From Cycloclasticus sp. (GTDB lineage Bacteria > Pseudomonadota > Gammaproteobacteria > Methylococcales > Cycloclasticaceae), in NCBI GenBank assembly GCA_002700385.1, contig PADC01000008.1:40485-104484 (forward strand): a stretch of DNA of 64,000 bases. Direction: 5' to 3'. This document shows, in pieces, positions 1-64,000 of this stretch. Position 1 is the stretch's first letter, and each line of letters begins with the position of its first letter. Position numbers and translations under genes: made by a program. The notes below the pieces were generated by a model. The model had not been told where the DNA came from, made no database searches, and saw nothing but the letters and a program-made list of their open reading frames with translations.

Positions 1-752
1 GGACTCAGGTTGACAGCGCCACCCCAAACAAGACAGGCATGGGTCTCAGCCACTACACGTTGAATCTCATTGAGCTCCAGATTGACGGTAGTCAGTGCCT
101 CCATAGTATCCGCAGTACCGGCGGGAGAGGTGATCGCCCGCGAGGAGGTTTTAGGGATGGTGAGTCCCGCAGCGCTGACAATGGACACCACGAGCGGTGT
201 GGTGCGGTTGCCCGGCAGCCCACCGATGCAGTGTTTATCAAGAACCATGGCTTCGTCTGGCCAGTTCAGCCGCTTACCACAGGCCACCATGGCCTGGGTG
301 AGACTGATGATTTCATCTACGTCTAAACGGCTACCCGCGCACACACTGAGGAAGCTGGCGATTTCGATATCCGAATAGCGGTGGTCGCCGATGTCCTCGA
401 CAATAGCGGTAATCTCTTGATCACTGAGTTTGTGTCCAAAGATTTTTTTGCGCACGGCGGCAAGTGATGTCACTACCGGTGCGTGGTCGACACTAACCGC
501 GGCGCCATCATCGACGTCCAAGCGCTGCATGGCACTTTTAGACAACCCTGCACTCCCGGAACTCAGTACCTGTTCGTCCACCACATTCAGCGTGGCGATA
601 ACGCTGTTTTCCCCGTACCGCAGCATGACACGGCTGTTGGCAGTGAAACCTTCAGAGCGGCAGATGTGACAATCACTGCGCATATACACCACCGGTTCCT
701 GGTGGGTGTCGATGCCCATGTCGATCACCTTAAGTGTGTTAATTTGATCCAT
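1..752 (-). CDS. Thymidine phosphorylase-like enzyme (partial, C-terminus off-window)
   Basis: This is a nucleoside phosphorylase of the thymidine/AMP phosphorylase family, which splits nucleosides or nucleotides with phosphate into a base and a (deoxy)ribose phosphate. The first ~250 residues are visible; the family is usually about 500 aa long, so roughly half lies beyond base 1. The phosphate/substrate signature is clear: DKHCIGGLPGNRTTP followed by IPKTSSRAITSPAGTAD, which fits the long AMP-phosphorylase-like branch with an N-terminal extension. The ATG at 752 has AGGAA about nine bases upstream. It is the last visible gene of the minus-strand metal cluster. Nucleoside salvage in a copper island is unexpected, but such genes are known from mobile stress islands. 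The family is sure; the substrate is not. Confidence 0.85.
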   Translation of the reverse strand, partial: MDQINTLKVIDMGIDTHQEPVVYMRSDCHICRSEGFTANSRVMLRYGENSVIATLNVVDEQVLSSGSAGLSKSAMQRLDVDDGAAVSVDHAPVVTSLAAVRKKIFGHKLSDQEITAIVEDIGDHRYSDIEIASFLSVCAGSRLDVDEIISLTQAMVACGKRLNWPDEAMVLDKHCIGGLPGNRTTPLVVSIVSAAGLTIPKTSSRAITSPAGTADTMEALTTVNLELNEIQRVVAETHACLVWGGAVNLS

Positions 753-826
753 TAGCATTTCCTGAACAACAAAATTTAGCCATTGCCTTTCTTTCAGTGG
801 CCAGCAGGCTTTCTCCACCACCATTT

Positions 827-2179
827 TTAATGGTGATGTTCATTATCCTGACTCAGGTGCACAACCTGCTTTCGTTTTTTAGATCCCAGAAATAGTTGCT
901 CGCCGATAGCGATTAGCATCATTGTGACAACGGCCACACCCAACACAAATGGGTCTGAATTCAACTTCACCCAAACAAACCCGCTTAGTGCAAGCAAATC
1001 TAATATAATCGCAGTGACGGGAACCCAGCTTTTAGCTTTAACATCGTCCAACAAGTAGCGCAGAACACCCCAATGAATGGCGATATCCATCACTAGATAG
1101 AAAACGATGCCAAGTGCTGCTATACGGGAAAGATCAAAAAACGCTGTGAGCACAAGACCGAGTACCACGGTGTATACCAATGTATGTTTCTGAATGCTGC
1201 CAGGCATACCGAAGTGTCGGTGAGGCACCAACTTCATCTCTGTTAGCATCGCGAGCATCCTGGAGACCGCAAAAACACTGGCAAGAATCCCACCCGCCGT
1301 CGCAAGCATGGCAATCGCAACAGTGAACCACACGCCATACTCACCGAGTGCGGGTCGAGCGGCTGCAGCCAGGGAATAATCACGGGTCTCGATAATCTCA
1401 CTGAGTGAGAGGTTACTGGCCACCGAAAAACCAACCAATGTATAGATGACGACACAAGCAGCAATCGAAATAACAATCGCGCGACCAACATTGCGGTGTG
1501 GATCGATCACCTCGGAACCACTATTGGTAATCGTGGTAAAGCCTTTGAATGCCAGAATCCCCAGCGCTGTGGCACCGAGGAAATTACTAGCTGAACCGGT
1601 CTCGCTTACATGGTCAAAGTCTACTGCCAGGCTATCAGCTAACCAGATGCCTACGAGGCCAAAAATCAGGATCCCGCCAATTTTCAGTAGACCGATAAAC
1701 CCTGCAACCCCTTGAATCAGCCGATTACCCAGCAGGTTCACAATGAACGCCGCCAGAATTAGGGAGACGCCGAGTATAGGCGTCATTTGTCCTGATGGGT
1801 CACCGCCAAACAATTGCATGGTGTAGGAACCGAACGTGCGCGCAAGAAAGCTCTGAGCGATGACCATCGAAAAATACATTAGTAGCGCATTAAATGCAGT
1901 GGGCAACCGGTCGCCATAGGCCTTATGCAAATACATGCCAATCCCCCCTGCTGATGGGTAGGCATTGGACATTTTGATGTAGGAGTAAGCGCTGAAACCA
2001 ACGATGATAGCGGCCGCGAGAAATGCCAGTGGGAATAATGCACCAGTCATCTCTGCCATTTGACCGGTTAGCGCGAATATTCCCGCCCCGATCATCACCC
2101 CAGTACCGAGCATTACCGTACCTGATAGAGTGAGGCTACCTTCGTCGTACTGTGTCGAACGAGCGTCTTTTTCGTCCAT
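827..2179 (-). CDS. APC-family amino acid permease
   Basis: This 450-aa inner-membrane protein belongs to the amino acid-polyamine-organocation (APC) superfamily. It has about twelve hydrophobic segments and an N-terminal glycine-rich helix (MLGTGVMIGAGIFALTGQ), which in this family breaks TM1 and contacts the substrate amine/carboxylate. The C-terminus is charged and ends in three histidines. The ATG at 2179 is preceded by AAAAGGAG at good spacing. It sits downstream of the copper genes and upstream of the phosphorylase-like gene on the same strand, so it is probably co-transcribed. The substrate cannot be read from the sequence. Family assignment is firm and the link to metal stress is inferred from position only. 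Confidence 0.88.
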   Translation of the reverse strand: MDEKDARSTQYDEGSLTLSGTVMLGTGVMIGAGIFALTGQMAEMTGALFPLAFLAAAIIVGFSAYSYIKMSNAYPSAGGIGMYLHKAYGDRLPTAFNALLMYFSMVIAQSFLARTFGSYTMQLFGGDPSGQMTPILGVSLILAAFIVNLLGNRLIQGVAGFIGLLKIGGILIFGLVGIWLADSLAVDFDHVSETGSASNFLGATALGILAFKGFTTITNSGSEVIDPHRNVGRAIVISIAACVVIYTLVGFSVASNLSLSEIIETRDYSLAAAARPALGEYGVWFTVAIAMLATAGGILASVFAVSRMLAMLTEMKLVPHRHFGMPGSIQKHTLVYTVVLGLVLTAFFDLSRIAALGIVFYLVMDIAIHWGVLRYLLDDVKAKSWVPVTAIILDLLALSGFVWVKLNSDPFVLGVAVVTMMLIAIGEQLFLGSKKRKQVVHLSQDNEHHH

Positions 2180-2293
2180 TCAGGACTCCTTTTAATAAAA
2201 GTTAAGCCCCCTGTCTGGGCTTTCGGTGCAAGGTATGCAGGATGCTTAAAAATGCAATTCTCTGTTTATCGACATAAACCATGGAGGTATACA

Positions 2294-2662
2294 CTAGCGC
2301 TTGCGGCCAGCGACCAAGGGAATTTGATGACAGCTCCAAGGTTCGTGGTTGGCGTTGTCTTTAACATTCCCATCGATACATTTGTAATAGCCTTCCTTAA
2401 AGTGCGTCCACCAATCATGACTTACTTCGACGCCATGCTTTTTCAACACATCTTCGATACCATCCAGACGAATCCTGGTGGCGTCATAAGCAAGATTCAG
2501 AACATGACTTTTTTCGTCAAAGGAAATGGCGTCGAGTCCGTAAAGCTGATCGACCTCAGCAACCATTGCTTGCAGGTTGTTCTGATCGACAGGTGCCAGT
2601 TTCAAATGGCGCACCACAAGATTGATTTCTGATACGCCTAGCCGATGTTCTTTTTTGCCCAT
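2294..2662 (-). CDS. HMA-like small metal-binding protein, paralog of its neighbour
   Basis: This 122-aa soluble protein has the length and hydrophobic pattern of a heavy-metal-associated (ferredoxin-like) domain but no CxxC. It shares with the gene upstream an HRLG start, LNLAYDA, a KHG turn, a WW pair, NVKDNA-x-HE and a C-terminal Cys/His pair (SCHQ here), so the two arose by duplication. The ATG at 2662 is chosen because AGAGGAAA stands just upstream; an earlier in-frame ATG would overlap the previous gene by several codons. A role as copper-binding or regulatory partner of CopA is inferred from operon position. Nothing shows catalysis. Confidence 0.7.
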   Translation of the reverse strand: MGKKEHRLGVSEINLVVRHLKLAPVDQNNLQAMVAEVDQLYGLDAISFDEKSHVLNLAYDATRIRLDGIEDVLKKHGVEVSHDWWTHFKEGYYKCIDGNVKDNANHEPWSCHQIPLVAGRKR

Positions 2663-2673
2663 TTCGATTTCCT

Positions 2674-3021
2674 CTACTGAGGCGGCATCTTGTTGCAACA
2701 ATGCGCTTCATGCTTGGCGTTATCCTTGATATTTTTATCTGTCTGCCGTTGCCAACCCAGCTTGGTGCGACTCCACCAATTGTCTTTAATTACCGCGCCA
2801 TGCTTTTCGACAATGGCTATCATTTCATCGATATTATGGTGAGAGGCGTCATAGGCGATTTTGAGATTACCTTTCGTCATGTTCAGCCAAACACGGTCAA
2901 CACAAGGAAGTCCATCCAACTCCACTGTGATAGCATGCGCGTTGCTTTCATTCACCCCACGTAAACTTAAGGTGTGCTTCGCTAGAAAACCTGGATTGAT
3001 TCCTAATCGATGCTCTGCCAC
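2674..3021 (-). CDS. HMA-like small metal-binding protein, first of a tandem pair
   Basis: This is the paralog of the gene just downstream, about 115 aa, again with a ferredoxin-like HMA layout lacking the usual metal-binding CxxC. Instead it ends in HEAHCCNKM, a compact His/Cys cluster that could bind Cu(I) or Zn(II). There is no ATG: candidates are TTG at 3033 or the tandem GTG codons at 3024 and 3021. GTG at 3021 is preferred because GGAG lies six bases upstream and translation then begins directly at AEHRLG, matching the neighbour's start. It is transcribed with the copper operon. Function is unproven. Confidence 0.62.
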   Translation of the reverse strand: MAEHRLGINPGFLAKHTLSLRGVNESNAHAITVELDGLPCVDRVWLNMTKGNLKIAYDASHHNIDEMIAIVEKHGAVIKDNWWSRTKLGWQRQTDKNIKDNAKHEAHCCNKMPPQ

Positions 3022-3068
3022 CACTTTCTCCAAATTATCGATTACTAACGATCAATAGTCCGCTTTGC

Positions 3069-3494
3069 TTATTTCTTAATGTGTTTAGGACGACTCTTGC
3101 GAGCTTCGACCATGTTGTCCATCATCTGCCCCATCATCATCTGCATCATCCCCATACGCTCTTCCATCATTTTCATGCGCTCTTCGGTAGAGCTGGATGC
3201 CATGTCGCCTTCACCCTGATTTAGCGTCATCATGCATTGCTGCATCTCTTTCATATGTGCTTCGATGAGTTCATCCCGTTTGCCTTGGTCTGCTTCCTTT
3301 TTCAGCTGACCCATCAGGCGCTCCATGGATTTTTTGTGTTCTTGCATCATTGGCATCATTCGCTCATGGCTCATCATCATGCTGCCTTGCTTACCCTGTG
3401 TGTTCGGGTCACCGTCATGTTGATGCTCACCTTCGGCGAAGGCCGGAGATGCTAATAATGTTGAAATGGCAAGTACTGACATTAGTTTTTTCAT
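3069..3494 (-). CDS. Periplasmic Met/His-rich copper-binding protein
   Basis: This 141-aa exported protein has a clean Sec signal peptide (MKKLMSVLAISTLLASPAFA, cleavage after AFA). A short His-rich stretch (EGEHQHDGD) follows, then a long helical body packed with methionines: MMMSHERMMPMM near residue 40 and several MM/MMEERM repeats in the C-terminal third. Methionine clusters of this type bind Cu(I)/Ag(I) in periplasmic copper proteins, so a sponge or chaperone role is likely. The ATG at 3494 has GAGGATAA upstream; a longer reading frame exists but would hide the signal peptide. I cannot place it in a named family. Confidence 0.72.
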   Translation of the reverse strand: MKKLMSVLAISTLLASPAFAEGEHQHDGDPNTQGKQGSMMMSHERMMPMMQEHKKSMERLMGQLKKEADQGKRDELIEAHMKEMQQCMMTLNQGEGDMASSSTEERMKMMEERMGMMQMMMGQMMDNMVEARKSRPKHIKK

Positions 3495-3504
3495 CGGTTT
3501 ATCC

Positions 3505-4155
3505 TCAGACAGTTTCAGTTTCATTGATTTTAAATTTCGGAATCCACGCTGGCGTAGATTCCATATAATGGCGATAAACATCGCCAAATTCTTCCAGTGC
3601 CATCCGCTCCTCACGCTTTGCGAGTCGCACGTAAACCATTACCAGTATCGGAAACATCACCAGCGTTGGAATGGTCGGCCACTGCAACAGGAAGCCGAAC
3701 ATAATCAGGATAAAAGCAACATACTGCGGATGGCGACAACGAGCGTACCAGCCGGTAGTGGCCAGCGACCGGGTCTGCTGTGCCTTGTGCAGTACATTCC
3801 ACGCTGAGGCAAGCAGGAAGAAACCCAAAATGATCAGGACATTGCTGGCGATATGCAGCGGATCAAAATGAGGGTTACCTTCAAAACCGAAAAGGGTATG
3901 CAAAAGATGGCCGTTCTCGTGGGACAAGAAATCAATACCTGGATATTTTTCCGCCAGCCAGCCGGAGAGGAAATAAATGGTTAAGGGAAAGCCATACATC
4001 TCGGTAAACAGTGCAATAATAAACGCCGAGAAAGCACCAAAGCTTCGCCAGTCAGTTTTGGTTTTCGGTTTGGTAAAACTGAAGGCAAAGAAAATAAATA
4101 TTGCTGAATTGAGTATCACCAGCGTCCAGAGGCCGTAAGCGGATTCACCGTGCAT
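3505..4155 (-). CDS. Isoprenylcysteine carboxyl methyltransferase-like membrane protein
   Basis: This 216-aa membrane protein has about five hydrophobic helices and the C-terminal RCRHPQYVAF signature of the ICMT/PEMT superfamily, whose S-adenosylmethionine-binding helices lie in the membrane. In bacteria these proteins often appear in metal-resistance operons, where their substrate is unknown; they are unlikely to act on prenylated proteins here. The gene lies between the Met-rich periplasmic protein (10-base gap) and the DUF2933 gene. The start at 4155 is the first ATG of the frame and has AGGAGATG just upstream. Family call is good, function open. Confidence 0.75.
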   Translation of the reverse strand: MHGESAYGLWTLVILNSAIFIFFAFSFTKPKTKTDWRSFGAFSAFIIALFTEMYGFPLTIYFLSGWLAEKYPGIDFLSHENGHLLHTLFGFEGNPHFDPLHIASNVLIILGFFLLASAWNVLHKAQQTRSLATTGWYARCRHPQYVAFILIMFGFLLQWPTIPTLVMFPILVMVYVRLAKREERMALEEFGDVYRHYMESTPAWIPKFKINETETV

Positions 4156-4180
4156 ACTTCATCTCCTGTTATGTATTGGG

Positions 4181-4474
4181 TTAATGGTGATGACGATGTT
4201 CGTTTTCCCGGCGACCTTCTTCCAAGCCACGTTGATAAGCATCCTGGTCGGATTCATCCTCGTGCTGGCCATGGTCACCGTGGCCGCCGTGCCCCCCATG
4301 TCCTCCGTGCATAAACAAATGCATAAAAGGACAGGCTAAGAGAATCAAGAAAGGCAAAAACTGCCAGACGTGTTGCCGATGCTCGATCAATAGGAAATAG
4401 CTTGCCGCTGCAATTAAACCCAGGGCGGCCAGGCCTTTGGGAGTCAACCAGAATGATGATTTTTGGGTTGCCAT
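4181..4474 (-). CDS. DUF2933 small His-rich membrane protein
   Basis: This 97-aa protein has one or two membrane helices (LAALGLIAAASYFLL and FLPFLILLACPFMHLF) followed by repeated GGHGGHGGHG and a histidine-rich end (ENEHRHHH). The arrangement is that of DUF2933 proteins, which are found almost only beside copper or silver resistance genes. The ACPFMHLFMHGG segment combines Cys, Met and His near the membrane face and could be a metal-binding site. The ATG at 4474 follows GGTGAGG; an in-frame GTG four codons upstream is less likely. A role in holding metal for CopA or the cupredoxin is inference. Confidence 0.75.
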   Translation of the reverse strand: MATQKSSFWLTPKGLAALGLIAAASYFLLIEHRQHVWQFLPFLILLACPFMHLFMHGGHGGHGGHGDHGQHEDESDQDAYQRGLEEGRRENEHRHHH

Positions 4475-4482
4475 GTCACACC

Positions 4483-4821
4483 TCACCTGTGAAATTGAAA
4501 ATCGTTGTCTGTTGCGCTGCGTTTATCGTGTATCCACAGCAGATCGTTGACTGGCACGATGCAGACCAGCCCTTCGCTATCGGCATTAACATGCGCCGCA
4601 TCCACAATCAGCTGCGCAATTTCCTTCGCCTGCTCCGCCTTGGCATAAATTTCCATTTGAATATGCTTGATCAAGTGGTTTTCGTTAAAACTGTCGAAGT
4701 AATAGCCCCGGCCGCGAACCGGGTGTAAGGTAAAGCCCTTCACACCGTGTCGTATCAGGGTTTCTTCCACTTCTTTCAGGCGAAACTCATCAAAAATGGC
4801 CGTGACTTTATTGATGTCCAT
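4483..4821 (-). CDS. PII-like (GlnB/CutA-fold) protein of a metal operon
   Basis: This 112-aa protein has the PII signature: an N-terminal KVTAIFDEFRLKEVEETLIRHG strand-helix, a short T-loop region (PVRGRGYYFDSF) and the C-terminal IAQLIVDAA and GLVCIVPVNDLLWI strands. PII proteins are trimers that bind small effectors and control partner transporters. This branch lacks the uridylylated tyrosine context of GlnB and sits in copper operons, so it probably senses a metal or nucleotide and acts on a neighbouring membrane protein. It starts at 4821 just downstream of the cupredoxin gene and ends nine bases before the DUF2933 start. The regulatory target is unknown. Confidence 0.8.
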   Translation of the reverse strand: MDINKVTAIFDEFRLKEVEETLIRHGVKGFTLHPVRGRGYYFDSFNENHLIKHIQMEIYAKAEQAKEIAQLIVDAAHVNADSEGLVCIVPVNDLLWIHDKRSATDNDFQFHR

Positions 4822-4834
4822 CAGATCCTCCTGC

Positions 4835-5188
4835 CTATTTCACCGTGATCTGTCCACGGTACATCTGCATCTGGCAATGAAACGCGTATTCACCTGCTGC
4901 CAACGCGGGCAACTGAATGGTTTTCAATTTATTCAGTGGCAGGGTGTCGCTAATTTGCAGTTCAGGGATCAGTAAAGTCTCAGAACAGGGTGATTGATCT
5001 TTGCGGATAAATTTAATTTCGACCGGTTCTCCGGTTGGCACTTTAATCCGCGAAGGCGAATAGGTGCCATTTTCAACAGTAATCACCAGATCGTTTTCCC
5101 CCAGCTCAGCTTCTTTCGGCTTGTAAAGCCAGAACCACCACACAATCAGAGCGATTAACGCCAATCCGGCTATATTGATCAGTAACAT
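4835..5188 (-). CDS. Membrane-anchored cupredoxin-domain protein
   Basis: This 117-aa protein has an N-terminal membrane anchor (about residues 3-20), then a KPKEAELG linker and a cupredoxin domain facing the periplasm. The domain has the TYSPSRIKVPTGEPVEI strands, a Cys in SPCSETLL and a C-terminal YAFHCQMQMY segment. That segment supplies His, Cys and Met ligands of a type 1 or Cu(I) site, and the layout resembles the EfeO/Cupredoxin_1 family. It lies directly downstream of copA, so it may accept copper exported by the ATPase. It is unlikely to carry electrons to a large partner since no oxidase is encoded here. Confidence 0.8.
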   Translation of the reverse strand: MLLINIAGLALIALIVWWFWLYKPKEAELGENDLVITVENGTYSPSRIKVPTGEPVEIKFIRKDQSPCSETLLIPELQISDTLPLNKLKTIQLPALAAGEYAFHCQMQMYRGQITVK

Positions 5189-5212
5189 GTGGTATTTCTC
5201 CTGGTGTTGGGC

Positions 5213-7558
5213 TTAGTGTTCCTGCGCTTTAAACAAACGCAATCGATTGGCGTTGGTCACGACAGTGAGTGATGAAAACGCCATCGCGGCCCCGGCAATC
5301 ACCGGGTTCAACAACAAGCCCAAGAATGGGTACAGCACGCCAGCCGCAAAAGGCACGCCGGCCACGTTGTAAATAAAGGCGCCGAATAAATTCTGTTTGA
5401 TATTGCGCAAGGTCGCTTTACTCACTGCAATGGCATCGGCCAAACCATGTAACGAACCCCGCATCAGGGTGATGTCGGCACTTTCAATGGCCACATCGGT
5501 ACCTGTGCCAATAGCGAAGCCGACATTGGCGATGGCCAGGGCTGGCGCGTCGTTGATGCCGTCACCGGTCATGCCCACCACTTCACCTTCCATCTGCAGT
5601 TCCTGCACTTTTTTGGATTTTTCTTCCGGCAGCACTTCGGCGAAAAATTCCTTGATACCGGCTTTTTCCGCTACCGCCTTGGCTGTGGCGCGGTTATCGC
5701 CGGTGAGCATCACCACCCGGATGCCGTTATGTTGCAGGCGCTTGATGGCAGCAATGGAGTCTTCCTTAATTGGATCGGCTACTGCGATAATCGCTGCGAG
5801 CTTATTATCAACGGCGAAATACATCGGCGTTTTAGCCTCGGCGGCCAGCATCTGGGCCTTTTCAACAAAATCACCCAGTTCGATAGTGCGCTCGCGCATG
5901 AGCTTTTCATTGCCGAACAACAGTGTTTTTCCGTCCACCTCCGCCTGCACACCGTGGCCGGCAATGGCGTTAAAATTTGAGACCTTGCCCATTTCGATCC
6001 CTCTTTCCTGAGCACTTTCAACAATAGCCATGGCCAACGGATGCTCGGAGCCGGATTCAAGCGTTGCTGCCAATCGCAACACCGCCTGCTCGTCATGTTC
6101 ACCTGCCACCAACACATCGGTAACCTTCGGCGCGCCCAGGGTGATGGTGCCGGTTTTATCCAGAATCATCGCCGAAATCTTCGACGCGGTTTGCAAGGCC
6201 TCGCCGTTACGAATCAGCACGCCCGCCTCCGCGGCCTTGCCCACGCCCACCATCACTGACATCGGTGTTGCCAGGCCTAGCGCACAGGGACAGGCGATAA
6301 TCAATACAGTGGTCGCCGATACAATCGCAAAAGCTACCGCTGGTTCCGGCCCAAAATTCAACCAGGTCAGGGCGCTCGCTACGGCGATAATCATGACCAC
6401 CGGAACAAAATAGGCTGAGATGACATCAGCCAAACGACCAATGGGCGGCTTAGAGTTTTGTGCGCGCTTGACCATATTGATGATTTGCGCCAGCGCCGTG
6501 TCTTTACCAACGCGGGTAGCTTTAAACAGAATTGAGCCTGACTTATTGATGGTGCCCGCCGCCACGGTATCCCCAGTAGCTTTTTCTACCGGCATCGGCT
6601 CGCCGGTGAGCATGGATTCGTCAATAGCGGTATGCCCTTCGATTACCTCGCCATCGACGGGAATTTTTTCACCTGGCCGCACACGGACCACATCGTTCAG
6701 TAGAACCTGTTCGATAGCAATATCCAGTTCTTTGTCATCGCGAATGACTCGGGCGGTTTTCGCCTGCAATCCGATCAGGCGCTTGATGGCTTCTGATGTA
6801 CGACCGCGGGCTTTTAGTTCCAGAGCAAGGCCGAGATCAATCAAGCCGATAATGATCGCCGTAGCCTCGAAGTAGACATGGCGCGCCTGATCGGGAACGG
6901 CGTCGGGGAAAAACACCACCACCATGGAATACAACCACGCCGTGCCAGTACCCAAAGCAATCAGCGTATCCATATTGGCAGAGTGATTGAGAAAGGACTT
7001 CCAGGCGCCGACAAAAAAGTGCTTGCCGGAAAAATAGAGAACACCAAAAGTCAGAATACCCACGACCAACCAGGCGATGCGTTCTGTGGTGGTGTTGACG
7101 TTGACTTCACCAGTGATCAGCGCATAGGCCATCAAAGGGCCACCCAGTGAGAGAGCAATCCAGGTTTCTTTCATCAAGCGCTTGTAATAAGCCTGATCCG
7201 CCTTCTCTTTTTCGGCCAATGCATCATCTTCATTCTCAGCAGCCGCAAGCTTGGCGTTATAGCCCACCTTCTCCACCGCCTTAAGCAAGTCAGACGCGGC
7301 TGCATTGCCAATCACATCGACGGTGCGCTGAGCGAAATTCATTTCCGCGTTCTCCACACCCGGCACCGCCTTCAAGGCTGATTCAATTTTTCCCACACAG
7401 CTGGCACAACCGGCACCCTCAATAATCAGTTCCTGGTGCGCCGCGCTATCAACATGAACATGGGGATCAGAACCGTGTTCATGATTATGATGCTGCGTGT
7501 TGTTATCGGTATCTTTATGACAACCCGGTTTGCCGGATTCCGTGTTCACTGAACTCAT
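5213..7558 (-). CDS. copA: Copper-exporting P1B-type ATPase CopA
   Basis: This 781-aa Cu(I) export ATPase of the inner membrane has a His-rich N-terminal tail ([14 protein letters not shown], residues 23-36). One HMA domain carries GAGCASC (Cys 51 and 54). Eight transmembrane helices follow, with the actuator TGE at 318-320, CPC at 423-425 in the ion channel, the phosphorylated DKTGT at 467-471, the SEHP motif of the nucleotide domain near 504-507, and the GDGIND hinge. All catalytic residues are present and the length is normal. The ATG at 7558 has CAGGAG upstream. It follows an HMA chaperone gene and the merR gene on the same strand, so expression is probably from the MerR-type promoter at 8453-8483. 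Copper is the most likely ion; silver is possible. Confidence 0.95.
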
Positions 7559-7573
7559 GGGATCGCTCCTGAA

Positions 7574-7891
7574 TTATTTGATGACCGCCGCGGGAAAACC
7601 CGCCCGATCCAACGCCTCTATCAGAGCGTTAGACTCGACCCTGCCAACGGCCGAAGCGACACCCGTCGCCAGATCCATACACGCATCGCTTACGCCGGAA
7701 ACAGCGCGTAGCGTTTGCTCAATGCTTCTTACACAACCACCGCACGTGGCGCCTTGCACCTGTAACCGCTGCAGCGGGATATCGCTATCTGAGCCAACAC
7801 TGCTCCGAGTGTTAGCTGCAGTGGATGACTTGCTGGCGCAACAGCAGCCGCCCCGGTGATGAGTAGGGCTCTCGAATTTCTGTGTATTCAT
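7574..7891 (-). CDS. Heavy-metal-associated (HMA) domain protein, copper chaperone-like
   Basis: This 105-aa protein has a Cys-rich N-terminus (HHRGGCCCASK near residues 12-22) and an HMA domain with the GATCGGCVRSIEQ metal loop (CxxC). It ends in AGFPAAVIK, typical of ferredoxin-like chaperones. The family picks up Cu(I) in the cytosol and passes it to the N-terminal domain of the ATPase. The gene lies 16 bases before copA, as expected for a dedicated donor. The additional CCC cluster is unusual for CopZ and could hold more metal. Copper is inferred from the neighbour. Confidence 0.82.
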   Translation of the reverse strand: MNTQKFESPTHHRGGCCCASKSSTAANTRSSVGSDSDIPLQRLQVQGATCGGCVRSIEQTLRAVSGVSDACMDLATGVASAVGRVESNALIEALDRAGFPAAVIK

Positions 7892-7911
7892 GGCAAATCC
7901 TCTATGTTGAT

Positions 7912-8316
7912 TTACTGGGCAAACTCTTCAATCAGGTGACAGATCATATGGCCAGTCGGCACCTTATCTGGCTTTTGGCTCCACTCAACCACGGCCTGCT
8001 GCATGCGTTCCCGCAGTTGCAGAGTCTCCGCGAACCGTTGTTCAGTTTCATTCAGGCGTTGGTCAATCAAGCGGCGTACCGTCGGGCAAGGTGATTTCTT
8101 CTTATCCGCGTGGTTCAAAATTTCCTGAATATCCTCAACGGAAAAGCCCAGTTGCCGTGCACTCAGCACGAATCGCAAGCGGTTGTAATCCTTTTCGCTG
8201 TATTCCCGATACCCATTGGCTTTGTTCTTACCCGGTTTCAGAATCTTGATCCGGGTATAAAACCGCACGGTATCGGCCGTAACCCCTAAACGCCTGGCCA
8301 TTTCGATCACTTTCAC
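7912..8316 (-). CDS. MerR-family metal-responsive regulator of the copper operon
   Basis: This is a 134-aa MerR-type activator. The N-terminal winged helix (IEMARRLGVTADTVRFYTR) is followed by the wing GYREYSEKDYNRLRF, a dimerisation coiled coil and a C-terminal metal loop. Candidate ligands are the Cys in KSPCPTVR and the Cys/His in GHMICHLIEEF. This differs from the CxxxxxxxC of CueR, so metal specificity is inferred from linkage to copA. GTG at 8316 is chosen because GAGGAG lies six bases upstream; longer frames extend through the promoter. It is the first gene of the minus-strand operon and should autoregulate it by bending the 19-bp-spaced promoter at 8453-8483. Confidence 0.85.
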   Translation of the reverse strand: MKVIEMARRLGVTADTVRFYTRIKILKPGKNKANGYREYSEKDYNRLRFVLSARQLGFSVEDIQEILNHADKKKSPCPTVRRLIDQRLNETEQRFAETLQLRERMQQAVVEWSQKPDKVPTGHMICHLIEEFAQ

Positions 8317-8452
8317 ACAGCTCTCCTCGCAGCTCAGTCTGACTATCGCGGGATTCAGATTAACCCCGAAGATCTGTTCCTTGCCTCGATATGAGTTAAT
8401 CATCAGTTTTAAACCCGAGAGAAAACCCAAAGAATTTGTCCGGCTTTTTGTC

Positions 8453-8483
8453 ACCTTACACCTGTGTCCAAGACACAGGTCAA
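8453..8483 (-). promoter_or_regulatory. MerR-type promoter/operator of the copper operon
   Basis: Read on the minus strand, TTGACC (-35, 8478-8483) and TAAGGT (-10, 8453-8458) are separated by 19 bases, the overlong spacing that MerR proteins correct by untwisting DNA. The spacer holds a perfect dyad, ACCTGTGTC-ttg-GACACAGGT. Transcription would start near 8445 and run through merR, the chaperone gene, copA and beyond. Confidence 0.85.
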
Positions 8484-8489
8484 GCAATT

Positions 8490-8870
8490 TTCATTAACAG
8501 GTATCAGGCTTCTCGTACTCACTATTACACGCCCTCGATCTGTAGCCTGTACGCCGTCAACCGTCAATATTGGCCCGATATCCTGTCACGGCGTTTCTGC
8601 ATTGAATCGACCCGTACACAACTCCCAAGCTGCACCTGGACTTATCCATTGTCATAGTAGAGCGGCGTTTCTGACCTTAAGATGACCCATGTATTACATT
8701 CCAGTAATGTATGTGTAATCCTGTTTACCCTGGCAAGTCGGAACATGCGTTGCTCCCAGCACAAAGCGGGAGAACCACCAGCAGGGATTTCAAAGGTTCA
8801 AGAACCAGGGCCCGCAAAGGCGGAACCCTTCAGGAAACAGGTATCGCGGTTGTTATACCAGCGGGCTTAC
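8490..8870. other. Non-coding stretch between two copper operons
   Basis: About 380 bases with no convincing gene on either strand. It contains the imperfect dyad ATTACATT-ccagt-AATGTAT at 8693-8712, which resembles a two-component (CopR/CusR-like) half-site pair, but no regulator gene of that type is visible. The rest shows nothing I can assign. Confidence 0.4.
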
Positions 8871-8890
8871 CGGCCTGATCAGGCCGTTTT
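8871..8890. terminator. Palindromic hairpin at the end of the cus cluster
   Basis: The perfect palindrome CGGCCTGATCAGGCCG (8871-8886) is followed on the plus strand by TTTT and overlaps the stop codon of the 8879-9376 gene. The minus-strand side lacks a T-run, so for the upstream minus-strand operon it would be a weak terminator or a 3' mRNA-stability hairpin. Confidence 0.45.
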
Positions 8891-9376
8891 GGGAGGGTGA
8901 AAAATGCGTGAGGGGAGCCGTGCCAACAATGGTTCCGGCGCAGTATTGAACATGTCGCAGGCGGCATGATTCATAGTATTTTTAAAAAATGAACCGACCG
9001 CCCCAACTGTTCCCGAGGCTGAACAGGTTGACGCACAGTGACTGGCCGATAGACAGCCTGAGTCGCAATGACCGGCTAAGCACTTACCGCGGGGTTTGGG
9101 CGAATCGCTCTTGGCAATCTGATGACAGGGCATTGTCGAAGCAGTGAGGCTATGTCCGGCCGCCTGTTCACCACGGTCATTCGGGTTGAGAGAATCGGAA
9201 GTGGGCGCTGGGACTGGTCGCGTATGGTCCAGATCCAATATCGAGGCGATCGAGCCATGGTTGAGCGCGTTTGCCGGTATTGGAAGGTGAACCTGCATAT
9301 CCCTGGGCAATGCAGCCATCAGTGGTTGCGCAAGCAACCCCCAAATGACCAACATAATACCCAGATAATGAACCAT
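8879..9376 (-). CDS. Secreted Cys/His-rich CopL-like small protein, cus operon end
   Basis: This 165-aa protein has an N-terminal signal/anchor helix (YLGIMLVIWGLLAQPLMA). A Cys-rich block follows near residues 98-118 (GKCLAGHCDSGCLSASHC and on to a further Cys), then a tail ending SRIFHPPKTA. Small secreted Cys- and His-rich proteins with an F-x-PP tail are found at the edges of copper operons (CopL/DUF2946-like), and a second one, 16271-16642, opens this same cluster. The ATG at 9376 is preceded by AAGGGAG. A role in binding periplasmic copper or modulating expression is inferred. The family name is tentative. Confidence 0.6.
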   Translation of the reverse strand: MVHYLGIMLVIWGLLAQPLMAALPRDMQVHLPIPANALNHGSIASILDLDHTRPVPAPTSDSLNPNDRGEQAAGHSLTASTMPCHQIAKSDSPKPRGKCLAGHCDSGCLSASHCASTCSASGTVGAVGSFFKNTMNHAACDMFNTAPEPLLARLPSRIFHPPKTA

Positions 9377-9568
9377 ATCGGCTCCCTTTATTGACCGTTT
9401 TAATCTAGCAGATCTGATATCGCCAGTTCTTGACCTGAATCAAATGTTTGACACCGACGTGTTCCCCATCGGTTGCAGCTCCAGAAGCTACAGAGAGGCC
9501 AAGAATATAGGGTTAGAATTCAGAACGGCGCACCCAAACTTTATAATCGGGTACGCCAGGTCCATAGC

Positions 9569-12500
9569 TTAAGTTCCGTCTTTACCCTTACTCTGCTTCC
9601 AAAGCAGATAAACCGCCGGCAATACCAGCAAAGTCAACACCACGGCACTCAGCATTCCACCCACCATAGGCGCCGCAATCCGACTCATGACTTCCGAACC
9701 GGTACCCGTGCCGTACATAATAGGTAACAGCCCCACGATAATCGCCGCTGCAGTCATCATCACGGGTCTTACCCTTAGGCCGGCACCGTGCAACACCGCG
9801 TGGCGCAATGTTTCCTTTCGCGGTTCAACACCTTTCTGCTCACACTCTTCCAGCATATGGCGATAAGCCTGATTGAGGTACACCAGCATGATGACCCCGA
9901 TTTCTACTGCCACACCTGCCAGCGCAATAAAGCCCACGCCAACAGCGACAGAGAAGTTGTAGCCGAGCACGTACATCAGCCAGATCGAGCCCACCATGGC
10001 TAGCGGCAGAGTGCCCATGATGATCGCGACCTCGGCAAAGTTGCGAAAATTGAAATAGAGCAGCACGATGATAATGGCCAGCGTCAGCGGCACCACATAG
10101 GTGAGTTTTTCCTTGGCTCTCAGCATGTATTCGTACTGCCCCGACCAGTTCAGGGAGTAGCCTGCTGGTAGCTCGACCTGATCGGCCACCACGGCCATGG
10201 CATTTTTTACATAACTGCCAATATCCACGCCATCGATATCAACAAAGGTCCAGCCGTTGAGGCGGGCATTCTCGCTCTTGATGGCCGGGGGGCCGTCTTC
10301 CACATAAACACGAGCGACATCCCCCAATGCAATGCGCTGGCCACTGGTTGTTACAATGGGCAGCAAGGCCAGTTGTTCCGGCGAATTACGATAGTCCTGC
10401 GGATAACGCAGATTGACGGGATAACGCTCCAACCCTTCGATTGTCTGCGCGACGTTCATGCCGCCGATAGCAGTGGCCACCACCTGCTGCACGTCAGCGA
10501 TATTGAGACCATAACGCGCTGCTTTTTCCCGCTGAATATCCACCTTGATATAACGGCCACCCGCTACTCGCTCGGAATATACTGAGGCGGTGCCAGGTAC
10601 ATCTTTGAGCACCTGTTCCAGACGCTTGCCGATTTTTTCGATTTCCCTCAGATCAGGGCCAGCCACCTTGATGCCTACCGGGGTTTTAATACCCGTGGCC
10701 AGCATGTCGATACGGGTTTTGATCGGCATCACCCATGCATTGGTCAGTCCAGGAAATTTCACCAGAGCGTCCAGTTCTTTTTTCAGCGATTCCGTAGTCA
10801 TGCCATCGCGCCACTCCTCTCTCGGTTTCAACTGGACAAAGGTTTCAATCATGGTCAGGGGCGCTGGGTCAGTGGCGGTTTCTGCCCGACCGATTTTGCC
10901 GAATACACTTTTCACTTCGGGCACCGTGGCAATCAACTTGTCGGTCTGTTGCAGGATCTCCCGTGCTTTACCTATGGACAGCCCCGGATAGGTGGTGGGC
11001 ATATACATCAAATCGCCCTCATCCAAGGGGGGGATAAATTCGCTACCTATCTGGCTGACTGGCCAAAACCCGATAACCGTAATCACCAGGGCTAACACGA
11101 GCGTGGATTTAGGGTAATTGAGCACGGCTTTAAGCGCAGGCATATACACGCCAATCAACGCGCGATTGAGTGGGTTTTTGTGCTCGGGCAATACTTTGCC
11201 ACGAATAAAATAGCCCATCAGCACGGGCACCAGCGTTACCGCTAATGCAGCGCTCGCGGCCATGGCATAGGTTTTGGTGAATGCCAGTGGCGAGAACATA
11301 CGGCCTTCCTGCGCCTCCAGGGTAAACACCGGCACAAAACTCACGGTAATGATCAGCAGGCTGAAAAATAGCGCCGGCCCCACCTCGGCGGCAGATTCCG
11401 CGACTACCTGCCAGCGATTTTCGTTGGTCAGTGGTGTTCGCTCCATATGCTTGTGCATGTTCTCTATCATGACGATGGCGCCGTCGATCATGGCGCCGAT
11501 GGCAATGGCAATCCCGCCCAACGACATGATATTGGCGTTGAGTCCTTGCGCATGCATGACGATAAATGCGGCAAGAATACCCACTGGTAAACTGACAATT
11601 GCCACCAGACTGGAACGAACATGGAACAGGAACACCATGCAGACCAGAGCCACGACAATGAACTCTTCCAGCAACTTGTGCCACAGGTTTTCCACGGCGC
11701 GCTCAATCAGGCCGGAACGATCATAGACCGTCACGACTTCCACACCCTCTGGCAACCCGGCTTTAAGCGTTTCCAGCTTGGCTTTGACGCCAGCAATGGT
11801 TTTTTGCGCATTCTCGCCAAAACGCATGACCACAATGCCGCCTACTGTTTCACCTTCGCCATTGAGTTCGGCAATGCCCCGGCGCATCTGCGGCCCGACG
11901 TCGATGTCCGCCACATCTTTTAACAGTATGGGAGTGCCGTTGACGTTCAGGCCCAAAGGGATATTGGCCAGATCATCACGCCCCTGGATGTAGCCCGATG
12001 CGCGCACCATATATTCCGCCTCGGCCATTTCCACCACCGACGCCCCGACCTCCTGGTTACCCCGCTGGATCGCCATTTGGATATGGGACAGCGGGATGTT
12101 GAAGGCCCGTAACTTATCCGGGTGAACCCTGACCTGATATTGCTTCACCATGCCACCCAAGGCGGAAACTTCCGACACGCCGGGAACCGTTTGCAGCTCG
12201 TATTTCAAGAACCAGTCCTGCAGGCTGCGCAGCTGGCTGAGATCGTGCTGACCGGTGCGGTCCACTAGCGCGTAGAGGTAGACCCAACCCACACCAGTCG
12301 CATCCGGTCCCAATTGTGGTCTGGCACTGGGTGGCAGCGTCGGTGCCACCTGCGACAGGTATTCCAACACCCGCGAGCGGGCCCAGTAAGCATCGGTATC
12401 TTCATCAAAAATGACATAGACATAGGAGTCGCCAAAAAACGAGTAGCCGCGTACGGTGACCGCACCCGGTACTGACAACATGGCAGTAGTCAGCGGATAG

Positions 12501-12697
12501 GTGACCTGATCTTCCACCACCTGCGGCGCCTGCCCCGGATAACTGGTTTTGATAATCACCTGCACGTCCGACAAATCGGGAATAGCATCTACCGGTGTAT
12601 TTTTAAGGGACCAGCCACCAATTCCCACCAACATCAAAGTGGCCAGCAGCACAAAAAAACGGTTATGAACGGACCAGCGAATAATGGATTCAATCAT
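9569..12697 (-). CDS. cusA: CusA-type heavy-metal RND efflux pump
   Basis: This 1042-aa inner-membrane RND transporter of the heavy-metal (HME) branch has TM1 near residues 13-30, a large periplasmic loop, and the proton-relay helix [14 protein letters not shown] in the first half. The second loop is followed by TM8-12 ([17 protein letters not shown]). The N-terminus ([15 protein letters not shown]) and [17 protein letters not shown] are typical of CusA/SilA rather than CzcA. It is driven by protons and pushes Cu(I)/Ag(I) from the periplasm and inner membrane through the adaptor to the outer membrane. It starts three bases after the adaptor gene, so it is translated in the same operon. Length and motifs are intact. 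Confidence 0.93.
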
Positions 12698-12700
12698 GCT

Positions 12701-14287
12701 TTACTCCCCGTCACCTGAGTGCTGTTGCTGATTGGAGTGATCCATCTCACCGTGATTCATCTGACTATGATCCACTTTCTCTTCGTCCTCCGAAGATATG
12801 TCCTCCTCACTCTCGCCATGCATAATATGTGTGCCAGTCATTTCATACTGCCCGTTATCGAGCTTGGTAATTTCCATGTGCAGCTGAGTACCGAGTGTTA
12901 ACGCCTCAAAATTAACTTTTGGATTAACCTGAAAATCCATGGTCATTTCTGGCCATTCCCAAGCATCAATCGCTTCATGCTTGACTGTCACCATTCGATG
13001 ATTCGGCATCACGCTCTTGATCGTGGCGGCAACCCAAACTGAGCTAGGCTGATCTTCGCCGTGGTGCATCCGCTTAAAGTCTGAGGTTTTGCTGGATTCG
13101 GAATCAATCAGGAACTGGGCAGACGTAACAATGCGCTCACCGTCTTTTAAACCAGAAAGGATTTCCACCTTATCTTCACCAATTCTGCCTACCTTCACTG
13201 CGATGGACTTAAAACGCCCTTCACCTTTTGCCAATACCACTCTTGATTGGCTACCGGTACGAATCAGTGCTTCACGGGGAATGAGTAACGTCTCCCGCGA
13301 GGGCTTGGTAACTATTGTCATTTGCGCAAACATGCCCGGCCTCAGGAATCTATCCGAGCTGTCAAAATGCACCCTCACCTGAGCGGTACGCGTTTTGGCG
13401 TTCAGAGAGGGGTAAATATAATCAACATTTCCTTTCCACTCGCGACCGGGTAAATAATCCAGTCGCATGCGCACTGCATCACCCACTTGCACACTGGCCG
13501 CCTGCCGTTCAAATATTTCACCAATCACCCAGATATGCTCCAGTTGGCCTATGGCCATCATCTCCATACCCGGCTTAACAAACATCCCTTCCCGAGTGTT
13601 CAGATTATCCAATACCCCAGATTGAGGTGCGGTGATGGTAATGGTCTGACTAACCTTGCCGGATTTTTTTAGGCGATTGATTTCTGAATGAGGCACTTGC
13701 AAGGCCGATAGCCGCTCCATGGCAGCCGTGATTAGTGTTGGATTATTTCGTTTTAATGCCAGCAACAGTTCTTCCTGGGCATTGACCAAAGTCGGCGAAT
13801 ACAACGCATACAGCGGCTCACCCTGTATAACCGGATCACCCGCAGCTTTGACATGGAGCTTTTCGATCCAACCCTCCACCCGTGGATGAATGTGAACAAG
13901 GCGATCTTCATCGTATTGCACATAACCCACTGTACTGATGGTTAGATCCAAACGCCCCCGAGTGACAGGGGCTGTACGTACCCCCAGATTGTTAACTACA
14001 TCCGGAGAGATGGTGACGGTACCTACTTCCTCGTCACCCCCCATTTGTTCGTAAACCGGAATCAGATCCATACCCATGGGAGATTTTCCCGGTTCATCCC
14101 GTTTGTAATTAGGGTCCATTGGCGCAACCCAGTAGAGGGGTTCTTTGCTGCCCTCCGCTTCGCTGGTAGCGCGCTTTTCTTCGATGCGCCACAGGGCCGA
14201 ATAGTGGGCAAGCGTTGCAGTAACAATCAGTAACGCAATGGTGATGAAGAATGATTTATTCAGTGGAATTTTCATGGGAGATGTCAT
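12701..14287 (-). CDS. cusB: CusB-type periplasmic adaptor with C-terminal CusF-like domain
   Basis: This is a 528-aa membrane-fusion protein. After an N-terminal anchor comes a heavy-metal-binding segment (YWVAPMDPNYKRDEPG and SPMGMDLIPVY, about residues 47-75), then barrel-sandwich and hairpin domains (VHIHPRVEGWIEKLHVKAAG). At about 420-500 is a CusF-like OB domain with the WPEMTMDF motif that gives Trp and Met ligands to Cu(I), and the tail is Met/His-rich (HSQMNHGEMDHS). CusF is a separate protein in E. coli, so this is an adaptor-chaperone fusion. The start codon overlaps the cusC stop as ATGA, which implies coupling; an ATG four codons later is possible. It links CusA with CusC. Confidence 0.9.
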   Translation of the reverse strand: MTSPMKIPLNKSFFITIALLIVTATLAHYSALWRIEEKRATSEAEGSKEPLYWVAPMDPNYKRDEPGKSPMGMDLIPVYEQMGGDEEVGTVTISPDVVNNLGVRTAPVTRGRLDLTISTVGYVQYDEDRLVHIHPRVEGWIEKLHVKAAGDPVIQGEPLYALYSPTLVNAQEELLLALKRNNPTLITAAMERLSALQVPHSEINRLKKSGKVSQTITITAPQSGVLDNLNTREGMFVKPGMEMMAIGQLEHIWVIGEIFERQAASVQVGDAVRMRLDYLPGREWKGNVDYIYPSLNAKTRTAQVRVHFDSSDRFLRPGMFAQMTIVTKPSRETLLIPREALIRTGSQSRVVLAKGEGRFKSIAVKVGRIGEDKVEILSGLKDGERIVTSAQFLIDSESSKTSDFKRMHHGEDQPSSVWVAATIKSVMPNHRMVTVKHEAIDAWEWPEMTMDFQVNPKVNFEALTLGTQLHMEITKLDNGQYEMTGTHIMHGESEEDISSEDEEKVDHSQMNHGEMDHSNQQQHSGDGE

Positions 14288-15606
14288 TGGGTTAATCCTT
14301 CCGCATTGCCGTCGTTGGCTGCGGTTAAAAAGTAGTTCAGCTCGGCAATCGTTTTCAGCCTATCAATCCTGATGTTTAAAAAGTCAATCTTGGCGTTTAG
14401 TTCCGCGATGCGGGCTCGCACAGCTTCAGCAAAATCACCGTCGTCATTGTTATAGGCAGCCAAGGCTGCTTCTGCCTGTTCTGACATCTGCGGCAATAAC
14501 TGCTGCCCATAGAGTGCACGGCGCTCATTCAGGCGCTGTAGCTGGACGATAGCCGTATCGAGTCCCGCCATCAGTTGCCGCGCCATAAGCAGCTTGTCAG
14601 TTTTGAGCGCCTCAGCCCTGGAGTTGGCCGCACTGACTTCTTTATCCTGTCGATTACCCGTGAAAAGTGGTAAGTCAAACGTCACGCCAACGGAAAACAA
14701 ATCGGCACGATCACGACCTAATGGATCGTCGTCCCGGTAACCATACTGTGCCGAGAGGCCCCACTCGGGTTTGTATTTCTGACGCGCCAGTTCGACACCG
14801 GTCTGCATCGAGTTGATGCGTTGGTCAAAAGCCTGCAGAACAGGGTGCTGATTGATCCAGTTATAGCGCTGCCGATCACCACCTGATGTATTAAGTAAGC
14901 TCATCTCGTGAAAACCAAGTGCAGAAGGCTCCTGGTCAGGTGATACTTGCCTGACCGGAATGTGGGCTTGTGCACCAATCCACTCAGAAAGGCGCTGCTG
15001 GGCGGATTCTAATTGCTGGTGTAACACCGTCAGGCGATCATCGAGCCGAGTCAGCTCCAACTGGGCACGGATAATATCCTGCTGCCGTGCGCGCCCCAGT
15101 GCCGATGAATAACTGGCTCGCGTTGCGTCTACCAAATGTTCGAATAACGAACGGTCCCCTTCAATTAAGCGAATGCTCTCCTGGGCCTTGAACGCGTCCA
15201 GCCACAACTTGGCTACACTCGCGGTCACCTTGGCTTGACGATCCTGCCGAAGCAGTGGCTCCTGTGCCGCCAGCTCCTGCTTTTGGCGACTTGACAGTGC
15301 CAGACTATCGCCTCGCGGAAACATTTGACTGACACCCACAGTGAGCTGGGTCATAGCTTCCTGATTAATATCAAAAGTATCTGTTGGAAAATTTGCAGCC
15401 ATCAGGCTGATCTTGGGGTCTGGTAGAGTGGAAGCAGATATCGATTCGTTATTTAAAGCATCTTCCCGGTAACGACTCCCGTTGAGCCATGGGTCCAACG
15501 CAACGGCCTGAGAAATGGCTGACTCCAGCGTCAATTCCGGCCCGGATTCCTGTGCGAAAACGATGGTTGCGCTACAAATCAAACAAAGTGCAGTCAACGT
15601 TTTCAT
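14284..15606 (-). CDS. cusC: CusC/TolC-type outer-membrane efflux channel
   Basis: This is a 440-aa outer-membrane factor with a Sec signal (MKTLTALCLICSATIVFAQE) and two repeats of long coiled helices as in TolC (e.g. LWLDAFKAQESIRLIEGDRS and the LARQKYKPEWGLSAQYGY strand between them). There is no lipobox Cys, so it is not lipid-anchored like E. coli CusC. It forms the exit duct for CusA/CusB. Its ATG overlaps the stop of the DUF411 gene and its stop overlaps the cusB start, so the whole run is translationally coupled. Assignment to the copper pump rests on synteny. Confidence 0.88.
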   Translation of the reverse strand: MKTLTALCLICSATIVFAQESGPELTLESAISQAVALDPWLNGSRYREDALNNESISASTLPDPKISLMAANFPTDTFDINQEAMTQLTVGVSQMFPRGDSLALSSRQKQELAAQEPLLRQDRQAKVTASVAKLWLDAFKAQESIRLIEGDRSLFEHLVDATRASYSSALGRARQQDIIRAQLELTRLDDRLTVLHQQLESAQQRLSEWIGAQAHIPVRQVSPDQEPSALGFHEMSLLNTSGGDRQRYNWINQHPVLQAFDQRINSMQTGVELARQKYKPEWGLSAQYGYRDDDPLGRDRADLFSVGVTFDLPLFTGNRQDKEVSAANSRAEALKTDKLLMARQLMAGLDTAIVQLQRLNERRALYGQQLLPQMSEQAEAALAAYNNDDGDFAEAVRARIAELNAKIDFLNIRIDRLKTIAELNYFLTAANDGNAEGLTQ

Positions 15607-16157
15607 GGGTGCTCCCCGCTTGAGCTGTCTCCGACACCAGGCAATCCACTTTGCGCATTTGCCATATGAATATAAACTTCGCTGCTGCCATCCGTCATTA
15701 GTAGCAACACATCGTAGGGATCGAAGCGATCACCCACCTCCATACCGGGGCTACCCACAGGCATACTAGGCACAGCCAAACCAATGGCATTTTTAGGGGG
15801 ATCGGCAAGAAACTGCTGGATGATTTGACCAGGGATATGGCCTTCAAATACATAACCATCACTTGAGACAGCGGTATGGCAGGACTGATAACGGGGTTCT
15901 ATGCCTTTATCAGATTTTATCTTGTTCAGATTCGCGGGGTGATGCACTTCGGATTCAAAGCCGAAATCCTCAATATGCGAGATCCATTTTTTACAGCAAC
16001 CGCAAGTTCGACTTTTATAGACATCCAGCGAGACTATTTCGCTGGCAATTGAACTCGATGCAGTGGTTAAACTTTCCTTATCGGAACACGCAACAACACT
16101 CATCAGTAACAGCGTGGTGGTGGCAAACCACCCCAAACTTCTAACAACCCATTTCAT
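15603..16157 (-). CDS. DUF411 metal-binding lipoprotein
   Basis: This 184-aa protein starts with a lipoprotein signal (LLLMSVVACSDKES, Cys of VAC being the lipidation site) followed by a DUF411 domain. Within it, KSRTCGCCKKWISHIEDFGF supplies a thioredoxin-like CGCC, and YQSCHTAV and GHIPGQII follow as in other family members. DUF411 proteins are common in copper and silver operons (sometimes named CopG) and bind Cu(I) through the Cys cluster. The start at 16157 has GGGAGTT upstream; an earlier in-frame start would bury the signal. It is the second gene of the cus operon. Confidence 0.85.
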   Translation of the reverse strand: MKWVVRSLGWFATTTLLLMSVVACSDKESLTTASSSIASEIVSLDVYKSRTCGCCKKWISHIEDFGFESEVHHPANLNKIKSDKGIEPRYQSCHTAVSSDGYVFEGHIPGQIIQQFLADPPKNAIGLAVPSMPVGSPGMEVGDRFDPYDVLLLMTDGSSEVYIHMANAQSGLPGVGDSSSGEHP

Positions 16158-16270
16158 GGTAACTCCCACAGAGCACAAGGCCTTTTCAGACTTTCTATTC
16201 GGGAGTTTGGTGACTCCCGCCAACAACTATCGAGCAAGAAGCGCCGAATTTCAGGCGCACTTACCCTGTA

Positions 16271-16642
16271 TTAGCGGGAAATGGGAGGGCGAAAGAGGGA
16301 GACAGCCAGTTGAAAGTCCGCAGACTCGTCATAGTGACCAGTTATCGATTTAAGACTAGAAGAAAAAATGGACTGGCATGCAGGCAATGCTACTGAGGAG
16401 CACCCACCCAAACTGCAATCGCAATCAGGACAGCAATCGGCGGTAGCCGCACCATCTAACGAGAACGCATTTGAGCCCATATGCTGAGAGTGATCCATCA
16501 TACCCGAATCCATCATCTGCTCCTGAGCTTGCAAAGGGGCAGACAGGCTTTGGCAAGACATGCTCGTAGACGCAACGACCTGACCGATGAATGCCATCAT
16601 CAGTAGCGCAACGATCAACTGTCTGTATTTTACTGTCCGCAT
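16271..16642 (-). CDS. CopL-like secreted Cys-rich copper protein, first gene of cus operon
   Basis: This 123-aa protein has a signal peptide (LIVALLMMAFIGQVVAS), a Met/His block (MMDSGMMDHSQHMGS) and a dense Cys cluster (DCCPDCDCSLGGCSS). The C-terminus is VSLFRPPISR, echoing the FHPP tail of the protein that closes the operon. Such proteins head copper operons as CopL-like metal sensors or buffers, and in some species they are needed for induction. The start at 16642 follows a region with a plausible promoter (TTGAAC-16-TACTCT on the minus strand near 16690-16720, weak). Family name is by resemblance only. Confidence 0.65.
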   Translation of the reverse strand: MRTVKYRQLIVALLMMAFIGQVVASTSMSCQSLSAPLQAQEQMMDSGMMDHSQHMGSNAFSLDGAATADCCPDCDCSLGGCSSVALPACQSIFSSSLKSITGHYDESADFQLAVSLFRPPISR

Positions 16643-16770
16643 GATTCGGTTTATTGCAAGTAGTGGGTCAATTTAGCTTCAGCTTTCATAGAGTACATCG
16701 TGGTTAGAATAGTTCAATTATTTTACTTCCGCAAGGGCTTGCCACGCCTTATCACAAGACACCTGACCTC

Positions 16771-16796
16771 AAAAACAGTCCTAACCAACTGTTTTT
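16771..16796. terminator. Bidirectional terminator between cus operon and ICE gene
   Basis: AAAAACAGT (16771-16779) and ACTGTTTTT (16788-16796) form a 9-bp stem with an 8-base loop and a T-run on either strand. It lies just downstream of the 16856-17803 gene and would stop its transcript before the copper promoter. Confidence 0.75.
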
Positions 16797-16855
16797 ATAT
16801 GATTTAATCCAAATATGCGCTGATCACATTTTGATCACCCTTCAGCTTCATCAGT

Positions 16856-17803
16856 CTATTCCGCACTGGGCAGTTTATAGCTATTACGTGCGTCCTTATC
16901 AATCAGTCCTGCCAAATACAGGTGCATCAGTACTTGTCTGATTGCATCCATATCAAGCTCATATTGCGCTGCCTTGATCTTCCGAATAACTGGCTGTATT
17001 TGGCCTCGAATAATGTCGTTAGAAAGATTGACTATCTTTTCTCGCTGCACAGAGTCATCGACAGATGCTTCCGGCTTGATAGCATCGGCCGTCGCTTTAT
17101 CAGAACACAAAGCTTCGCGCCGCATCGAATTTGCTAAACTAATGGCACCTAATGTAATGACTTCCAACAACAACGCCAGTAGTCCATAGCCGAAGTTTCT
17201 AACGGTTTCTATACTCACACCAAAAATCCGCCCCAAGACCGCAAAAAAGCGTGTTATTGGCACTTCATTCAACGCCGTATTCTTGCCTGCATTTGAAGAT
17301 AGCTCCATCAGCCTTACCAGTGAACCTTTTAGTTCACGTATTCTCTCAGCGTTTTTTTCCCCTTCGACCCACTGTCGATGAAACTCACTATTGAGGCGTT
17401 TCTCCAGCAAACGCTCATGGTGGTTTATCTCCTGTCTAATCGCATCAGCCCTCTCTTGCAATACCCTATATTCCATGGATTCTAAGCGGGAGTTGTTAAT
17501 AGCGACGAATTCTGCGGAAAGGAAAAATGCGCAACTAGCCAACAACGAAAATCCTGTAAGGATCAAAGCCATAACCCCATAACAATAACTACGCTTCCTT
17601 TCGGACCAAAATAAATATTTACCAAAATCGATACAACATCCGATCAGGATAAACAAACCCGCTGCCAGTAGATTTTTACTTAGCCCATTCCCATTCATGA
17701 AATCACTGGATGACACGGCCGACAGAGAAAGAGCAAACAGACTCGTCAGAATCATGCTGACGAGGCAAAAAATAATTTTAGTGATTTGAATTAGACGGTG
17801 CAT
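16856..17803 (-). CDS. Four-helix membrane protein with coiled coil, ICE accessory
   Basis: I do not recognise this family. It is about 315 aa with four hydrophobic segments (IIFCLVSMILTSLFALSL, LLAAGLFILIGCCIDF, VMALILTGFSLLASCAFFL and YGLLALLLEVITLGAISLA). Between the third and fourth is a charged helical stretch (VLQERADAIRQEINHHERLL) likely to form a coiled coil. The C-terminal ~90 residues are cytosolic and helical (VIRKIKAAQYELDMDAIRQV), perhaps a winged helix. The start could be ATG 17803 or ATG 17848; neither has a strong ribosome site. It lies alone on the minus strand, isolated by a terminator from the copper genes. Confidence 0.55.
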   Translation of the reverse strand: MHRLIQITKIIFCLVSMILTSLFALSLSAVSSSDFMNGNGLSKNLLAAGLFILIGCCIDFGKYLFWSERKRSYCYGVMALILTGFSLLASCAFFLSAEFVAINNSRLESMEYRVLQERADAIRQEINHHERLLEKRLNSEFHRQWVEGEKNAERIRELKGSLVRLMELSSNAGKNTALNEVPITRFFAVLGRIFGVSIETVRNFGYGLLALLLEVITLGAISLANSMRREALCSDKATADAIKPEASVDDSVQREKIVNLSNDIIRGQIQPVIRKIKAAQYELDMDAIRQVLMHLYLAGLIDKDARNSYKLPSAE

Positions 17804-17848
17804 AGGAGAGGAACCACCACAAAGTAATGTAGCCCTAATGCTGGTCAT

Positions 17849-18176
17849 AGCCGCTTATAACAGCAATCGAATAACTATCGGGCCATCAATAAACTTTCCA
17901 TCTAACGCTATTAATCAGGTCTCAATTGTTAACAACTTAACTCAGCGACAATTACAGATGTGAACTGGATCACACAATTTTTGGCAAGCCAGGTGCCAAC
18001 ACATAAAACCCCGCTCTGTTGAGACGTCACGGGCAATACTTTCTTGTTGTTATGAAAAGTTTCTCAACGTTATTTTTCCTCATTGTCAATAGTATGGAAC
18101 CACAATCAACAACAAAGGACAGAGTGACTGTCAAGGAACGATGGTGTTACTGCTTATGGGAAATTTTGAGGATAAA
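17849..18176. other. Divergent intergenic region
   Basis: About 330 bases between two divergent genes. It holds A/T-rich stretches and a GTTAACAAC element (17931-17939) but no gene. The promoters of both flanking genes should be here; no hexamer pair stands out enough to call. Confidence 0.35.
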
Positions 18177-18692
18177 ATGTGCCGCTCTGCGGCCAAGACA
18201 TTGATGTCATCTCTTGAGTCTCTTCAGTCAATTCATTTCAAGACAAATACCCTACCGGACAATCTGATTACCTTGATGTCCAAACTCAATCTCACCGAGC
18301 AGAAATCTCTGGTACAAAGTGCACAGCATTATGTCGTTATCAATATCAACACATCCGCACTGGAACGCCAAATCAAAGAACTAGAAGATAAGCGAGAAGA
18401 AAAAGAGCTCGAAGATATCTACCTTCTACAAGGCGCACCACTCATACTGATGCGTCGGTTGTTTGGCATGCATGCTTCAGAGTTCTCCCGTCGCCGAAAT
18501 GTTCTTAACATTCGTGGAGTAGGTAGTGGCAGGCCACCTCTATGTGATGAAGAGTCCGATCATCTGGTCTGGAAGCTTTGGCAGCACCATAAACAACTGG
18601 AGGAACGTGAACGTTTTCTCAAGATAGCCGACGAAACCAGCCTGGATCTTCACCTTATATGGAGCGCTTTACGCGAGTATATTGATAACTGA
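18177..18692 (+). CDS. DUF2857 family ICE protein
   Basis: This is a 171-aa soluble protein of the DUF2857 type, found in ICEs of the PFGI-1/SPI-7-like group and thought to be a transcriptional regulator. The visible core is LQGAPLILMRRLFGMHASEFSRRR, followed by GRPPLCDEESDHLVWKLW, a helix-turn-helix-like pairing. ATG at 18177 is preferred because GAGG lies five bases upstream; an upstream ATG at 18141 also has AAGGA but at poor spacing. It is transcribed opposite to the transfer genes, towards two small exported or membrane proteins. Confidence 0.7.
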   Translation: MCRSAAKTLMSSLESLQSIHFKTNTLPDNLITLMSKLNLTEQKSLVQSAQHYVVININTSALERQIKELEDKREEKELEDIYLLQGAPLILMRRLFGMHASEFSRRRNVLNIRGVGSGRPPLCDEESDHLVWKLWQHHKQLEERERFLKIADETSLDLHLIWSALREYIDN

Positions 18693-18786
18693 CTGCCAAA
18701 ATGTGACCTCAGAACCTCATTTATCACACCATTTACAGTATAATTGTAGCTTCCTACATGGACTCCCCACTTAAGGAGAACAATGG

Positions 18787-19026
18787 ATGTTTACTCAAAG
18801 CTCATTCCGCATCTCATGTATCTTTGCCATGCTGCTTTTGTCCACGTCGGCAACAGCGGGGCAAAATTGGGAATATCTGGTAAAAACCTACCCCTTACTG
18901 GGTAATGACGGGGCACTAACCCAAACGCTGAATAAATTAGGTGAGCAGCAGTGGGAACTTGTGAATTGCGCCAAAGGCAGTGCAAAGCTTACTTGTATTT
19001 TTAAGCGCCCTGCAAAAGGTGCCTAA
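18787..19026 (+). CDS. Small exported protein with DUF4177-like fold
   Basis: This 79-aa protein has a signal peptide (ISCIFAMLLLSTSATAGQ) and a short mature part, WEYLVKTYPLL, LNKLGEQQWELVNC and IFKRP. That pattern is the strand-helix-strand of DUF4177-like proteins. The ATG at 18787 lies eight bases after AAGGAG. A second ATG four bases earlier opens a different, shorter frame with no signal peptide and is rejected. A -10-like TATAAT stands at 18739-18744. Function is unknown. Confidence 0.6.
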   Translation: MFTQSSFRISCIFAMLLLSTSATAGQNWEYLVKTYPLLGNDGALTQTLNKLGEQQWELVNCAKGSAKLTCIFKRPAKGA

Positions 19027-19030
19027 TCTG

Positions 19031-19249
19031 ATGAAATGGCTCAAAACATCTTATCTGTTCATTGCCGCATTAATTGTCGGTATGCTCAGTTTGTGCTGGC
19101 GCACCCTGCTATTTTTAATTGATCTAGTCGATGGCGGCGATGACGAAAATGATCACGCCCCAACCGACAACATTATTCATTACAACCATCGAAGCGGTGA
19201 GATTGATCCGGTAAAACGTGCTGACGGCCTTTACGACAATAAGTTATAG
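19031..19249 (+). CDS. Small single-pass membrane protein
   Basis: This 72-aa protein has one N-terminal hydrophobic segment (YLFIAALIVGMLSLCW plus TLLFLIDLV) and an acidic tail (DGGDDENDHAPTDN). It starts four bases after the previous gene ends, so the two are co-transcribed, and it is followed at once by a strong hairpin. I do not recognise a family; a small membrane partner of the exported protein upstream is the simplest reading. Confidence 0.5.
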   Translation: MKWLKTSYLFIAALIVGMLSLCWRTLLFLIDLVDGGDDENDHAPTDNIIHYNHRSGEIDPVKRADGLYDNKL

Positions 19250-19251
19250 AA

Positions 19252-19283
19252 AATGCCCGTAAAACCGAAGTTCTACGGGCATT
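19252..19283. terminator. Bidirectional terminator between convergent genes
   Basis: AATGCCCGTA (19252-19261) pairs with TACGGGCATT (19274-19283) around a 12-base loop. It lies between the 3' ends of a plus-strand and a minus-strand gene and has short T-runs on both sides (GGGTTT and TTTTC), so it should stop both. Confidence 0.85.
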
Positions 19284-19295
19284 GGGTTTGATCGA

Positions 19296-19787
19296 CTAAA
19301 GCAATCCTCGCTCAGCAAACGATTCCACTGTCTCATCACCTACTATAAAGTGATCCAGTACCCGGATATCTATCAATGACAAAGCCTCTTTCAGCCGTTG
19401 AGTGATATTTCTATCACTCTGACTGGGCTCAGCCACTCCAGATGGATGATTGTGAGCAAAAATCACTGCAGCAGCATTCACCTGCAAAGCGGCCTTGACC
19501 ACTTCACGGGGGTAAACACTGCAGCCATCAATGGTGCCCGCAAACATTTCCCGATACTCAATCAGCCTATGTTGGCTATCAACAAAAAGACAGATAAATA
19601 CTTCTCGCTGCTGCCCTGCGAGCTGTAAGCGCAGATAGTCGCGTACTTCATGCGGGGAACTAAACACCTGGTCACGGGTTTTCAATCGTGCATAGAGCAA
19701 GTGTTTGGCTTCAGCAATCAGTTGGTTTTCCTGCTCGAATGCCGTTTCGGCGGAATACATTTCATTCGAAGGCTTAACGGTTTTCAT
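19296..19787 (-). CDS. radC: RadC-like JAB-domain protein
   Basis: This 163-aa protein is made up almost wholly of the RadC JAB/MPN domain. AHNHPSG followed by SQSD gives the HxH...D metal triad of JAMM proteins, and the end [18 protein letters not shown] is typical. It is shorter than housekeeping RadC, which has an N-terminal helix-hairpin-helix region of about 60 more residues. Truncated RadC copies are standard in ICEs and plasmids, where their role is unsettled. ATG 19787 has GGGAG seven bases upstream. A 12-bp hairpin stands just in front of the gene. Confidence 0.87.
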
Positions 19788-19822
19788 AATGTGCTCCCAT
19801 AGGAATAGGGAACACACCAGGT

Positions 19823-19850
19823 CCTTATGGGAACGGTGGTTCCCATAAGG
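19823..19850 (-). promoter_or_regulatory. Perfect 12-bp hairpin in the radC leader
   Basis: CCTTATGGGAAC (19823-19834) and GTTCCCATAAGG (19839-19850) form a perfect stem with a 4-base loop, 36 bases upstream of the radC ATG. A similar hairpin stands at 55360-55387 in front of another ICE gene, with the shared core TTCCC-R-TA-R-GG. A leader control element is more likely than a terminator, since no T-run follows on the minus strand. Confidence 0.6.
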
Positions 19851-19900
19851 ATGAAATGGACAGCATATAAGCGTTAGATCAATACTGCCCTGGTGGCGTG

Positions 19901-20374
19901 TTATCCATTTGCAACTTGAGGTGCGCCCTCATGATCATCAAAAGTGCGTTGGTCTTCATAGACCAGTTCACCGTTAATTTTCATGGAGTGAATACGCGTC
20001 AAGAAGCCACCTATCGCAGCCCCCAATTCACCAGCACGTTCACCTTGTTTATAGATGAATGCTTTGGCACGAGGGTTAGCCATATTAAAGCGAATCAGCA
20101 CATTGGCATCCTCGGCTTCGATAGCTTCCCGGTGTTCTAACACAACACCGAGCAAGGTTTCAGACGAAATAACGAGATCATGATATTCATAATGCACGTT
20201 ATCCGCTGGCCCCTGGATAACCGATACTTGAGCTGCATAGCGCTCAGGTTTACCTTCAGCACCGAATTCACGAATGCTGTTCAGATAACCGATGCCATTG
20301 GCATACTCGTTGAAGTACCGATTGTTTTCTGCAGTAGCAGAGGAGGTTTTTGTATTTTCAGTTGGTTTACTCAT
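19901..20374 (-). CDS. STY4534/DUF3577 family ICE replication protein
   Basis: This is a 157-aa protein of the DUF3577 (STY4534) family, found in conjugative islands and annotated as an ICE replication protein; its OB-like strands suggest single-strand DNA binding. The visible signature is [17 protein letters not shown] at the N-terminus, then [36 protein letters not shown] and [20 protein letters not shown]. The start at 20374 is preceded by an AGGAG-like site. The leader upstream carries two hairpins (20422-20453 and 20534-20553) whose arrangement recurs at 55360-55489. Confidence 0.82.
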
Positions 20375-20421
20375 AGCAGTGCTCCTGATTCAATGAGTTG
20401 ATGCGATAAAAAGAGCCGCCG

Positions 20422-20453
20422 ACCCAATGGGGCAACAAGCTCCCAGGTTGGGT
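20422..20453 (-). promoter_or_regulatory. Leader hairpin A of the STY4534 gene
   Basis: ACCCAA (20422-20427) with GGG (20429-20431) pairs with CCC (20442-20444) and TTGGGT (20448-20453), an interrupted stem about 48 bases upstream of the start codon. It lies 81 bases from hairpin B, nearly the same distance as in the 55319 gene leader. Confidence 0.4.
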
Positions 20454-20533
20454 GAGTGAACAAACAGATCATTCAGTATTTCCGTAGAAATAACTGCATA
20501 CCACACCGAAGCGTTGATCCGGGTATGTAAGGT

Positions 20534-20553
20534 GCTATTGAGACAGCAATAGC
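20534..20553 (-). repeat. Short hairpin repeat B, copy 1 of 3
   Basis: GCTATTG-agacag-CAATAGC, a 7-bp stem with a 6-base loop. Further copies stand at 55470-55489 and 57184-57203. The stem is identical in all three and the loop varies slightly (agacag, agactg, aggatg). It lies about 160 bases upstream of the STY4534 gene. Confidence 0.75.
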
Positions 20554-20586
20554 GACTGTTGGTAACTGTTAGGCTGGCTGACAACA

Positions 20587-22143
20587 TCATTTACTTGCCC
20601 CTTTCTTCCCCTTAAAACGCCCTCCTAGTCTGGGATTAATACGCCCCGCCCCGGCTGTGCCACGGGTGATCGCCTGGGTAGCACCATCAAGCTGAGAGGC
20701 GGCTCGAATACCTGCCAAACCGAGATAAACGGATAGCAGTAACGGCAATACCAAATACAACCCACCAGTGAGAAAGTTAAGAATGATCCGCTTGAGCGTG
20801 AGGTCAGTGCTAAACAGCGTGGTCACGCTGCCGGGGTCGGGATAAAACGCCTGAATCAGGTTTTGATCCACCCACCAGGCAAAGAACCAAAGTACTGTCC
20901 AGAACTTCACTGTGAACAAAATCAATGCGCCAATAATCAACAAAGAAAACTTGTAGCGGCTGATTAAGATAAAGAACGGCAACAGCGCGTAGAGTCCCAT
21001 TAGGATCAGCGCTTGCACCATCGGTGCCGCTTCAAGGAATACGCGCAAATAGGCGGCAAAAGACACACTGGTCTTTCCAAGGCCGTAAGCAGCCAGACCT
21101 TGTTGCGCAGCATTCTGCACCGATACCATCACTCCAGGCTCCCCGACGCTGAAATCGACCAGATTCCCATAGGCAAAGTCGTAACCGCGAGTAGTCCAAC
21201 GCGGCGGAGAGTTGATCAATGCAATTTGTATAACCGCATCGCGACGTGGCGCAGGGTCCCACCCCGGTTCAGCGGCAGCAGAGAGTAAATCGAGATCACC
21301 TAGCTCATTAAGAATCGATTGTTGAATGCCTTGCCACCATTCTGTGCAGAATGGCTTTCCATAAACAGGGTTATTAGACGCATCCCACTCTACGTCCCTG
21401 AGGACCGACCAGGGGTATCCTTCCCTGACGGTATCAGCACGGATGCTATCGTAATATCCCGGTATTTCCTGATACACATGCGAGCCAATCCAATCAGGGT
21501 CACTCTCCCCATAACGGTTCAACAATGCAGTGATTGCAACGGTACTGGGCCGTTCGGCCAGGTATTTTGATCGCGCCTCAACGAAACAGTCTCGAAAGAA
21601 ATCGTTGATCTCATGTTGCAAATTAGGGTCTTGAATGGATGCATCGCGCAATTCATCGACATACCCCCGAAAATTCAGCGTGGGCGGTACATCTTCCATC
21701 ACTGCGCGGTTAAAACCCGAACTAAAACTCATCACCGCATACCAGAACACGGGCACATTCACTGTCACCGGTGCGGCATTAAACGAAATGCCTCCCCCAT
21801 AGGTAGTACGTGAGTTATTGACCGTGGCCACTGGCTGCGCAGGCGTCCCAATGACTGCGCGTGGCGTAAACGACAAATCGACAGCATTCAGCGGCGTCGC
21901 CGGCACGGCTGCAATCAGAATCACGAAGAAAGCCACAAAGAATTCCACCTCGACAATACGTAATGTGGTATTGCCCGCTTCTTCGGCATCTTCACCCGCA
22001 TACGAGCGAATAATAGTATCGAGAAGAATACCCAGAAACGGCAGAAACACGATGCCGGTAGCCACCAGCACGTCCCAAATGCTGTTATAAAACAGCCAGC
22101 CAAATAACGTGGTGTAGAGTTCTAGCGTACTATCAACAGCCAT
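20587..22143 (-). CDS. traG: TraG N-terminal-like conjugation membrane protein
   Basis: This is a 518-aa inner-membrane protein of the mating apparatus, like the N-terminal domain of TraG, which in F stabilises mating pairs. Hydrophobic segments stand near residues 10-45 (WDVLVATGIVFLPFLGILLD), 70-85, 375-440 (MVQALILMGLYALLPFFILI) and 470-490, with a large periplasmic part between them. The C-terminus is basic (RLGGRFKGKKGASK). It is the last gene of the TIGR03757-56-55 run on the minus strand, the usual place for this component in G-type ICE systems. The periplasmic C-terminal domain of F TraG is absent. Confidence 0.8.
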   Translation of the reverse strand: MAVDSTLELYTTLFGWLFYNSIWDVLVATGIVFLPFLGILLDTIIRSYAGEDAEEAGNTTLRIVEVEFFVAFFVILIAAVPATPLNAVDLSFTPRAVIGTPAQPVATVNNSRTTYGGGISFNAAPVTVNVPVFWYAVMSFSSGFNRAVMEDVPPTLNFRGYVDELRDASIQDPNLQHEINDFFRDCFVEARSKYLAERPSTVAITALLNRYGESDPDWIGSHVYQEIPGYYDSIRADTVREGYPWSVLRDVEWDASNNPVYGKPFCTEWWQGIQQSILNELGDLDLLSAAAEPGWDPAPRRDAVIQIALINSPPRWTTRGYDFAYGNLVDFSVGEPGVMVSVQNAAQQGLAAYGLGKTSVSFAAYLRVFLEAAPMVQALILMGLYALLPFFILISRYKFSLLIIGALILFTVKFWTVLWFFAWWVDQNLIQAFYPDPGSVTTLFSTDLTLKRIILNFLTGGLYLVLPLLLSVYLGLAGIRAASQLDGATQAITRGTAGAGRINPRLGGRFKGKKGASK

Positions 22144-22147
22144 ACCG

Positions 22148-22492
22148 TTAAGCCACCCAGCCGAGCAAAACCGCTAAAGGATTCTGAGCAATCAAACATT
22201 CATAAAGGATGATCAAAATAACTAATGGGCGACGGCTTGCTGAGGATGAAGAGTCATGCCAACGATGACGGGTAAGTTGGCAGACAAGCCGAGGCCAAAA
22301 CACCACCAGCAAACTATAGATACCAGCGCGCCACCAACCCAACGGCAAGTTCGCGACCAGTGAACCTATCGCCTGAGGAGGCTGCGAACTCCCCCAGATA
22401 CTGACCGCGACTCCTACTATGAGTAGTAATACCAACGCAGCGGAGGTATACCCCCAAAGCAAGAACTGTCTCTTTAAAGCGGCAAATTTCAT
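22148..22492 (-). CDS. Small ICE membrane protein between traG-like and TIGR03755 genes
   Basis: This 114-aa protein has two or three hydrophobic segments (YTSAALVLLLIVGVAVSIWG, WRAGIYSLLVVFWPRLV and LVILIILYECLIAQNPLAVL) with a basic, Ser-rich loop between. It matches the small hypothetical protein seen at this position in related ICEs. It starts at ATG 22492, preceded by GAGAAGAG, 11 bases after the TIGR03755 stop and ends 5 bases before the traG-like start. A structural role in the mating channel is inferred from synteny. Confidence 0.65.
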   Translation of the reverse strand: MKFAALKRQFLLWGYTSAALVLLLIVGVAVSIWGSSQPPQAIGSLVANLPLGWWRAGIYSLLVVFWPRLVCQLTRHRWHDSSSSASRRPLVILIILYECLIAQNPLAVLLGWVA

Positions 22493-22502
22493 TGCTCTTC
22501 TC

Positions 22503-23810
22503 TCATTGTTCAACACCACCATTTTTCAGAGGACGAGGATCAGTCGGTACTGTGGCAGGCGTATTCACAGACGATTGGCGGATCGCATTGTCCCGCAGCA
22601 ATAGCTCTACAACGGTCGAAGTGACAAATTTATCGCGGGCATCTTTCTCGAAAATCACATTACTGATTTCACTTTCCAGCTCATCCAGCGCCTGGATTAC
22701 CTCTTGCTGCGCGATCTCATTCGCTGCGACATAGCCCTCCTTGCGACCAGCCAATAGCAAGCGTCGAATGATCATCGCCTCCTCCATGATCCTCGCTTCG
22801 GCAATCTCCTGGCTGAGCTTATTAATCACAATTGATATTTCGTCGGGAGACTGATTTCGAATCGCCAGAATGACTTGCAGCGTCACCGCAATACCCGGTG
22901 CTTCGACTTGCTCCAGGTTTGCCCGTGTAGGTGGTGTTGAACCTGAAACCAGATCCACTAGAAGCTGCACAATATCTTCTGTGGTTTCCTCAATATAGGG
23001 AATCAATCCTTTTCCAGGCCTTGTCCCTTTGGTACAGCTGTCGCAGAGGCCTACCTCAATCTCGCCCAGTACATTATTGATCCATCGATCAACTGCGTTA
23101 GGACCGGCAAAATGCTGAGCAAGGGGTGCGCTATTAGGTAAGTTACTACTTGATTCTGGAGGCCGTTGCGACAATATATTCAATCCAGCTTTGGCAACAT
23201 CTGACAGCACGCGGATCGGAGGTTGGTTAACACCACCAGCCCTCAGCCCCCCCACCCATTCAATCCCCTCGTTAGGCGCATCTTCGGCATCATCGACCGC
23301 ATCGTGGATATTGGCTCCACCAATTCCCACCGAACGCTTCCAGGAATCGCCCCAACTGACTGTAATCCACTCATCAAAGGGGTTTGTGTTATTGGCGATC
23401 TCGTACTGGATACGCTCACAGCTTTTAGTGGCCAGCGAAAAGGATTCGTTGGCGCGCAATAAGGCGTTTTGAAACAGGTCATACAGGCCAGGATTTGCCT
23501 TTTGAAGAATATAACCAGGCAAATTTGCTATCGCGGCTGTGGCTGCCAATTCAATGGCATTAACAGCGTTATCGACACCGTTTCTCAAATTGTCCAATGA
23601 GCTTTCGATAGCCACCATTGGATCAAAACCGCTGCAACTGAGTGCAGAGGCTTGTCCGCTTAGTGATAAATCAATCGTAGTGATATTGAGGCTGGGGGGA
23701 ATTGAAATATCCCGCCCCCCACCAATCTTGTAATAGAACAGGCTATCGTCGCTTGGCGCTTCTGCGGCAATGAGCGGATAACAGGTTATAAAACTAACAA
23801 TCAAGATCAT
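22503..23810 (-). CDS. Integrating conjugative element protein, TIGR03755 (PFL_4711) family
   Basis: This is a 435-aa exported protein with a short signal peptide (ILIVSFITCYPLIAAEAP). It is a TraH-like component that helps assemble the pilus and is required for mating in related systems. Family features are the KIGGGRDISIPPSL start, a CERIQYEIANNTNP segment followed by WGDSWKR, and a CDSCTKGTRPGKGL Cys pair. The C-terminal half is helical and ends in a polar tail. It is the third in the run TIGR03757-TIGR03756-TIGR03755, the standard order. Confidence 0.85.
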   Translation of the reverse strand: MILIVSFITCYPLIAAEAPSDDSLFYYKIGGGRDISIPPSLNITTIDLSLSGQASALSCSGFDPMVAIESSLDNLRNGVDNAVNAIELAATAAIANLPGYILQKANPGLYDLFQNALLRANESFSLATKSCERIQYEIANNTNPFDEWITVSWGDSWKRSVGIGGANIHDAVDDAEDAPNEGIEWVGGLRAGGVNQPPIRVLSDVAKAGLNILSQRPPESSSNLPNSAPLAQHFAGPNAVDRWINNVLGEIEVGLCDSCTKGTRPGKGLIPYIEETTEDIVQLLVDLVSGSTPPTRANLEQVEAPGIAVTLQVILAIRNQSPDEISIVINKLSQEIAEARIMEEAMIIRRLLLAGRKEGYVAANEIAQQEVIQALDELESEISNVIFEKDARDKFVTSTVVELLLRDNAIRQSSVNTPATVPTDPRPLKNGGVEQ

Positions 23811-23847
23811 TACCCGCCAACAAAACCGGGGGCCGCATATTCAAAAA

Positions 23848-24864
23848 TCATAAGAAAATCCTCACCGGAACAGTGAATAAGTAAGCACCTTTTGCCTCAC
23901 AGCACTCGTAGGGACGCCACAAGGTAAACGCGTATCGGTTATCTTCAGAATGACGCCCCTGGGACCACGAAGTACTCAACACATCGTTTTCACCAAAGGC
24001 ATAACATTGCTCATCGACTTCAGGTGCCAGCATTTGCCATACCCCCGTATCCGGATCGTTCTCAACCAATTCACCGGGCAACCAGGTACGGTTATAGCCA
24101 TTGCCATCAAGTGCGTTATAAATATGAGGTTGGCGGGTTTGGGTAACGATATTGCCAGCCCGCTGTGCAACCACCGCAGCCGCCTTGGCATCATCCTTTT
24201 GATTGATAAATCCTGTACGCGGCCAAACCGGCCCCCATTGTTGCTGGATTCCATCGCCCACGACACGCCGACCGGGTAGCAGGTTTTGCAAATACAACAT
24301 CTCGGGCAAACCAAGACGCCAGGTCAATGCATCCAGAGAAGAGAGCAGGTAGGGATTAAAAGACTCGGCTTCGGACGGGCAGTAATACCCTGTGTTGCCA
24401 ATAAAGTCAGAAACTGAGGAAAAAGGGTGGCCGATTGCGGTTACTTCTTTAAATCGCAGACTCTGATCCGTCGCCGGATTCCCACCCTCGGTTCGATGCC
24501 CTCCTCCCACGAAGGCACCGTGAAAGGTACTGACGATCCCGCTGACTATTCCTGAATCTAACGAGCCAAATATGGATTCCATCTCCTGCCATGGGTTATC
24601 GCCGGGCTCGTCGTAGACACTCACCACCAGATCCGGATTGTAGTGTGCGACTCGGATGCTGGTCTCGATAGAACATTCATAAATACTGCAACGCAGCCAG
24701 ACACAGACGCCAGTAATGCAATAGTTCAAGCAGGAACGATCCAGCGTAATTGCTCCAACAATATCCGCAGTTGTTATCGTCGTCGGTTCTGCCTCAAAGG
24801 CCTGTAGTTTGTATCCTTGCAACAGCACAAATAGCATGACTACTTGAATAACTTTATTCATCAA
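23848..24864 (-). CDS. Integrating conjugative element protein, TIGR03756 (TraU-like)
   Basis: This is a 338-aa exported protein of the TraU type, with a signal peptide (VVMLFVLLQGYKLQAF) and a Cys-rich N-terminus (CLNYCITGVCVWLRCSIYEC) expected to form several disulfides in the periplasm. The C-terminus has RPYECCEAKGAYL. TraU is needed for DNA transfer rather than pilus assembly in F. It overlaps the stop of the TIGR03757 gene by four bases (ATGA), implying translational coupling. All expected Cys are present. Confidence 0.87.
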   Translation of the reverse strand: MMNKVIQVVMLFVLLQGYKLQAFEAEPTTITTADIVGAITLDRSCLNYCITGVCVWLRCSIYECSIETSIRVAHYNPDLVVSVYDEPGDNPWQEMESIFGSLDSGIVSGIVSTFHGAFVGGGHRTEGGNPATDQSLRFKEVTAIGHPFSSVSDFIGNTGYYCPSEAESFNPYLLSSLDALTWRLGLPEMLYLQNLLPGRRVVGDGIQQQWGPVWPRTGFINQKDDAKAAAVVAQRAGNIVTQTRQPHIYNALDGNGYNRTWLPGELVENDPDTGVWQMLAPEVDEQCYAFGENDVLSTSWSQGRHSEDNRYAFTLWRPYECCEAKGAYLFTVPVRIFL

Positions 24865-25340
24865 TTACCCCCTCCATTTTTATCTTTAAGCCACTGACGA
24901 TGCCGATTGATGGCTAGAGAGAGATCGGTCATTCCATAGATCACCTCTCGCTTATCGAAAATAATTACTGGATAACGGTCAAGGCCATACGCCATCATAG
25001 TGCCCAGAGGAAGATAAGCAGTGCGTAATTCGTCTTCCAATTTTGAACGTCCTATTTCAGCAATTTTCTGCTGAACCAAGGCGCGCGCCAACGTTTCATC
25101 ATTGGGCAGCCCTTCGCTCAATTGATCCTGGATAGACTGGACTGCATCAAGACTTAAGATGGTAATTTCTGGGTTGTTTTTGGAAGGGCTCGCACTCTTC
25201 CAATTGACTGACTGAATGGGCCGCTGATTAGAGGTGATTGCAACAATTGATTGTGGCAAAGCGTCAGCGCCAGCTTCTAATATGCTCAGTGCCGCGAATA
25301 CGATTGCAGCAGATACAACAAAAATCTTCAGTTTCGACAC
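24861..25340 (-). CDS. Integrating conjugative element protein, TIGR03757
   Basis: This is a 159-aa exported protein with a signal peptide (IFVVSAAIVFAALSILEA). Its C-terminal half, AYLPLGTMMAYGLDRYPVIIFDKREVI, resembles the TraW/TrbC-type domain, and YPVIIFD is the family hallmark. In related ICEs it heads the TIGR03757-56-55 operon, as here. The next ICE gene upstream, traC, is 10.7 kb away because the metal cargo has entered between them, so this gene must now be read from a promoter in 25341-25560 or from the cargo boundary. Confidence 0.85.
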   Translation of the reverse strand: MSKLKIFVVSAAIVFAALSILEAGADALPQSIVAITSNQRPIQSVNWKSASPSKNNPEITILSLDAVQSIQDQLSEGLPNDETLARALVQQKIAEIGRSKLEDELRTAYLPLGTMMAYGLDRYPVIIFDKREVIYGMTDLSLAINRHRQWLKDKNGGGN

Positions 25341-25562
25341 GCTCTAATCTCACACATAGGCTCAGTTGGCTCTATGGTTAATCAGCAGACGAAATAGAGC
25401 GATAGAAAAGCTTTCATGCTGAAAAGTAAGATATTTGGAGACTTAGTGGTGCTTTTCCGGGAATTAGATCAGGAAGCCGTCCAATGAGTACCACCTCGAC
25501 AAATGACCGGCGGGAATAACTACGCCAAGTATCGTAACTATGAATATCGAATACAACTCAGC

Positions 25563-25593
25563 TTGACTCTATAGCTACTATAGACATTACAAT
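25563..25593 (+). promoter_or_regulatory. PbrR-type promoter/operator of pbrT
   Basis: TTGACT (25563-25568) and TACAAT (25588-25593) are 19 bases apart, the spacing of MerR-family targets. The spacer has CTATAG-cta-CTATAG, matching the published PbrR operator style (TTGACTCTATAG...). It is nearly identical to the site at 28039-28069. Confidence 0.88.
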
Positions 25594-25629
25594 TGCGAAT
25601 AATTATCAGTTAGCCCAAGGAAAACCCAT

Positions 25630-27591
25630 ATGCCGCCGCTTGTAATGACCCTTTCATCTGAACGAAAGCATTCTATTAGGCGTATTTATGCGTTTTGCCT
25701 TTTATTTGTGTTCGTATCTTGGTCAATCGTGGGCCTTGCCGCATCCGAAGATCACCTGGTGGAACTACGGCAGATTGCACAACTAGCAGAATATATCGGT
25801 GTTGATTACTCCGAAGCTGTCAACGACGGTCAGATAACTGACAACGGTGAGTATCAGGAGATGCTGGAGTTCTCCAGCCTAATTACTACGAAAATCTCGC
25901 GTGTAGCTGAATCTTTTAGCAAGCTCCAACCTATTGTCCACCAAGCAAAGTCGCTTCAATCATCTATCCAGAACAAACAAAGCATCAATACCGTGCGAGT
26001 GTTAACCGCTGAATTGAGGTATTCAGTACTGACACTGGCACCACAATCATCTCTGCCCACTGCGCTAATGGCGATAGCTAAAAGGCAACAGATGTATGAA
26101 AACAACTGTGCTAGCTGCCACGGTGTAACCGGACAGGGAGATGGAATTGCAGCTGCAAATTTAGAGCCATCCCCTACTGATTTCACTGACAAAGAACGCG
26201 CATTAAACCGATCCATCCTCGGCCTATATGATGCGATTGCCAACGGTATCGACGGCACGGCTATGCCTGCTTTTGCTCAATTAACCGACCAACAGAAGTG
26301 GTCGCTGGCGTTCTATGTGGGTAGCCTTGCTTTCCAGCCATCTGAGCAACTTCCCGCTCAAGCCGACCCCGCCATTTCTCTGCACCAGCTTGTAAACTAT
26401 AGTCCCTCGTTGTTAGCCAAAGAGCTGCCCGACAAGCACACAAATGTCATTGAACAACTTCGAGCCAACCCAAACCCATTGTTTGTCGCAAAGAGTACAC
26501 CATTAACTGTCACCCGAGAACGGCTTAAAGCAGCGCAATCTGCGTACCACATGGGCGAATATGATCGGGCACACAATCTCACTGTTAGCGCTTATCTGGA
26601 TGGTTTTGAATTAGTTGAAAACAACCTGGATGCAAGAAATCAAGCATTGCGGAAAAGTATTGAAACCACCTTGATTAAACTTCGTCATGCTATCAGCCAG
26701 CCACAAAATGACCCCGAATTGGACAGCGTGATGTCCAATGCATTCAATCAATTGGATCAAGCCGAACGGCTTTTAACTGAATCGGCCCTATCGAATGGAA
26801 CGCTTTTTTCAGCGAGTTTGGTGATTCTGCTACGCGAAGGCTTGGAAGCGCTGTTAGTCATTATTGCGTTAACGACAGTGCTGATACGAACGCAACGCCG
26901 GGATGCACTAAAGTATGTGCATGCTGGGTGGATTTCCGCGCTATTCGCTGGTGGTGCCACATGGCTGGTAGCCCAAACACTAATCAGTATAAGCGGTGCC
27001 AGTAGGGAAGTAATGGAGGGTGTCGCCGCGATGTTAGCCGCGGTGGTGTTATTTTATGTCGGCATCTGGATGCATGACAAAACTCATGCTGAGCAATGGC
27101 AAGCCTATATCCAGCAACATATTAACACCAAACTTAAGTCTGGAACCCTCTGGGGATTAACCGCCCTTGCATTTATCGCAGTGTACCGCGAAGTATTTGA
27201 AACGGTTCTCTTTTACCAATCGCTGCTGACACAATCTGTTGATGCTCAATTGTCTTATGTCGCAGGGGGGTTCTTTCTCGGCACAATTATACTCTTCGTG
27301 TTGGCGTGGGTATTGATCAAGTATTCAATCAAGCTCCCCATAGCTCGCTTCTTCGCGACAACCACCTATTTATTATTGACCCTCTCGTTCGTACTAATGG
27401 GCAAGGCTGTATCAGCTCTTCAAGAAGCTGCTTTTATCGATATTTCACCATTGCCGGTTAGTTTTTCAATTGAATGGATTGGCGTTAATTCAACATGGCA
27501 GGGAGTATTGTCCCAGGCACTGATACTACTCGCTTTCGCTGTGGTCATACTACGGTCGAAAGTTAGGAGGAATTCGATACGGCAGGCATAG
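25630..27591 (+). CDS. pbrT: PbrT: lead uptake/FTR1-family permease with cytochrome c domain
   Basis: This 653-aa protein has a signal/anchor helix, then a periplasmic helical region and a c-type cytochrome domain with the haem motif CASCH (160-164) and a distal Met (GTAMPAFAQL). The C-terminal half is a seven-helix FTR1 iron-permease domain with both RExxE motifs (REGLE and REVFE). The same domain order is found in PbrT of lead-resistance operons, which takes up Pb(II). The PbrR-type operator directly upstream supports that role. Iron or another divalent metal remains possible. A divergent gene run (TIGR03757) lies to the left. Confidence 0.88.
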   Translation: MPPLVMTLSSERKHSIRRIYAFCLLFVFVSWSIVGLAASEDHLVELRQIAQLAEYIGVDYSEAVNDGQITDNGEYQEMLEFSSLITTKISRVAESFSKLQPIVHQAKSLQSSIQNKQSINTVRVLTAELRYSVLTLAPQSSLPTALMAIAKRQQMYENNCASCHGVTGQGDGIAAANLEPSPTDFTDKERALNRSILGLYDAIANGIDGTAMPAFAQLTDQQKWSLAFYVGSLAFQPSEQLPAQADPAISLHQLVNYSPSLLAKELPDKHTNVIEQLRANPNPLFVAKSTPLTVTRERLKAAQSAYHMGEYDRAHNLTVSAYLDGFELVENNLDARNQALRKSIETTLIKLRHAISQPQNDPELDSVMSNAFNQLDQAERLLTESALSNGTLFSASLVILLREGLEALLVIIALTTVLIRTQRRDALKYVHAGWISALFAGGATWLVAQTLISISGASREVMEGVAAMLAAVVLFYVGIWMHDKTHAEQWQAYIQQHINTKLKSGTLWGLTALAFIAVYREVFETVLFYQSLLTQSVDAQLSYVAGGFFLGTIILFVLAWVLIKYSIKLPIARFFATTTYLLLTLSFVLMGKAVSALQEAAFIDISPLPVSFSIEWIGVNSTWQGVLSQALILLAFAVVILRSKVRRNSIRQA

Positions 27592-27614
27592 CGTCCAATA
27601 ACAAGGAATAGGCT

Positions 27615-28022
27615 TCACGGATTCTCCAGTTGCTTTGCCGACAAGTTTCTCAAAATACCGCACTCCTCGACAGTGCGGTTAGTTGAGCAGCTATCCCGTA
27701 GCGATGTTAGATGTCGCCGAAGCCCTTCCAGTTCCTTCATACGTTGCTCCACTTGCTCAATATGATTATCAATCATCTTGTTCACATCATCACAATGCAT
27801 ACCAGGCGATTGGTTTAATTCAATCAACTGACGAACCTCTGATAAAGCAAGGTCAAGGCTACGGCAATTTTTAATAAACATAAGTTGTCCAACAGCCGAC
27901 TGGTCATACAGACGAAAATTCCCTTCACTGCGCCTTTTCGATGCAAGCAGTTTCTCTTTTTCGTAATAGCGTATTGTCTGCACGGAGCATCCGGTCAATT
28001 TGGCTAGCTCACCAATTTTCAT
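27615..28022 (-). CDS. pbrR: PbrR/CadR-type MerR regulator (Pb/Cd/Zn)
   Basis: This is a 135-aa MerR-family regulator. The N-terminal helix-turn-helix is MKIGELAKLTGCSVQTIRYY and the wing is EGNFRLYDQS. Three Cys in the positions that bind Pb(II)/Cd(II) in PbrR are visible: MHCDD, DSCST and EECGIL. Its gene is divergent from the CDF gene, and the shared intergenic region holds the perfect operator at 28042-28062. The same operator precedes pbrT, so one regulator serves two promoters. Discrimination between Pb and Cd/Zn cannot be read from sequence. Confidence 0.9.
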   Translation of the reverse strand: MKIGELAKLTGCSVQTIRYYEKEKLLASKRRSEGNFRLYDQSAVGQLMFIKNCRSLDLALSEVRQLIELNQSPGMHCDDVNKMIDNHIEQVEQRMKELEGLRRHLTSLRDSCSTNRTVEECGILRNLSAKQLENP

Positions 28023-28038
28023 CCTTCTTCCTCAAAGC

Positions 28039-28069
28039 TTGACTCTATAGTTACTATAGAGTTTAAACT
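28039..28069 (+). promoter_or_regulatory. PbrR-type promoter/operator of the CDF gene and pbrR
   Basis: TTGACT (28039-28044) and TAAACT (28064-28069) stand 19 bases apart around the perfect dyad ACTCTATAG-tta-CTATAGAGT (28042-28062). It lies in the divergent region between pbrR (start 28022) and the CDF gene (start 28100) and closely matches the known PbrR operator. Confidence 0.92.
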
Positions 28070-28099
28070 ATGCAGTAATGGTAAAACAAGGGCTCAAAT

Positions 28100-28996
28100 A
28101 TGACTGATTCGTGTGATGGGGGATGTGCTGACTCTGCTGATAAAAGCATAGCCATGCCGCTGCATAGAACGCGGGGCTCTGGAGGCTTCGCCAGCGTATT
28201 TACGATACCCAAGATGGACTGCCCCTCTGAAGAAAGCATGATCCGAATGGCTGTTAGCGCCATCGACCCTTCTGTCGCACTCGAATTTGATACACCGAAT
28301 CGTAAGGCCACCGTGTTTCATGGCGACAATTTTGCACCCATTCAGGCCGCTATCGAAAATCTTGGACTGGGGGCAACCGTAGATGATACGCGACCCATTG
28401 ATGGGGAGGACTTCTCAGCAGCGGTCACCTCCGCGCAGGCAACCAACAGCAAGGAAGCTGGCGTCCTCAAGTGGCTATTAGCGATCAATGCCCTCATGTT
28501 TGGGGTAGAAATCAGCATCGGTTGGGTTGCACAGTCGACTGGATTAATTGCCGATTCCTTGGACATGTTTGCTGATGCTGCCGTATACGGCCTAGCGCTC
28601 TATGCGGTAGGTCACAGTGCTCAAATGAAGCTGCGTGCAGCGCACCTTTCTGGCTGGCTACAACTGATCCTAGCGCTCGGCGCTCTGAGTGAAGTGATCC
28701 GGCGATTTTTGTTTGGCAGTGAACCGGAGTCGATGCTCATGATGAGCTTTGGTTTACTCGCATTGATTGCCAACTCCCTGTGCCTGGTACTGATCAACAA
28801 GCAAAAAGACAGTGGTGTACACATGAAAGCAAGTTGGATTTTTTCGGCCAACGATGTGATCGCTAATTTAGGGCTTATCATGGCAGGTTTACTGGTTGCA
28901 CTAACCGATTCACGTTATCCGGATTTGGTGATTGGTTTCGTGATCGGCTTAATCGTTTTGAATGGCGCACGCCGTATTTTGCAATTGAAATCGTGA
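28100..28996 (+). CDS. CDF-like cation transporter with N-terminal metal-binding domain
   Basis: This is a 298-aa cation diffusion facilitator-like protein. A Cys-rich start (SCDGGCAD) and an HMA-like domain with PKMDCPSEE (about residues 37-45) precede six membrane helices. The metal-site motif of TM2, SLDMFADAAVYG, has Asp at both ends. This branch, often annotated simply as cation transporter, is regularly found beside pbrR/cadR and probably exports Pb/Cd/Zn in exchange for protons. The extra N-terminal domain is not found in CzcD. It is driven by the PbrR promoter upstream; czcD follows after 26 bases. Confidence 0.85.
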   Translation: MTDSCDGGCADSADKSIAMPLHRTRGSGGFASVFTIPKMDCPSEESMIRMAVSAIDPSVALEFDTPNRKATVFHGDNFAPIQAAIENLGLGATVDDTRPIDGEDFSAAVTSAQATNSKEAGVLKWLLAINALMFGVEISIGWVAQSTGLIADSLDMFADAAVYGLALYAVGHSAQMKLRAAHLSGWLQLILALGALSEVIRRFLFGSEPESMLMMSFGLLALIANSLCLVLINKQKDSGVHMKASWIFSANDVIANLGLIMAGLLVALTDSRYPDLVIGFVIGLIVLNGARRILQLKS

Positions 28997-29022
28997 ATGC
29001 AAAAAAGGTAACTTAATCCGTT

Positions 29023-29934
29023 ATGCATAATCACAATCATGAATCATCTGACTCACGCATTGGTTGGGCGTTCTTTCTCAATCTTGGATTCACCATTGTG
29101 GAATTTATTGGTGGCTGGCTCACCAACAGCACAGCAATCATGGCGGATGCCGTGCATGATCTTGGCGATAGCTTATCAATCGGGCTCGCCTGGATTTTAA
29201 GCAAAATAGCGCATAAACAAGCTAACGACACCTATAGTTATGGCTATCAAAGATTTTCCTTGTTAGGCGCACTGGTTAATGGCGCGGTTCTCATCGGCGG
29301 GTCTATATGGGTATTAAGCGAAGCAATTCCCCGCTTATCCGATCCAGAAATGCCCCATGCACAGGGCATGATTGTTCTGGCCATATTTGGAATAGCCGTC
29401 AATGGATTCGCCGCTTATAAGCTTAGCCATGGAAAATCATTAAATGAGCGCGTTTTGAATTGGCACTTATTAGAAGACGTTTTAGGCTGGGTGGCAGTTT
29501 TACTCGTTGCTGTTGTGCTTAGCTTTGTCGATCTCCCTGTGCTCGATCCACTTTTATCCATCGGATTTACCTTGTTCATATTATTCAATGTCACCAAGAC
29601 ACTCATCGACACCATTAAGATTTTTCTTCAGGCAACGCCAGACACAAAAGTTCGGCAGGATATCATTAGCGACTTGAAATCTCTTGAGAAAATTAGGAGT
29701 GTACATCACGTCCATATCTGGTCGCTTGATGGTGCTAATGATGTATTAACCGCACACCTTGAACTCGAAAAGGCGATAAGCGATTTAGGCCAACAGGAGC
29801 TAAAACGAGAAATTTCAAGGACTCTACAACGCTACGACTTATCGCATACAACGATAGAATTAGAATTCCCCGATGAAGACTGCCGAGATAGCGAAGCAAC
29901 TTCAACCAAAACAACATTGCCAACAAGTCCTTGA
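29023..29934 (+). CDS. czcD: CzcD-type cation diffusion facilitator
   Basis: This is a 303-aa CDF transporter of the inner membrane with a His-rich start (HNHNHES), six helices, and the metal-coordinating TM2 motif MADAVHDLGDS and TM5 motif WHLLEDVLGWVA. A C-terminal cytosolic domain of about 90 residues (VHHVHIWSLDGANDVLTAHL) has the conserved His residues that sense Zn. The family exports Zn(II), Cd(II) and Co(II) from the cytosol into the periplasm, where the CzcCBA pump downstream can take over. It is co-directional with the upstream CDF gene and likely in the same transcript. Confidence 0.92.
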   Translation: MHNHNHESSDSRIGWAFFLNLGFTIVEFIGGWLTNSTAIMADAVHDLGDSLSIGLAWILSKIAHKQANDTYSYGYQRFSLLGALVNGAVLIGGSIWVLSEAIPRLSDPEMPHAQGMIVLAIFGIAVNGFAAYKLSHGKSLNERVLNWHLLEDVLGWVAVLLVAVVLSFVDLPVLDPLLSIGFTLFILFNVTKTLIDTIKIFLQATPDTKVRQDIISDLKSLEKIRSVHHVHIWSLDGANDVLTAHLELEKAISDLGQQELKREISRTLQRYDLSHTTIELEFPDEDCRDSEATSTKTTLPTSP

Positions 29935-30064
29935 AGTCAACCATAAATGAAAACAGTCGAATTTTTAAACAATTCTACTAAGAATCTTGATCAGATAGAC
30001 ATATTTAGTATCAAACGCATTAACCGTATAGATTATACAAACCGAATGGTATAGAATTAATAGT

Positions 30065-30382
30065 ATGTTGCGGCCATTCATCTCATACCTGTTTATCTTT
30101 TCGCTACTCTTTATGGGTATCGAAAGCGCTGTCGATATTACCGGTGGTGAACACCCCCACGGTGACGAATATGCGCATGTCCTGGACAGCGATGACTCGC
30201 ATTCATCTGATTCAACTACTGACAACGACCACTGCTCACATTGCTGCCACGGTCATACCGGCAGCATTGCCGGTCATGCTCCAGTACTGAACTGTGACAT
30301 GGCTAATCAACAGTTTTCTTTCTACCAGCCACACTTCCTCAACTTTACCCAAGCACCACCCACTCCGCCGCCCAACGTATAA
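30065..30382 (+). CDS. CzcI-like exported His-rich protein
   Basis: This 105-aa protein has a signal peptide (FISYLFIFSLLFMGIES) and a mature part rich in His and Asp (HPHGDEYAHV and SDDSHSSDS), with a HCSHCCHGH Cys/His cluster. The tail TQAPPTPPPNV recalls small proteins that precede czcCBA (CzcI/CzcN-like). Its place just before czcC fits a periplasmic zinc-binding modulator of the pump. An A/T-rich promoter region lies at 30000-30060. No motif proves the role. Confidence 0.6.
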   Translation: MLRPFISYLFIFSLLFMGIESAVDITGGEHPHGDEYAHVLDSDDSHSSDSTTDNDHCSHCCHGHTGSIAGHAPVLNCDMANQQFSFYQPHFLNFTQAPPTPPPNV

Positions 30383-30483
30383 ATCATTTCTGATCTTTAT
30401 CAGCATACCTACTGTTGTGGAGCGACATTCGCTTACAACAACTACGTGTGCACGAATGTTTATGGAATATCGGACTATGATTT

Positions 30484-31794
30484 ATGCAAACACGAAACAT
30501 TATTGCTGCCTTACTTTTAGGTAGCCTATCCTTGGTGAGCTGGGCGGATTCGATTAAATCGCCTATGCAAAACACCGAACAAGTGTCGCGGCGCGTCAAT
30601 GCTTCCACAGCGCTAACGCTGGAAGATGCCATCACCCGCACCCTGAAAAACAACCCGCAGTTGTACCAATACCGTTTTCGTCAGCAGAGCCTTGTGGCAC
30701 AGCGCGAAAGCAGCTCGCTCTCTCCAGCCCTGAATCTGGGACTGGAAGTCGAAAACATCGCGGGCAGCGGAGAGTTTAACGGGCTTGATAGCGCGGAAAC
30801 TACCCTTGCACTGTCTTCTGTGATTGAGCTGGGAGCCAAGGCGCGTTCACGGGTTGCGGTGATTGATGCCAGAACCGACCGCTTGAATTTTGAGCGCCAG
30901 GCGACAACGCTGGATGTACTCGGTGAACTAACGACAACGTTTATTCGTTCTCTTTCCACCCAAGAGAGCATTGCTCTTGCAATGGAGGCTGTTGCGCTAT
31001 CAGAGCAAATGCTAAAAACCGTTGAACAGCGAGCGTCTAAAGGTGCTGCCCCTGAGGCGGAGGTTATGCGCGCTAAAGCAGCACACACTCGTACATCTAT
31101 TCGCCTACAGGCATTGCGCAGCAGTTTTAAGCGTCAGAAGGTAATGCTAAGCAGCTTCTGGGGGAGTACCAATCCCCACTTTACTGAACTCAGCGGTAGC
31201 CTATCTGCGCTTGGCTCTTCGGATGATTTTGCCAGTTTATTACAACGCGCCAAGCATTCCCCTGCCATTGCTATTTTTGCCAGCGAGGCTCGGCTAAAAG
31301 ATGCCGAAGTCAATCTGGCTCAGGCACAAAGTCGCGTGGATATAGGCTGGCAATTGGGTGTCAGGCGTTTCGAAGCAACCGATGACACTGCGTTAACGGC
31401 GGGCATTTCGATTCCGTTGTTCAGTGGTAAACGTAACCGTGGGAGCGTCGCCTCGGCATTGGCCGAGCGCAATGCCGTGGACTACCAACAAGCTGATGCC
31501 CAGCTCAAGCTACACAACCGCTTGTTCGCTGCCTTCTCTCAGCGTGAAGAGAATAAGGCTGCTGTCGAGCAGTTCAGCACTCAGGTCTTACCCGCGCTGG
31601 AGCAGGCATTACTTTTGACACGACAAGCCTACGAAAACGGTCGCTATCGCTATCAAGACTGGATTGCCGCACAGGAAGAACTGCTCACTGCCAAGCAACA
31701 ACATATTGAAGCCGCTACTGCAGCACAGCTCAATCAAACACTCATCGAGCAATTAATTGCAGAACCACTGGCAGCTAACGCTTTATCTTATTAA
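30484..31794 (+). CDS. czcC: CzcC-type outer-membrane efflux factor
   Basis: This is a 436-aa TolC-family protein with a signal peptide (IIAALLLGSLSLVSWAD), two repeats of long helices and a membrane barrel, forming the outer-membrane part of the Czc pump. Typical elements are LTLEDAITRTLKNNPQL at the start of the first repeat and WQLGVRRFEATDDTALTAGI for the second barrel strand. It is followed by czcB after about 50 bases and czcA, all plus strand, so it is the first pump gene. It is not closely similar to the cusC product. Confidence 0.9.
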   Translation: MQTRNIIAALLLGSLSLVSWADSIKSPMQNTEQVSRRVNASTALTLEDAITRTLKNNPQLYQYRFRQQSLVAQRESSSLSPALNLGLEVENIAGSGEFNGLDSAETTLALSSVIELGAKARSRVAVIDARTDRLNFERQATTLDVLGELTTTFIRSLSTQESIALAMEAVALSEQMLKTVEQRASKGAAPEAEVMRAKAAHTRTSIRLQALRSSFKRQKVMLSSFWGSTNPHFTELSGSLSALGSSDDFASLLQRAKHSPAIAIFASEARLKDAEVNLAQAQSRVDIGWQLGVRRFEATDDTALTAGISIPLFSGKRNRGSVASALAERNAVDYQQADAQLKLHNRLFAAFSQREENKAAVEQFSTQVLPALEQALLLTRQAYENGRYRYQDWIAAQEELLTAKQQHIEAATAAQLNQTLIEQLIAEPLAANALSY

Positions 31795-31845
31795 CACAGC
31801 ATTTTGGCAAATAAAACACTTTGCCAAGAGCGCAAGGAATTAACG

Positions 31846-35986
<4,141 letters not shown>

Positions 35987-35993
35987 ACTTGAG

Positions 35994-36027
35994 AGCACAC
36001 CCTCCTTTTTGAGGGTGTGCTAATTTT
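35994..36027 (+). terminator. Terminator after czcA
   Basis: AGCACACCCTC (35994-36004) pairs perfectly with GAGGGTGTGCT (36011-36021) around a 6-base loop and is followed by AATTTTC. It stops the czc transcript before the minus-strand transfer genes. Confidence 0.9.
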
Positions 36028-36069
36028 CTCGTTGGCCCAAAAATCTATAGGGAGCTGTAAATGTCTCCC

Positions 36070-38826
36070 CTACTTCGTCGACCCCAAACCATCAGCAACA
36101 GTAAACACCGCTTCCAACTCGGAGCAATGCTGAGACTTCATAATTTCAGCACGTTGCTGCTTCTCGTGCTTTTCAGTCATGGCTAGTGCCAAGGCTAGCG
36201 GGGGCGGCACGTTTCGGAACAAGCATTGCAGCTTATCCGATAGCACGACGCCCTCAGTATAATTGCCAGGCTCTTTTCTTGCCGCACGAAGCATACCCTT
36301 TTGCTCCTCGGTCAGGTCTTTAAAGCGTGAGATTTGTTCAATCTCTTCCTTGGGACAAACCATCGCTATCCACCACTCGAACATACTGAGTAGTTTTTTG
36401 GCAGCGTCGGGAAAGTCTTCCAGATTCTGGGTGGCCAACCATAACCAGGCACCCAACTTGCGCCACATTTTCACGATCTTAACCAGGAAAATAGCTAATA
36501 AGGGATTCGTCGTAATCAAGTGCGCTTCATCGCCTAGCACGAAGGTCGGGCGATGATCATATTGCTCACGCTCCACGACACCATTGATCTGATTCATCAA
36601 CCCCATAAACCCTAAAGCCAGCTGATCTTCATAGCCTTCATTGGCGAGCAGCCCCATTTCCATGATGGTGACATCGGCCTCAGGCCAGGCCTTTCCCACG
36701 CGATTAAAAAAATGCCCGGCGGTTCCTGAACAATACAATGCCATTGCATCAGCCATGTCTCTGGCACGCTCTTGGCGTTTCGGCGTGCTGGACTCCTCCA
36801 CCGCCAACTTGTTCAACGCATTAACCACATCCTCGGTTAATACAATTTCTCGACTGCCAGCCGCTTGCTTTTCCTCCGCAGCGAGGATGATCGCTCTACG
36901 AATCGTTAGGCGATCCGCCCGCGTCATCACAGCTTCTTCCTTACTATCCCCGCCGGTAATCATAATGCGGGCCTTCAATTCCATCTCGCCCAGCAGATCC
37001 CGTTCTTCGTCATCATCACTGTTATCCGAAGCATCCAAAGATGCTTCTTCATAAGCTGAAGGCTCTTGATTAGCTGAAAGCTCTTCACCAAACGAAGCCT
37101 GCTGTGCTCGTTCTCTTTTGAGCATTTCATAGGCGTCAGCAAAAGGCGGCAGGCTAACGTCTTCCTTGGGGTGAAGCGTCACCTGATTAACGCTCAACCC
37201 GAAATATCGACAATAATCACCCAGCAGTTTGAACGACCCGCCCTTTTCAATAATGTAAATTCGCGCACCGTAGATCGCTGCGACCTGTAACAGGATGTAC
37301 ACCATTAATGCCGACTTACCAGAACCAGGAGGCCCCAATACCAAACCAAAGGCATTCTTGGCCCGATCCTGCTTGTTCAGCGGATCGAAGGTCAAAGGCT
37401 CACCGCCTCGATTAAAGAAAACCAGCCCCGGATGCCCGGTTCCCCGACTGCGACCGTAGAACGGTAATAACTTGGCCAGATCACTGGAGAACACCAGACG
37501 ACTCTTTTTGTTGACCTTCTCCCTTTTCGGTTCATAGTTCATTGGTAACTGGCGAATATAGGTATCCAGTGGCAACAGTTCATCTTTCTCTCGAATAGGA
37601 TGCAAACCATTAGCCAGTAGCAACGCGTTGACTTCATTGGTCCTCTTTTGCAGATCAGCGAGGGAATCCCCACGGGTGAACAGCGTTATAACGGTGGGCA
37701 ACAGGTAGTCCCCGTGGGACATCCATTTCAAGGCTTCCTTGGCATCCTGCTCAGCCGCCATCGCTTCTGCCGTTTCACCCTTTGCTGAATTGAGCACTTG
37801 CACCACATGATTTTCGACGAGGTCTTGAGGCTGAAGTGTCACGCATAGGGAAAGAATGCTGCCCTCTGGCAACTTATCGAACAAGGCATACAGGTTATCG
37901 CCAACCTGTCGCTCACCGGTAAAGTGACCGGGCAAGGGCTTCCTTCGCAATGCATCCACAGTGATCGCTCTATGTGGAAAATCATCGAAGTACCAAACGC
38001 CGTGACCGCCATCGGATGAGGGCTGAGAAAGAAACAATAGGTCGGACAGATCGTGACTAAATGCCCGTTCCTGCTTTTCGGGAAGTGACATTAGCTCAGT
38101 GAGCCTATCCAAATCCCCTTCCGTCACTTCAGCCTTAGGGTTAAACCAACGTAATAACCACGCATAGAGATCATGGTCATCACATCGTCGAATACCAATG
38201 CCTGTGGCTGCCATCTGGGTGACAAAGCGCTCCGCGACCTGGTTGATCTCGGTAACAGGGTCGATATGTTCGTTATCGTTTAACTCTCTCCGACGATACA
38301 AAAATACTCGCACACGGCGCACCTTTCCTCGCCAGCTACCGCCGGTCACTGTGTTATCTTCGAATAGCCCGGCGCTCTGTGTCATTCGTTTAAAATGCCT
38401 TTGCATACGGGCAACAAAGTTACTGGCTAACAAACGATGCTCTGGGGTTTGCCTGCAATGGCTCTCTGTATAGGTATTTAAGGATCGTGATAATGCCGAT
38501 AGCGAGTCTTCATCTGAGACAAAACATTGCAATACAAAGGGGTTATCGTGTGCCGGAATTGTGTGGTTGATACAGGTTTGTATATTGGCCTGAACTTCTT
38601 GCAAGAATTTACTTGAACGCGCTTCCGTGGAAACACCAGTAATTTCAAACATCGCTGCAGCACTAAAACCATCTTCAAGAGTAAACGTCTCTGAGGACTC
38701 ATCGTAGTCTACCCACGGTAACCAATCGCTTAACGACGCGGGGTGACGATAGAGTGCATCCACATCAGCATCCGTAATCGCTGAATCACGCTTTGGTTGC
38801 TTGCCTATTAATTCCTTATCTGCCAT
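36070..38826 (-). CDS. traC: TraC/VirB4-like conjugation ATPase, TIGR03744 (PFL_4706 family)
   Basis: This is a 918-aa cytosolic/membrane-associated ATPase that powers pilus assembly in the G-type T4SS. It has an N-terminal TraC-like domain, then Walker A (LGPPGSGKSALM, about residue 500) and an acidic insert (DASDNSDDDEERDLL). Walker B (TFVLGDEAHL) follows, and then the LWLATQNLEDFPDA motif seen in VirB4 homologs. ATG 38826 is preferred to the upstream GTG because GGGA lies seven bases before it. It overlaps no gene but its start is two bases from the lipoprotein stop, so coupling is likely. Confidence 0.9.
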   Translation of the reverse strand: MADKELIGKQPKRDSAITDADVDALYRHPASLSDWLPWVDYDESSETFTLEDGFSAAAMFEITGVSTEARSSKFLQEVQANIQTCINHTIPAHDNPFVLQCFVSDEDSLSALSRSLNTYTESHCRQTPEHRLLASNFVARMQRHFKRMTQSAGLFEDNTVTGGSWRGKVRRVRVFLYRRRELNDNEHIDPVTEINQVAERFVTQMAATGIGIRRCDDHDLYAWLLRWFNPKAEVTEGDLDRLTELMSLPEKQERAFSHDLSDLLFLSQPSSDGGHGVWYFDDFPHRAITVDALRRKPLPGHFTGERQVGDNLYALFDKLPEGSILSLCVTLQPQDLVENHVVQVLNSAKGETAEAMAAEQDAKEALKWMSHGDYLLPTVITLFTRGDSLADLQKRTNEVNALLLANGLHPIREKDELLPLDTYIRQLPMNYEPKREKVNKKSRLVFSSDLAKLLPFYGRSRGTGHPGLVFFNRGGEPLTFDPLNKQDRAKNAFGLVLGPPGSGKSALMVYILLQVAAIYGARIYIIEKGGSFKLLGDYCRYFGLSVNQVTLHPKEDVSLPPFADAYEMLKRERAQQASFGEELSANQEPSAYEEASLDASDNSDDDEERDLLGEMELKARIMITGGDSKEEAVMTRADRLTIRRAIILAAEEKQAAGSREIVLTEDVVNALNKLAVEESSTPKRQERARDMADAMALYCSGTAGHFFNRVGKAWPEADVTIMEMGLLANEGYEDQLALGFMGLMNQINGVVEREQYDHRPTFVLGDEAHLITTNPLLAIFLVKIVKMWRKLGAWLWLATQNLEDFPDAAKKLLSMFEWWIAMVCPKEEIEQISRFKDLTEEQKGMLRAARKEPGNYTEGVVLSDKLQCLFRNVPPPLALALAMTEKHEKQQRAEIMKSQHCSELEAVFTVADGLGSTK

Positions 38827-38828
38827 GT

Positions 38829-39200
38829 CTATTCCCACCCTGCCTGTTCACCCGGAGCCGCAATATGATCCTGGGTGTAAAGCCGGAAAAAGGTGCTATA
38901 TCCCGGTATCGGGTGGCCTGCAGCAGTCAGATGCCTGAAAACATACATTCGCAGCGTCGGATTAGGTAACCACTGAAACTCGTCTTGTCCAGCATTGGCC
39001 TCACCGCCGATGGCACGTTTCGACCTCACCAGCGGTTCATCGTTAGCATTGTGGAATTTTTCATCGTGAATGCTCTTCATAGAAGGCATATCAGTGCCAA
39101 ATACTTTTGCCTTTCTGTCACCGTAAAAGGAAGTGGCGCAACCAGACAGTAACCCGGCATTAATCCAAATCGTGATTAATATCAGAATCATTTTTCGCAT
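38829..39200 (-). CDS. Conjugal transfer lipoprotein, TIGR03751 family
   Basis: This is a 123-aa lipoprotein with a signal peptide ending at a lipobox (INAGLLSGCATS), then a mature domain with PNPTLRMYVFRHL and HPIPGYSTFFRLY. It is the TraV/VirB7-like component that anchors the channel in the outer membrane. ATG 39200 has AAGGAG upstream, and the gene overlaps the 3' end of the TIGR03752 gene by about 40 bases, in keeping with tight coupling in this operon. The GxxG and Cys in the right place make the lipoprotein call firm. Confidence 0.85.
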   Translation of the reverse strand: MRKMILILITIWINAGLLSGCATSFYGDRKAKVFGTDMPSMKSIHDEKFHNANDEPLVRSKRAIGGEANAGQDEFQWLPNPTLRMYVFRHLTAAGHPIPGYSTFFRLYTQDHIAAPGEQAGWE

Positions 39201-40518
39201 AGCGTAATCTCCTTGCAATCGAACTTTTATCCAGTGGCAAACTGCGGTCTAAATGGACGGATACCTCTACCCCCGGATTCACCACCACCGCATCAAAACT
39301 CTGTTTTTGTCGTGCCAGCAACCACCGGCTGACTTCATCCGTTGCGGACTGCACTGCCTCGCCAGCAACCAGTTTATTAATGTCACCCACGACCGTACTC
39401 GTTGTTGACCCGGTTAATGATGATGTTTGCCTCTGCTGCTGTGCTTCGGCGTAGGCGGAACCCGCCGCCCCCAGTCCTGCCAGCCCAATACGCTGGGAAA
39501 TAAACGAGGGTGCGTTGGTGACAAAGCGCCCGGCCACACAGGGCACACCGCTAGGGTCAGAAATGTAGCCCAATGGTTGCCCCTGGCTACTGTGGTTTAC
39601 GATAGAGCCGTCCTCAAAGATGAACGTTGCCGATGTTAGGCGAGCGCTGACACAGGAGAGATTCCAGTCACCAAAACCCAAACCACTGAAAATCATGCCC
39701 TCGACCTCTGGCATATCGTGACCATTGGCTAACAGATTTTCTTTGCCGATATAGATTTTTACCGGATAAGGATCGGGTGTCTGTCCCTCTACCGGAATAC
39801 GGCCAATCAAAGCCGTTAGTGCCAGTCCGTCCGTCAATGTTGCATCTTTGGGTATCGTATAAATCGGCTCGACAATAATCTGATGTTTCTTCTCAGAATC
39901 TTGTACCTCGTTATTCGCTTCAGCCGTATTAGGTGAGCGAGGTAGCAATCCAGTAAAGCGGCCTTTATTACCTTCTGTTGTTTCTGGCTCAACATAATCA
40001 AGAGGGTTATACCAGGCACCCTGATCTGGATTGATCGGAATCACATTCTGACCATCAAAACCAAAACCAACAGGCAACCCGTCCTGATTTAATTGCCTAA
40101 TGTCAGCTGAGCTTTTATCTTCTTTCAAATCCTTAATTTCACGTCTTAGCTGACTGAGATGCTGCTGAAGCGAACCTATGGTCGCCGTGGTTTCATTCAG
40201 TGCTTCCTGGGCCTGCTGATTTGCCGCTTCCAGCTTTGATACTTTTTGCTGATTCTCCAGCACTTTACCCATGTTCTCTTTAGTCGATGCGTTCAGCGTA
40301 TCTGCTTTTTTTACCGCTTCTCGGGCGTAGGCCTGCAATGCTTTGATAGTATCGGTCTGCGTATCACCGTCCTGAGGCTTGGCCGCAGGGTCATATCCAG
40401 GCATCTGTTCAACAGGCTGGTAACTTTCCTGTGGCTCCGAGCACATCACGAGTGACAGGCAGCCAATGGCCAGCGCAGCACCTCCAATCAGTAACGGATT
40501 CATGCGCTTTTCAGCCAT
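39160..40518 (-). CDS. Integrating conjugative element protein, TIGR03752 (TraB-like)
   Basis: This is a 452-aa TraB/VirB10-like protein that spans the envelope: an N-terminal membrane anchor (LLIGGAALAIGCLSLVMC), then a coiled coil (residues ~85-140, with NQQAQEALNETTATIGSL), a Pro-rich linker and a C-terminal VirB10-type barrel domain. It contacts the inner-membrane ring and the outer-membrane core. ATG 40518 overlaps the TIGR03749 stop, as expected for coupled genes. It lies in the standard order TIGR03749-TIGR03752-TIGR03751-TraC. Confidence 0.87.
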   Translation of the reverse strand: MAEKRMNPLLIGGAALAIGCLSLVMCSEPQESYQPVEQMPGYDPAAKPQDGDTQTDTIKALQAYAREAVKKADTLNASTKENMGKVLENQQKVSKLEAANQQAQEALNETTATIGSLQQHLSQLRREIKDLKEDKSSADIRQLNQDGLPVGFGFDGQNVIPINPDQGAWYNPLDYVEPETTEGNKGRFTGLLPRSPNTAEANNEVQDSEKKHQIIVEPIYTIPKDATLTDGLALTALIGRIPVEGQTPDPYPVKIYIGKENLLANGHDMPEVEGMIFSGLGFGDWNLSCVSARLTSATFIFEDGSIVNHSSQGQPLGYISDPSGVPCVAGRFVTNAPSFISQRIGLAGLGAAGSAYAEAQQQRQTSSLTGSTTSTVVGDINKLVAGEAVQSATDEVSRWLLARQKQSFDAVVVNPGVEVSVHLDRSLPLDKSSIARRLRYAKNDSDINHDLD

Positions 40519-41380
40519 CTTGCATTTCCTCTTTACCGGTTTGCCCACTTTGAAGAACCCGGCTGTCAATCGGCAAGGACAGGCTTTCCACGAAAGACCG
40601 GTTCGAGACCAGATACAAGGTGGTTGTATCGGTTTCATCGCCCATTGCCCCCAAACGATCATGTTGTAATGTCGCCGTCAGCCAATCTCCACGGACAAGA
40701 TAACTTAGGTCTAGCGCCTGGTGAGAATCGGATCGATCAAACTGTAGCTGCAGTGACTGCCGCGACAAATTACGCACTCTAACCGCAGTCACTGTTAATC
40801 CATGGCCTTGCCACGAAGCTATAGGCACCGTTTCTATAAGACCACCGCGAATCAGTGGCACTGACGTTTTTGATTCAACCGGAATTCGTTTAATCGCGCT
40901 GTCACCATCGACTAACCGCTCCGGCGCATAGAGTTGTTGCGCAGCATAACGGGTCAATCGGATACGCCAGTCCTCTGTCGTTCTGTACGCAGTTGCTTCC
41001 TTACTGCGATTCCGAGTGTTTTTCTTTGTCATCACAATCAATTCATCGCTAACTGCCGCGACTTCACTGGCTGTTATATCTAACAAATAGACTTGATGAT
41101 CGTTCAGCCCCTGAATACGAAGACGGGTTGTCGGAAATGGTTCCATTGCCCTGATATACAAAACGCCGTTTGCCGACAGCACTGATACATGGCGTTTAAC
41201 CGTATCAGGCAACCAATAACGCACATTATCTGGGAAATGAATAATGCGCTCACTACCGACTTGCAGATGAACGTTAATGGGGCGTTTATCCCAAAGCACG
41301 CGCTCTGATGCATCGGCTAGGACGGTAGCAGAGGCTAAAGTCAGTAAGATCACAAACAACCTTTGGATACAGCTTTTCAT
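40511..41380 (-). CDS. Integrating conjugative element protein, TIGR03749 (TraK-like)
   Basis: This is a 289-aa exported protein with a signal peptide (LFVILLTLASATVLADA) and a TraK/VirB9-like beta-rich body: RVLWDKRPINVHLQVGSE, YLLDITASEVAAV and a C-terminal TTTLYLVSNRSFVESL. It forms the outer-membrane core ring with TraB and the lipoprotein. Its ATG overlaps the TIGR03746 stop by four bases. Family and role are well supported by position. Confidence 0.87.
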   Translation of the reverse strand: MKSCIQRLFVILLTLASATVLADASERVLWDKRPINVHLQVGSERIIHFPDNVRYWLPDTVKRHVSVLSANGVLYIRAMEPFPTTRLRIQGLNDHQVYLLDITASEVAAVSDELIVMTKKNTRNRSKEATAYRTTEDWRIRLTRYAAQQLYAPERLVDGDSAIKRIPVESKTSVPLIRGGLIETVPIASWQGHGLTVTAVRVRNLSRQSLQLQFDRSDSHQALDLSYLVRGDWLTATLQHDRLGAMGDETDTTTLYLVSNRSFVESLSLPIDSRVLQSGQTGKEEMQDG

Positions 41381-42078
41381 AATTCACCTCCAGGACGCCG
41401 GAACGGTTTTCCAAGCTGATCCTCTGATAACAGCACTGGGCGCATGGCTTCATTGCAGGCTAATGCCAACCCCCAAGGGTTAACCTCTTTATCCACGTCG
41501 AATCGAACAATACGCAGGGGGTAACGCAACAGCACATCCTTAACTGGATGGCCTCCAATCGATTCCGTGACATTGACATCCAGCCAGATACTCCACGCAC
41601 TGCTGGTTTCTATCTGGACACGTTGACGGGTATAGCTTTGACCGAGAATTTCCTGTACCGAACGAACCCGTTGTCGCAGCTCACCCAGTTCCTGTTTGGT
41701 ATTCATATCCGTTTCCAGCGCAGCTCGACATCCCGGTGTAAGAAAACCCTGGAGTGCGTATATCTGCTTGGGATAGTCCTTCTCTCCGTCACTTGGCCAG
41801 CGGTTCAATTGCTGGAAAATGTAATAAGCGAAGGTATATACCGTCGGAGCTGGCACACTATCAAAATTAGTTACCAGCCCTTGAGTTAAATCGGGAGGAA
41901 TATAGAGCCGTCGAGTTTCCTGCAATACACCGTTACGCCACCAAAGCGCGACTACTGCAACAAGCAAACACACAACAAGGATACGCAAAGTACGGATATG
42001 ATCACTGGTGGCCAGCAATCGCTGCCGCGCCTGGTTGTTTCTGATTACCGTTGGTTTATTGAGTGGCTTTTTCATCAT
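41377..42078 (-). CDS. Integrating conjugative element protein, TIGR03746 (TraE-like)
   Basis: This is a 233-aa VirB8/TraE-like protein with a cytosolic N-terminus, one membrane helix (LRILVVCLLVAVVALWW) and a periplasmic domain with YTFAYYIFQQLNRWPSDGE, a family hallmark. The end is WGLALACNEAMRPV. It is part of the inner-membrane ring. ATG 42078 has GAGAGC upstream; a longer frame overlaps the preceding gene by about 40 bases and is less likely. Next to it are the TIGR03750 and TIGR03749 genes in the expected order. Confidence 0.87.
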   Translation of the reverse strand: MMKKPLNKPTVIRNNQARQRLLATSDHIRTLRILVVCLLVAVVALWWRNGVLQETRRLYIPPDLTQGLVTNFDSVPAPTVYTFAYYIFQQLNRWPSDGEKDYPKQIYALQGFLTPGCRAALETDMNTKQELGELRQRVRSVQEILGQSYTRQRVQIETSSAWSIWLDVNVTESIGGHPVKDVLLRYPLRIVRFDVDKEVNPWGLALACNEAMRPVLLSEDQLGKPFRRPGGEL

Positions 42079-42086
42079 TTTGCTCT

Positions 42087-42461
42087 CTACCTCACTTTCC
42101 ACTTCAGTCGGCGTCCAACATCCCAAACCCGGCTTTGTCGTATAAACGAGGAACGCAACAAGTGAAGGTCTTCAAGCCATAAGCGTAGTCGCAACTGGTA
42201 GTAACCCAGTGGCCTGCCCCGTTTAAGTTTCTGTAATACCGTTGCCCCAATGACGACCCAGACAATCACCAATAGCAAACCGATGCCGACGCCCATCATG
42301 AGATAGCCAAACAGGCCGCACACAATGACACTACCGGGCACCAGAGCGATACCGCCCACAGTGACCAGCAGCATCAATTCTGAGAGCGAACAACCCCTGA
42401 AGATCGACGGCTCGGCATTCAAGCGCACCGGTAACAGTTCGTTATCTTGCTGCGATTCCAT
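42087..42461 (-). CDS. Conjugal transfer protein TIGR03750 (TraL-like)
   Basis: This is a 124-aa protein with an N-terminal cytosolic segment (LPVRLNAEPSIFRGCS), a paired hydrophobic region (LMLLVTVGGIALVPGSVIVC and GVGIGLLLVIVWVVIGATV) and a basic end. That is the pattern of the TraL/VirB3 component that goes with the TraC ATPase. It begins three bases before the stop of the pilin-like gene upstream ends, allowing coupling. The family call follows from motif and order. Confidence 0.82.
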   Translation of the reverse strand: MESQQDNELLPVRLNAEPSIFRGCSLSELMLLVTVGGIALVPGSVIVCGLFGYLMMGVGIGLLLVIVWVVIGATVLQKLKRGRPLGYYQLRLRLWLEDLHLLRSSFIRQSRVWDVGRRLKWKVR

Positions 42462-42464
42462 GCC

Positions 42465-42839
42465 TCAGATGATTCCAACGGCTTCGTTCAGGAAGAAAGA
42501 CACGATGGCCAACAGCACGCCAGCTATGACTGCAGTAAGGCCCACGGAGCCCCAATCAGGATCATTGGAACTGCGCGCTTCATTGAATTTGGAAAGCAGT
42601 ATCCAGCCGATCCACAAAAAACCAGCGCCTGAGATAACCAGGGCGATATAGTCAATGGCATCTCCCGACCATCCCTGCATAAAGGCCAAGTAGTTGCCAT
42701 TAGGCGCACCGCTCGACGGATCGACGGGTGTAGGCAACTGTGCCTGAGCTGATATTGAAACCAGCCACAACCAAAACATCGATAAAGGAGCGATATTGCG
42801 CTTCTGTATAATAGTAGATTCATGCATTACGGGGTTCAT
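42465..42839 (-). CDS. Pilin-like conjugal transfer protein TIGR03745
   Basis: This is a 124-aa small membrane protein, the probable pilin (TraA-like). It has a signal peptide (LSMFWLWLVSISAQAQLP), a polar stretch with DPSSGAPNGNYLA, then two helices (YIALVISGAGFLWIGWILL and SVGLTAVIAGVLLAIVSFFL). ATG 42839 follows GTGAGGA, and a GTG start four codons earlier is less likely. It lies between TIGR03758 and TIGR03750 as in other islands of this group. Identity as the actual pilus subunit is an inference from size and topology. Confidence 0.82.
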   Translation of the reverse strand: MNPVMHESTIIQKRNIAPLSMFWLWLVSISAQAQLPTPVDPSSGAPNGNYLAFMQGWSGDAIDYIALVISGAGFLWIGWILLSKFNEARSSNDPDWGSVGLTAVIAGVLLAIVSFFLNEAVGII

Positions 42840-42893
42840 AGTCTTCCTCACTTTACGTGCTAAAATTTTCGCGTTTTATGTTTTTCGTTAGTG

Positions 42894-43133
42894 CTATCGC
42901 AGTAGGAAGCCAAGAACGAGAGTTAAAAATATTGAGCGGACTGACCGAGTCAGAAAATCATAGAAATTTATTTTTCGGTGTGACCAGGCTTTCCACTGAG
43001 TGACAATGACCCAGGCGACCCAGATATAAAGCACCGAATACAAGATCAATAGAATCGTTAGACTAAAGCTACCCATAGGTACGCCTAGCGTTGCACCAGT
43101 GAAAGCCGCCTCTTGGGCAGCGGAGACAGCCAT
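42894..43133 (-). CDS. Integrating conjugative element protein TIGR03758
   Basis: This 79-aa protein has one helix-rich hydrophobic region (SLTILLILYSVLYIWVAWVIV) and a basic loop (WKAWSHRKINFYDF), ending VRSIFLTLVLGFLLR. It is a short inner-membrane factor always found between RAQPRD and the pilin-like gene in this ICE group. Its start overlaps the stop of the RAQPRD gene by one base. Function in channel or pilus assembly is unknown. Confidence 0.82.
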   Translation of the reverse strand: MAVSAAQEAAFTGATLGVPMGSFSLTILLILYSVLYIWVAWVIVTQWKAWSHRKINFYDFLTRSVRSIFLTLVLGFLLR

Positions 43134-43426
43134 CAGTGGTAATCCCCTTCAATCGGAGGCAAGGACCGCGGCTCTCTTCTTCGATTCTTGAGTGCATCCT
43201 CAATACCTTGCTGTATCGCCTTTACATCTTGCCTGAGTTGGTCATAATCAACCTGAAATCGTGCGTGAGTACTGGCGTTGTGCGCTGCTTGGTCGATAAT
43301 CGACTCTATTGTGGTCAATTCGAGCTGGAGCCGGTGGAGTCCTGCACGCTCTGTATCGGTGATGGCATAACAGGGTGTCAGGTAGGCGATGGTTAACAAC
43401 CCGGCAACTACTATCAATAAACGCAT
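43133..43426 (-). CDS. RAQPRD-family ICE protein (TIGR01690)
   Basis: This 97-aa exported protein has a signal peptide (LLIVVAGLLTIAYLTPCYA) and a helical body with RFQVDYDQLRQDVKAIQQG, matching the RAQPRD family. The normal family end, RAQPRD...GDYR, is here RREPRSLPP followed by GDYH, so the namesake motif is degenerate. In related elements the TIGR03747 gene is its immediate neighbour; here 5.8 kb of foreign cargo lies between. It is the first gene of the TIGR01690-TraC run on the minus strand. Confidence 0.82.
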   Translation of the reverse strand: MRLLIVVAGLLTIAYLTPCYAITDTERAGLHRLQLELTTIESIIDQAAHNASTHARFQVDYDQLRQDVKAIQQGIEDALKNRRREPRSLPPIEGDYH

Positions 43427-43477
43427 AATCTTCGTCCTTTGGTTAGGACAATGATCAGGGATAATCGGTAATTTGGG

Positions 43478-43621
43478 CTATGGAAAAGCTTTCAGCGCAT
43501 CAATTAAGTTTTCTAAAGCACCCTCATAAAGGAAATGTGGATAGCGTTCAATTGACGGAACTAAAGTCAGTGCTACAGCGCCAATCACTAATAGGGGTAT
43601 TTTAGCTATGAAGTGTCTTAA
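43478..43621 (-). pseudogene. Possible remnant of a small membrane protein gene
   Basis: An open stretch of about 48 codons on the minus strand encodes IPLLVIGAVALTLVPSIERY and then PHFLYEGALENLIDALKAFP before a stop at 43478. The sequence looks like a genuine membrane protein, but no ATG, GTG or TTG in a useful position begins it and a stop stands just upstream. It may be the 3' end of a gene broken when the cargo entered. Weakly supported. Confidence 0.3.
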
Positions 43622-43803
43622 CTTTCTTGTGCAATATGATATTGATTATTGATACAACTTGATGTGTATGACAGTTATCAACCAAAGCGGACATTGAGTC
43701 TCTTGCTCTGTCCTCAAAATTCGGTTTTTAAATTTGACAAATTCTAAAAACTCATTGCTGTAGCAACACATGTGCAAAATTTTGTTTGGAAAGCCTCTGG
43801 AGG

Positions 43804-43873
43804 TGACTTATAGTCATCACAGCAATTGACTCGACGAAAATGTGACTTATAATCCGTTGGGTTATAAGTCACA
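43804..43873 (+). promoter_or_regulatory. C-box promoter of the controller gene
   Basis: TTGACT (43826-43831) and TATAAT (43848-43853) are 16 bases apart. Upstream of the -35 lies TGACTTATAGTCA (43804-43816), a perfect C-box of the GACT-N3-AGTC type known from restriction-modification controllers. The -10 sits in a perfect 12-bp inverted repeat, TGTGACTTATAA (43841-43852) and TTATAAGTCACA (43862-43873). Binding to the first site should activate and to the second repress, the usual C-protein feedback. Confidence 0.85.
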
Positions 43874-43905
43874 TAAAAGACCATGTATTTCTTTGGAGCG
43901 GCAGC

Positions 43906-44157
43906 TTGGCAAAAGAAAAGAAACCCTTTCCCTGCCCAGAATTTGGAGGGTACTTGAGGGAACTAAGAAAAGCAGCTGGGTTTACTCAAGAAAGCTTTGC
44001 TGTTGCTGCTGGCTTCGATAGAACTTATATCAGCGGAGTTGAGCGCGGCGAGCGTAATGTCAGTCTTATCAATATATGCAGGTTTGCCGACACACTAAAT
44101 ATTCATCCGGCTAAGCTGTTTGAATTTTATGAACCCTTAGAGCAGGCCTGGGGTTAA
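43906..44157 (+). CDS. XRE-family controller (C) protein of the modification operon
   Basis: This 83-aa helix-turn-helix protein has the XRE fold of restriction-modification C proteins: GYLRELRKAAGFTQESFAVA, GFDRTYISGVERGERNVS and a helical end. There is no ATG; the TTG at 43906 follows GGAG at seven bases and begins AKEKKPFPCP. C proteins bind C-boxes in their own promoter to delay and then limit expression of the restriction side. The perfect C-boxes just upstream make that role highly likely here. It is the first gene of the plus-strand operon. Confidence 0.85.
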   Translation: MAKEKKPFPCPEFGGYLRELRKAAGFTQESFAVAAGFDRTYISGVERGERNVSLINICRFADTLNIHPAKLFEFYEPLEQAWG

Positions 44158-44217
44158 GCAGCGTGACTGAAATTCAAGTAACTCAAAGTAGTATATTTAT
44201 TTCTAAAGGATTTTTTA

Positions 44218-45489
44218 ATGGTTAATAAGTCCAATAAGAAGTATGTAGGTACCTACATCGACTTATTTTCCGGTTGTGGTGGTCTTTCCTTAGGACTAGG
44301 TAACGCTGGTTGGCAGGGATTATTTGCTGTTGAAAAAGACCCCATGGCATTTTCGACATTCATACATAATATGGTTGATGATAACAGTAAATATGCTCAC
44401 TTCAACTGGGTAGATTGGCTACCCAAAGAAGCTACAACCATCCAAAAGTTATTAAGAAAATACCCAGACCAGCTGGCAAAACTGGAAGGTAATATAGACC
44501 TTATTGCTGGCGGACCACCTTGCCAAGGCTTTTCTCTAGCTGGCATGCGTAATTCGAATGACCCTAGAAATAAAATGTCCCAAGAATATATAAAAATGGT
44601 TGGGATAATTAGGCCAAAATTTCTCCTTCTTGAAAATGTTCGTGGGTTTAATGCTGTATTTAAGAATGGCGTAGGCAAAGCTAAAAAAGTGCCCTATTCG
44701 CAAATAGTTAAGAAAGCTATAGAAGGACTAGGGTACAAGGTTTCCAAAAACTATGTTCATAGCGAACAGTTCGGCGTACCTCAGCAGCGGACGCGCTTCA
44801 TCATGATAGGAATTCGTGAAGACCTAATTGCAGACGATAATGAGGTAAATCCTTTTGAAATACTGAATGGTATTCGTGAAAGTTTTCTGAAAGATAAAGG
44901 ACTTCCTCAAAATCCGGTTTCTGTAAAAGATGCGATCAGTGATCTTGAAATTAGTCGAAAAGGTGCGAAGCTCATTGAACACTCAGGTTCGCGTGAAAAA
45001 GGGTTTAAACAACTAGATTACAAACCTCCTGCTAATTTAACGCCATTTCAAGCGTTAATGAGAAAAGGACTTAATGGGACAAAGCCATGTAGTATGCGAT
45101 TAGCTCGGCACAAACCTACAACGATTGCGAAATTTGAACTTATACAAGAAATTTCTCGTCCAGGTATTACGCTGAGTCATGAGGAAAGGAAGATCATTGG
45201 CACAAAAAAACAAGCGATCTGCGTTCTTGACCCTAAAAAACCCTCTAAAACTATTACAACCCTGCCTGATGATGTCTTGCACTACAAAGAGCCACGTATT
45301 TTGACAGTAAGGGAAAGTGCCAGAATACAGTCGTTTCCAGACGATTTCGAGTTTAAGGGAAAATACACAACTGGCGGGAAAGATAGAACTAAAGAGTGCC
45401 CAAGGTATACGCAAGTAGGAAATGCCGTGCCTCCCCTTTTAGGAGAGATATTCGGGATATGGGTTGGGGAAATTCAAGGAAAGATATGA
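44218..45489 (+). CDS. DNA (cytosine-5) methyltransferase
   Basis: This is a 423-aa C5-cytosine DNA methyltransferase. Motif I is DLFSGCGG (residues 15-22), motif IV GGPPCQGFS with the catalytic Cys 102, motif VI LLENVRGF (137-144), motif VIII QRTRFIMIG (190-198) and motif X GNAVPPLLGE near 403. The target-recognition region is about residues 205-375; the site it modifies cannot be read. All catalytic elements are intact. The stop codon overlaps the next start as ATGA, so the GHKL protein is translationally coupled. It probably protects host DNA from the rest of the operon. Confidence 0.95.
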   Translation: MVNKSNKKYVGTYIDLFSGCGGLSLGLGNAGWQGLFAVEKDPMAFSTFIHNMVDDNSKYAHFNWVDWLPKEATTIQKLLRKYPDQLAKLEGNIDLIAGGPPCQGFSLAGMRNSNDPRNKMSQEYIKMVGIIRPKFLLLENVRGFNAVFKNGVGKAKKVPYSQIVKKAIEGLGYKVSKNYVHSEQFGVPQQRTRFIMIGIREDLIADDNEVNPFEILNGIRESFLKDKGLPQNPVSVKDAISDLEISRKGAKLIEHSGSREKGFKQLDYKPPANLTPFQALMRKGLNGTKPCSMRLARHKPTTIAKFELIQEISRPGITLSHEERKIIGTKKQAICVLDPKKPSKTITTLPDDVLHYKEPRILTVRESARIQSFPDDFEFKGKYTTGGKDRTKECPRYTQVGNAVPPLLGEIFGIWVGEIQGKI

Positions 45490-47846
45490 CCAGAAAACAC
45501 TTTAAAGTAAGTTCCGCGCTCAAGAACATCATTGGGAAAGACTTAATTACTGATGATTTTGTTGCAATATTCGAGTTAGTTAAAAATTCATTTGACGCGA
45601 ATGCTAAGCGCGTAGATGTAGTCTTTGAAAAAACCTTGTCTGATGATGGGAGAATCATCATTTCAGACAATGGAAAGGGAATGGATTTAAAGGATATTGA
45701 AGAAAAATGGCTTTTTGTAGCTTACTCCGCCAAGAAAGAAGGTGTTGAAGATTATCGCGACGAAATAAAAACGAAAAGAATACATGCTGGAGCAAAGGGG
45801 ATAGGCCGGTTTTCATGTGATAGATTGGGTAAAGTTTTAACTATCTACTCTCGAAGAAGCACTAATGAAAAGATTTCCAAGCTCACCGTCGAATGGGAAG
45901 CATTCGAAAAAAGCATGCAAAAGAAGTTTGAAAACATCCCTGTGGAATATGAGCTGATCGATAGCTGTGAACATAAACTGACTAAAGGCACAGTACTTGA
46001 AATAGCTAATGTTAGATCTGTATGGGATGCTTTCAAACTTCGAAAACTTCGTCAATCCCTTGAAAAGCTGATCAACCCCTCCCAATCGAATGTAAAGACT
46101 CCATTTTCTATCTATCTGAAAGCTGAAGAATTCAAGCCTTATGATTCCGAGGCTAAGAAAAATGGCCAAGATCATGAAGTTATCAATGGCAAAGTAAATA
46201 ACTTCCTTTTTGAAAAGCTAGATTTAAAGTCTACCAGCATCAAAGTCGATATCGACAAAAAAGGAGAGTTGATAACGACTGAGCTTTTTGACAAGGGGCA
46301 GTTCGTTTATCGAATGGCAGAAGAAAATCCGTATAAAACGGAAAACTGGACGCTATCTAATATAAGAGTTCATCTTTTTGCCATGAATCAAACTTCCAAG
46401 TCTATGTTTACAAAATATATGGGAGTTAGACCCGTTCAGTTTGGTTCTGTCTTTGTGTATAAAAATGGATTTCGAATTCATCCTATTGGTGAAATTGGTC
46501 GGGGTGACGTTTTTGGTCTTGACGGACGAAAACAACAAGGCACAAGCAGATTTTTCGGCACTAGGGATTTGGTTGGAAGAGTCGAAATTGATGGAGACAA
46601 CGAAGAGTTTAGAGAAGCTTCAAGTCGCGATGGCGGACTAGAGAGAAACGAAGCCTTTATTTATCTTCAAGATTTTTTTATAGACCATGTCCTTAAACGA
46701 TTAGAGCGATTTGCTATTGGAGTCGTCAAGTACGGGAATATTGATGAATTCGATGTGCACGACTTATCTTCTGCCTTCCCGAAAGAAAAAGCCTTAGAAT
46801 TCATTGAAGCACTTACAAAAAGCGATTCAATTCATGACATTGAATTTAATCCAGATATTTTTGACATTGTAAGCAATGCTTCTGAAAAAAGTTTAAATAC
46901 GCTTCTTAAAAACTTGAGCCGAATTGCATCGGATTCTGATTCCCCTGAGTTGGATGGCGAAATTTCAAAAATAGAATCTCGACTGAAGGATTTTTCAAAA
47001 GCAACAAAGGATGCTGAAAAAGAAGCGAGAGAGGAAAAGAAACGGCGCAGAGAGGCAGAAGAGGCAGCAAGAGATGAAGCTGAAAAAGCTCGCGCTGCTG
47101 AGCAGGAAGCACAAGCAGAGAGAGATAAAAGTGCGTTAGTTACTAAGCAATCGATTTTTCTTAGATCAATGGTTTCATCTGATTTGGAAAATGTGGTCTC
47201 GCTCCATCATCATATTGGAATAGCTGCCGGAACAATTGAAAACTATGTCCGCGCTATAAGCAAAAAAATACGATCTGGAAAACCAATGACTGCTGAGTCA
47301 TTTCTAACTGTTTTAGATGAAATATCTTTTGTAGCCAGACAAATCTCTGCGACAACCAAATTTGCCACTAAAGCCAACTTCAACCTAGAGGCAGAATTGA
47401 TAGAACAAGATTTATATGGGTATATACAAGAATATGTAATGAATGTGTGTTCAGGGCTAGTCAAGGTAGACAAGAAAATAAACTTGAACATGGACTTTCA
47501 GTGGCAGTGTGACAACGAAGATGAATTTATTATCAAGTTTCGACCACTGGAAGTTGCAATGGTACTCGACAGCCTAATAAACAATTCAGTTAAGGCTGGA
47601 GCAAAAAAAGTAGTATTTGATGCGACTATTGAAAACAACGAGCTAACTATTATCGTAAGTGATAACGGAAAAGGAATAAAAGACTCTATTAAAGACAAGA
47701 TATACGAAATGGGCTTCACGACCACAAATGGTTCTGGCTTGGGCTTGCATCATACCAAGAGCATATTACAAGGAATGGAAGCCAGCATAGCTCTTGTAGA
47801 TGGGGCTTCCAAAGGTTCGATGTTTAAGTTGACGTTTACAAGGTAG
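45486..47846 (+). CDS. Dual-GHKL protein: MORC/Hsp90-like ATPase plus histidine kinase-like ATPase
   Basis: This is a 786-aa protein with two separate GHKL ATP-binding folds. The N-terminal one is MORC/Hsp90-like: FELVKNSFDANAK (E30, N34, D37), ISDNGKGM (D61, G63, G65) and the lid AGAKGIGRFSCD. A middle domain of about 370 residues has no assigned family. A coiled coil follows (about residues 525-580, rich in EKEAREEKKRRREAEEAA), then a His-rich VSLHHHIGIAAGTIENY that could act as the H-box. The C-terminal ATPase has LINNSVKAGA (N-box), VSDNGKGIKD and GSGLGLHHTKS. The start at 45486 overlaps the methylase stop. I know no named family with both ends. Confidence 0.88.
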   Translation: MTRKHFKVSSALKNIIGKDLITDDFVAIFELVKNSFDANAKRVDVVFEKTLSDDGRIIISDNGKGMDLKDIEEKWLFVAYSAKKEGVEDYRDEIKTKRIHAGAKGIGRFSCDRLGKVLTIYSRRSTNEKISKLTVEWEAFEKSMQKKFENIPVEYELIDSCEHKLTKGTVLEIANVRSVWDAFKLRKLRQSLEKLINPSQSNVKTPFSIYLKAEEFKPYDSEAKKNGQDHEVINGKVNNFLFEKLDLKSTSIKVDIDKKGELITTELFDKGQFVYRMAEENPYKTENWTLSNIRVHLFAMNQTSKSMFTKYMGVRPVQFGSVFVYKNGFRIHPIGEIGRGDVFGLDGRKQQGTSRFFGTRDLVGRVEIDGDNEEFREASSRDGGLERNEAFIYLQDFFIDHVLKRLERFAIGVVKYGNIDEFDVHDLSSAFPKEKALEFIEALTKSDSIHDIEFNPDIFDIVSNASEKSLNTLLKNLSRIASDSDSPELDGEISKIESRLKDFSKATKDAEKEAREEKKRRREAEEAARDEAEKARAAEQEAQAERDKSALVTKQSIFLRSMVSSDLENVVSLHHHIGIAAGTIENYVRAISKKIRSGKPMTAESFLTVLDEISFVARQISATTKFATKANFNLEAELIEQDLYGYIQEYVMNVCSGLVKVDKKINLNMDFQWQCDNEDEFIIKFRPLEVAMVLDSLINNSVKAGAKKVVFDATIENNELTIIVSDNGKGIKDSIKDKIYEMGFTTTNGSGLGLHHTKSILQGMEASIALVDGASKGSMFKLTFTR

Positions 47847-47853
47847 TTGTATT

Positions 47854-48699
47854 ATGAAGTTTAAAATTGTTTGGATTGATGATTCAAGAACATGGGTCAA
47901 GTCTGTCGAATCAGAAGTTAAAGATGCATTTGAAGGCCTAGAGTTTGATCCCAATATTGAATGGTTTCAGGATAGCAATTCCGCAAAGGAATCTATTTTA
48001 GGAGCTTACGCTGATTTGCTTTTAATAGATTGCACTCTACCCGAAGGGGTTCGAGGGGATGATTTTATTAAAGAGTTACGAATAAACCGATGTTTTGCTC
48101 ATGTAGTATTCTATTCGCAAGATGCAGATAACTTGCAAGCAATGGAAGAGGACAAACACTTTATTCACGTGACTCATAGAGATGATATTGCAGACACATT
48201 AGAAAGTGTTGCTGACCAAGCTTATAGAAAATATAAACACCCCGCCTTTATGAGAGGCCTTTTATTGTCGGAATTTATTGATTTAGAAAACCTTATGGAA
48301 AGCTTGATTTCTCAGTGTTTTAAAGGGGAATCTGACTATTTCAAGCAAACAATCATTCACAAGGGAGGGGAAAGCTTTTCCTTAGCAGCAAAAAAGAAGT
48401 TCATAGTCAGATTAATAAAAGAGGCAATAGAAAAAGATGGTAGTTTCACGGAGAAACTTAAAGCAATTGATTTCTCTTCCTCTCAGTTCGACAAGCATGT
48501 GACTAACAAAAGAAATGTCCTGGCACATGCTTATCCAGAATATGACCAAGATAGTGGCAAAATCACTCTAGTTAGTGCAATCGATAACGTTGATTTCAAT
48601 GCTGAATGGTTCCATGAAACAAGGGAGAAAATTCATGAGCATAAAAATAAAGTCCGCAACCTAATAGATATGAATTTATATCAAGTAGTAAATCCTTAA
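47854..48699 (+). CDS. Receiver-domain protein with HEPN-like C-terminal domain
   Basis: This is a 281-aa protein in two parts. Residues 1-120 are a response-regulator receiver: WIDD (D9, D10), LLLIDCTLP (phosphoacceptor D59) and VVFYSQDAD (S88). The conserved Lys is replaced by a His/Arg (VTHRDD). Residues ~130-281 are helical and hold NKRNVLAHAYPEY, an R220-N-x3-H225 motif like that of HEPN ribonucleases (Rx4-6H). No DNA-binding domain is present. It follows the GHKL gene by seven bases, so the two probably form a phosphorelay, with RNA cleavage as the likely output. The receiver call is firm; HEPN rests on motif and helical content. Confidence 0.78.
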   Translation: MKFKIVWIDDSRTWVKSVESEVKDAFEGLEFDPNIEWFQDSNSAKESILGAYADLLLIDCTLPEGVRGDDFIKELRINRCFAHVVFYSQDADNLQAMEEDKHFIHVTHRDDIADTLESVADQAYRKYKHPAFMRGLLLSEFIDLENLMESLISQCFKGESDYFKQTIIHKGGESFSLAAKKKFIVRLIKEAIEKDGSFTEKLKAIDFSSSQFDKHVTNKRNVLAHAYPEYDQDSGKITLVSAIDNVDFNAEWFHETREKIHEHKNKVRNLIDMNLYQVVNP

Positions 48700-48708
48700 T
48701 AATTCGAT

Positions 48709-49167
48709 ATGACGAAGCGTAAAACCGTAATTGTAGATCTGGATGGGACTATTGCTCTAAACGAACATCGCCATCATTACATCTATCCTAAAAATGGTAG
48801 CAAGCCTGATTGGAATTCATTTTTTCTCGCATGTATTGATGACACCCCCAATATGGCGGTTATTCACTCGATTGAAGCTTTTAAAAAGTCTGGATACAAA
48901 ATTCACATTATGTCAGCTAGAGGCATGATTGCTCATAAGGAAACTGTAGATTGGCTTTCCAAATTTTCTATAACATACGATGAACTAACCATGAGAAATA
49001 TTGGTTGTTATAAGCCTGACGAAGAGCTAAAACAATACTGGATTGAAAAGCTTTACCCAAACTATCAAGAAGATATTCTTTGTGTATTTGATGATCGCGA
49101 CAAAGTCGTCAATATGTGGAGATCACTTGGCTTGACCTGTTTCCAAGTGGCCGAAGGTGATTTTTAA
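48709..49167 (+). CDS. T4 Pnk-like 3'-phosphatase (HAD superfamily), stand-alone
   Basis: This is a 152-aa HAD hydrolase that matches the phosphatase half of T4 polynucleotide kinase: DLDGT (D10, D12), DWNSFFLAC, MSARG (S69), DELTMRN and the end VFDDRDKVVNMWR with VAEGDF. In the phage enzyme this domain removes 3'-phosphates or 2',3'-cyclic phosphates from nucleic acid ends, preparing cut RNA for ligation. The kinase half is absent. Last gene of the operon, nine bases after the REC-HEPN gene. It could heal RNA cut by the HEPN partner, or act on DNA. Confidence 0.88.
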   Translation: MTKRKTVIVDLDGTIALNEHRHHYIYPKNGSKPDWNSFFLACIDDTPNMAVIHSIEAFKKSGYKIHIMSARGMIAHKETVDWLSKFSITYDELTMRNIGCYKPDEELKQYWIEKLYPNYQEDILCVFDDRDKVVNMWRSLGLTCFQVAEGDF

Positions 49168-49267
49168 TAGAGCATTTAGTGATTCAAAACTACTTCTTCA
49201 ACCGTTCAAAACTAATACGAGAATTCCGGGTACAGTTTACTTATTTCACGTCGGCTAATAGCCGTAA

Positions 49268-49999
49268 TCAGAAATACTTCTTAAGTCTCTCAAACCCAAT
49301 ACGGACAGCTAACCCGAGTAGAACTGCAAATGGCAGGATGACAATCACTGGGGGAATGCTGATTGGCAAGCTGATATAGACCACACAAGCAGCTACAAAT
49401 GAAGGTACGACGGATCGTCTGGCCAAATTGAAGACATTACTGCTCTCGCGCGCCCCGCCCCAACGCCTGAGATCACGCTCAACTAAGCCGTCAACGCCTC
49501 CCACTAGTGCCGCTACTAGGAAGATCGGCAGTGAAAATAGGATGAGCGCTAGCCGGATAATGAAGGTTTGTGTGACATAGGTAGACGCTTCAAGATAGTC
49601 GTCAAAACGCTGATATAGGCCATACCCCCATCCCTGCAACGATGAAAAAAAGCTGCCGTCAGGAACATCGGGGACGTTATATAGAAGCGTATTAAGCCAG
49701 GATTGACGGGCTATCCAGCCGGTCGCCTCATACGTCATGGCAATAACATCATGCCTGATCGCTAACGATTGATCATAGAGTTGCTGGTTGAGATATGACT
49801 GGTCAGCAGCCAGAACAGCTTTTGCGTGGTCTGCCCCTTGCTCTGGCCAGAACCAGATCATGCCCAGCCATTCAATAATGATGGACAGCATCAGGCTGAT
49901 CACCAGCCAGACCATCAGTTGAACCAGCGCGGAGAACAGTTGGCCGATCAGGCCGGGTTCTTTCCTTCTGGGAGGCTGATACTGCTGTGACTTGGCCAT
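49268..49999 (-). CDS. Integrating conjugative element membrane protein, TIGR03747
   Basis: This is a 243-aa inner-membrane protein with hydrophobic segments at about residues 20-50, 140-165 and 205-230 (LVISLMLSIIIEWLGMIWF, FIIRLALILFSLPIFLVAAL and FVAACVVYISLPISIPPVIV). The signature YLEASTYVTQTFIIRLAL, followed by GGVDGLVERDLRRW, is typical. The family partners with TraD at the coupling complex. It starts 33 bases after the traD stop on the minus strand, so it belongs to the traD run. The end faces the cargo insertion. Confidence 0.87.
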   Translation of the reverse strand: MAKSQQYQPPRRKEPGLIGQLFSALVQLMVWLVISLMLSIIIEWLGMIWFWPEQGADHAKAVLAADQSYLNQQLYDQSLAIRHDVIAMTYEATGWIARQSWLNTLLYNVPDVPDGSFFSSLQGWGYGLYQRFDDYLEASTYVTQTFIIRLALILFSLPIFLVAALVGGVDGLVERDLRRWGGARESSNVFNLARRSVVPSFVAACVVYISLPISIPPVIVILPFAVLLGLAVRIGFERLKKYF

Positions 50000-50032
50000 G
50001 GGTTTATCACCCCTGCCTATTGGCCATAGTAG

Positions 50033-52093
50033 CTATCGACCATAATAGCTCGGCCAATCCACGACTGACGTATAACTGCGCCGCATATGTTGGAGCATGT
50101 CGCCCAAATCATCGGGCAGCTCCTGATCATCCATTTTGGATGGCATGGGAATACGGATTTTCCAGAGTTCACTACCCCTAAGCAGGACGAATGCCTGCCC
50201 TTTGGGAAGCGCCACAATATCGGCAGGTGAAATCATAGGCACACGGCTGATGCTGACCCGATCCTGATTATTGGAGGTAAAGCCAATGCCAGCTGAGGTA
50301 TCGACATTGTCGGTGACGCCGGAAACCGCCATGATTTCGCTGACACTCACCTCCGGCAGCTGCCTGGTGAACATTTCACAGGTAGCCACCTCCTTCACGC
50401 CCATGATCAGCATAGTGCCGATGTTGCCAGCCAACTGCCCGGCTTTCGCTTCGCTACCCAACTCGGCAATCGGGTCGCTCCAGGTTTGGGTGTACAGATT
50501 GAGTTGGTAGCCAGCCCCGCCACTTTTATTGATCAGCGTCTTGAACTGCGGCCCGATCAAGTCAGAGAACTCATCCCCGTGGATCACAATATCCGGCGGT
50601 TTCCTGGCCCGCTCGTTCGCATTACTGGGCGCTATGCCATGCTTATAGATATGACCTGCCAGACTGGTCAGGTCACTGAACATGGAAGCGCCCACCGCAC
50701 TGGCTACTTCCGGATCGGTGAGTGCATCCAGCCCCACATAAACCACAGCGTTCGACCTTATCGCTTGCGCCCACTCCAACACCAGACGCTGATCGTCGGT
50801 ATTCGCCTTATCGGGTGCCAGGATAGAAGCAATATTGCCGGTGGTCAGCTTTTCCAGGAAGGGCTTGATGGATACCGTGATTTTCAGAAAATACTCACGG
50901 TCATAGCGAAAAGCAGACATTAGCCCTTCTAACACCTGATCGAAAGTCGCATGAGTATTGAGATAGCGCACCATTGCCAGTGCCTCAGGGTCTTTGCCCT
51001 GATCGATCCTTGGCAACGATTTTATGTTGATACTATCTTGCAGTTCCCCCAGCTCATCTTGCCAATCCTCTGGACCATTTTCAGCCAGCCAATGGCGACC
51101 ATACAGAATCAACAGAGCATCAATATCGGTAATATAGCGACGAATTTTGAGGTAATCCGGTGTTTCACCCATCGCCACTAGCGCCACGGCAATAACATTG
51201 ATGAATTGCCAGGCGAATTCTTTAAACGCACTGGCCTCACCTTCGCCCGGTAGCTGGCTGGCGATTCGTGTCGCAACTTCTGTAATCCGCGAAAAAGAGC
51301 CAATGGCATTGTAACGAGCGCTCAGCTCGGGATAGCCCAGATGAAAGATAATGAGCTGACGCCCTGCTTTCTGGGCTTCAACATAGATACGCTTTAGATA
51401 ATCAGCGTCTCCTTTCGGGTCTAACACAATGACACAGTTGTTGCCGCGTCGAATATCCTGGGTCGTCAGCACTTCGGCCAGCCGGGTCTTGCCATGGCGA
51501 GTTCGGGCGATCACCACCATATGCCCGACCCGGTCACTGAGCGGCATGGTGGCATTGGTTTCCCCTCTGATCCCGACACCGTGTATGACGGCATCGCCAC
51601 CAATGGCTGGCGGGGGACGGACGGGATTCAGAGGGGAATCTAGTGCAGTCCATCGCATTATCGTTCGCAATAGGGGCGTATGCTCCCATTCGATCTCTTT
51701 GCGACGAACCCATTGTTTGATGGCGCTGGGCTGCAGATAGCGCTCAGCCCGTTTATCGCGGGCAGCATAGAGCCGCTCGGTGTGTGTCTGGTTCCAGCGA
51801 AAGCCTCGCCCCAAGAACAATACCGACTGACTTACCGGCACTTGAGAAGAAGACATGACGTAACGCGGGCTGCGCTTGAGATGACGCTGGTATTGAATCA
51901 CACGCCAGGCCTGACGACCGCGCCACACACCGATCCCACCCAAACACCCGGCGCTGAACAGAGCAACCGATGGCGTCATCATCAAAGTGTGTGGTGCAGC
52001 TAACACGATCCCTGCACAACTCAGCGCCACTATCGCCGAAGACAGTTCGACTGGAGGGCGTAATAGCACCTCGACTTCATACCGGTCGGTCAC
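50033..52093 (-). CDS. traD: TraD coupling protein (SXT/TOL subfamily, TIGR03743)
   Basis: This is a 686-aa type IV coupling ATPase that brings the relaxase-DNA complex to the channel. Two membrane helices stand near the N-terminus, then Walker A (VIARTRHGKTRLAEV), Walker B with DIVIHGDEFSDL and a C-terminal ATPase end (SISRVPMISPADIV). GTG 52093 overlaps the TIGR03765 stop as GTGA, which fixes the start. The family is found in SXT, TOL and PFGI-type elements. Complete, with no frameshift. Confidence 0.9.
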   Translation of the reverse strand: MTDRYEVEVLLRPPVELSSAIVALSCAGIVLAAPHTLMMTPSVALFSAGCLGGIGVWRGRQAWRVIQYQRHLKRSPRYVMSSSQVPVSQSVLFLGRGFRWNQTHTERLYAARDKRAERYLQPSAIKQWVRRKEIEWEHTPLLRTIMRWTALDSPLNPVRPPPAIGGDAVIHGVGIRGETNATMPLSDRVGHMVVIARTRHGKTRLAEVLTTQDIRRGNNCVIVLDPKGDADYLKRIYVEAQKAGRQLIIFHLGYPELSARYNAIGSFSRITEVATRIASQLPGEGEASAFKEFAWQFINVIAVALVAMGETPDYLKIRRYITDIDALLILYGRHWLAENGPEDWQDELGELQDSINIKSLPRIDQGKDPEALAMVRYLNTHATFDQVLEGLMSAFRYDREYFLKITVSIKPFLEKLTTGNIASILAPDKANTDDQRLVLEWAQAIRSNAVVYVGLDALTDPEVASAVGASMFSDLTSLAGHIYKHGIAPSNANERARKPPDIVIHGDEFSDLIGPQFKTLINKSGGAGYQLNLYTQTWSDPIAELGSEAKAGQLAGNIGTMLIMGVKEVATCEMFTRQLPEVSVSEIMAVSGVTDNVDTSAGIGFTSNNQDRVSISRVPMISPADIVALPKGQAFVLLRGSELWKIRIPMPSKMDDQELPDDLGDMLQHMRRSYTSVVDWPSYYGR

Positions 52094-52584
52094 TGCTCCC
52101 AACCCTCCTTTGATAGCAAGATCGGGTAGTGGCTCAAACCCAGCTTAGTGGCGAAGCCCTCGGCTGAAGCGGGCACCAGACGAAGTCCTTTCGCGATAGC
52201 CAAAACCGCCTCAATCTCCTGACGATCCTTCGCTTCAACCAATAGGCCAACGGCTCCGATACGGATAAGCAGCTCGCGCTTTTCGACCAACCAGTCTCGC
52301 GACTTCTGATCAGCCCCCACCAAAAACAAAGGCCGCTGCAAATAACGTAATGCTTTTGGGGTGACTGTGACCTTACCCGGCTGCATTGAGGGCGTGGTGA
52401 TCGGCAGGTTAAACGGCAATTGACGATTCGCGTCCTGAGCAGTGGGCTTTTCTTGTGGCGCTCGTTTCGGCAGATAGGGCTCAATCGGTAAGGTATCGCC
52501 TGAGTCATAAATAACGGTTAGTGGTTCTCTTGCGTGAGCGCCTAAACAAAACAACAGGCAAAACAGTCCGAACAGCCCTCGCAT
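52090..52584 (-). CDS. Integrating conjugative element protein, TIGR03765
   Basis: This is a 164-aa exported protein with a signal peptide (GLFGLFCLLFCLGAHA) and a compact domain: LTVIYDSGDTLPIEPYL, PLFLVGADQKSRDWL and the C-terminal LGLSHYPILLSKEGWEQ. It is always next to TraD in this ICE group. ATG 52584 shares a base with the stop of the transglycosylase gene, so the two are coupled. No enzyme signature is visible; it is probably a periplasmic factor of the secretion machine. Confidence 0.85.
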   Translation of the reverse strand: MRGLFGLFCLLFCLGAHAREPLTVIYDSGDTLPIEPYLPKRAPQEKPTAQDANRQLPFNLPITTPSMQPGKVTVTPKALRYLQRPLFLVGADQKSRDWLVEKRELLIRIGAVGLLVEAKDRQEIEAVLAIAKGLRLVPASAEGFATKLGLSHYPILLSKEGWEQ

Positions 52585-53135
52585 TAGAACCACTCCCGCC
52601 AATACTGCCTTACTCGCTCTCGGTAACGCTGAGCGCTGTCGAGCGATTCGGCATCCTGGCCGGGGTCATGGTAGCGCCCAACCGCCTCCCACCAATCATT
52701 AGTCTGCTCAAACTGCTCGTGCAGAATCGTAGCTCCGGCACTGAGGTTCTTAATCGGCACCAGCGATTCGTCAATCGTGGCAAACCGTTGTCCGTGCCAG
52801 CGCCAGTTAACCTGCATCAACCCGATATCGACTGACTGCTGATTTCGGATAGCTTGGGAAACCCGGTGAATTGCATCTTTCTGAGATTCGCAAAAGACGC
52901 TTTGGCCATCAATATTCAACGCCCAGGGCCACGGTACTCGCTCACCGCGATAATGCGTGCCACTTTCTGTCAACGCTATCGCATAGAGAATATCCGCAGG
53001 GACTTGATGGCTCTTGGCAACGATCAAATAGGCCACCGGCACATCTTCCAATGCAACCGCCGCCACTGATTGCATCAATGTCACCCCGGCAATCCACGGC
53101 TTAACCAAACATGACCTCATCAAATAAGGATTCAT
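52584..53135 (-). CDS. Lytic transglycosylase (SLT domain) for conjugation
   Basis: This is a 183-aa exported peptidoglycan-cutting enzyme. The SLT domain has the catalytic Glu in YAIALTESGTHYRGE and the characteristic DIGLMQVNWRWHG, then NLSAGATILHEQFE. Such enzymes (VirB1/P19-like) open the cell wall for assembly of the channel. It begins by overlapping the TIGR03759 stop (ATGA). A short signal segment (LVKPWIAGVTLMQSVAAVA) is visible. Assignment is firm. Confidence 0.88.
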   Translation of the reverse strand: MNPYLMRSCLVKPWIAGVTLMQSVAAVALEDVPVAYLIVAKSHQVPADILYAIALTESGTHYRGERVPWPWALNIDGQSVFCESQKDAIHRVSQAIRNQQSVDIGLMQVNWRWHGQRFATIDESLVPIKNLSAGATILHEQFEQTNDWWEAVGRYHDPGQDAESLDSAQRYRERVRQYWREWF

Positions 53136-53962
53136 AACCCTAAACTCTCCCTGTTCAATTGAAAGAAACGTCCATTGCGTTTTAAGAAGATCGGCATAGC
53201 ATCTGCCGCTGAAACCGTGGATTGACTCACTAATCGCTGTTGTAGCCCCTCGTCACGGTTTAGTGTGAGATGCCGTCCATTAAGCCAGGTCGTTTTTATC
53301 GCGTGGGCATTTGCCCATGCTCTAACAGCCCCATCATCTTCAGCATCGCGAACGTACACATCGACACCGCTTTGTTGAGTGCTCGACAGCAAACCCATTA
53401 ATCGGTTAATAACCGGCAAGCACACACGGCAATTTGGCGGTACAAAAAGGAGCAGACGGTCACCATCAACAAAGCGCTTTTGCGCTAATCGCTTCGCGTC
53501 CTTCATTGCAGACTTCTGTTGTTGGTGTGCTAAGTAAGGAGCCAATACGCGGTGATCTAACATTGCTTCGTTGGGGAACAGGCGCTCAAAAGCTGCGCGG
53601 TAGGCTTGTTGAAATTGTAACGTGCGCCCGGTTAAATCAAATTCCTGTTGCGCATACAGCTCGGCGTAACGCTGCTCTTCCTGCGCAGACTTTGCAAACA
53701 TCCCAAGCGCTAACAATGGGTCAAGATCGGGATTCCATTTTCCTAATGGGCCACGCATTAAATCGAGATAACGTTGATACTCTTCTTGATCCAACCCCCA
53801 TCGTTTCGCCAAGGTCCGTAATTCAATCGTTCGGCTGATCGGCGTTTCAGTACCAGGGGTTTGTGATGTGTGCGTTATAGCCTCATGCCTATCCGCAATC
53901 GCTGCGCTAGAAATAGACGATAATAAAATCAACCCTATCGCTAAAGTCCGTTGGTGATTCAC
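53132..53962 (-). CDS. Integrating conjugative element protein, TIGR03759
   Basis: This is a 276-aa exported protein with a signal peptide (LAIGLILLSSISSAAIA) and a helical N-terminal half (WGLDQEEYQRYLDLMRGPLG). The C-terminal domain has VPPNCRVCLPVINRLM, a CxxC that looks thioredoxin-like. It may help fold or reduce disulfide-rich transfer proteins such as the TraU-like one. It overlaps the PilL stop by four bases. Well-conserved position in the TraD operon. Confidence 0.85.
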   Translation of the reverse strand: MNHQRTLAIGLILLSSISSAAIADRHEAITHTSQTPGTETPISRTIELRTLAKRWGLDQEEYQRYLDLMRGPLGKWNPDLDPLLALGMFAKSAQEEQRYAELYAQQEFDLTGRTLQFQQAYRAAFERLFPNEAMLDHRVLAPYLAHQQQKSAMKDAKRLAQKRFVDGDRLLLFVPPNCRVCLPVINRLMGLLSSTQQSGVDVYVRDAEDDGAVRAWANAHAIKTTWLNGRHLTLNRDEGLQQRLVSQSTVSAADAMPIFLKRNGRFFQLNRESLGL

Positions 53963-54801
53963 GGTGTCACCTCACGCTGAATCCATAGACGGTAGTGCTC
54001 GTCAACGAGCTGGCTTGCTTCAAATGCAGTTGGCAACGTTTCAGGATTAACAGGCGGGGTATTCAGCATTTTCCCTGCCAATAAATGATTCATGTTTTCA
54101 TTAGCAAACGCATGGGGATTCGCACGAAAGAGGTAAACCAACACCTGGTCGATTGTCATACCCGTAAGATTAAGCTGACTGGCGATGTGACTTAAACTAT
54201 CGCCCCGCTGCACCGGCCCGTAGGTTTGATGTTCTTGCTGTACCACCGAAATTACCCCTGGCTCTTTCGGTGGCAGCGAGGTTATTTCCTTCTGATCAAG
54301 CCACTCTTGTTTGGCGACCTCCATCTCTTCAGCAGTAGCGAATTGGCCAAACCCCTCACGCAACTGATAGCGCACTGAGCGCTTAACTGGATTGATTAGA
54401 GGTCGAAAACTTTTCCCGCCCAGGGTGATCAACGCATCCATTAACGTCATCGACTCCAATTTCCGATGCGGTTCGGGAAGTGTCAAGACCAACAGAAGGT
54501 ACTGCTCATCGACTTCTGGCTGTTCATCTACCTCATGAGAGACGTCCAATTGAAACCCATAGGGTCTCAACAGGTAGTCCAGCGCCCCTCCTACTGTGGT
54601 AATTTGCTCAGGTACTTGTATATCGATGATGCTTTTCAGCAAGTCGGTTTGTGCATCCTCAGGACCCACCTGGGCAGAAATATAGCGACTCTCAAGAATA
54701 CGACTATCCGTCGTGTCCGTAGTGTTTGCCTGCACCGTCAATGGAAGAGCGAATATCATCGTCAGTATCGCCACCCACCTGCCAATCACTGTCTCTCGCA
54801 T
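53959..54801 (-). CDS. PilL-like pilus protein of PFGI-1-type ICE (TIGR03748)
   Basis: This is a 280-aa exported protein: signal peptide (WVAILTMIFALPLTVQA), a PilL-type N-terminal domain (YISAQVGPEDAQTDLLKSII and GALDYLLRPYGFQLDV), and a LysM/FimV-like region (GPVQRGDSLSHIASQLNL). In PFGI-1-type islands it belongs to a type IV pilus used for mating, but no other pilus gene is present here. ATG 54801 is preferred over 54813 because of the GGTGG upstream; the difference is four residues. First gene of the operon that runs to the TIGR03747 gene. Confidence 0.8.
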   Translation of the reverse strand: MRETVIGRWVAILTMIFALPLTVQANTTDTTDSRILESRYISAQVGPEDAQTDLLKSIIDIQVPEQITTVGGALDYLLRPYGFQLDVSHEVDEQPEVDEQYLLLVLTLPEPHRKLESMTLMDALITLGGKSFRPLINPVKRSVRYQLREGFGQFATAEEMEVAKQEWLDQKEITSLPPKEPGVISVVQQEHQTYGPVQRGDSLSHIASQLNLTGMTIDQVLVYLFRANPHAFANENMNHLLAGKMLNTPPVNPETLPTAFEASQLVDEHYRLWIQREVTP

Positions 54802-54940
54802 GAATACCACCATTCATCCAATCATTAAAAACGGTCACCAGATTAGTGATGGCAGCTTGCTAGTGGCAGCAAAAAGCTTTCATGGACAAAAGAAAGAATA
54901 GGATTGATCGATTTTCGAGAAGTGAAGGGGAAATAAAAAT

Positions 54941-54972
54941 GATAAAGGCCTGACGGGAGTCAGACCTTTATC
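54941..54972 (-). terminator. Terminator after the 54978-55319 gene
   Basis: GATAAAGGCCTGAC (54941-54954) and GTCAGaCCTTTATC (54959-54972) pair at 13 of 14 positions around a GGGA loop. On the minus strand it is followed by ATTTTTATTT, a good T-run, so it ends the small gene just upstream. Confidence 0.85.
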
Positions 54973-54977
54973 GTGGG

Positions 54978-55319
54978 TTACTGGGCAAAGGCCAGTTGAT
55001 CATTAACTTCTAGTCGCATACCCGGTGTTGGCTGCCAGTGCTTCAGTACTACGAGGGTTTCCCACCGTACACTTGAGACACCTATCATCGACGTTTCTGT
55101 CAACTGACCTTGCAGCTGTGTTAACAACGCACGGGTACTGTAACTTTCTGAGATTGTGCCTTCGGCACTGATACTCAGAGTATTTTCCTCAATGCCTATA
55201 TCGATATAGCCTGCATCGACAAACTCAGTTTCTCGCAACTTGCTGAGAACGGATCGCACGACGGCTTTATCGGCATCTGCTTTGAGTTTTACTGCACCTC
55301 GCATTTCCAGGTACTCCAT
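54978..55319 (-). CDS. Hypothetical ICE protein
   Basis: I do not recognise this family. The product is 113 aa, soluble and alternates strands and helices: VKLKADADKAVVRSVLSKL, GYIDIGIEENTLSISAEG and SVRWETLVVLKHW. ATG 55319 is chosen because GAGGAG lies seven bases before it. It stands alone between a terminator and a leader with two hairpins of the STY4534 type, so it is probably expressed by the same control. It could be a small regulator or nucleic-acid binder. Confidence 0.5.
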   Translation of the reverse strand: MEYLEMRGAVKLKADADKAVVRSVLSKLRETEFVDAGYIDIGIEENTLSISAEGTISESYSTRALLTQLQGQLTETSMIGVSSVRWETLVVLKHWQPTPGMRLEVNDQLAFAQ

Positions 55320-55359
55320 CATCTTTCTCCTCATCATTGAATGAACAAGAGAAAGATGT

Positions 55360-55387
55360 CCCTACGGGAAATCATTCTCCCGTAGGG
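55360..55387 (-). promoter_or_regulatory. Leader hairpin A of the 55319 gene
   Basis: CCCTACGGG (55360-55368) and CCCGTAGGG (55379-55387) form a perfect 9-bp stem with a 10-base loop, 41 bases upstream of the ATG at 55319. It resembles the 12-bp stem before radC (19823-19850), sharing TTCCC-R-TA-R-GG. Confidence 0.55.
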
Positions 55388-55469
55388 GTGGTATAACTGG
55401 CTAACGTATCAGCGGTTGCTTGCAACGTTTTCGAGCCATACCGATTGATTGGCAGCGTAACTGCCGGGT

Positions 55470-55489
55470 GCTATTGAGACTGCAATAGC
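55470..55489 (-). repeat. Short hairpin repeat B, copy 2 of 3
   Basis: GCTATTG-agactg-CAATAGC, stem identical to copies 1 and 3. It lies 82 bases beyond hairpin A, as in the STY4534 leader. Flanking sequence is also partly shared: CATACC upstream and GGTGCTATTGAG around the stem. Confidence 0.75.
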
Positions 55490-55680
55490 CACAGTGTGAT
55501 TCATCATGAGGATTCAGCGTCAAGGAGGAACGCAGGCGTTAGCCGAGTAGTCCTTGATGTGCCGATCCTTTTTATCCTTTCAAAGGGGTTGTAGCTATGC
55601 TGCAACCCCTGCTACCGGCGAGGGCGGGAAGGCCCAGCGGCCAGGGCAGCGCCCGTTGAGCGTAATTCCCTAATCATTGC
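55490..55680. other. Non-coding stretch with hairpin, end of recombinase gene
   Basis: AGGGGTTG (55584-55591) and CAACCCCT (55603-55610) form an 8-bp stem downstream of the minus-strand recombinase gene and may terminate it. The remaining bases, including a G/C-rich patch at 55615-55660, contain no gene I can support. Confidence 0.4.
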
Positions 55681-56547
55681 TTACCTTCCTAAATAGACCG
55701 CCGTGATTTGCTCACGCTCATGACCGAGCTCCTGAGAAATCGCCCAGCGGGCTACCTGATCATTCGCGCGTTCTTCTTCAGTGAGTTCACTGCGTGTTGG
55801 GCCACCACAGGCCGGGGCCTGCTTTCCGGTGAGTTCGTAATATCGATCTTGCGCATAGCGGTGACGCAAACCGTGCAACTTGGATAGCCCTGCCTTTTGT
55901 GTCTCACGTTCATAGAGGCGCATTTGCTGAACATACATCAGGTGGGGTGGAATCAATGAACCTTTCCCTGCTACCAATCGCGCGCGTCTTAAAACATCCC
56001 GCTGCTCATCGGTACGTATAGGGATTTCCCGTGCCCGCCCTCCTTTACACCAGGTAGATTTCAGACGAATGTAGGTATTTCGGTCTGCGTAATCCGGACT
56101 GAACTTGATCGCTTCTTCCCGCCTCAGGCCAAAGGCTTTTTGAAGTTCCAGACTGATTCTTAAATGCGGATCGCTGATTTTTTCAAGCAGCTCCTGATCC
56201 AGGTCACGCGCTTTCGACACGTTAGTAACAAAGACCCGAGAGTCAATGCCGTAATAGGCATTGTCCTTAGCCACGACATTTTGCTTACCGATTTTTTCAG
56301 CCCACCACCGCAATGCGGCGAGACGATTTTTTATCGTGCCGGGAGTCAGCCCTTCTTCGAGATATTTGGCGACCAACGCATCAACATGCTTGGGTTTGAG
56401 AGATTTCGCCTCCATGCGTCGATAGCCCAATTCATTGAGATGATTGGCCATCGTTTGTAATAACTGAAAACGTTCAGCTTGTGTGGCACGACTGCCATCC
56501 TGATTGCGCTGACACAATTCCTTTAATTGATAATTGACATCCTTCAC
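55681..56547 (-). CDS. Second tyrosine recombinase, ICE accessory integrase
   Basis: This is a 288-aa tyrosine recombinase-like protein. An N-terminal SAM-like region (LKPKHVDALVAKYLEEGLTP) precedes the catalytic domain: Arg in KAFGLRREEAIKF, LHGLRHRYAQ and LGHEREQITAVYLGR, with the nucleophile Tyr285 near the C-terminus. The catalytic R-HxxR-H-Y set is present. GTG 56547 follows GAGGAG by six bases; the frame is open further upstream but without a ribosome site. In related ICEs a similar integrase-domain protein sits far from the true integrase and may resolve dimers or serve another site. Confidence 0.78.
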   Translation of the reverse strand: MKDVNYQLKELCQRNQDGSRATQAERFQLLQTMANHLNELGYRRMEAKSLKPKHVDALVAKYLEEGLTPGTIKNRLAALRWWAEKIGKQNVVAKDNAYYGIDSRVFVTNVSKARDLDQELLEKISDPHLRISLELQKAFGLRREEAIKFSPDYADRNTYIRLKSTWCKGGRAREIPIRTDEQRDVLRRARLVAGKGSLIPPHLMYVQQMRLYERETQKAGLSKLHGLRHRYAQDRYYELTGKQAPACGGPTRSELTEEERANDQVARWAISQELGHEREQITAVYLGR

Positions 56548-56811
56548 AGACAACTCCTCGTCGAGAAATAAAGCGTGATTGCATTCTCTGTAAATTCGTC
56601 GTGCTGAGTCGTTAGTAAACCTTTCAAGGCCGCAGGAAATAATCTTCAAGGATTTACTAATGCATCTACCTGATGCCAGAAGCAGGCAGCCATGCGGAAC
56701 AGGCATTGAATCTAGGAAATTCTGCCAAAGGTTAGTGGATCGTGCGTTACAGATAGTTTCGTTAGATTGTCTAATCGTTCCGGTCAGGTTTGTTGTCCGT
56801 TCCTTACCTGG

Positions 56812-56876
56812 GACGACTGTTCTGAACGGACAAGTTGCCCTATGGAACAGACGTGCGACCGTTCAGAACAGTCGTC
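56812..56876. repeat. 18-bp perfect inverted repeat, possible oriT/ori element
   Basis: GACGACTGTTCTGAACGG (56812-56829) and CCGTTCAGAACAGTCGTC (56859-56876) are perfect inverted copies around 29 bases. A transcription terminator is unlikely, as the loop is long and no T-run follows. Origins of transfer and recombination sites commonly have such dyads. Confidence 0.55.
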
Positions 56877-57183
56877 TTCAAGCTGGAACAGTGCGGTGTT
56901 AAAGTTTTGGTCAGTGTTTATGACTGTCCAGCCACCACAGTGGATGGAGAAGCAATTTCAATAACGGATTGCTAACGTCACGGGACACCACTCCCACAAA
57001 ACCTGAATAGCGGCATAACCAACAATGCCAATTCCCGGATGGGTACGACAGGGTTTCGTTTTCACGCTTTAGACAGTACTACTACTTTCATTTTTCTTTT
57101 GCCGGGTATTTCTCCTCTGTTAAGTGATAAGCCACTCATCGCGGTTGCGTGAGTCAGCTTGAAAAGCCCTTTCGAGCCGGTTT

Positions 57184-57203
57184 GCTATTGAGGATGCAAT
57201 AGC
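57184..57203. repeat. Short hairpin repeat B, copy 3 of 3
   Basis: GCTATTG-aggatg-CAATAGC, same stem as the copies at 20534 and 55470. No minus-strand gene starts at the expected distance on its left; the nearest is the recombinase start 640 bases away, so this copy may mark a lost gene or serve a different role. Confidence 0.65.
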
Positions 57204-57317
57204 CACATATGGAATCTGTATTATCAGTGAATTGAGCGATAAGCACCCTGATAATGCTTTCGTCATGTCAGGAATTTTTATTGAGTCCTGTTTTCATGGG
57301 GGCTAGCGATTCATCGC

Positions 57318-57356
57318 ACCCCACGTCACTGCATTTATTTTGCAGTGACGTGGGGT
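57318..57356. repeat. 16-bp perfect inverted repeat
   Basis: ACCCCACGTCACTGCA (57318-57333) and TGCAGTGACGTGGGGT (57341-57356) flank a 7-base T-rich loop, giving a very stable hairpin. It lacks a following T-run on either strand, so terminator function is doubtful. Confidence 0.6.
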
Positions 57357-57493
57357 ACTAAATCCGATGAAAACTCTATCTCAACAGATAGCGCTCATGC
57401 TCGAAATATATTTCTTTATGGACTGAAACAAAAAGTGTGACTATCGACTAACCATACCGCTAATGTGCTCGTGACTCTTTCGGAAACCAAAAC

Positions 57494-57718
57494 ATGAACG
57501 ACACCACAGCGGCTATTGATGACCGCGAACTCACTACCAAAGAGGCGGCCACCCTACTCGGCTTGTCGCCTAGCACACTGAGAAAATGGCGCTGTACTGG
57601 AGAGCGCCCAGAATTACCCTGGTGTAAGCGGTTTCGCAAAGTTTTCTATCTGGAATCTGAGGTCATTCTTTTCAAGGAAAAAAACACCACATCCAATTGC
57701 GAAGAAACTTATGTCTAG
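57494..57718 (+). CDS. AlpA/excisionase-like helix-turn-helix protein
   Basis: This 74-aa small DNA-binding protein has a MerR/excisionase-type helix-turn-helix: ELTTKEAATLLGLSPSTLRK, then WRCTGERPELPWCKR and VFYLESEVILF. These proteins act as recombination directionality factors or activators of integrase in ICEs and prophages. It is transcribed away from the integrase side, on the plus strand, and starts about 140 bases beyond the 16-bp inverted repeat. Role as the excisionase is inferred from family and location. Confidence 0.72.
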   Translation: MNDTTAAIDDRELTTKEAATLLGLSPSTLRKWRCTGERPELPWCKRFRKVFYLESEVILFKEKNTTSNCEETYV

Positions 57719-57774
57719 CCGTTATTTCAACAATTCTGAAGATACTCTGTTTTAAATCTGTTGGCGTTTTCCGG

Positions 57775-58107
57775 GCTTGGCCGGGTTCGCTAATCGCTCA
57801 TTCCCCGTTGGGGAACTACCGCCCTCTCAATCCCTAACGCTTCAGCCCTCCGGGCTGTTAAATCATCTAACAGCATATTCTCCTACGCCGACATTCCTCT
57901 CAAGCATTAACTTATACCACCAAAATCACCTTACTAAGGGGCACTGCCCCTCGCGCATTGCAAGTGCAAGGCTTCGCGCTTCCTCACCCGTTCAGATTCC
58001 TTCGCGCTGCTCAGTCACTTAGCTGCGGCTTCCGGTGAGCCACTGGCAATTTGCTACCCCCACGCTTCGCCAGCGGGTCAGGAGCGCAGGCCGCAGACGC
58101 TGCGCTC
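57775..58107. repeat. Array of small hairpins, non-coding
   Basis: Successive dyads stand here: TTCCCC-gtt-GGGGAA (57801-57815), CAGCCC-tcc-GGGCTG (57843-57857), CTGTTA-aatcatc-TAACAG (57855-57873), GGGGCA-c-TGCCCC (57938-57950), CGCT-tcgcc-AGCG (58063-58075) and GAGCGCAG/CTGCGCTC (58082-58107). One frame is open here, but its codon use and lack of ribosome site argue against a gene. A folded single-strand region, such as an origin, fits better. Confidence 0.55.
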
Positions 58108-58143
58108 AAATGAAATAGTTAAAGATCAAGGGGAAGTGAATCT

Positions 58144-58539
58144 ATGAATACTGCTGAGGATATGAAACGGGCATATGAACAAGCTCAGGTACAACTACAA
58201 AGCATCATCGATATGGTAGGAGCGTTGAATACCGAGGAAGAAGCCGAGCTTGAACAAGCTAAGCAGAGAATATATGAAGATCCACTTTCTATTCAGGTGA
58301 GATCCGACTGGTACAACGCGGGCAATAGTTCTGAAATCGAACCAGCTGAGTTTATGATTTTGCTTTGCACCGGGGGGCCAGCCACCAGAATCATCGGGAC
58401 ATTAGGCCAATTCAATGAACCAGTAGATGCTACTCTACAATTTCAGGATTGGTTCATGCCATGGACAGATTATGCCTGTGATACTGATGAAGCAGTGGCA
58501 CTCGTTAAGTACGCTCAAGAATTTTGGTTTGGTGACTAA
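58144..58539 (+). CDS. Conserved hypothetical ICE/plasmid protein
   Basis: This 131-aa acidic, soluble protein has a helical N-terminus (EDMKRAYEQAQVQLQSIIDM) and a conserved core: DPLSIQVRSDWY, EPAEFMILLCTGGPATRIIG, and LQFQDWFMPWTDY. Proteins with this core are common on conjugative plasmids and ICEs near antirestriction and regulatory genes, but I cannot give a function. ATG 58144 has AAGGGGAAGTG upstream. It is convergent with the DUF4917 gene, ten bases apart. Confidence 0.65.
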   Translation: MNTAEDMKRAYEQAQVQLQSIIDMVGALNTEEEAELEQAKQRIYEDPLSIQVRSDWYNAGNSSEIEPAEFMILLCTGGPATRIIGTLGQFNEPVDATLQFQDWFMPWTDYACDTDEAVALVKYAQEFWFGD

Positions 58540-58548
58540 AAATCAGTG

Positions 58549-59547
58549 TTACGGGTAACACCAGCAACCATCGCTCTCGCTATCAAAAAATCTAACATCT
58601 ACCTTTTCTCCTAGCTCATCCGCTATAAGCTGCGCCACACGTGTACAGTAGCCCTGATCATTTCCAAATACTGAAAGTGCTACTTTTTCGATCCCTGATT
58701 TAGCGATTCTACGCAAAATATGGAGGTCATGTTCTCCAAAGCCCCAACCATATACGACTAGCTCAGAGGGTAAATTGGCCAATACTTCGCGATAAACGGT
58801 GTTGAGGTAATAGCTGCCCTGAATGGATTTTATTTTCTGCTGGCTGGTCCCTTCACTAACAAATAGCGGGACATAACTACCGGCCTCCCATTTATTTAAA
58901 ATTTGGTCGAGCAGACTAATCCCTCCTGAGGTTATTTTCCTTTCATTTTCTATCTTGTCTCTGGCCAGCACCAAACTTCCATGGGGATAGAAAACTAAGG
59001 TGCAAGACTGTTCTCCACCAATAGGATCGCGAAAACGAGACCAATCATCGTCAAACTCTGACTGCAAGAAACAGTCTTTAAAAGCATGGCGATCCTGAAT
59101 ATCCAATCCATACATCATCGCCCAATAAACAATCAGGTCATAGTTCAATGGTATGACAGTGTTGAAACTTTTAAGACAGTTATAGATATTCGGAATGCTT
59201 TCCGAGACATGCTCGTACTCAGAATGAATATCTCTAACTGCCGCAATTAGGCAGTCTCTTACATGCAGGTATGCTTGCTCTGTCTTTTCATCTTCAATCT
59301 TTAAGGATTTATTGACATTGGTCGCCTGCCATACAATTCTGAGAATAAGCTCAAAGTCATCTGTATGGAAAAAGTCGAACAGACTCTGTATATCGTCAGT
59401 TAGCAAGCCATTGTCAGTCGCATGCTCCTTCAATGACCCATAGGCAAAACTATCGTCAATCGCGATGCTTGCTCCGTTCCCCAGCAAGATTGCCCCGCCA
59501 TTGAATTCGTCTTTGATATCAGACCACTGAAATATTTTGGTCGGCAA
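58549..59547 (-). CDS. SIR2-like DUF4917 protein, candidate defence effector
   Basis: This is a 332-aa SIR2-superfamily protein of the DUF4917 type. The NAD-binding GNGAS (23-27), VIPLNYDLIVYWAM, LVFYPHGSLVLARD and ELVVYGWGFGEHDLHILRRI follow the Rossmann-like order. SIR2-like proteins in mobile islands usually cleave NAD+ during phage attack. The TTG start (59547) has AGGAGG eight bases upstream; a longer frame to 59604 also begins with TTG but without a ribosome site. It sits alone between the integrase and a non-coding region. No partner gene is visible, so it may act alone. Confidence 0.72.
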   Translation of the reverse strand: MPTKIFQWSDIKDEFNGGAILLGNGASIAIDDSFAYGSLKEHATDNGLLTDDIQSLFDFFHTDDFELILRIVWQATNVNKSLKIEDEKTEQAYLHVRDCLIAAVRDIHSEYEHVSESIPNIYNCLKSFNTVIPLNYDLIVYWAMMYGLDIQDRHAFKDCFLQSEFDDDWSRFRDPIGGEQSCTLVFYPHGSLVLARDKIENERKITSGGISLLDQILNKWEAGSYVPLFVSEGTSQQKIKSIQGSYYLNTVYREVLANLPSELVVYGWGFGEHDLHILRRIAKSGIEKVALSVFGNDQGYCTRVAQLIADELGEKVDVRFFDSESDGCWCYP

Positions 59548-59660
59548 CTGCACATCCTCCTGATCTATAAAGACAGCTTGTCCACAAATAATGCCGAGCG
59601 ACAATACACTGATCTAGCTGTAACTGTAACTGTCACCCTCAAACCCAATGCAAGAGGGTA

Positions 59661-61022
59661 TCACCAGGTACCTTTTAGTGCTGCGGTGAGGTCGAAACCA
59701 GACTTTTTAATCATGTAATCAGCAATCCTCTGGCTTGCCTCTCGGAGTTTTGTCATGGAAGGGTGAATATAATGTGCATCCACGCCTTCCCTGGCATGGC
59801 TTAGTAATTCATCAATAAGGATTGGGCTGATTTCCAGTTCTGCTCCAATAGACTTGTAGGTTCGTCGCAAATCATGATTCGTAACAGATACTCCAGACGC
59901 GTTTTTAACGATCTTTCGAGCATCCTTTGTGTCCCTGTAATGCCCGCTGCCAGTAATTCCCGGAAATAGATACTCCGTCTGTTCAGGCAAATTCGCCAAT
60001 CGATTACGAACAATCGTTTCAGTGGCAGTGTTCAGGGGTAATTCCACCTGCTTGCCGCCCTTCTTGATAATCTTGAAAGTATGCCTATTGAGATCAATAC
60101 CGGCGATCCGGATAGTCACCGTACCCGTCAACCTTACACCCGAGAACAGCATAAATAACAAAGCATCCCGCCCATTCCGAAAGGCGGAAGTGTGATCATG
60201 CTCCCGGAGGCCCAGCACCGCTTTAAGATAGGGTTTGAAATCGCCATCATCCAGGCGCTCGGTGCGACGGTTAGAGCGATTGATGTTAACACCCAGTTGC
60301 TTCATCGCCCGGCTAACCGGATTTCGGAGAAAAAGGTCCGACTCGTCATATTTCGCCTGAGCCCAGTTCCATACTGATCTCAATATGCGCATCGCATTGT
60401 GCAATTGGGTTTCGCCTTTACCCACTTGCTGGAGGTATACGGCCTTCACCTGCTCTGCCGATATGCTGTACAGAGGCTCATCCAGTAAGTCCACCAACAA
60501 AGCCTCACATTTATTTTTGATATCTATCAAATAACGGTCACCGGGACGCCTCTCCGCAACAAAGCCATCGGGTAAATACTCCCCTTCCTGATCTGTTGGT
60601 GAGCCAAATATCATGTCTCTGAAAGATCGCTTAGCCGAGAATAGCTGTTGCTCATTATCCTGCTCTGCGGCTAACTGCTGGGCAAGTAACTGGGGGTCAC
60701 GCCCTTCTTGTATTTCCAGGAACAGGCTATCCGCTTTCTGCCTCAACTCCGAGATCGGTACTTCCGCGTTTCTCGCTTCGCCAACCTTCATAATTTGCCG
60801 CTTATACAGCTTACTTTTTTGCTGGCCGCGAATACGAATCCTTTCGTATACACAGAACGCACTATCTGAATATGATTGATTGGGCCTGACTCTTATGGCC
60901 AGATGACTACCATTATCATAAAGGTATGATTCCTTGGTAAACTCACCGCTATTAATTCGGCGCTCAATTGCGGTTAAGGTTGGCTTGCTGAATTTGATCC
61001 GGTTTTCTGATGATCTTCCCAT
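59661..61022 (-). CDS. int: ICE integrase (tyrosine recombinase)
   Basis: This is a 453-aa tyrosine-type site-specific recombinase that integrates and excises the ICE. An N-terminal arm-binding region is followed by a core-binding domain and a catalytic domain with R (SGVRLTGTVTIR), HxLRR (NHDLRRTYKSIG), H409 and Y418 in LLSHAREGVDAHYIHP. ATG 61022 has AAGGAG nine bases before; the frame is open further but no better start is seen. It lies 220 bases from the tRNA-Leu fragment and is transcribed away from it, as expected for an att-linked integrase. Repeats in its leader are probable control or arm sites. Confidence 0.9.
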   Translation of the reverse strand: MGRSSENRIKFSKPTLTAIERRINSGEFTKESYLYDNGSHLAIRVRPNQSYSDSAFCVYERIRIRGQQKSKLYKRQIMKVGEARNAEVPISELRQKADSLFLEIQEGRDPQLLAQQLAAEQDNEQQLFSAKRSFRDMIFGSPTDQEGEYLPDGFVAERRPGDRYLIDIKNKCEALLVDLLDEPLYSISAEQVKAVYLQQVGKGETQLHNAMRILRSVWNWAQAKYDESDLFLRNPVSRAMKQLGVNINRSNRRTERLDDGDFKPYLKAVLGLREHDHTSAFRNGRDALLFMLFSGVRLTGTVTIRIAGIDLNRHTFKIIKKGGKQVELPLNTATETIVRNRLANLPEQTEYLFPGITGSGHYRDTKDARKIVKNASGVSVTNHDLRRTYKSIGAELEISPILIDELLSHAREGVDAHYIHPSMTKLREASQRIADYMIKKSGFDLTAALKGTW

Positions 61023-61061
61023 GAACAAGAACTCCTTTTCAGGCGATGATGGGGCTAGATT

Positions 61062-61105
61062 TGGGATACACCTGGGATACAAAACAGAGTAATTTTTGTA
61101 TCCCA
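61062..61105. repeat. TGGGATACA repeats in front of int
   Basis: TGGGATACA occurs at 61062-61070 and 61073-61081, eleven bases apart (one helical turn), and inverted as TGTATCCCA at 61097-61105. This lies 40-85 bases upstream of the int start, between int and the attachment site: an operator or arm-type site for integrase or excisionase. Confidence 0.6.
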
Positions 61106-61242
61106 GAGGAAATATCGAGTAACAGTGAAAATTGACGAACCAGGAAAGAATAAGGAATTAAATCCTTATATATCAACCACTTGAGTAGCGAAAATCAACT
61201 TTAAGGAACTTCAATCAACACTGAGGAATGATTATACGAGAA

Positions 61243-61298
61243 GGATTCAAAATCCGGTTTCTTCGGAAGTGCCGGTTCGATTCCGGCCCTCGGTACCA
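61243..61298 (+). other. attR: 3' fragment of a tRNA-Leu(CAA) gene
   Basis: Bases 61243-61298 equal the last part of a tRNA-Leu gene: GGA-TTCAAAA-TCC anticodon arm (CAA anticodon), a long variable arm, the T arm GCCGGTTCGATTCCGGC and the acceptor end CCTCGGTACCA with encoded CCA. The 5' half is missing: the bases before GGA (AA) no longer pair with GG after TCC, and no D-arm is found. It is thus the truncated copy left at the distal junction of an element that entered the tRNA 3' end. Confidence 0.85.
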
Positions 61299-61454
61299 CT
61301 TAAGTTAGCAGTCTTAAATCAATTAGACGTCAAGTGTCTCCTTCGATAATTTTTTTGACGTAGCGACCGACCGCCTCTTCATTTACTTGAAAACTGGTGT
61401 TCAGTTACTCTCAAATTTCGTCACATTATTCAAAAAAGTCTTATCGCTAATGAC
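61299..61454. other. Flanking intergenic DNA right of attR
   Basis: About 155 bases between the tRNA fragment and the arsJ stop codon. No gene is seen. ATTAGACGTCAAGTGTCTCCTT is followed by T-rich patches; nothing resolves into a clear terminator. Confidence 0.4.
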
Positions 61455-62672
61455 TTAACAGGCCTTTTTGTTAGGCAGGGTTTTTGCGATTATTGCTGAC
61501 ACTAAAATAAACAGGGCTGACACCCACAAACAGGCCTCAAAGCCGTAATACTGATACAACCAACCCGAAAAGACGGTGCCAAATAATCTGCCAGCAGCAT
61601 TAGCCATATAATAAAACCCAACGTCTAATGAAACGCCATCCTTATCAGCGTAACTGACAATTAAATAACTGTGTAACGATGAATTAACGGCAAATAACAC
61701 ACCAAATACAGCCAAACCAAGCCATAAGCTGTAGCTACTTTGAATACCGTAGTGCAGCGCTAATGCGATCATTGCTGGCACAAATGAGAGAATAGCCGCC
61801 CATTTAAATAAACGTGACCCTTCTTGCAACCCCTCTTTATGTTGACCTGATAAGCGAGGTGCCATTGCTTGAATCATGCCATATCCAATCACCCATAAAG
61901 CCAGCGCCCCTCCAACATACGAGTGACTCAAACCCAGTTGCGATGATAGATACACGGGTAGCGCAATAACAAACCAGACATCTCTGGCTGCAAATAAGAA
62001 CAAACGCGCACTCGATAGGCAGTTAATGGCCTGACTTTTAGAAAAAACATGCTTAAATTTCGTTTTTTGTTTTACCTTGCCTATATCTTTTTTTAACAAG
62101 AAAAGACTCAAGACCCAAACAACCAATAACGCCAGTACCATTGATAAAATGGCATCATGAAAACCCAACTGGCCAAGCAACACGCCACCAAGAAAGAAAC
62201 CCACCCCTTTTAACGTATTTTTAGAACCCGTGAGTAAGGCAACCCATTTGTACAACGCATTATTTGCATTTACTGGTACCAACAGCTTAATGGTACTTTT
62301 GGCGCTCATTTTATTAAGATCTTTCGCTACGCCTGACACCGCTTGCGCAACCATGACCCAGAGAACACTGAGCATCTCGGGAGGAACCAATAGCATTGAT
62401 AAAGCAACCACCTGCAAAGCCAAACCAATATTCATGGTTTTATTAAGGCCAATAACAGCGCCTAGCCACCCGCCAACTAAATTCGTGACGATACCGAATA
62501 TTTCGTAAAAGATGAATAACATGGCTATTTCGAGAGGCGTGTACCCCAACTGATGAAAGTACAGCACGACGAGCATGCGCAAGGCCCCATCAGTTAACGT
62601 AAACACCCAGTAATTCCCTGTAATAATAAGGTATTGCTGAACCTCTCGAGGTAATGCCATCAGACCACGCAT
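61455..62672 (-). CDS. arsJ: ArsJ, organoarsenical efflux permease
   Basis: This is a 405-aa major-facilitator permease with twelve hydrophobic helices and the ArsJ-type start QQYLIITGNYWVFTLTDGAL. Other ArsJ-like parts are GVAKDLNKMSAKSTIKLLVP and GVGFFLGGVLLG. ArsJ exports 1-arseno-3-phosphoglycerate, the product made by the adjacent GAPDH from arsenate. The gene follows the GAPDH by ten bases on the same strand, which is the known pairing. ATG 62672 is used; ATG 62660 is an alternative. It lies right of the ICE junction. Confidence 0.92.
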   Translation of the reverse strand: MRGLMALPREVQQYLIITGNYWVFTLTDGALRMLVVLYFHQLGYTPLEIAMLFIFYEIFGIVTNLVGGWLGAVIGLNKTMNIGLALQVVALSMLLVPPEMLSVLWVMVAQAVSGVAKDLNKMSAKSTIKLLVPVNANNALYKWVALLTGSKNTLKGVGFFLGGVLLGQLGFHDAILSMVLALLVVWVLSLFLLKKDIGKVKQKTKFKHVFSKSQAINCLSSARLFLFAARDVWFVIALPVYLSSQLGLSHSYVGGALALWVIGYGMIQAMAPRLSGQHKEGLQEGSRLFKWAAILSFVPAMIALALHYGIQSSYSLWLGLAVFGVLFAVNSSLHSYLIVSYADKDGVSLDVGFYYMANAAGRLFGTVFSGWLYQYYGFEACLWVSALFILVSAIIAKTLPNKKAC

Positions 62673-62682
62673 ACTAAGCTGT

Positions 62683-63690
62683 TTACTTATCCAATTTTGC
62701 CACTTTGAGGAGCAGCTCGATGGTTCGGTTCACATAACCCCATTCATTGTCATACCAAGCATATAATTTGACATGGGTGCGATTAACCACCATGGTTGAT
62801 AAAGCATCGATAATACTTGAGCGGGGGTCTGTCTTATAATCAATAGACACCAATGGACGCCCTTCATACCCTAAAATGCCATGTAATTCATTATTTGATG
62901 CAGACTTTAAATATTGATTGACCTCATCAACCGTTGTTGTTTTTTCCACTTCAAATACACAGTCTGTCAAGGAAGCGTTAGCAAGAGGAACGCGGACCGC
63001 ATGGCCATCCAAGCGACCTTTAAGCTCTGGAAAAATATGAGTGATGGCTGTTGCGGACCCTGTTGAAGTTGGAATTAAACTCATTCCACAGGCTCTGGCT
63101 CGCCTTAAATCACGGTGTGGCGCATCTAATATCGTTTGTGTGTTAGTGATGTCGTGAATAGTGGTTATTGAGCCATGCACGATGCCCAATTTCTCATGAA
63201 TAACCTTAACCACCGGGGCTATGCAATTCGTAGTACAAGAGGCAGCCGTCACAATTCGATGCTGCTCTTTATCATACACATCATCATTTACACCTAAGAC
63301 CACATTGAGCACGCCTTCTTCTTTAACAGGCGCCGTTACAATGACACGCTTAACACCCTGATCAAGATACGCCTGTAATAAAGCTTTACTTTTAAACCGT
63401 CCAGATGCCTCGATAACAATATCGCAGCCTGACCAATCTGTCTGCTCAATTTTAGAATTTCTGCTGGTGCTGATCACAGTCCCATCAACACACAATTTAT
63501 CCTCTGCACTACTTGCTTCAAAACCCCATTGGCCATGAACAGAATCAAAGTTCAGCAAGTGGGCAAATGTTTTAGCATCGCCCGCCGGATCATTAATATG
63601 CACAAATTCTATCTCATCAGATGGGAAACCCACCCTGAATGATAAGCGCCCCATGCGCCCAAACCCATTAATCCCAACTCTTATCGTCAT
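62683..63690 (-). CDS. ArsJ-associated glyceraldehyde-3-phosphate dehydrogenase
   Basis: This 335-aa NAD-dependent GAPDH has the Rossmann start [14 protein letters not shown], the active site ASCTTNC with Cys152, the PTSTGSATA loop, and the end [18 protein letters not shown]. In ars operons this copy uses arsenate in place of phosphate to give 1-arseno-3-phosphoglycerate, which ArsJ pumps out. Linkage to arsJ and an ArsR-family gene gives the role; it is not the glycolytic copy. Promoter TATAAT stands about 45 bases upstream. Confidence 0.92.
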
Positions 63691-63733
63691 AATTCATCGC
63701 TCTCATTAAACTATCAAACCATTAATATGTGGA

Positions 63734-63762
63734 ATTATACATATATGAAAAAGCATATGTGT
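63734..63762 (-). promoter_or_regulatory. Promoter with ArsR-like dyad before the GAPDH gene
   Basis: On the minus strand a TATAAT -10 (63734-63739) lies just upstream of the GAPDH start; the -35 is weak (near 63757-63762). The inverted repeat ACATAT...ATATGT (63739-63760) overlaps the promoter and could be the binding site of the ArsR-family protein. Confidence 0.5.
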
Positions 63763-63799
63763 GAAAGTTTAATGACCATGCCGAGCAACAGCCCATAAC

Positions 63800-64000
63800 C
63801 TAACAACAGGCTTGTTGCCGATTTGGGCGCGAACGCATTAAAGCCAGGTTATTTAAACAATCCTGTATTTGCGATTCATTGGAAAGCAATGTTTCTTCTA
63901 ACACCCTCTTTGCCCATGACGCTAAGGAAGGGTTAATGCTATAGAACACCCATTGACCTTGCCTTCTATCTGATAACAAATCAAATTTTCTTAATTGAGC
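63800..64000 (-). CDS. arsR: ArsR-family arsenic regulator (partial, N-terminus off-window)
   Basis: Only the last 66 codons are in the window. They hold the winged-helix wing LRKFDLLSDRRQGQWVFYSI followed by NPSLASWAKRVLEET, typical of ArsR/SmtB repressors, and end with RQQACC. The C-terminal Cys pair may bind As(III), as in ArsR proteins whose ligands lie near the C-terminus, rather than in the DNA-binding helix. The gene is co-directional with GAPDH and arsJ, 109 bases upstream, and probably represses them. Confidence 0.85.
   Translation of the reverse strand, partial: AQLRKFDLLSDRRQGQWVFYSINPSLASWAKRVLEETLLSNESQIQDCLNNLALMRSRPNRQQACC

Follow-up and report, generated by a model that had tools for sequence, protein, structure and literature searches.

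The STAXI RNA, a pseudoknot repeated two or three times, has been described near ssb, topoisomerase, antirestriction and integrase genes, and the radC RNA appears in a table of the same work by Weinberg et al. (PMC2864571). One published method had earlier singled out radC as lacking covarying pairs (PMC7657543). Folded elements also precede leading-region genes of plasmids (PMC11541004, PMC9849209), and in Frpo it is the transferred (template) strand that folds and rebuilds the -35 and -10 boxes (PMC9849209). Control of ICEclc has been studied at its promoters, which have a common motif, and additional post-transcriptional control is suspected (PMC9286271). Among the open papers listed, a minority of those that matched, none was on the class of leaders described here, as judged by titles and the starts of abstracts.

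The window, the whole stretch of 64,000 nucleotides of Cycloclasticus sp. DNA that was analyzed, is like the Frpo/ssi systems in having a conserved folded sequence before conjugative-element genes. To judge from sequence comparison, three sites in it are probably copies of one structured cis-acting RNA element in ICE transcripts, with the likely role of controlling gene expression. The element appears to belong to a wide and mostly unlisted family whose design is similar to that of the radC RNA, and the window copies match neither radC nor STAXI. A sequence-only reading of the window had proposed that two distant genes share a leader; this was borne out, and a third copy of the shared hairpin (57184-57203) had been missed.

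That hairpin, P1 (exact form GCTATTG-N6-CAATAGC), has three copies in the genome (2,516,899 bases), all of them within the window and its ICE and in one orientation, and the reversed control pattern has no match in the genome. A longer form, GTGCTATTG-N5-GCAATAGC, has two matches versus 0.00 in shuffles. A chance hairpin as the account of P1 is ruled out by the shuffles and the genome-wide count. Among 101 genomes of the order, exact P1 is present in nine, with three copies each in the window genome and the congener G384 and one each in seven others, in whose matches the family loop is absent by inspection; the reversed control gives three single matches in the 101. In ten genomes reached through close DUF3577 relatives, together with G384, P1 is found at least once in 11 of 11, as expected for loci that were chosen already carrying it, and at least twice in 8 of 11. 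The reversed control has one match in each of two of these 11 genomes, and one extra P1 copy in G470 has an unlike loop. Random positioning, which the sequence-only reading had named as the contrary outcome, is not what is seen, as P1 lies in the same place upstream of the start in all ten close DUF3577 leaders. Because these searches used the exact pattern, they could not have shown any variation in P1. Within an element P1 is identical in three of three copies in the window, three of four in L068, two of two in L060 and two of three in L113 (partly). The notion that P1 is always the same within one element was rejected, since P1 varies between copies of the same element in L050, L052, L056 and L189.

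The components of site 1 are as follows.

20534-20553, minus strand: P1 of site 1 (hairpin B of the sequence-only reading), before DUF3577; invariant in eight aligned sequences
20497-20527, minus strand: P2 (CAUACC/GGUAUG, arms 20522-20527 and 20497-20502), with compensatory changes
20515-20520, minus strand: pseudoknot strand GGAUCA in the P2 loop, beside an inner hairpin
20474-20496, minus strand: P3 hairpin, with compensatory changes
20466-20471, minus strand: pseudoknot partner UGAUCU, 97.9% of cells paired; the homologous pairing covaries in other ICEs
20422-20453, minus strand: P4, an interrupted stem (hairpin A of the sequence-only reading), in the same place in relatives
20381-20416, minus strand: weak pairing of the ribosome-binding site (AGGAGC/GCUCUU), score 5.5
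19901-20374, minus strand: DUF3577 / STY4534-family ICE gene, with DUF3577 over its cut-off

The order in the minus-strand RNA is P1 (20553-20534), P2, P3, UGAUCU and P4, and GGAUCA in the P2 loop can pair with UGAUC 3' of P3 to form a pseudoknot. The DUF3577 unit is a pseudoknotted element, in contrast to the two separate hairpins described before. The P4 score at this site is 5.5, the stem being interrupted, and the STY4534_fam profile gives the DUF3577 gene 84 bits, under its cut-off of 160. In alignment A4, which comprises the window and seven relatives and omits L037 and L038 as identical to L036 and L044 as close to L043, 97.7% of the cells in 32 pairs are paired versus 23-44% with partners slid by one to three columns, a comparison that favors the unslid structure because the helices were hand-placed from the same sequences. 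Eight of the 32 pairs are changed on both sides (two in P2, two in the inner hairpin, three in P3 and one in the pseudoknot), and P1 has no changes in these eight sequences. The conserved structured element at site 1 is very probably real.

The same design is seen by inspection in many DUF3577 leaders of other ICEs. Of 369 genomes of the class, 20 have a DUF3577 match, counting the genome that the window comes from, and the DUF3577 genes in named contigs considered here are the best 80 of 208 relatives. In L036-L040, contigs filed under very different taxa and mostly MAGs, DUF3577 is 97-98% identical, a near-identity that may reflect wide transfer or mis-binning. Alignment A3 consists of 25 of 46 pattern matches, with near-duplicates, chance matches and longer forms excluded. 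Over its 19 pairs (P1, P2 and the pseudoknot; P3 is unaligned and uncounted) 97.8% of the cells are paired versus 30-48% when slid, with P2 out of register in four rows and the pseudoknot in three (L068), and both-side changes occur in 11 of the 19 pairs, including four of six in the pseudoknot. A covariance model, R1, was built from A3 without the window sequence and with only P1 and P2 as pairs. With filters off, its top three matches in the window are the three sites, at rough E-values of 0.0017, 0.011 and 0.025, and the fourth match has an E-value of 1.1. Over 73 sources R1 gave 69 matches at E <= 0.3, the weakest of them probably in part due to chance; window sites 2 and 3 passed this cut, window site 1 fell below it, and site 1 of the relatives L036, L041 and L042 passed. 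In the model-fitted alignment of 67 distinct rows, whose fitting leans toward the structure, 98.8% of the cells are paired versus 27-53% when slid, and all 13 pairs are changed on both sides, including all seven of P1. The sequence-only reading had proposed a covariance search of related ICEs and had named compensatory changes in the stems as support for RNA structure: such changes are present in A4, A3 and the model-fitted alignment, and the model made from other ICEs puts the window sites first.

Across the 369 genomes of the class, R1 has a match at E <= 0.01 in 24 and below 1e-5 in 17, and DUF3577 was found in 11 of these 17 and not shown in the other six. Nothing at E <= 1 was returned from the window's own whole genome; as R1 missed this genome in whole-genome searches, the R1 counts are probably lower bounds. 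The window sites are very probably related to the R1 class, with which they share P1, P2, the pseudoknot (in the window, at site 1) and the place before DUF3577 and integrase genes. They differ in that the P1 of the R1 class is of the GTGG-xCACTG-CGG type, unlike the window P1 sequence, and in that the window P2 contains an inner hairpin. No Rfam match was found for R1-class leaders in the loci scanned. R1-type copies also stand before an integrase resembling the window's by inspection (L050, L052, L053, L056, L063) and before radC (L113, L187, L188). The genes behind other copies we take to be DUF932 (L087, L189) and a methyltransferase-like gene (L068), and in L187 presumably DUF3275-like and SNF2-like genes. 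Near the ICE copies of L113 there is a cobalamin riboswitch match (L113:8038-8256, 116.5 bits).

The other two sites, radC and their genes in the window comprise the following features.

55470-55489, minus strand: P1 of site 2, before the 114-aa gene; R1 match 55400-55493, E 0.0017
55451-55465, minus strand: small hairpin P1b of site 2, seen in four sequences
55360-55387, minus strand: P4 hairpin of site 2, 12 pairs (hairpin A of the sequence-only reading)
55320-55358, minus strand: perfect 10-bp hairpin CAUCUUUCUC/GAGAAAGAUG (arms 55349-55358 and 55320-55329), read from the sequence
54978-55322, minus strand: gene for a 114-aa protein, start 55319 or 55322
54941-54972, minus strand: terminator-like stem of 14 pairs, T-rich in its tail, lying between pilL and the 114-aa gene
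57184-57203, minus strand: P1 of site 3, upstream of the integrase gene; R1 match 57123-57207, E 0.011
55681-56706, minus strand: integrase (Phage_int_SAM_2, Integrase_1), by profile matches
19296-19787, minus strand: radC, likely start 19787, by profile matches
19823-19850, minus strand: P4-type hairpin before radC, 13 pairs
19788-19818, minus strand: hairpin over the radC ribosome-binding site, 11 pairs (three G-U)

The hairpins first described by the sequence-only reading were confirmed in coordinates and sequence, with the GCTATTG hairpin exact at 20534-20553 and 55470-55489. Its spacings also hold, being 48 nt from start to hairpin A for DUF3577 (start 20374), 41 nt from 55319 or 38 nt from 55322 for the second gene, and 80 and 82 nt from A to B, and radC indeed has only the A type (19823-19850). 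Of the three genes with P1, the DUF3577 ICE gene and the integrase look like core genes, not like the ICE accessory genes of which that reading spoke. At site 2, the CAUCUUUCUC/GAGAAAGAUG hairpin covers the ribosome-binding site and start codon of the gene, for whose 114-aa product profile searches gave no family match. No convincing pseudoknot was found at sites 2 and 3. The P4 of site 2 was flagged as terminator-like and rejected as a terminator, the scan total being 2 versus a shuffle mean of 3.0. The 114-aa gene was likewise rejected as the head of the pilL cluster, from which the strong terminator-like stem at 54941-54972 parts it.

Several other features of the window were recorded. Between the integrase gene and site 3 there is a long inverted repeat (GACGACTGTTCTGAACGG and its complement, 56811-56877), possibly a recombinase or attachment site, and a near-perfect hairpin around GCAGTGACGTGGGGT (57304-57371) lies between site 3 and an excisionase-like gene. 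In the site 3 leader (57060-57110), a ribosome-binding-site-like AGGAG is followed in the relatives L133 and L139 by a 13-codon frame; the window is without the ATG of this frame. A 30-nt repeat, AGCTTGACTCTATAG, occurs at 25560-25589 and 28036-28065 with 90% identity, its first copy before an iron-permease gene, and presumably resembles a metal-regulator operator.

A scan of the whole window at Rfam gathering thresholds assigned the copies to no known family, with no match to the radC RNA (RF01754) or the STAXI RNA (RF01728). At E-values up to 10 there was no match in 19700-20700 and seven in 55300-57500, none of them radC or STAXI; these seven, to eukaryotic miRNA, snoRNA or lncRNA families and far short of the respective thresholds, were discarded. 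No DNA similar to 19801-20600 was found in plasmids, nor any similar to 54970-57720 in E. coli genomes. In other ICEs, both known RNAs occupy the position of the element. The DUF3577 leader is the Rfam radC RNA in one of 19 loci scanned (L004, 131.7 bits) and in ICEclc-type elements, and in another scan, of 13 loci, L069 holds three radC RNAs, one of them as DUF3577 leader. A Providencia contig in that same scan has a STAXI RNA as its DUF3577 leader (L083:7640-7800, 121 bits). That radC and STAXI RNAs are found in the same place counts in favor of a cis-acting RNA element.

The radC-type leaders were collected in a set, A6, of 24 pattern finds and two added by hand, leaders missed by the pattern being left out. 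These 26 leaders can form two tandem pseudoknots, GAUC/GAUC with 100% and GGCAUC/GAUGCC with 96% of cells paired. Both-side changes affect a single pair of each (in three sequences and in one, respectively), and overall 98.1% of cells are paired versus 20-45% when slid. The stem GUUCGC/GCGAAC hardly varies and therefore gives no covariation support. Neither the two pseudoknots nor this stem is present in the Rfam radC structure line. The radC RNA is like window site 1 in its succession of a hairpin, a GAUC-loop hairpin, a hairpin and GAUC. However, radC-type leaders have two modules in tandem and window site 1 has one, the second module (GUUCGC/GCGAAC with GGCAUC/GAUGCC) being absent by inspection from the window leaders. 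STAXI is built of repeated units with, by our reading of its consensus, the pseudoknot partner upstream of the hairpin, whereas the window partner follows P3. Two or three STAXI-like pseudoknot repeats were not found at window site 1, which has one module only. In view of the position of its partner, STAXI is a positional and architectural analogue and not a proven homologue.

The element would act on mRNA. In the named helices, G-U pairs outnumber A-C by 28 to 8 column types (two-sided binomial about 0.001, with types taken as independent) and by 56 to 9 cells, an excess that favors the mRNA strand. In contrast, energies of whole segments, calculated without the pseudoknot, are lower for that strand in no more than 10 of 25, 0 of 8 and 2 of 26 sequences, which counts against it. 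Of 49 leaders, 37 reach a score of 7 or more for the hairpin over the ribosome-binding site, versus 11.5% of mononucleotide shuffles, and 22 reach 8 or more for a P4-like hairpin, versus 4.6%; the 49 were taken from 81 leaders, leaving out near-duplicates, five without an SD at the chosen start, and L115. Under a stricter rule on the letters that the helix must cover, 7 of the 49 score at least 8. Under the strict rule, and with genes called crudely, a score of at least 7 is reached by 20% of 30 ICE genes versus 8% of 134 chromosomal controls. In the window the hairpin over the ribosome-binding site is strong at site 2 and radC and weak at DUF3577. No sigma-70-like site was found on the minus strand in scans of 54800-57400 and 19200-20900. 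The sequence-only reading had left the choice between post-transcriptional and promoter control; because the wobbles lie mostly on the mRNA strand, ribosome-binding-site hairpins are frequent and sigma-70-like sites were not found in the two stretches scanned, the post-transcriptional half is favored over the promoter half, with control of expression itself being inferred.

The strongest competitor of the cis-acting RNA element, rather unlikely in our estimation, is an element for processing or read-through, in which arrays are transcribed past terminators and the RNA either undergoes cleavage, of which RNase III acting on a long hairpin called P0 would be an example, or causes polymerase to ignore terminators, with P1-P3 and the pseudoknot as part of the signal. 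In 16 array copies, which were chosen by hand and are not all copies, the folds 5' of P1 comprise a terminator-like stem, P0, or both. P0, with 15-22 pairs in the folded stretch, was noted upstream of P1 in L013, L068, L070, L113, L164, L185, L187, L188 and L189, and its 5' arm begins within the tail that follows the previous gene's terminator-like stem. In the P0 stretch alone there are 54 G-U on the mRNA strand versus 8 on the other, and the mRNA strand is the more stable in 15 of 16. The start in the terminator tail and the mRNA-strand wobbles suggest an RNA that reads through the terminator, and hence processing or antitermination; moreover, P1 of site 1 begins 33 nt after the stop codon of the TraG_N gene, which leaves little room for a promoter. 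P0 was, however, seen in the arrays of other ICEs and is not established in the window.

Two explanations at the level of DNA fare worse. That P1 is a palindromic site for an ICE regulator, within a double-stranded operator or promoter, would suit its palindromic form, its invariance in eight sequences and the conserved bases before it in other ICEs, where the CGTGG of P1 is immediately preceded by TTT[CT]A[AT]C (37 distinct pattern matches, at least two by chance, nearly all in other ICEs); this flank was not seen at the window sites. An operator is nevertheless improbable, as it would not be expected to show covarying P2, P3 and pseudoknot or a direction of the wobbles, and both scanned stretches are without a sigma-70-like minus-strand site. 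Still less probable is a Frpo-like promoter of single-stranded DNA that would work on entry of the strand into the recipient. Some of the genes served, such as radC and the methyltransferase-like gene, resemble genes expressed early in recipients, plasmid leading-region genes do have folded elements before them (PMC11541004, PMC9849209), and the energies without the pseudoknot do not speak against it. But the strand transferred is the template, so the antisense strand should fold, yet the wobbles favor the sense strand. For -35 and -10 boxes in the stems, the coverage is that of the plain sigma-70 scans, with no minus-strand site.

Returning to a cis-acting element in the RNA, action in translation is tentatively its most likely mode, because the ribosome-binding site is often sequestered. 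In the favored, though tentative, scheme a protein or RNA encoded by the ICE, or a ligand, would bind the P1-P3-pseudoknot domain and thereby open or close the downstream P4 and ribosome-binding-site hairpins. The outcome would be joint production of DUF3577, the integrase and the 114-aa protein upon activation of the element. A bolder and rather doubtful extension is that one RNA superfamily, with the radC and STAXI RNAs as branches, runs an RNA-level regulon, in which a factor of the element reads each P1 and read-through RNA is cut or antiterminated and translated only on activation.

Through these comparisons two orphan RNA motifs, radC and STAXI, gain a common setting before the same ICE gene, and a larger class with a covarying pseudoknot, without an Rfam match in the loci scanned, is added to them. 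Concrete and mutable elements are thereby named with which post-transcriptional control of ICEs may be tested.
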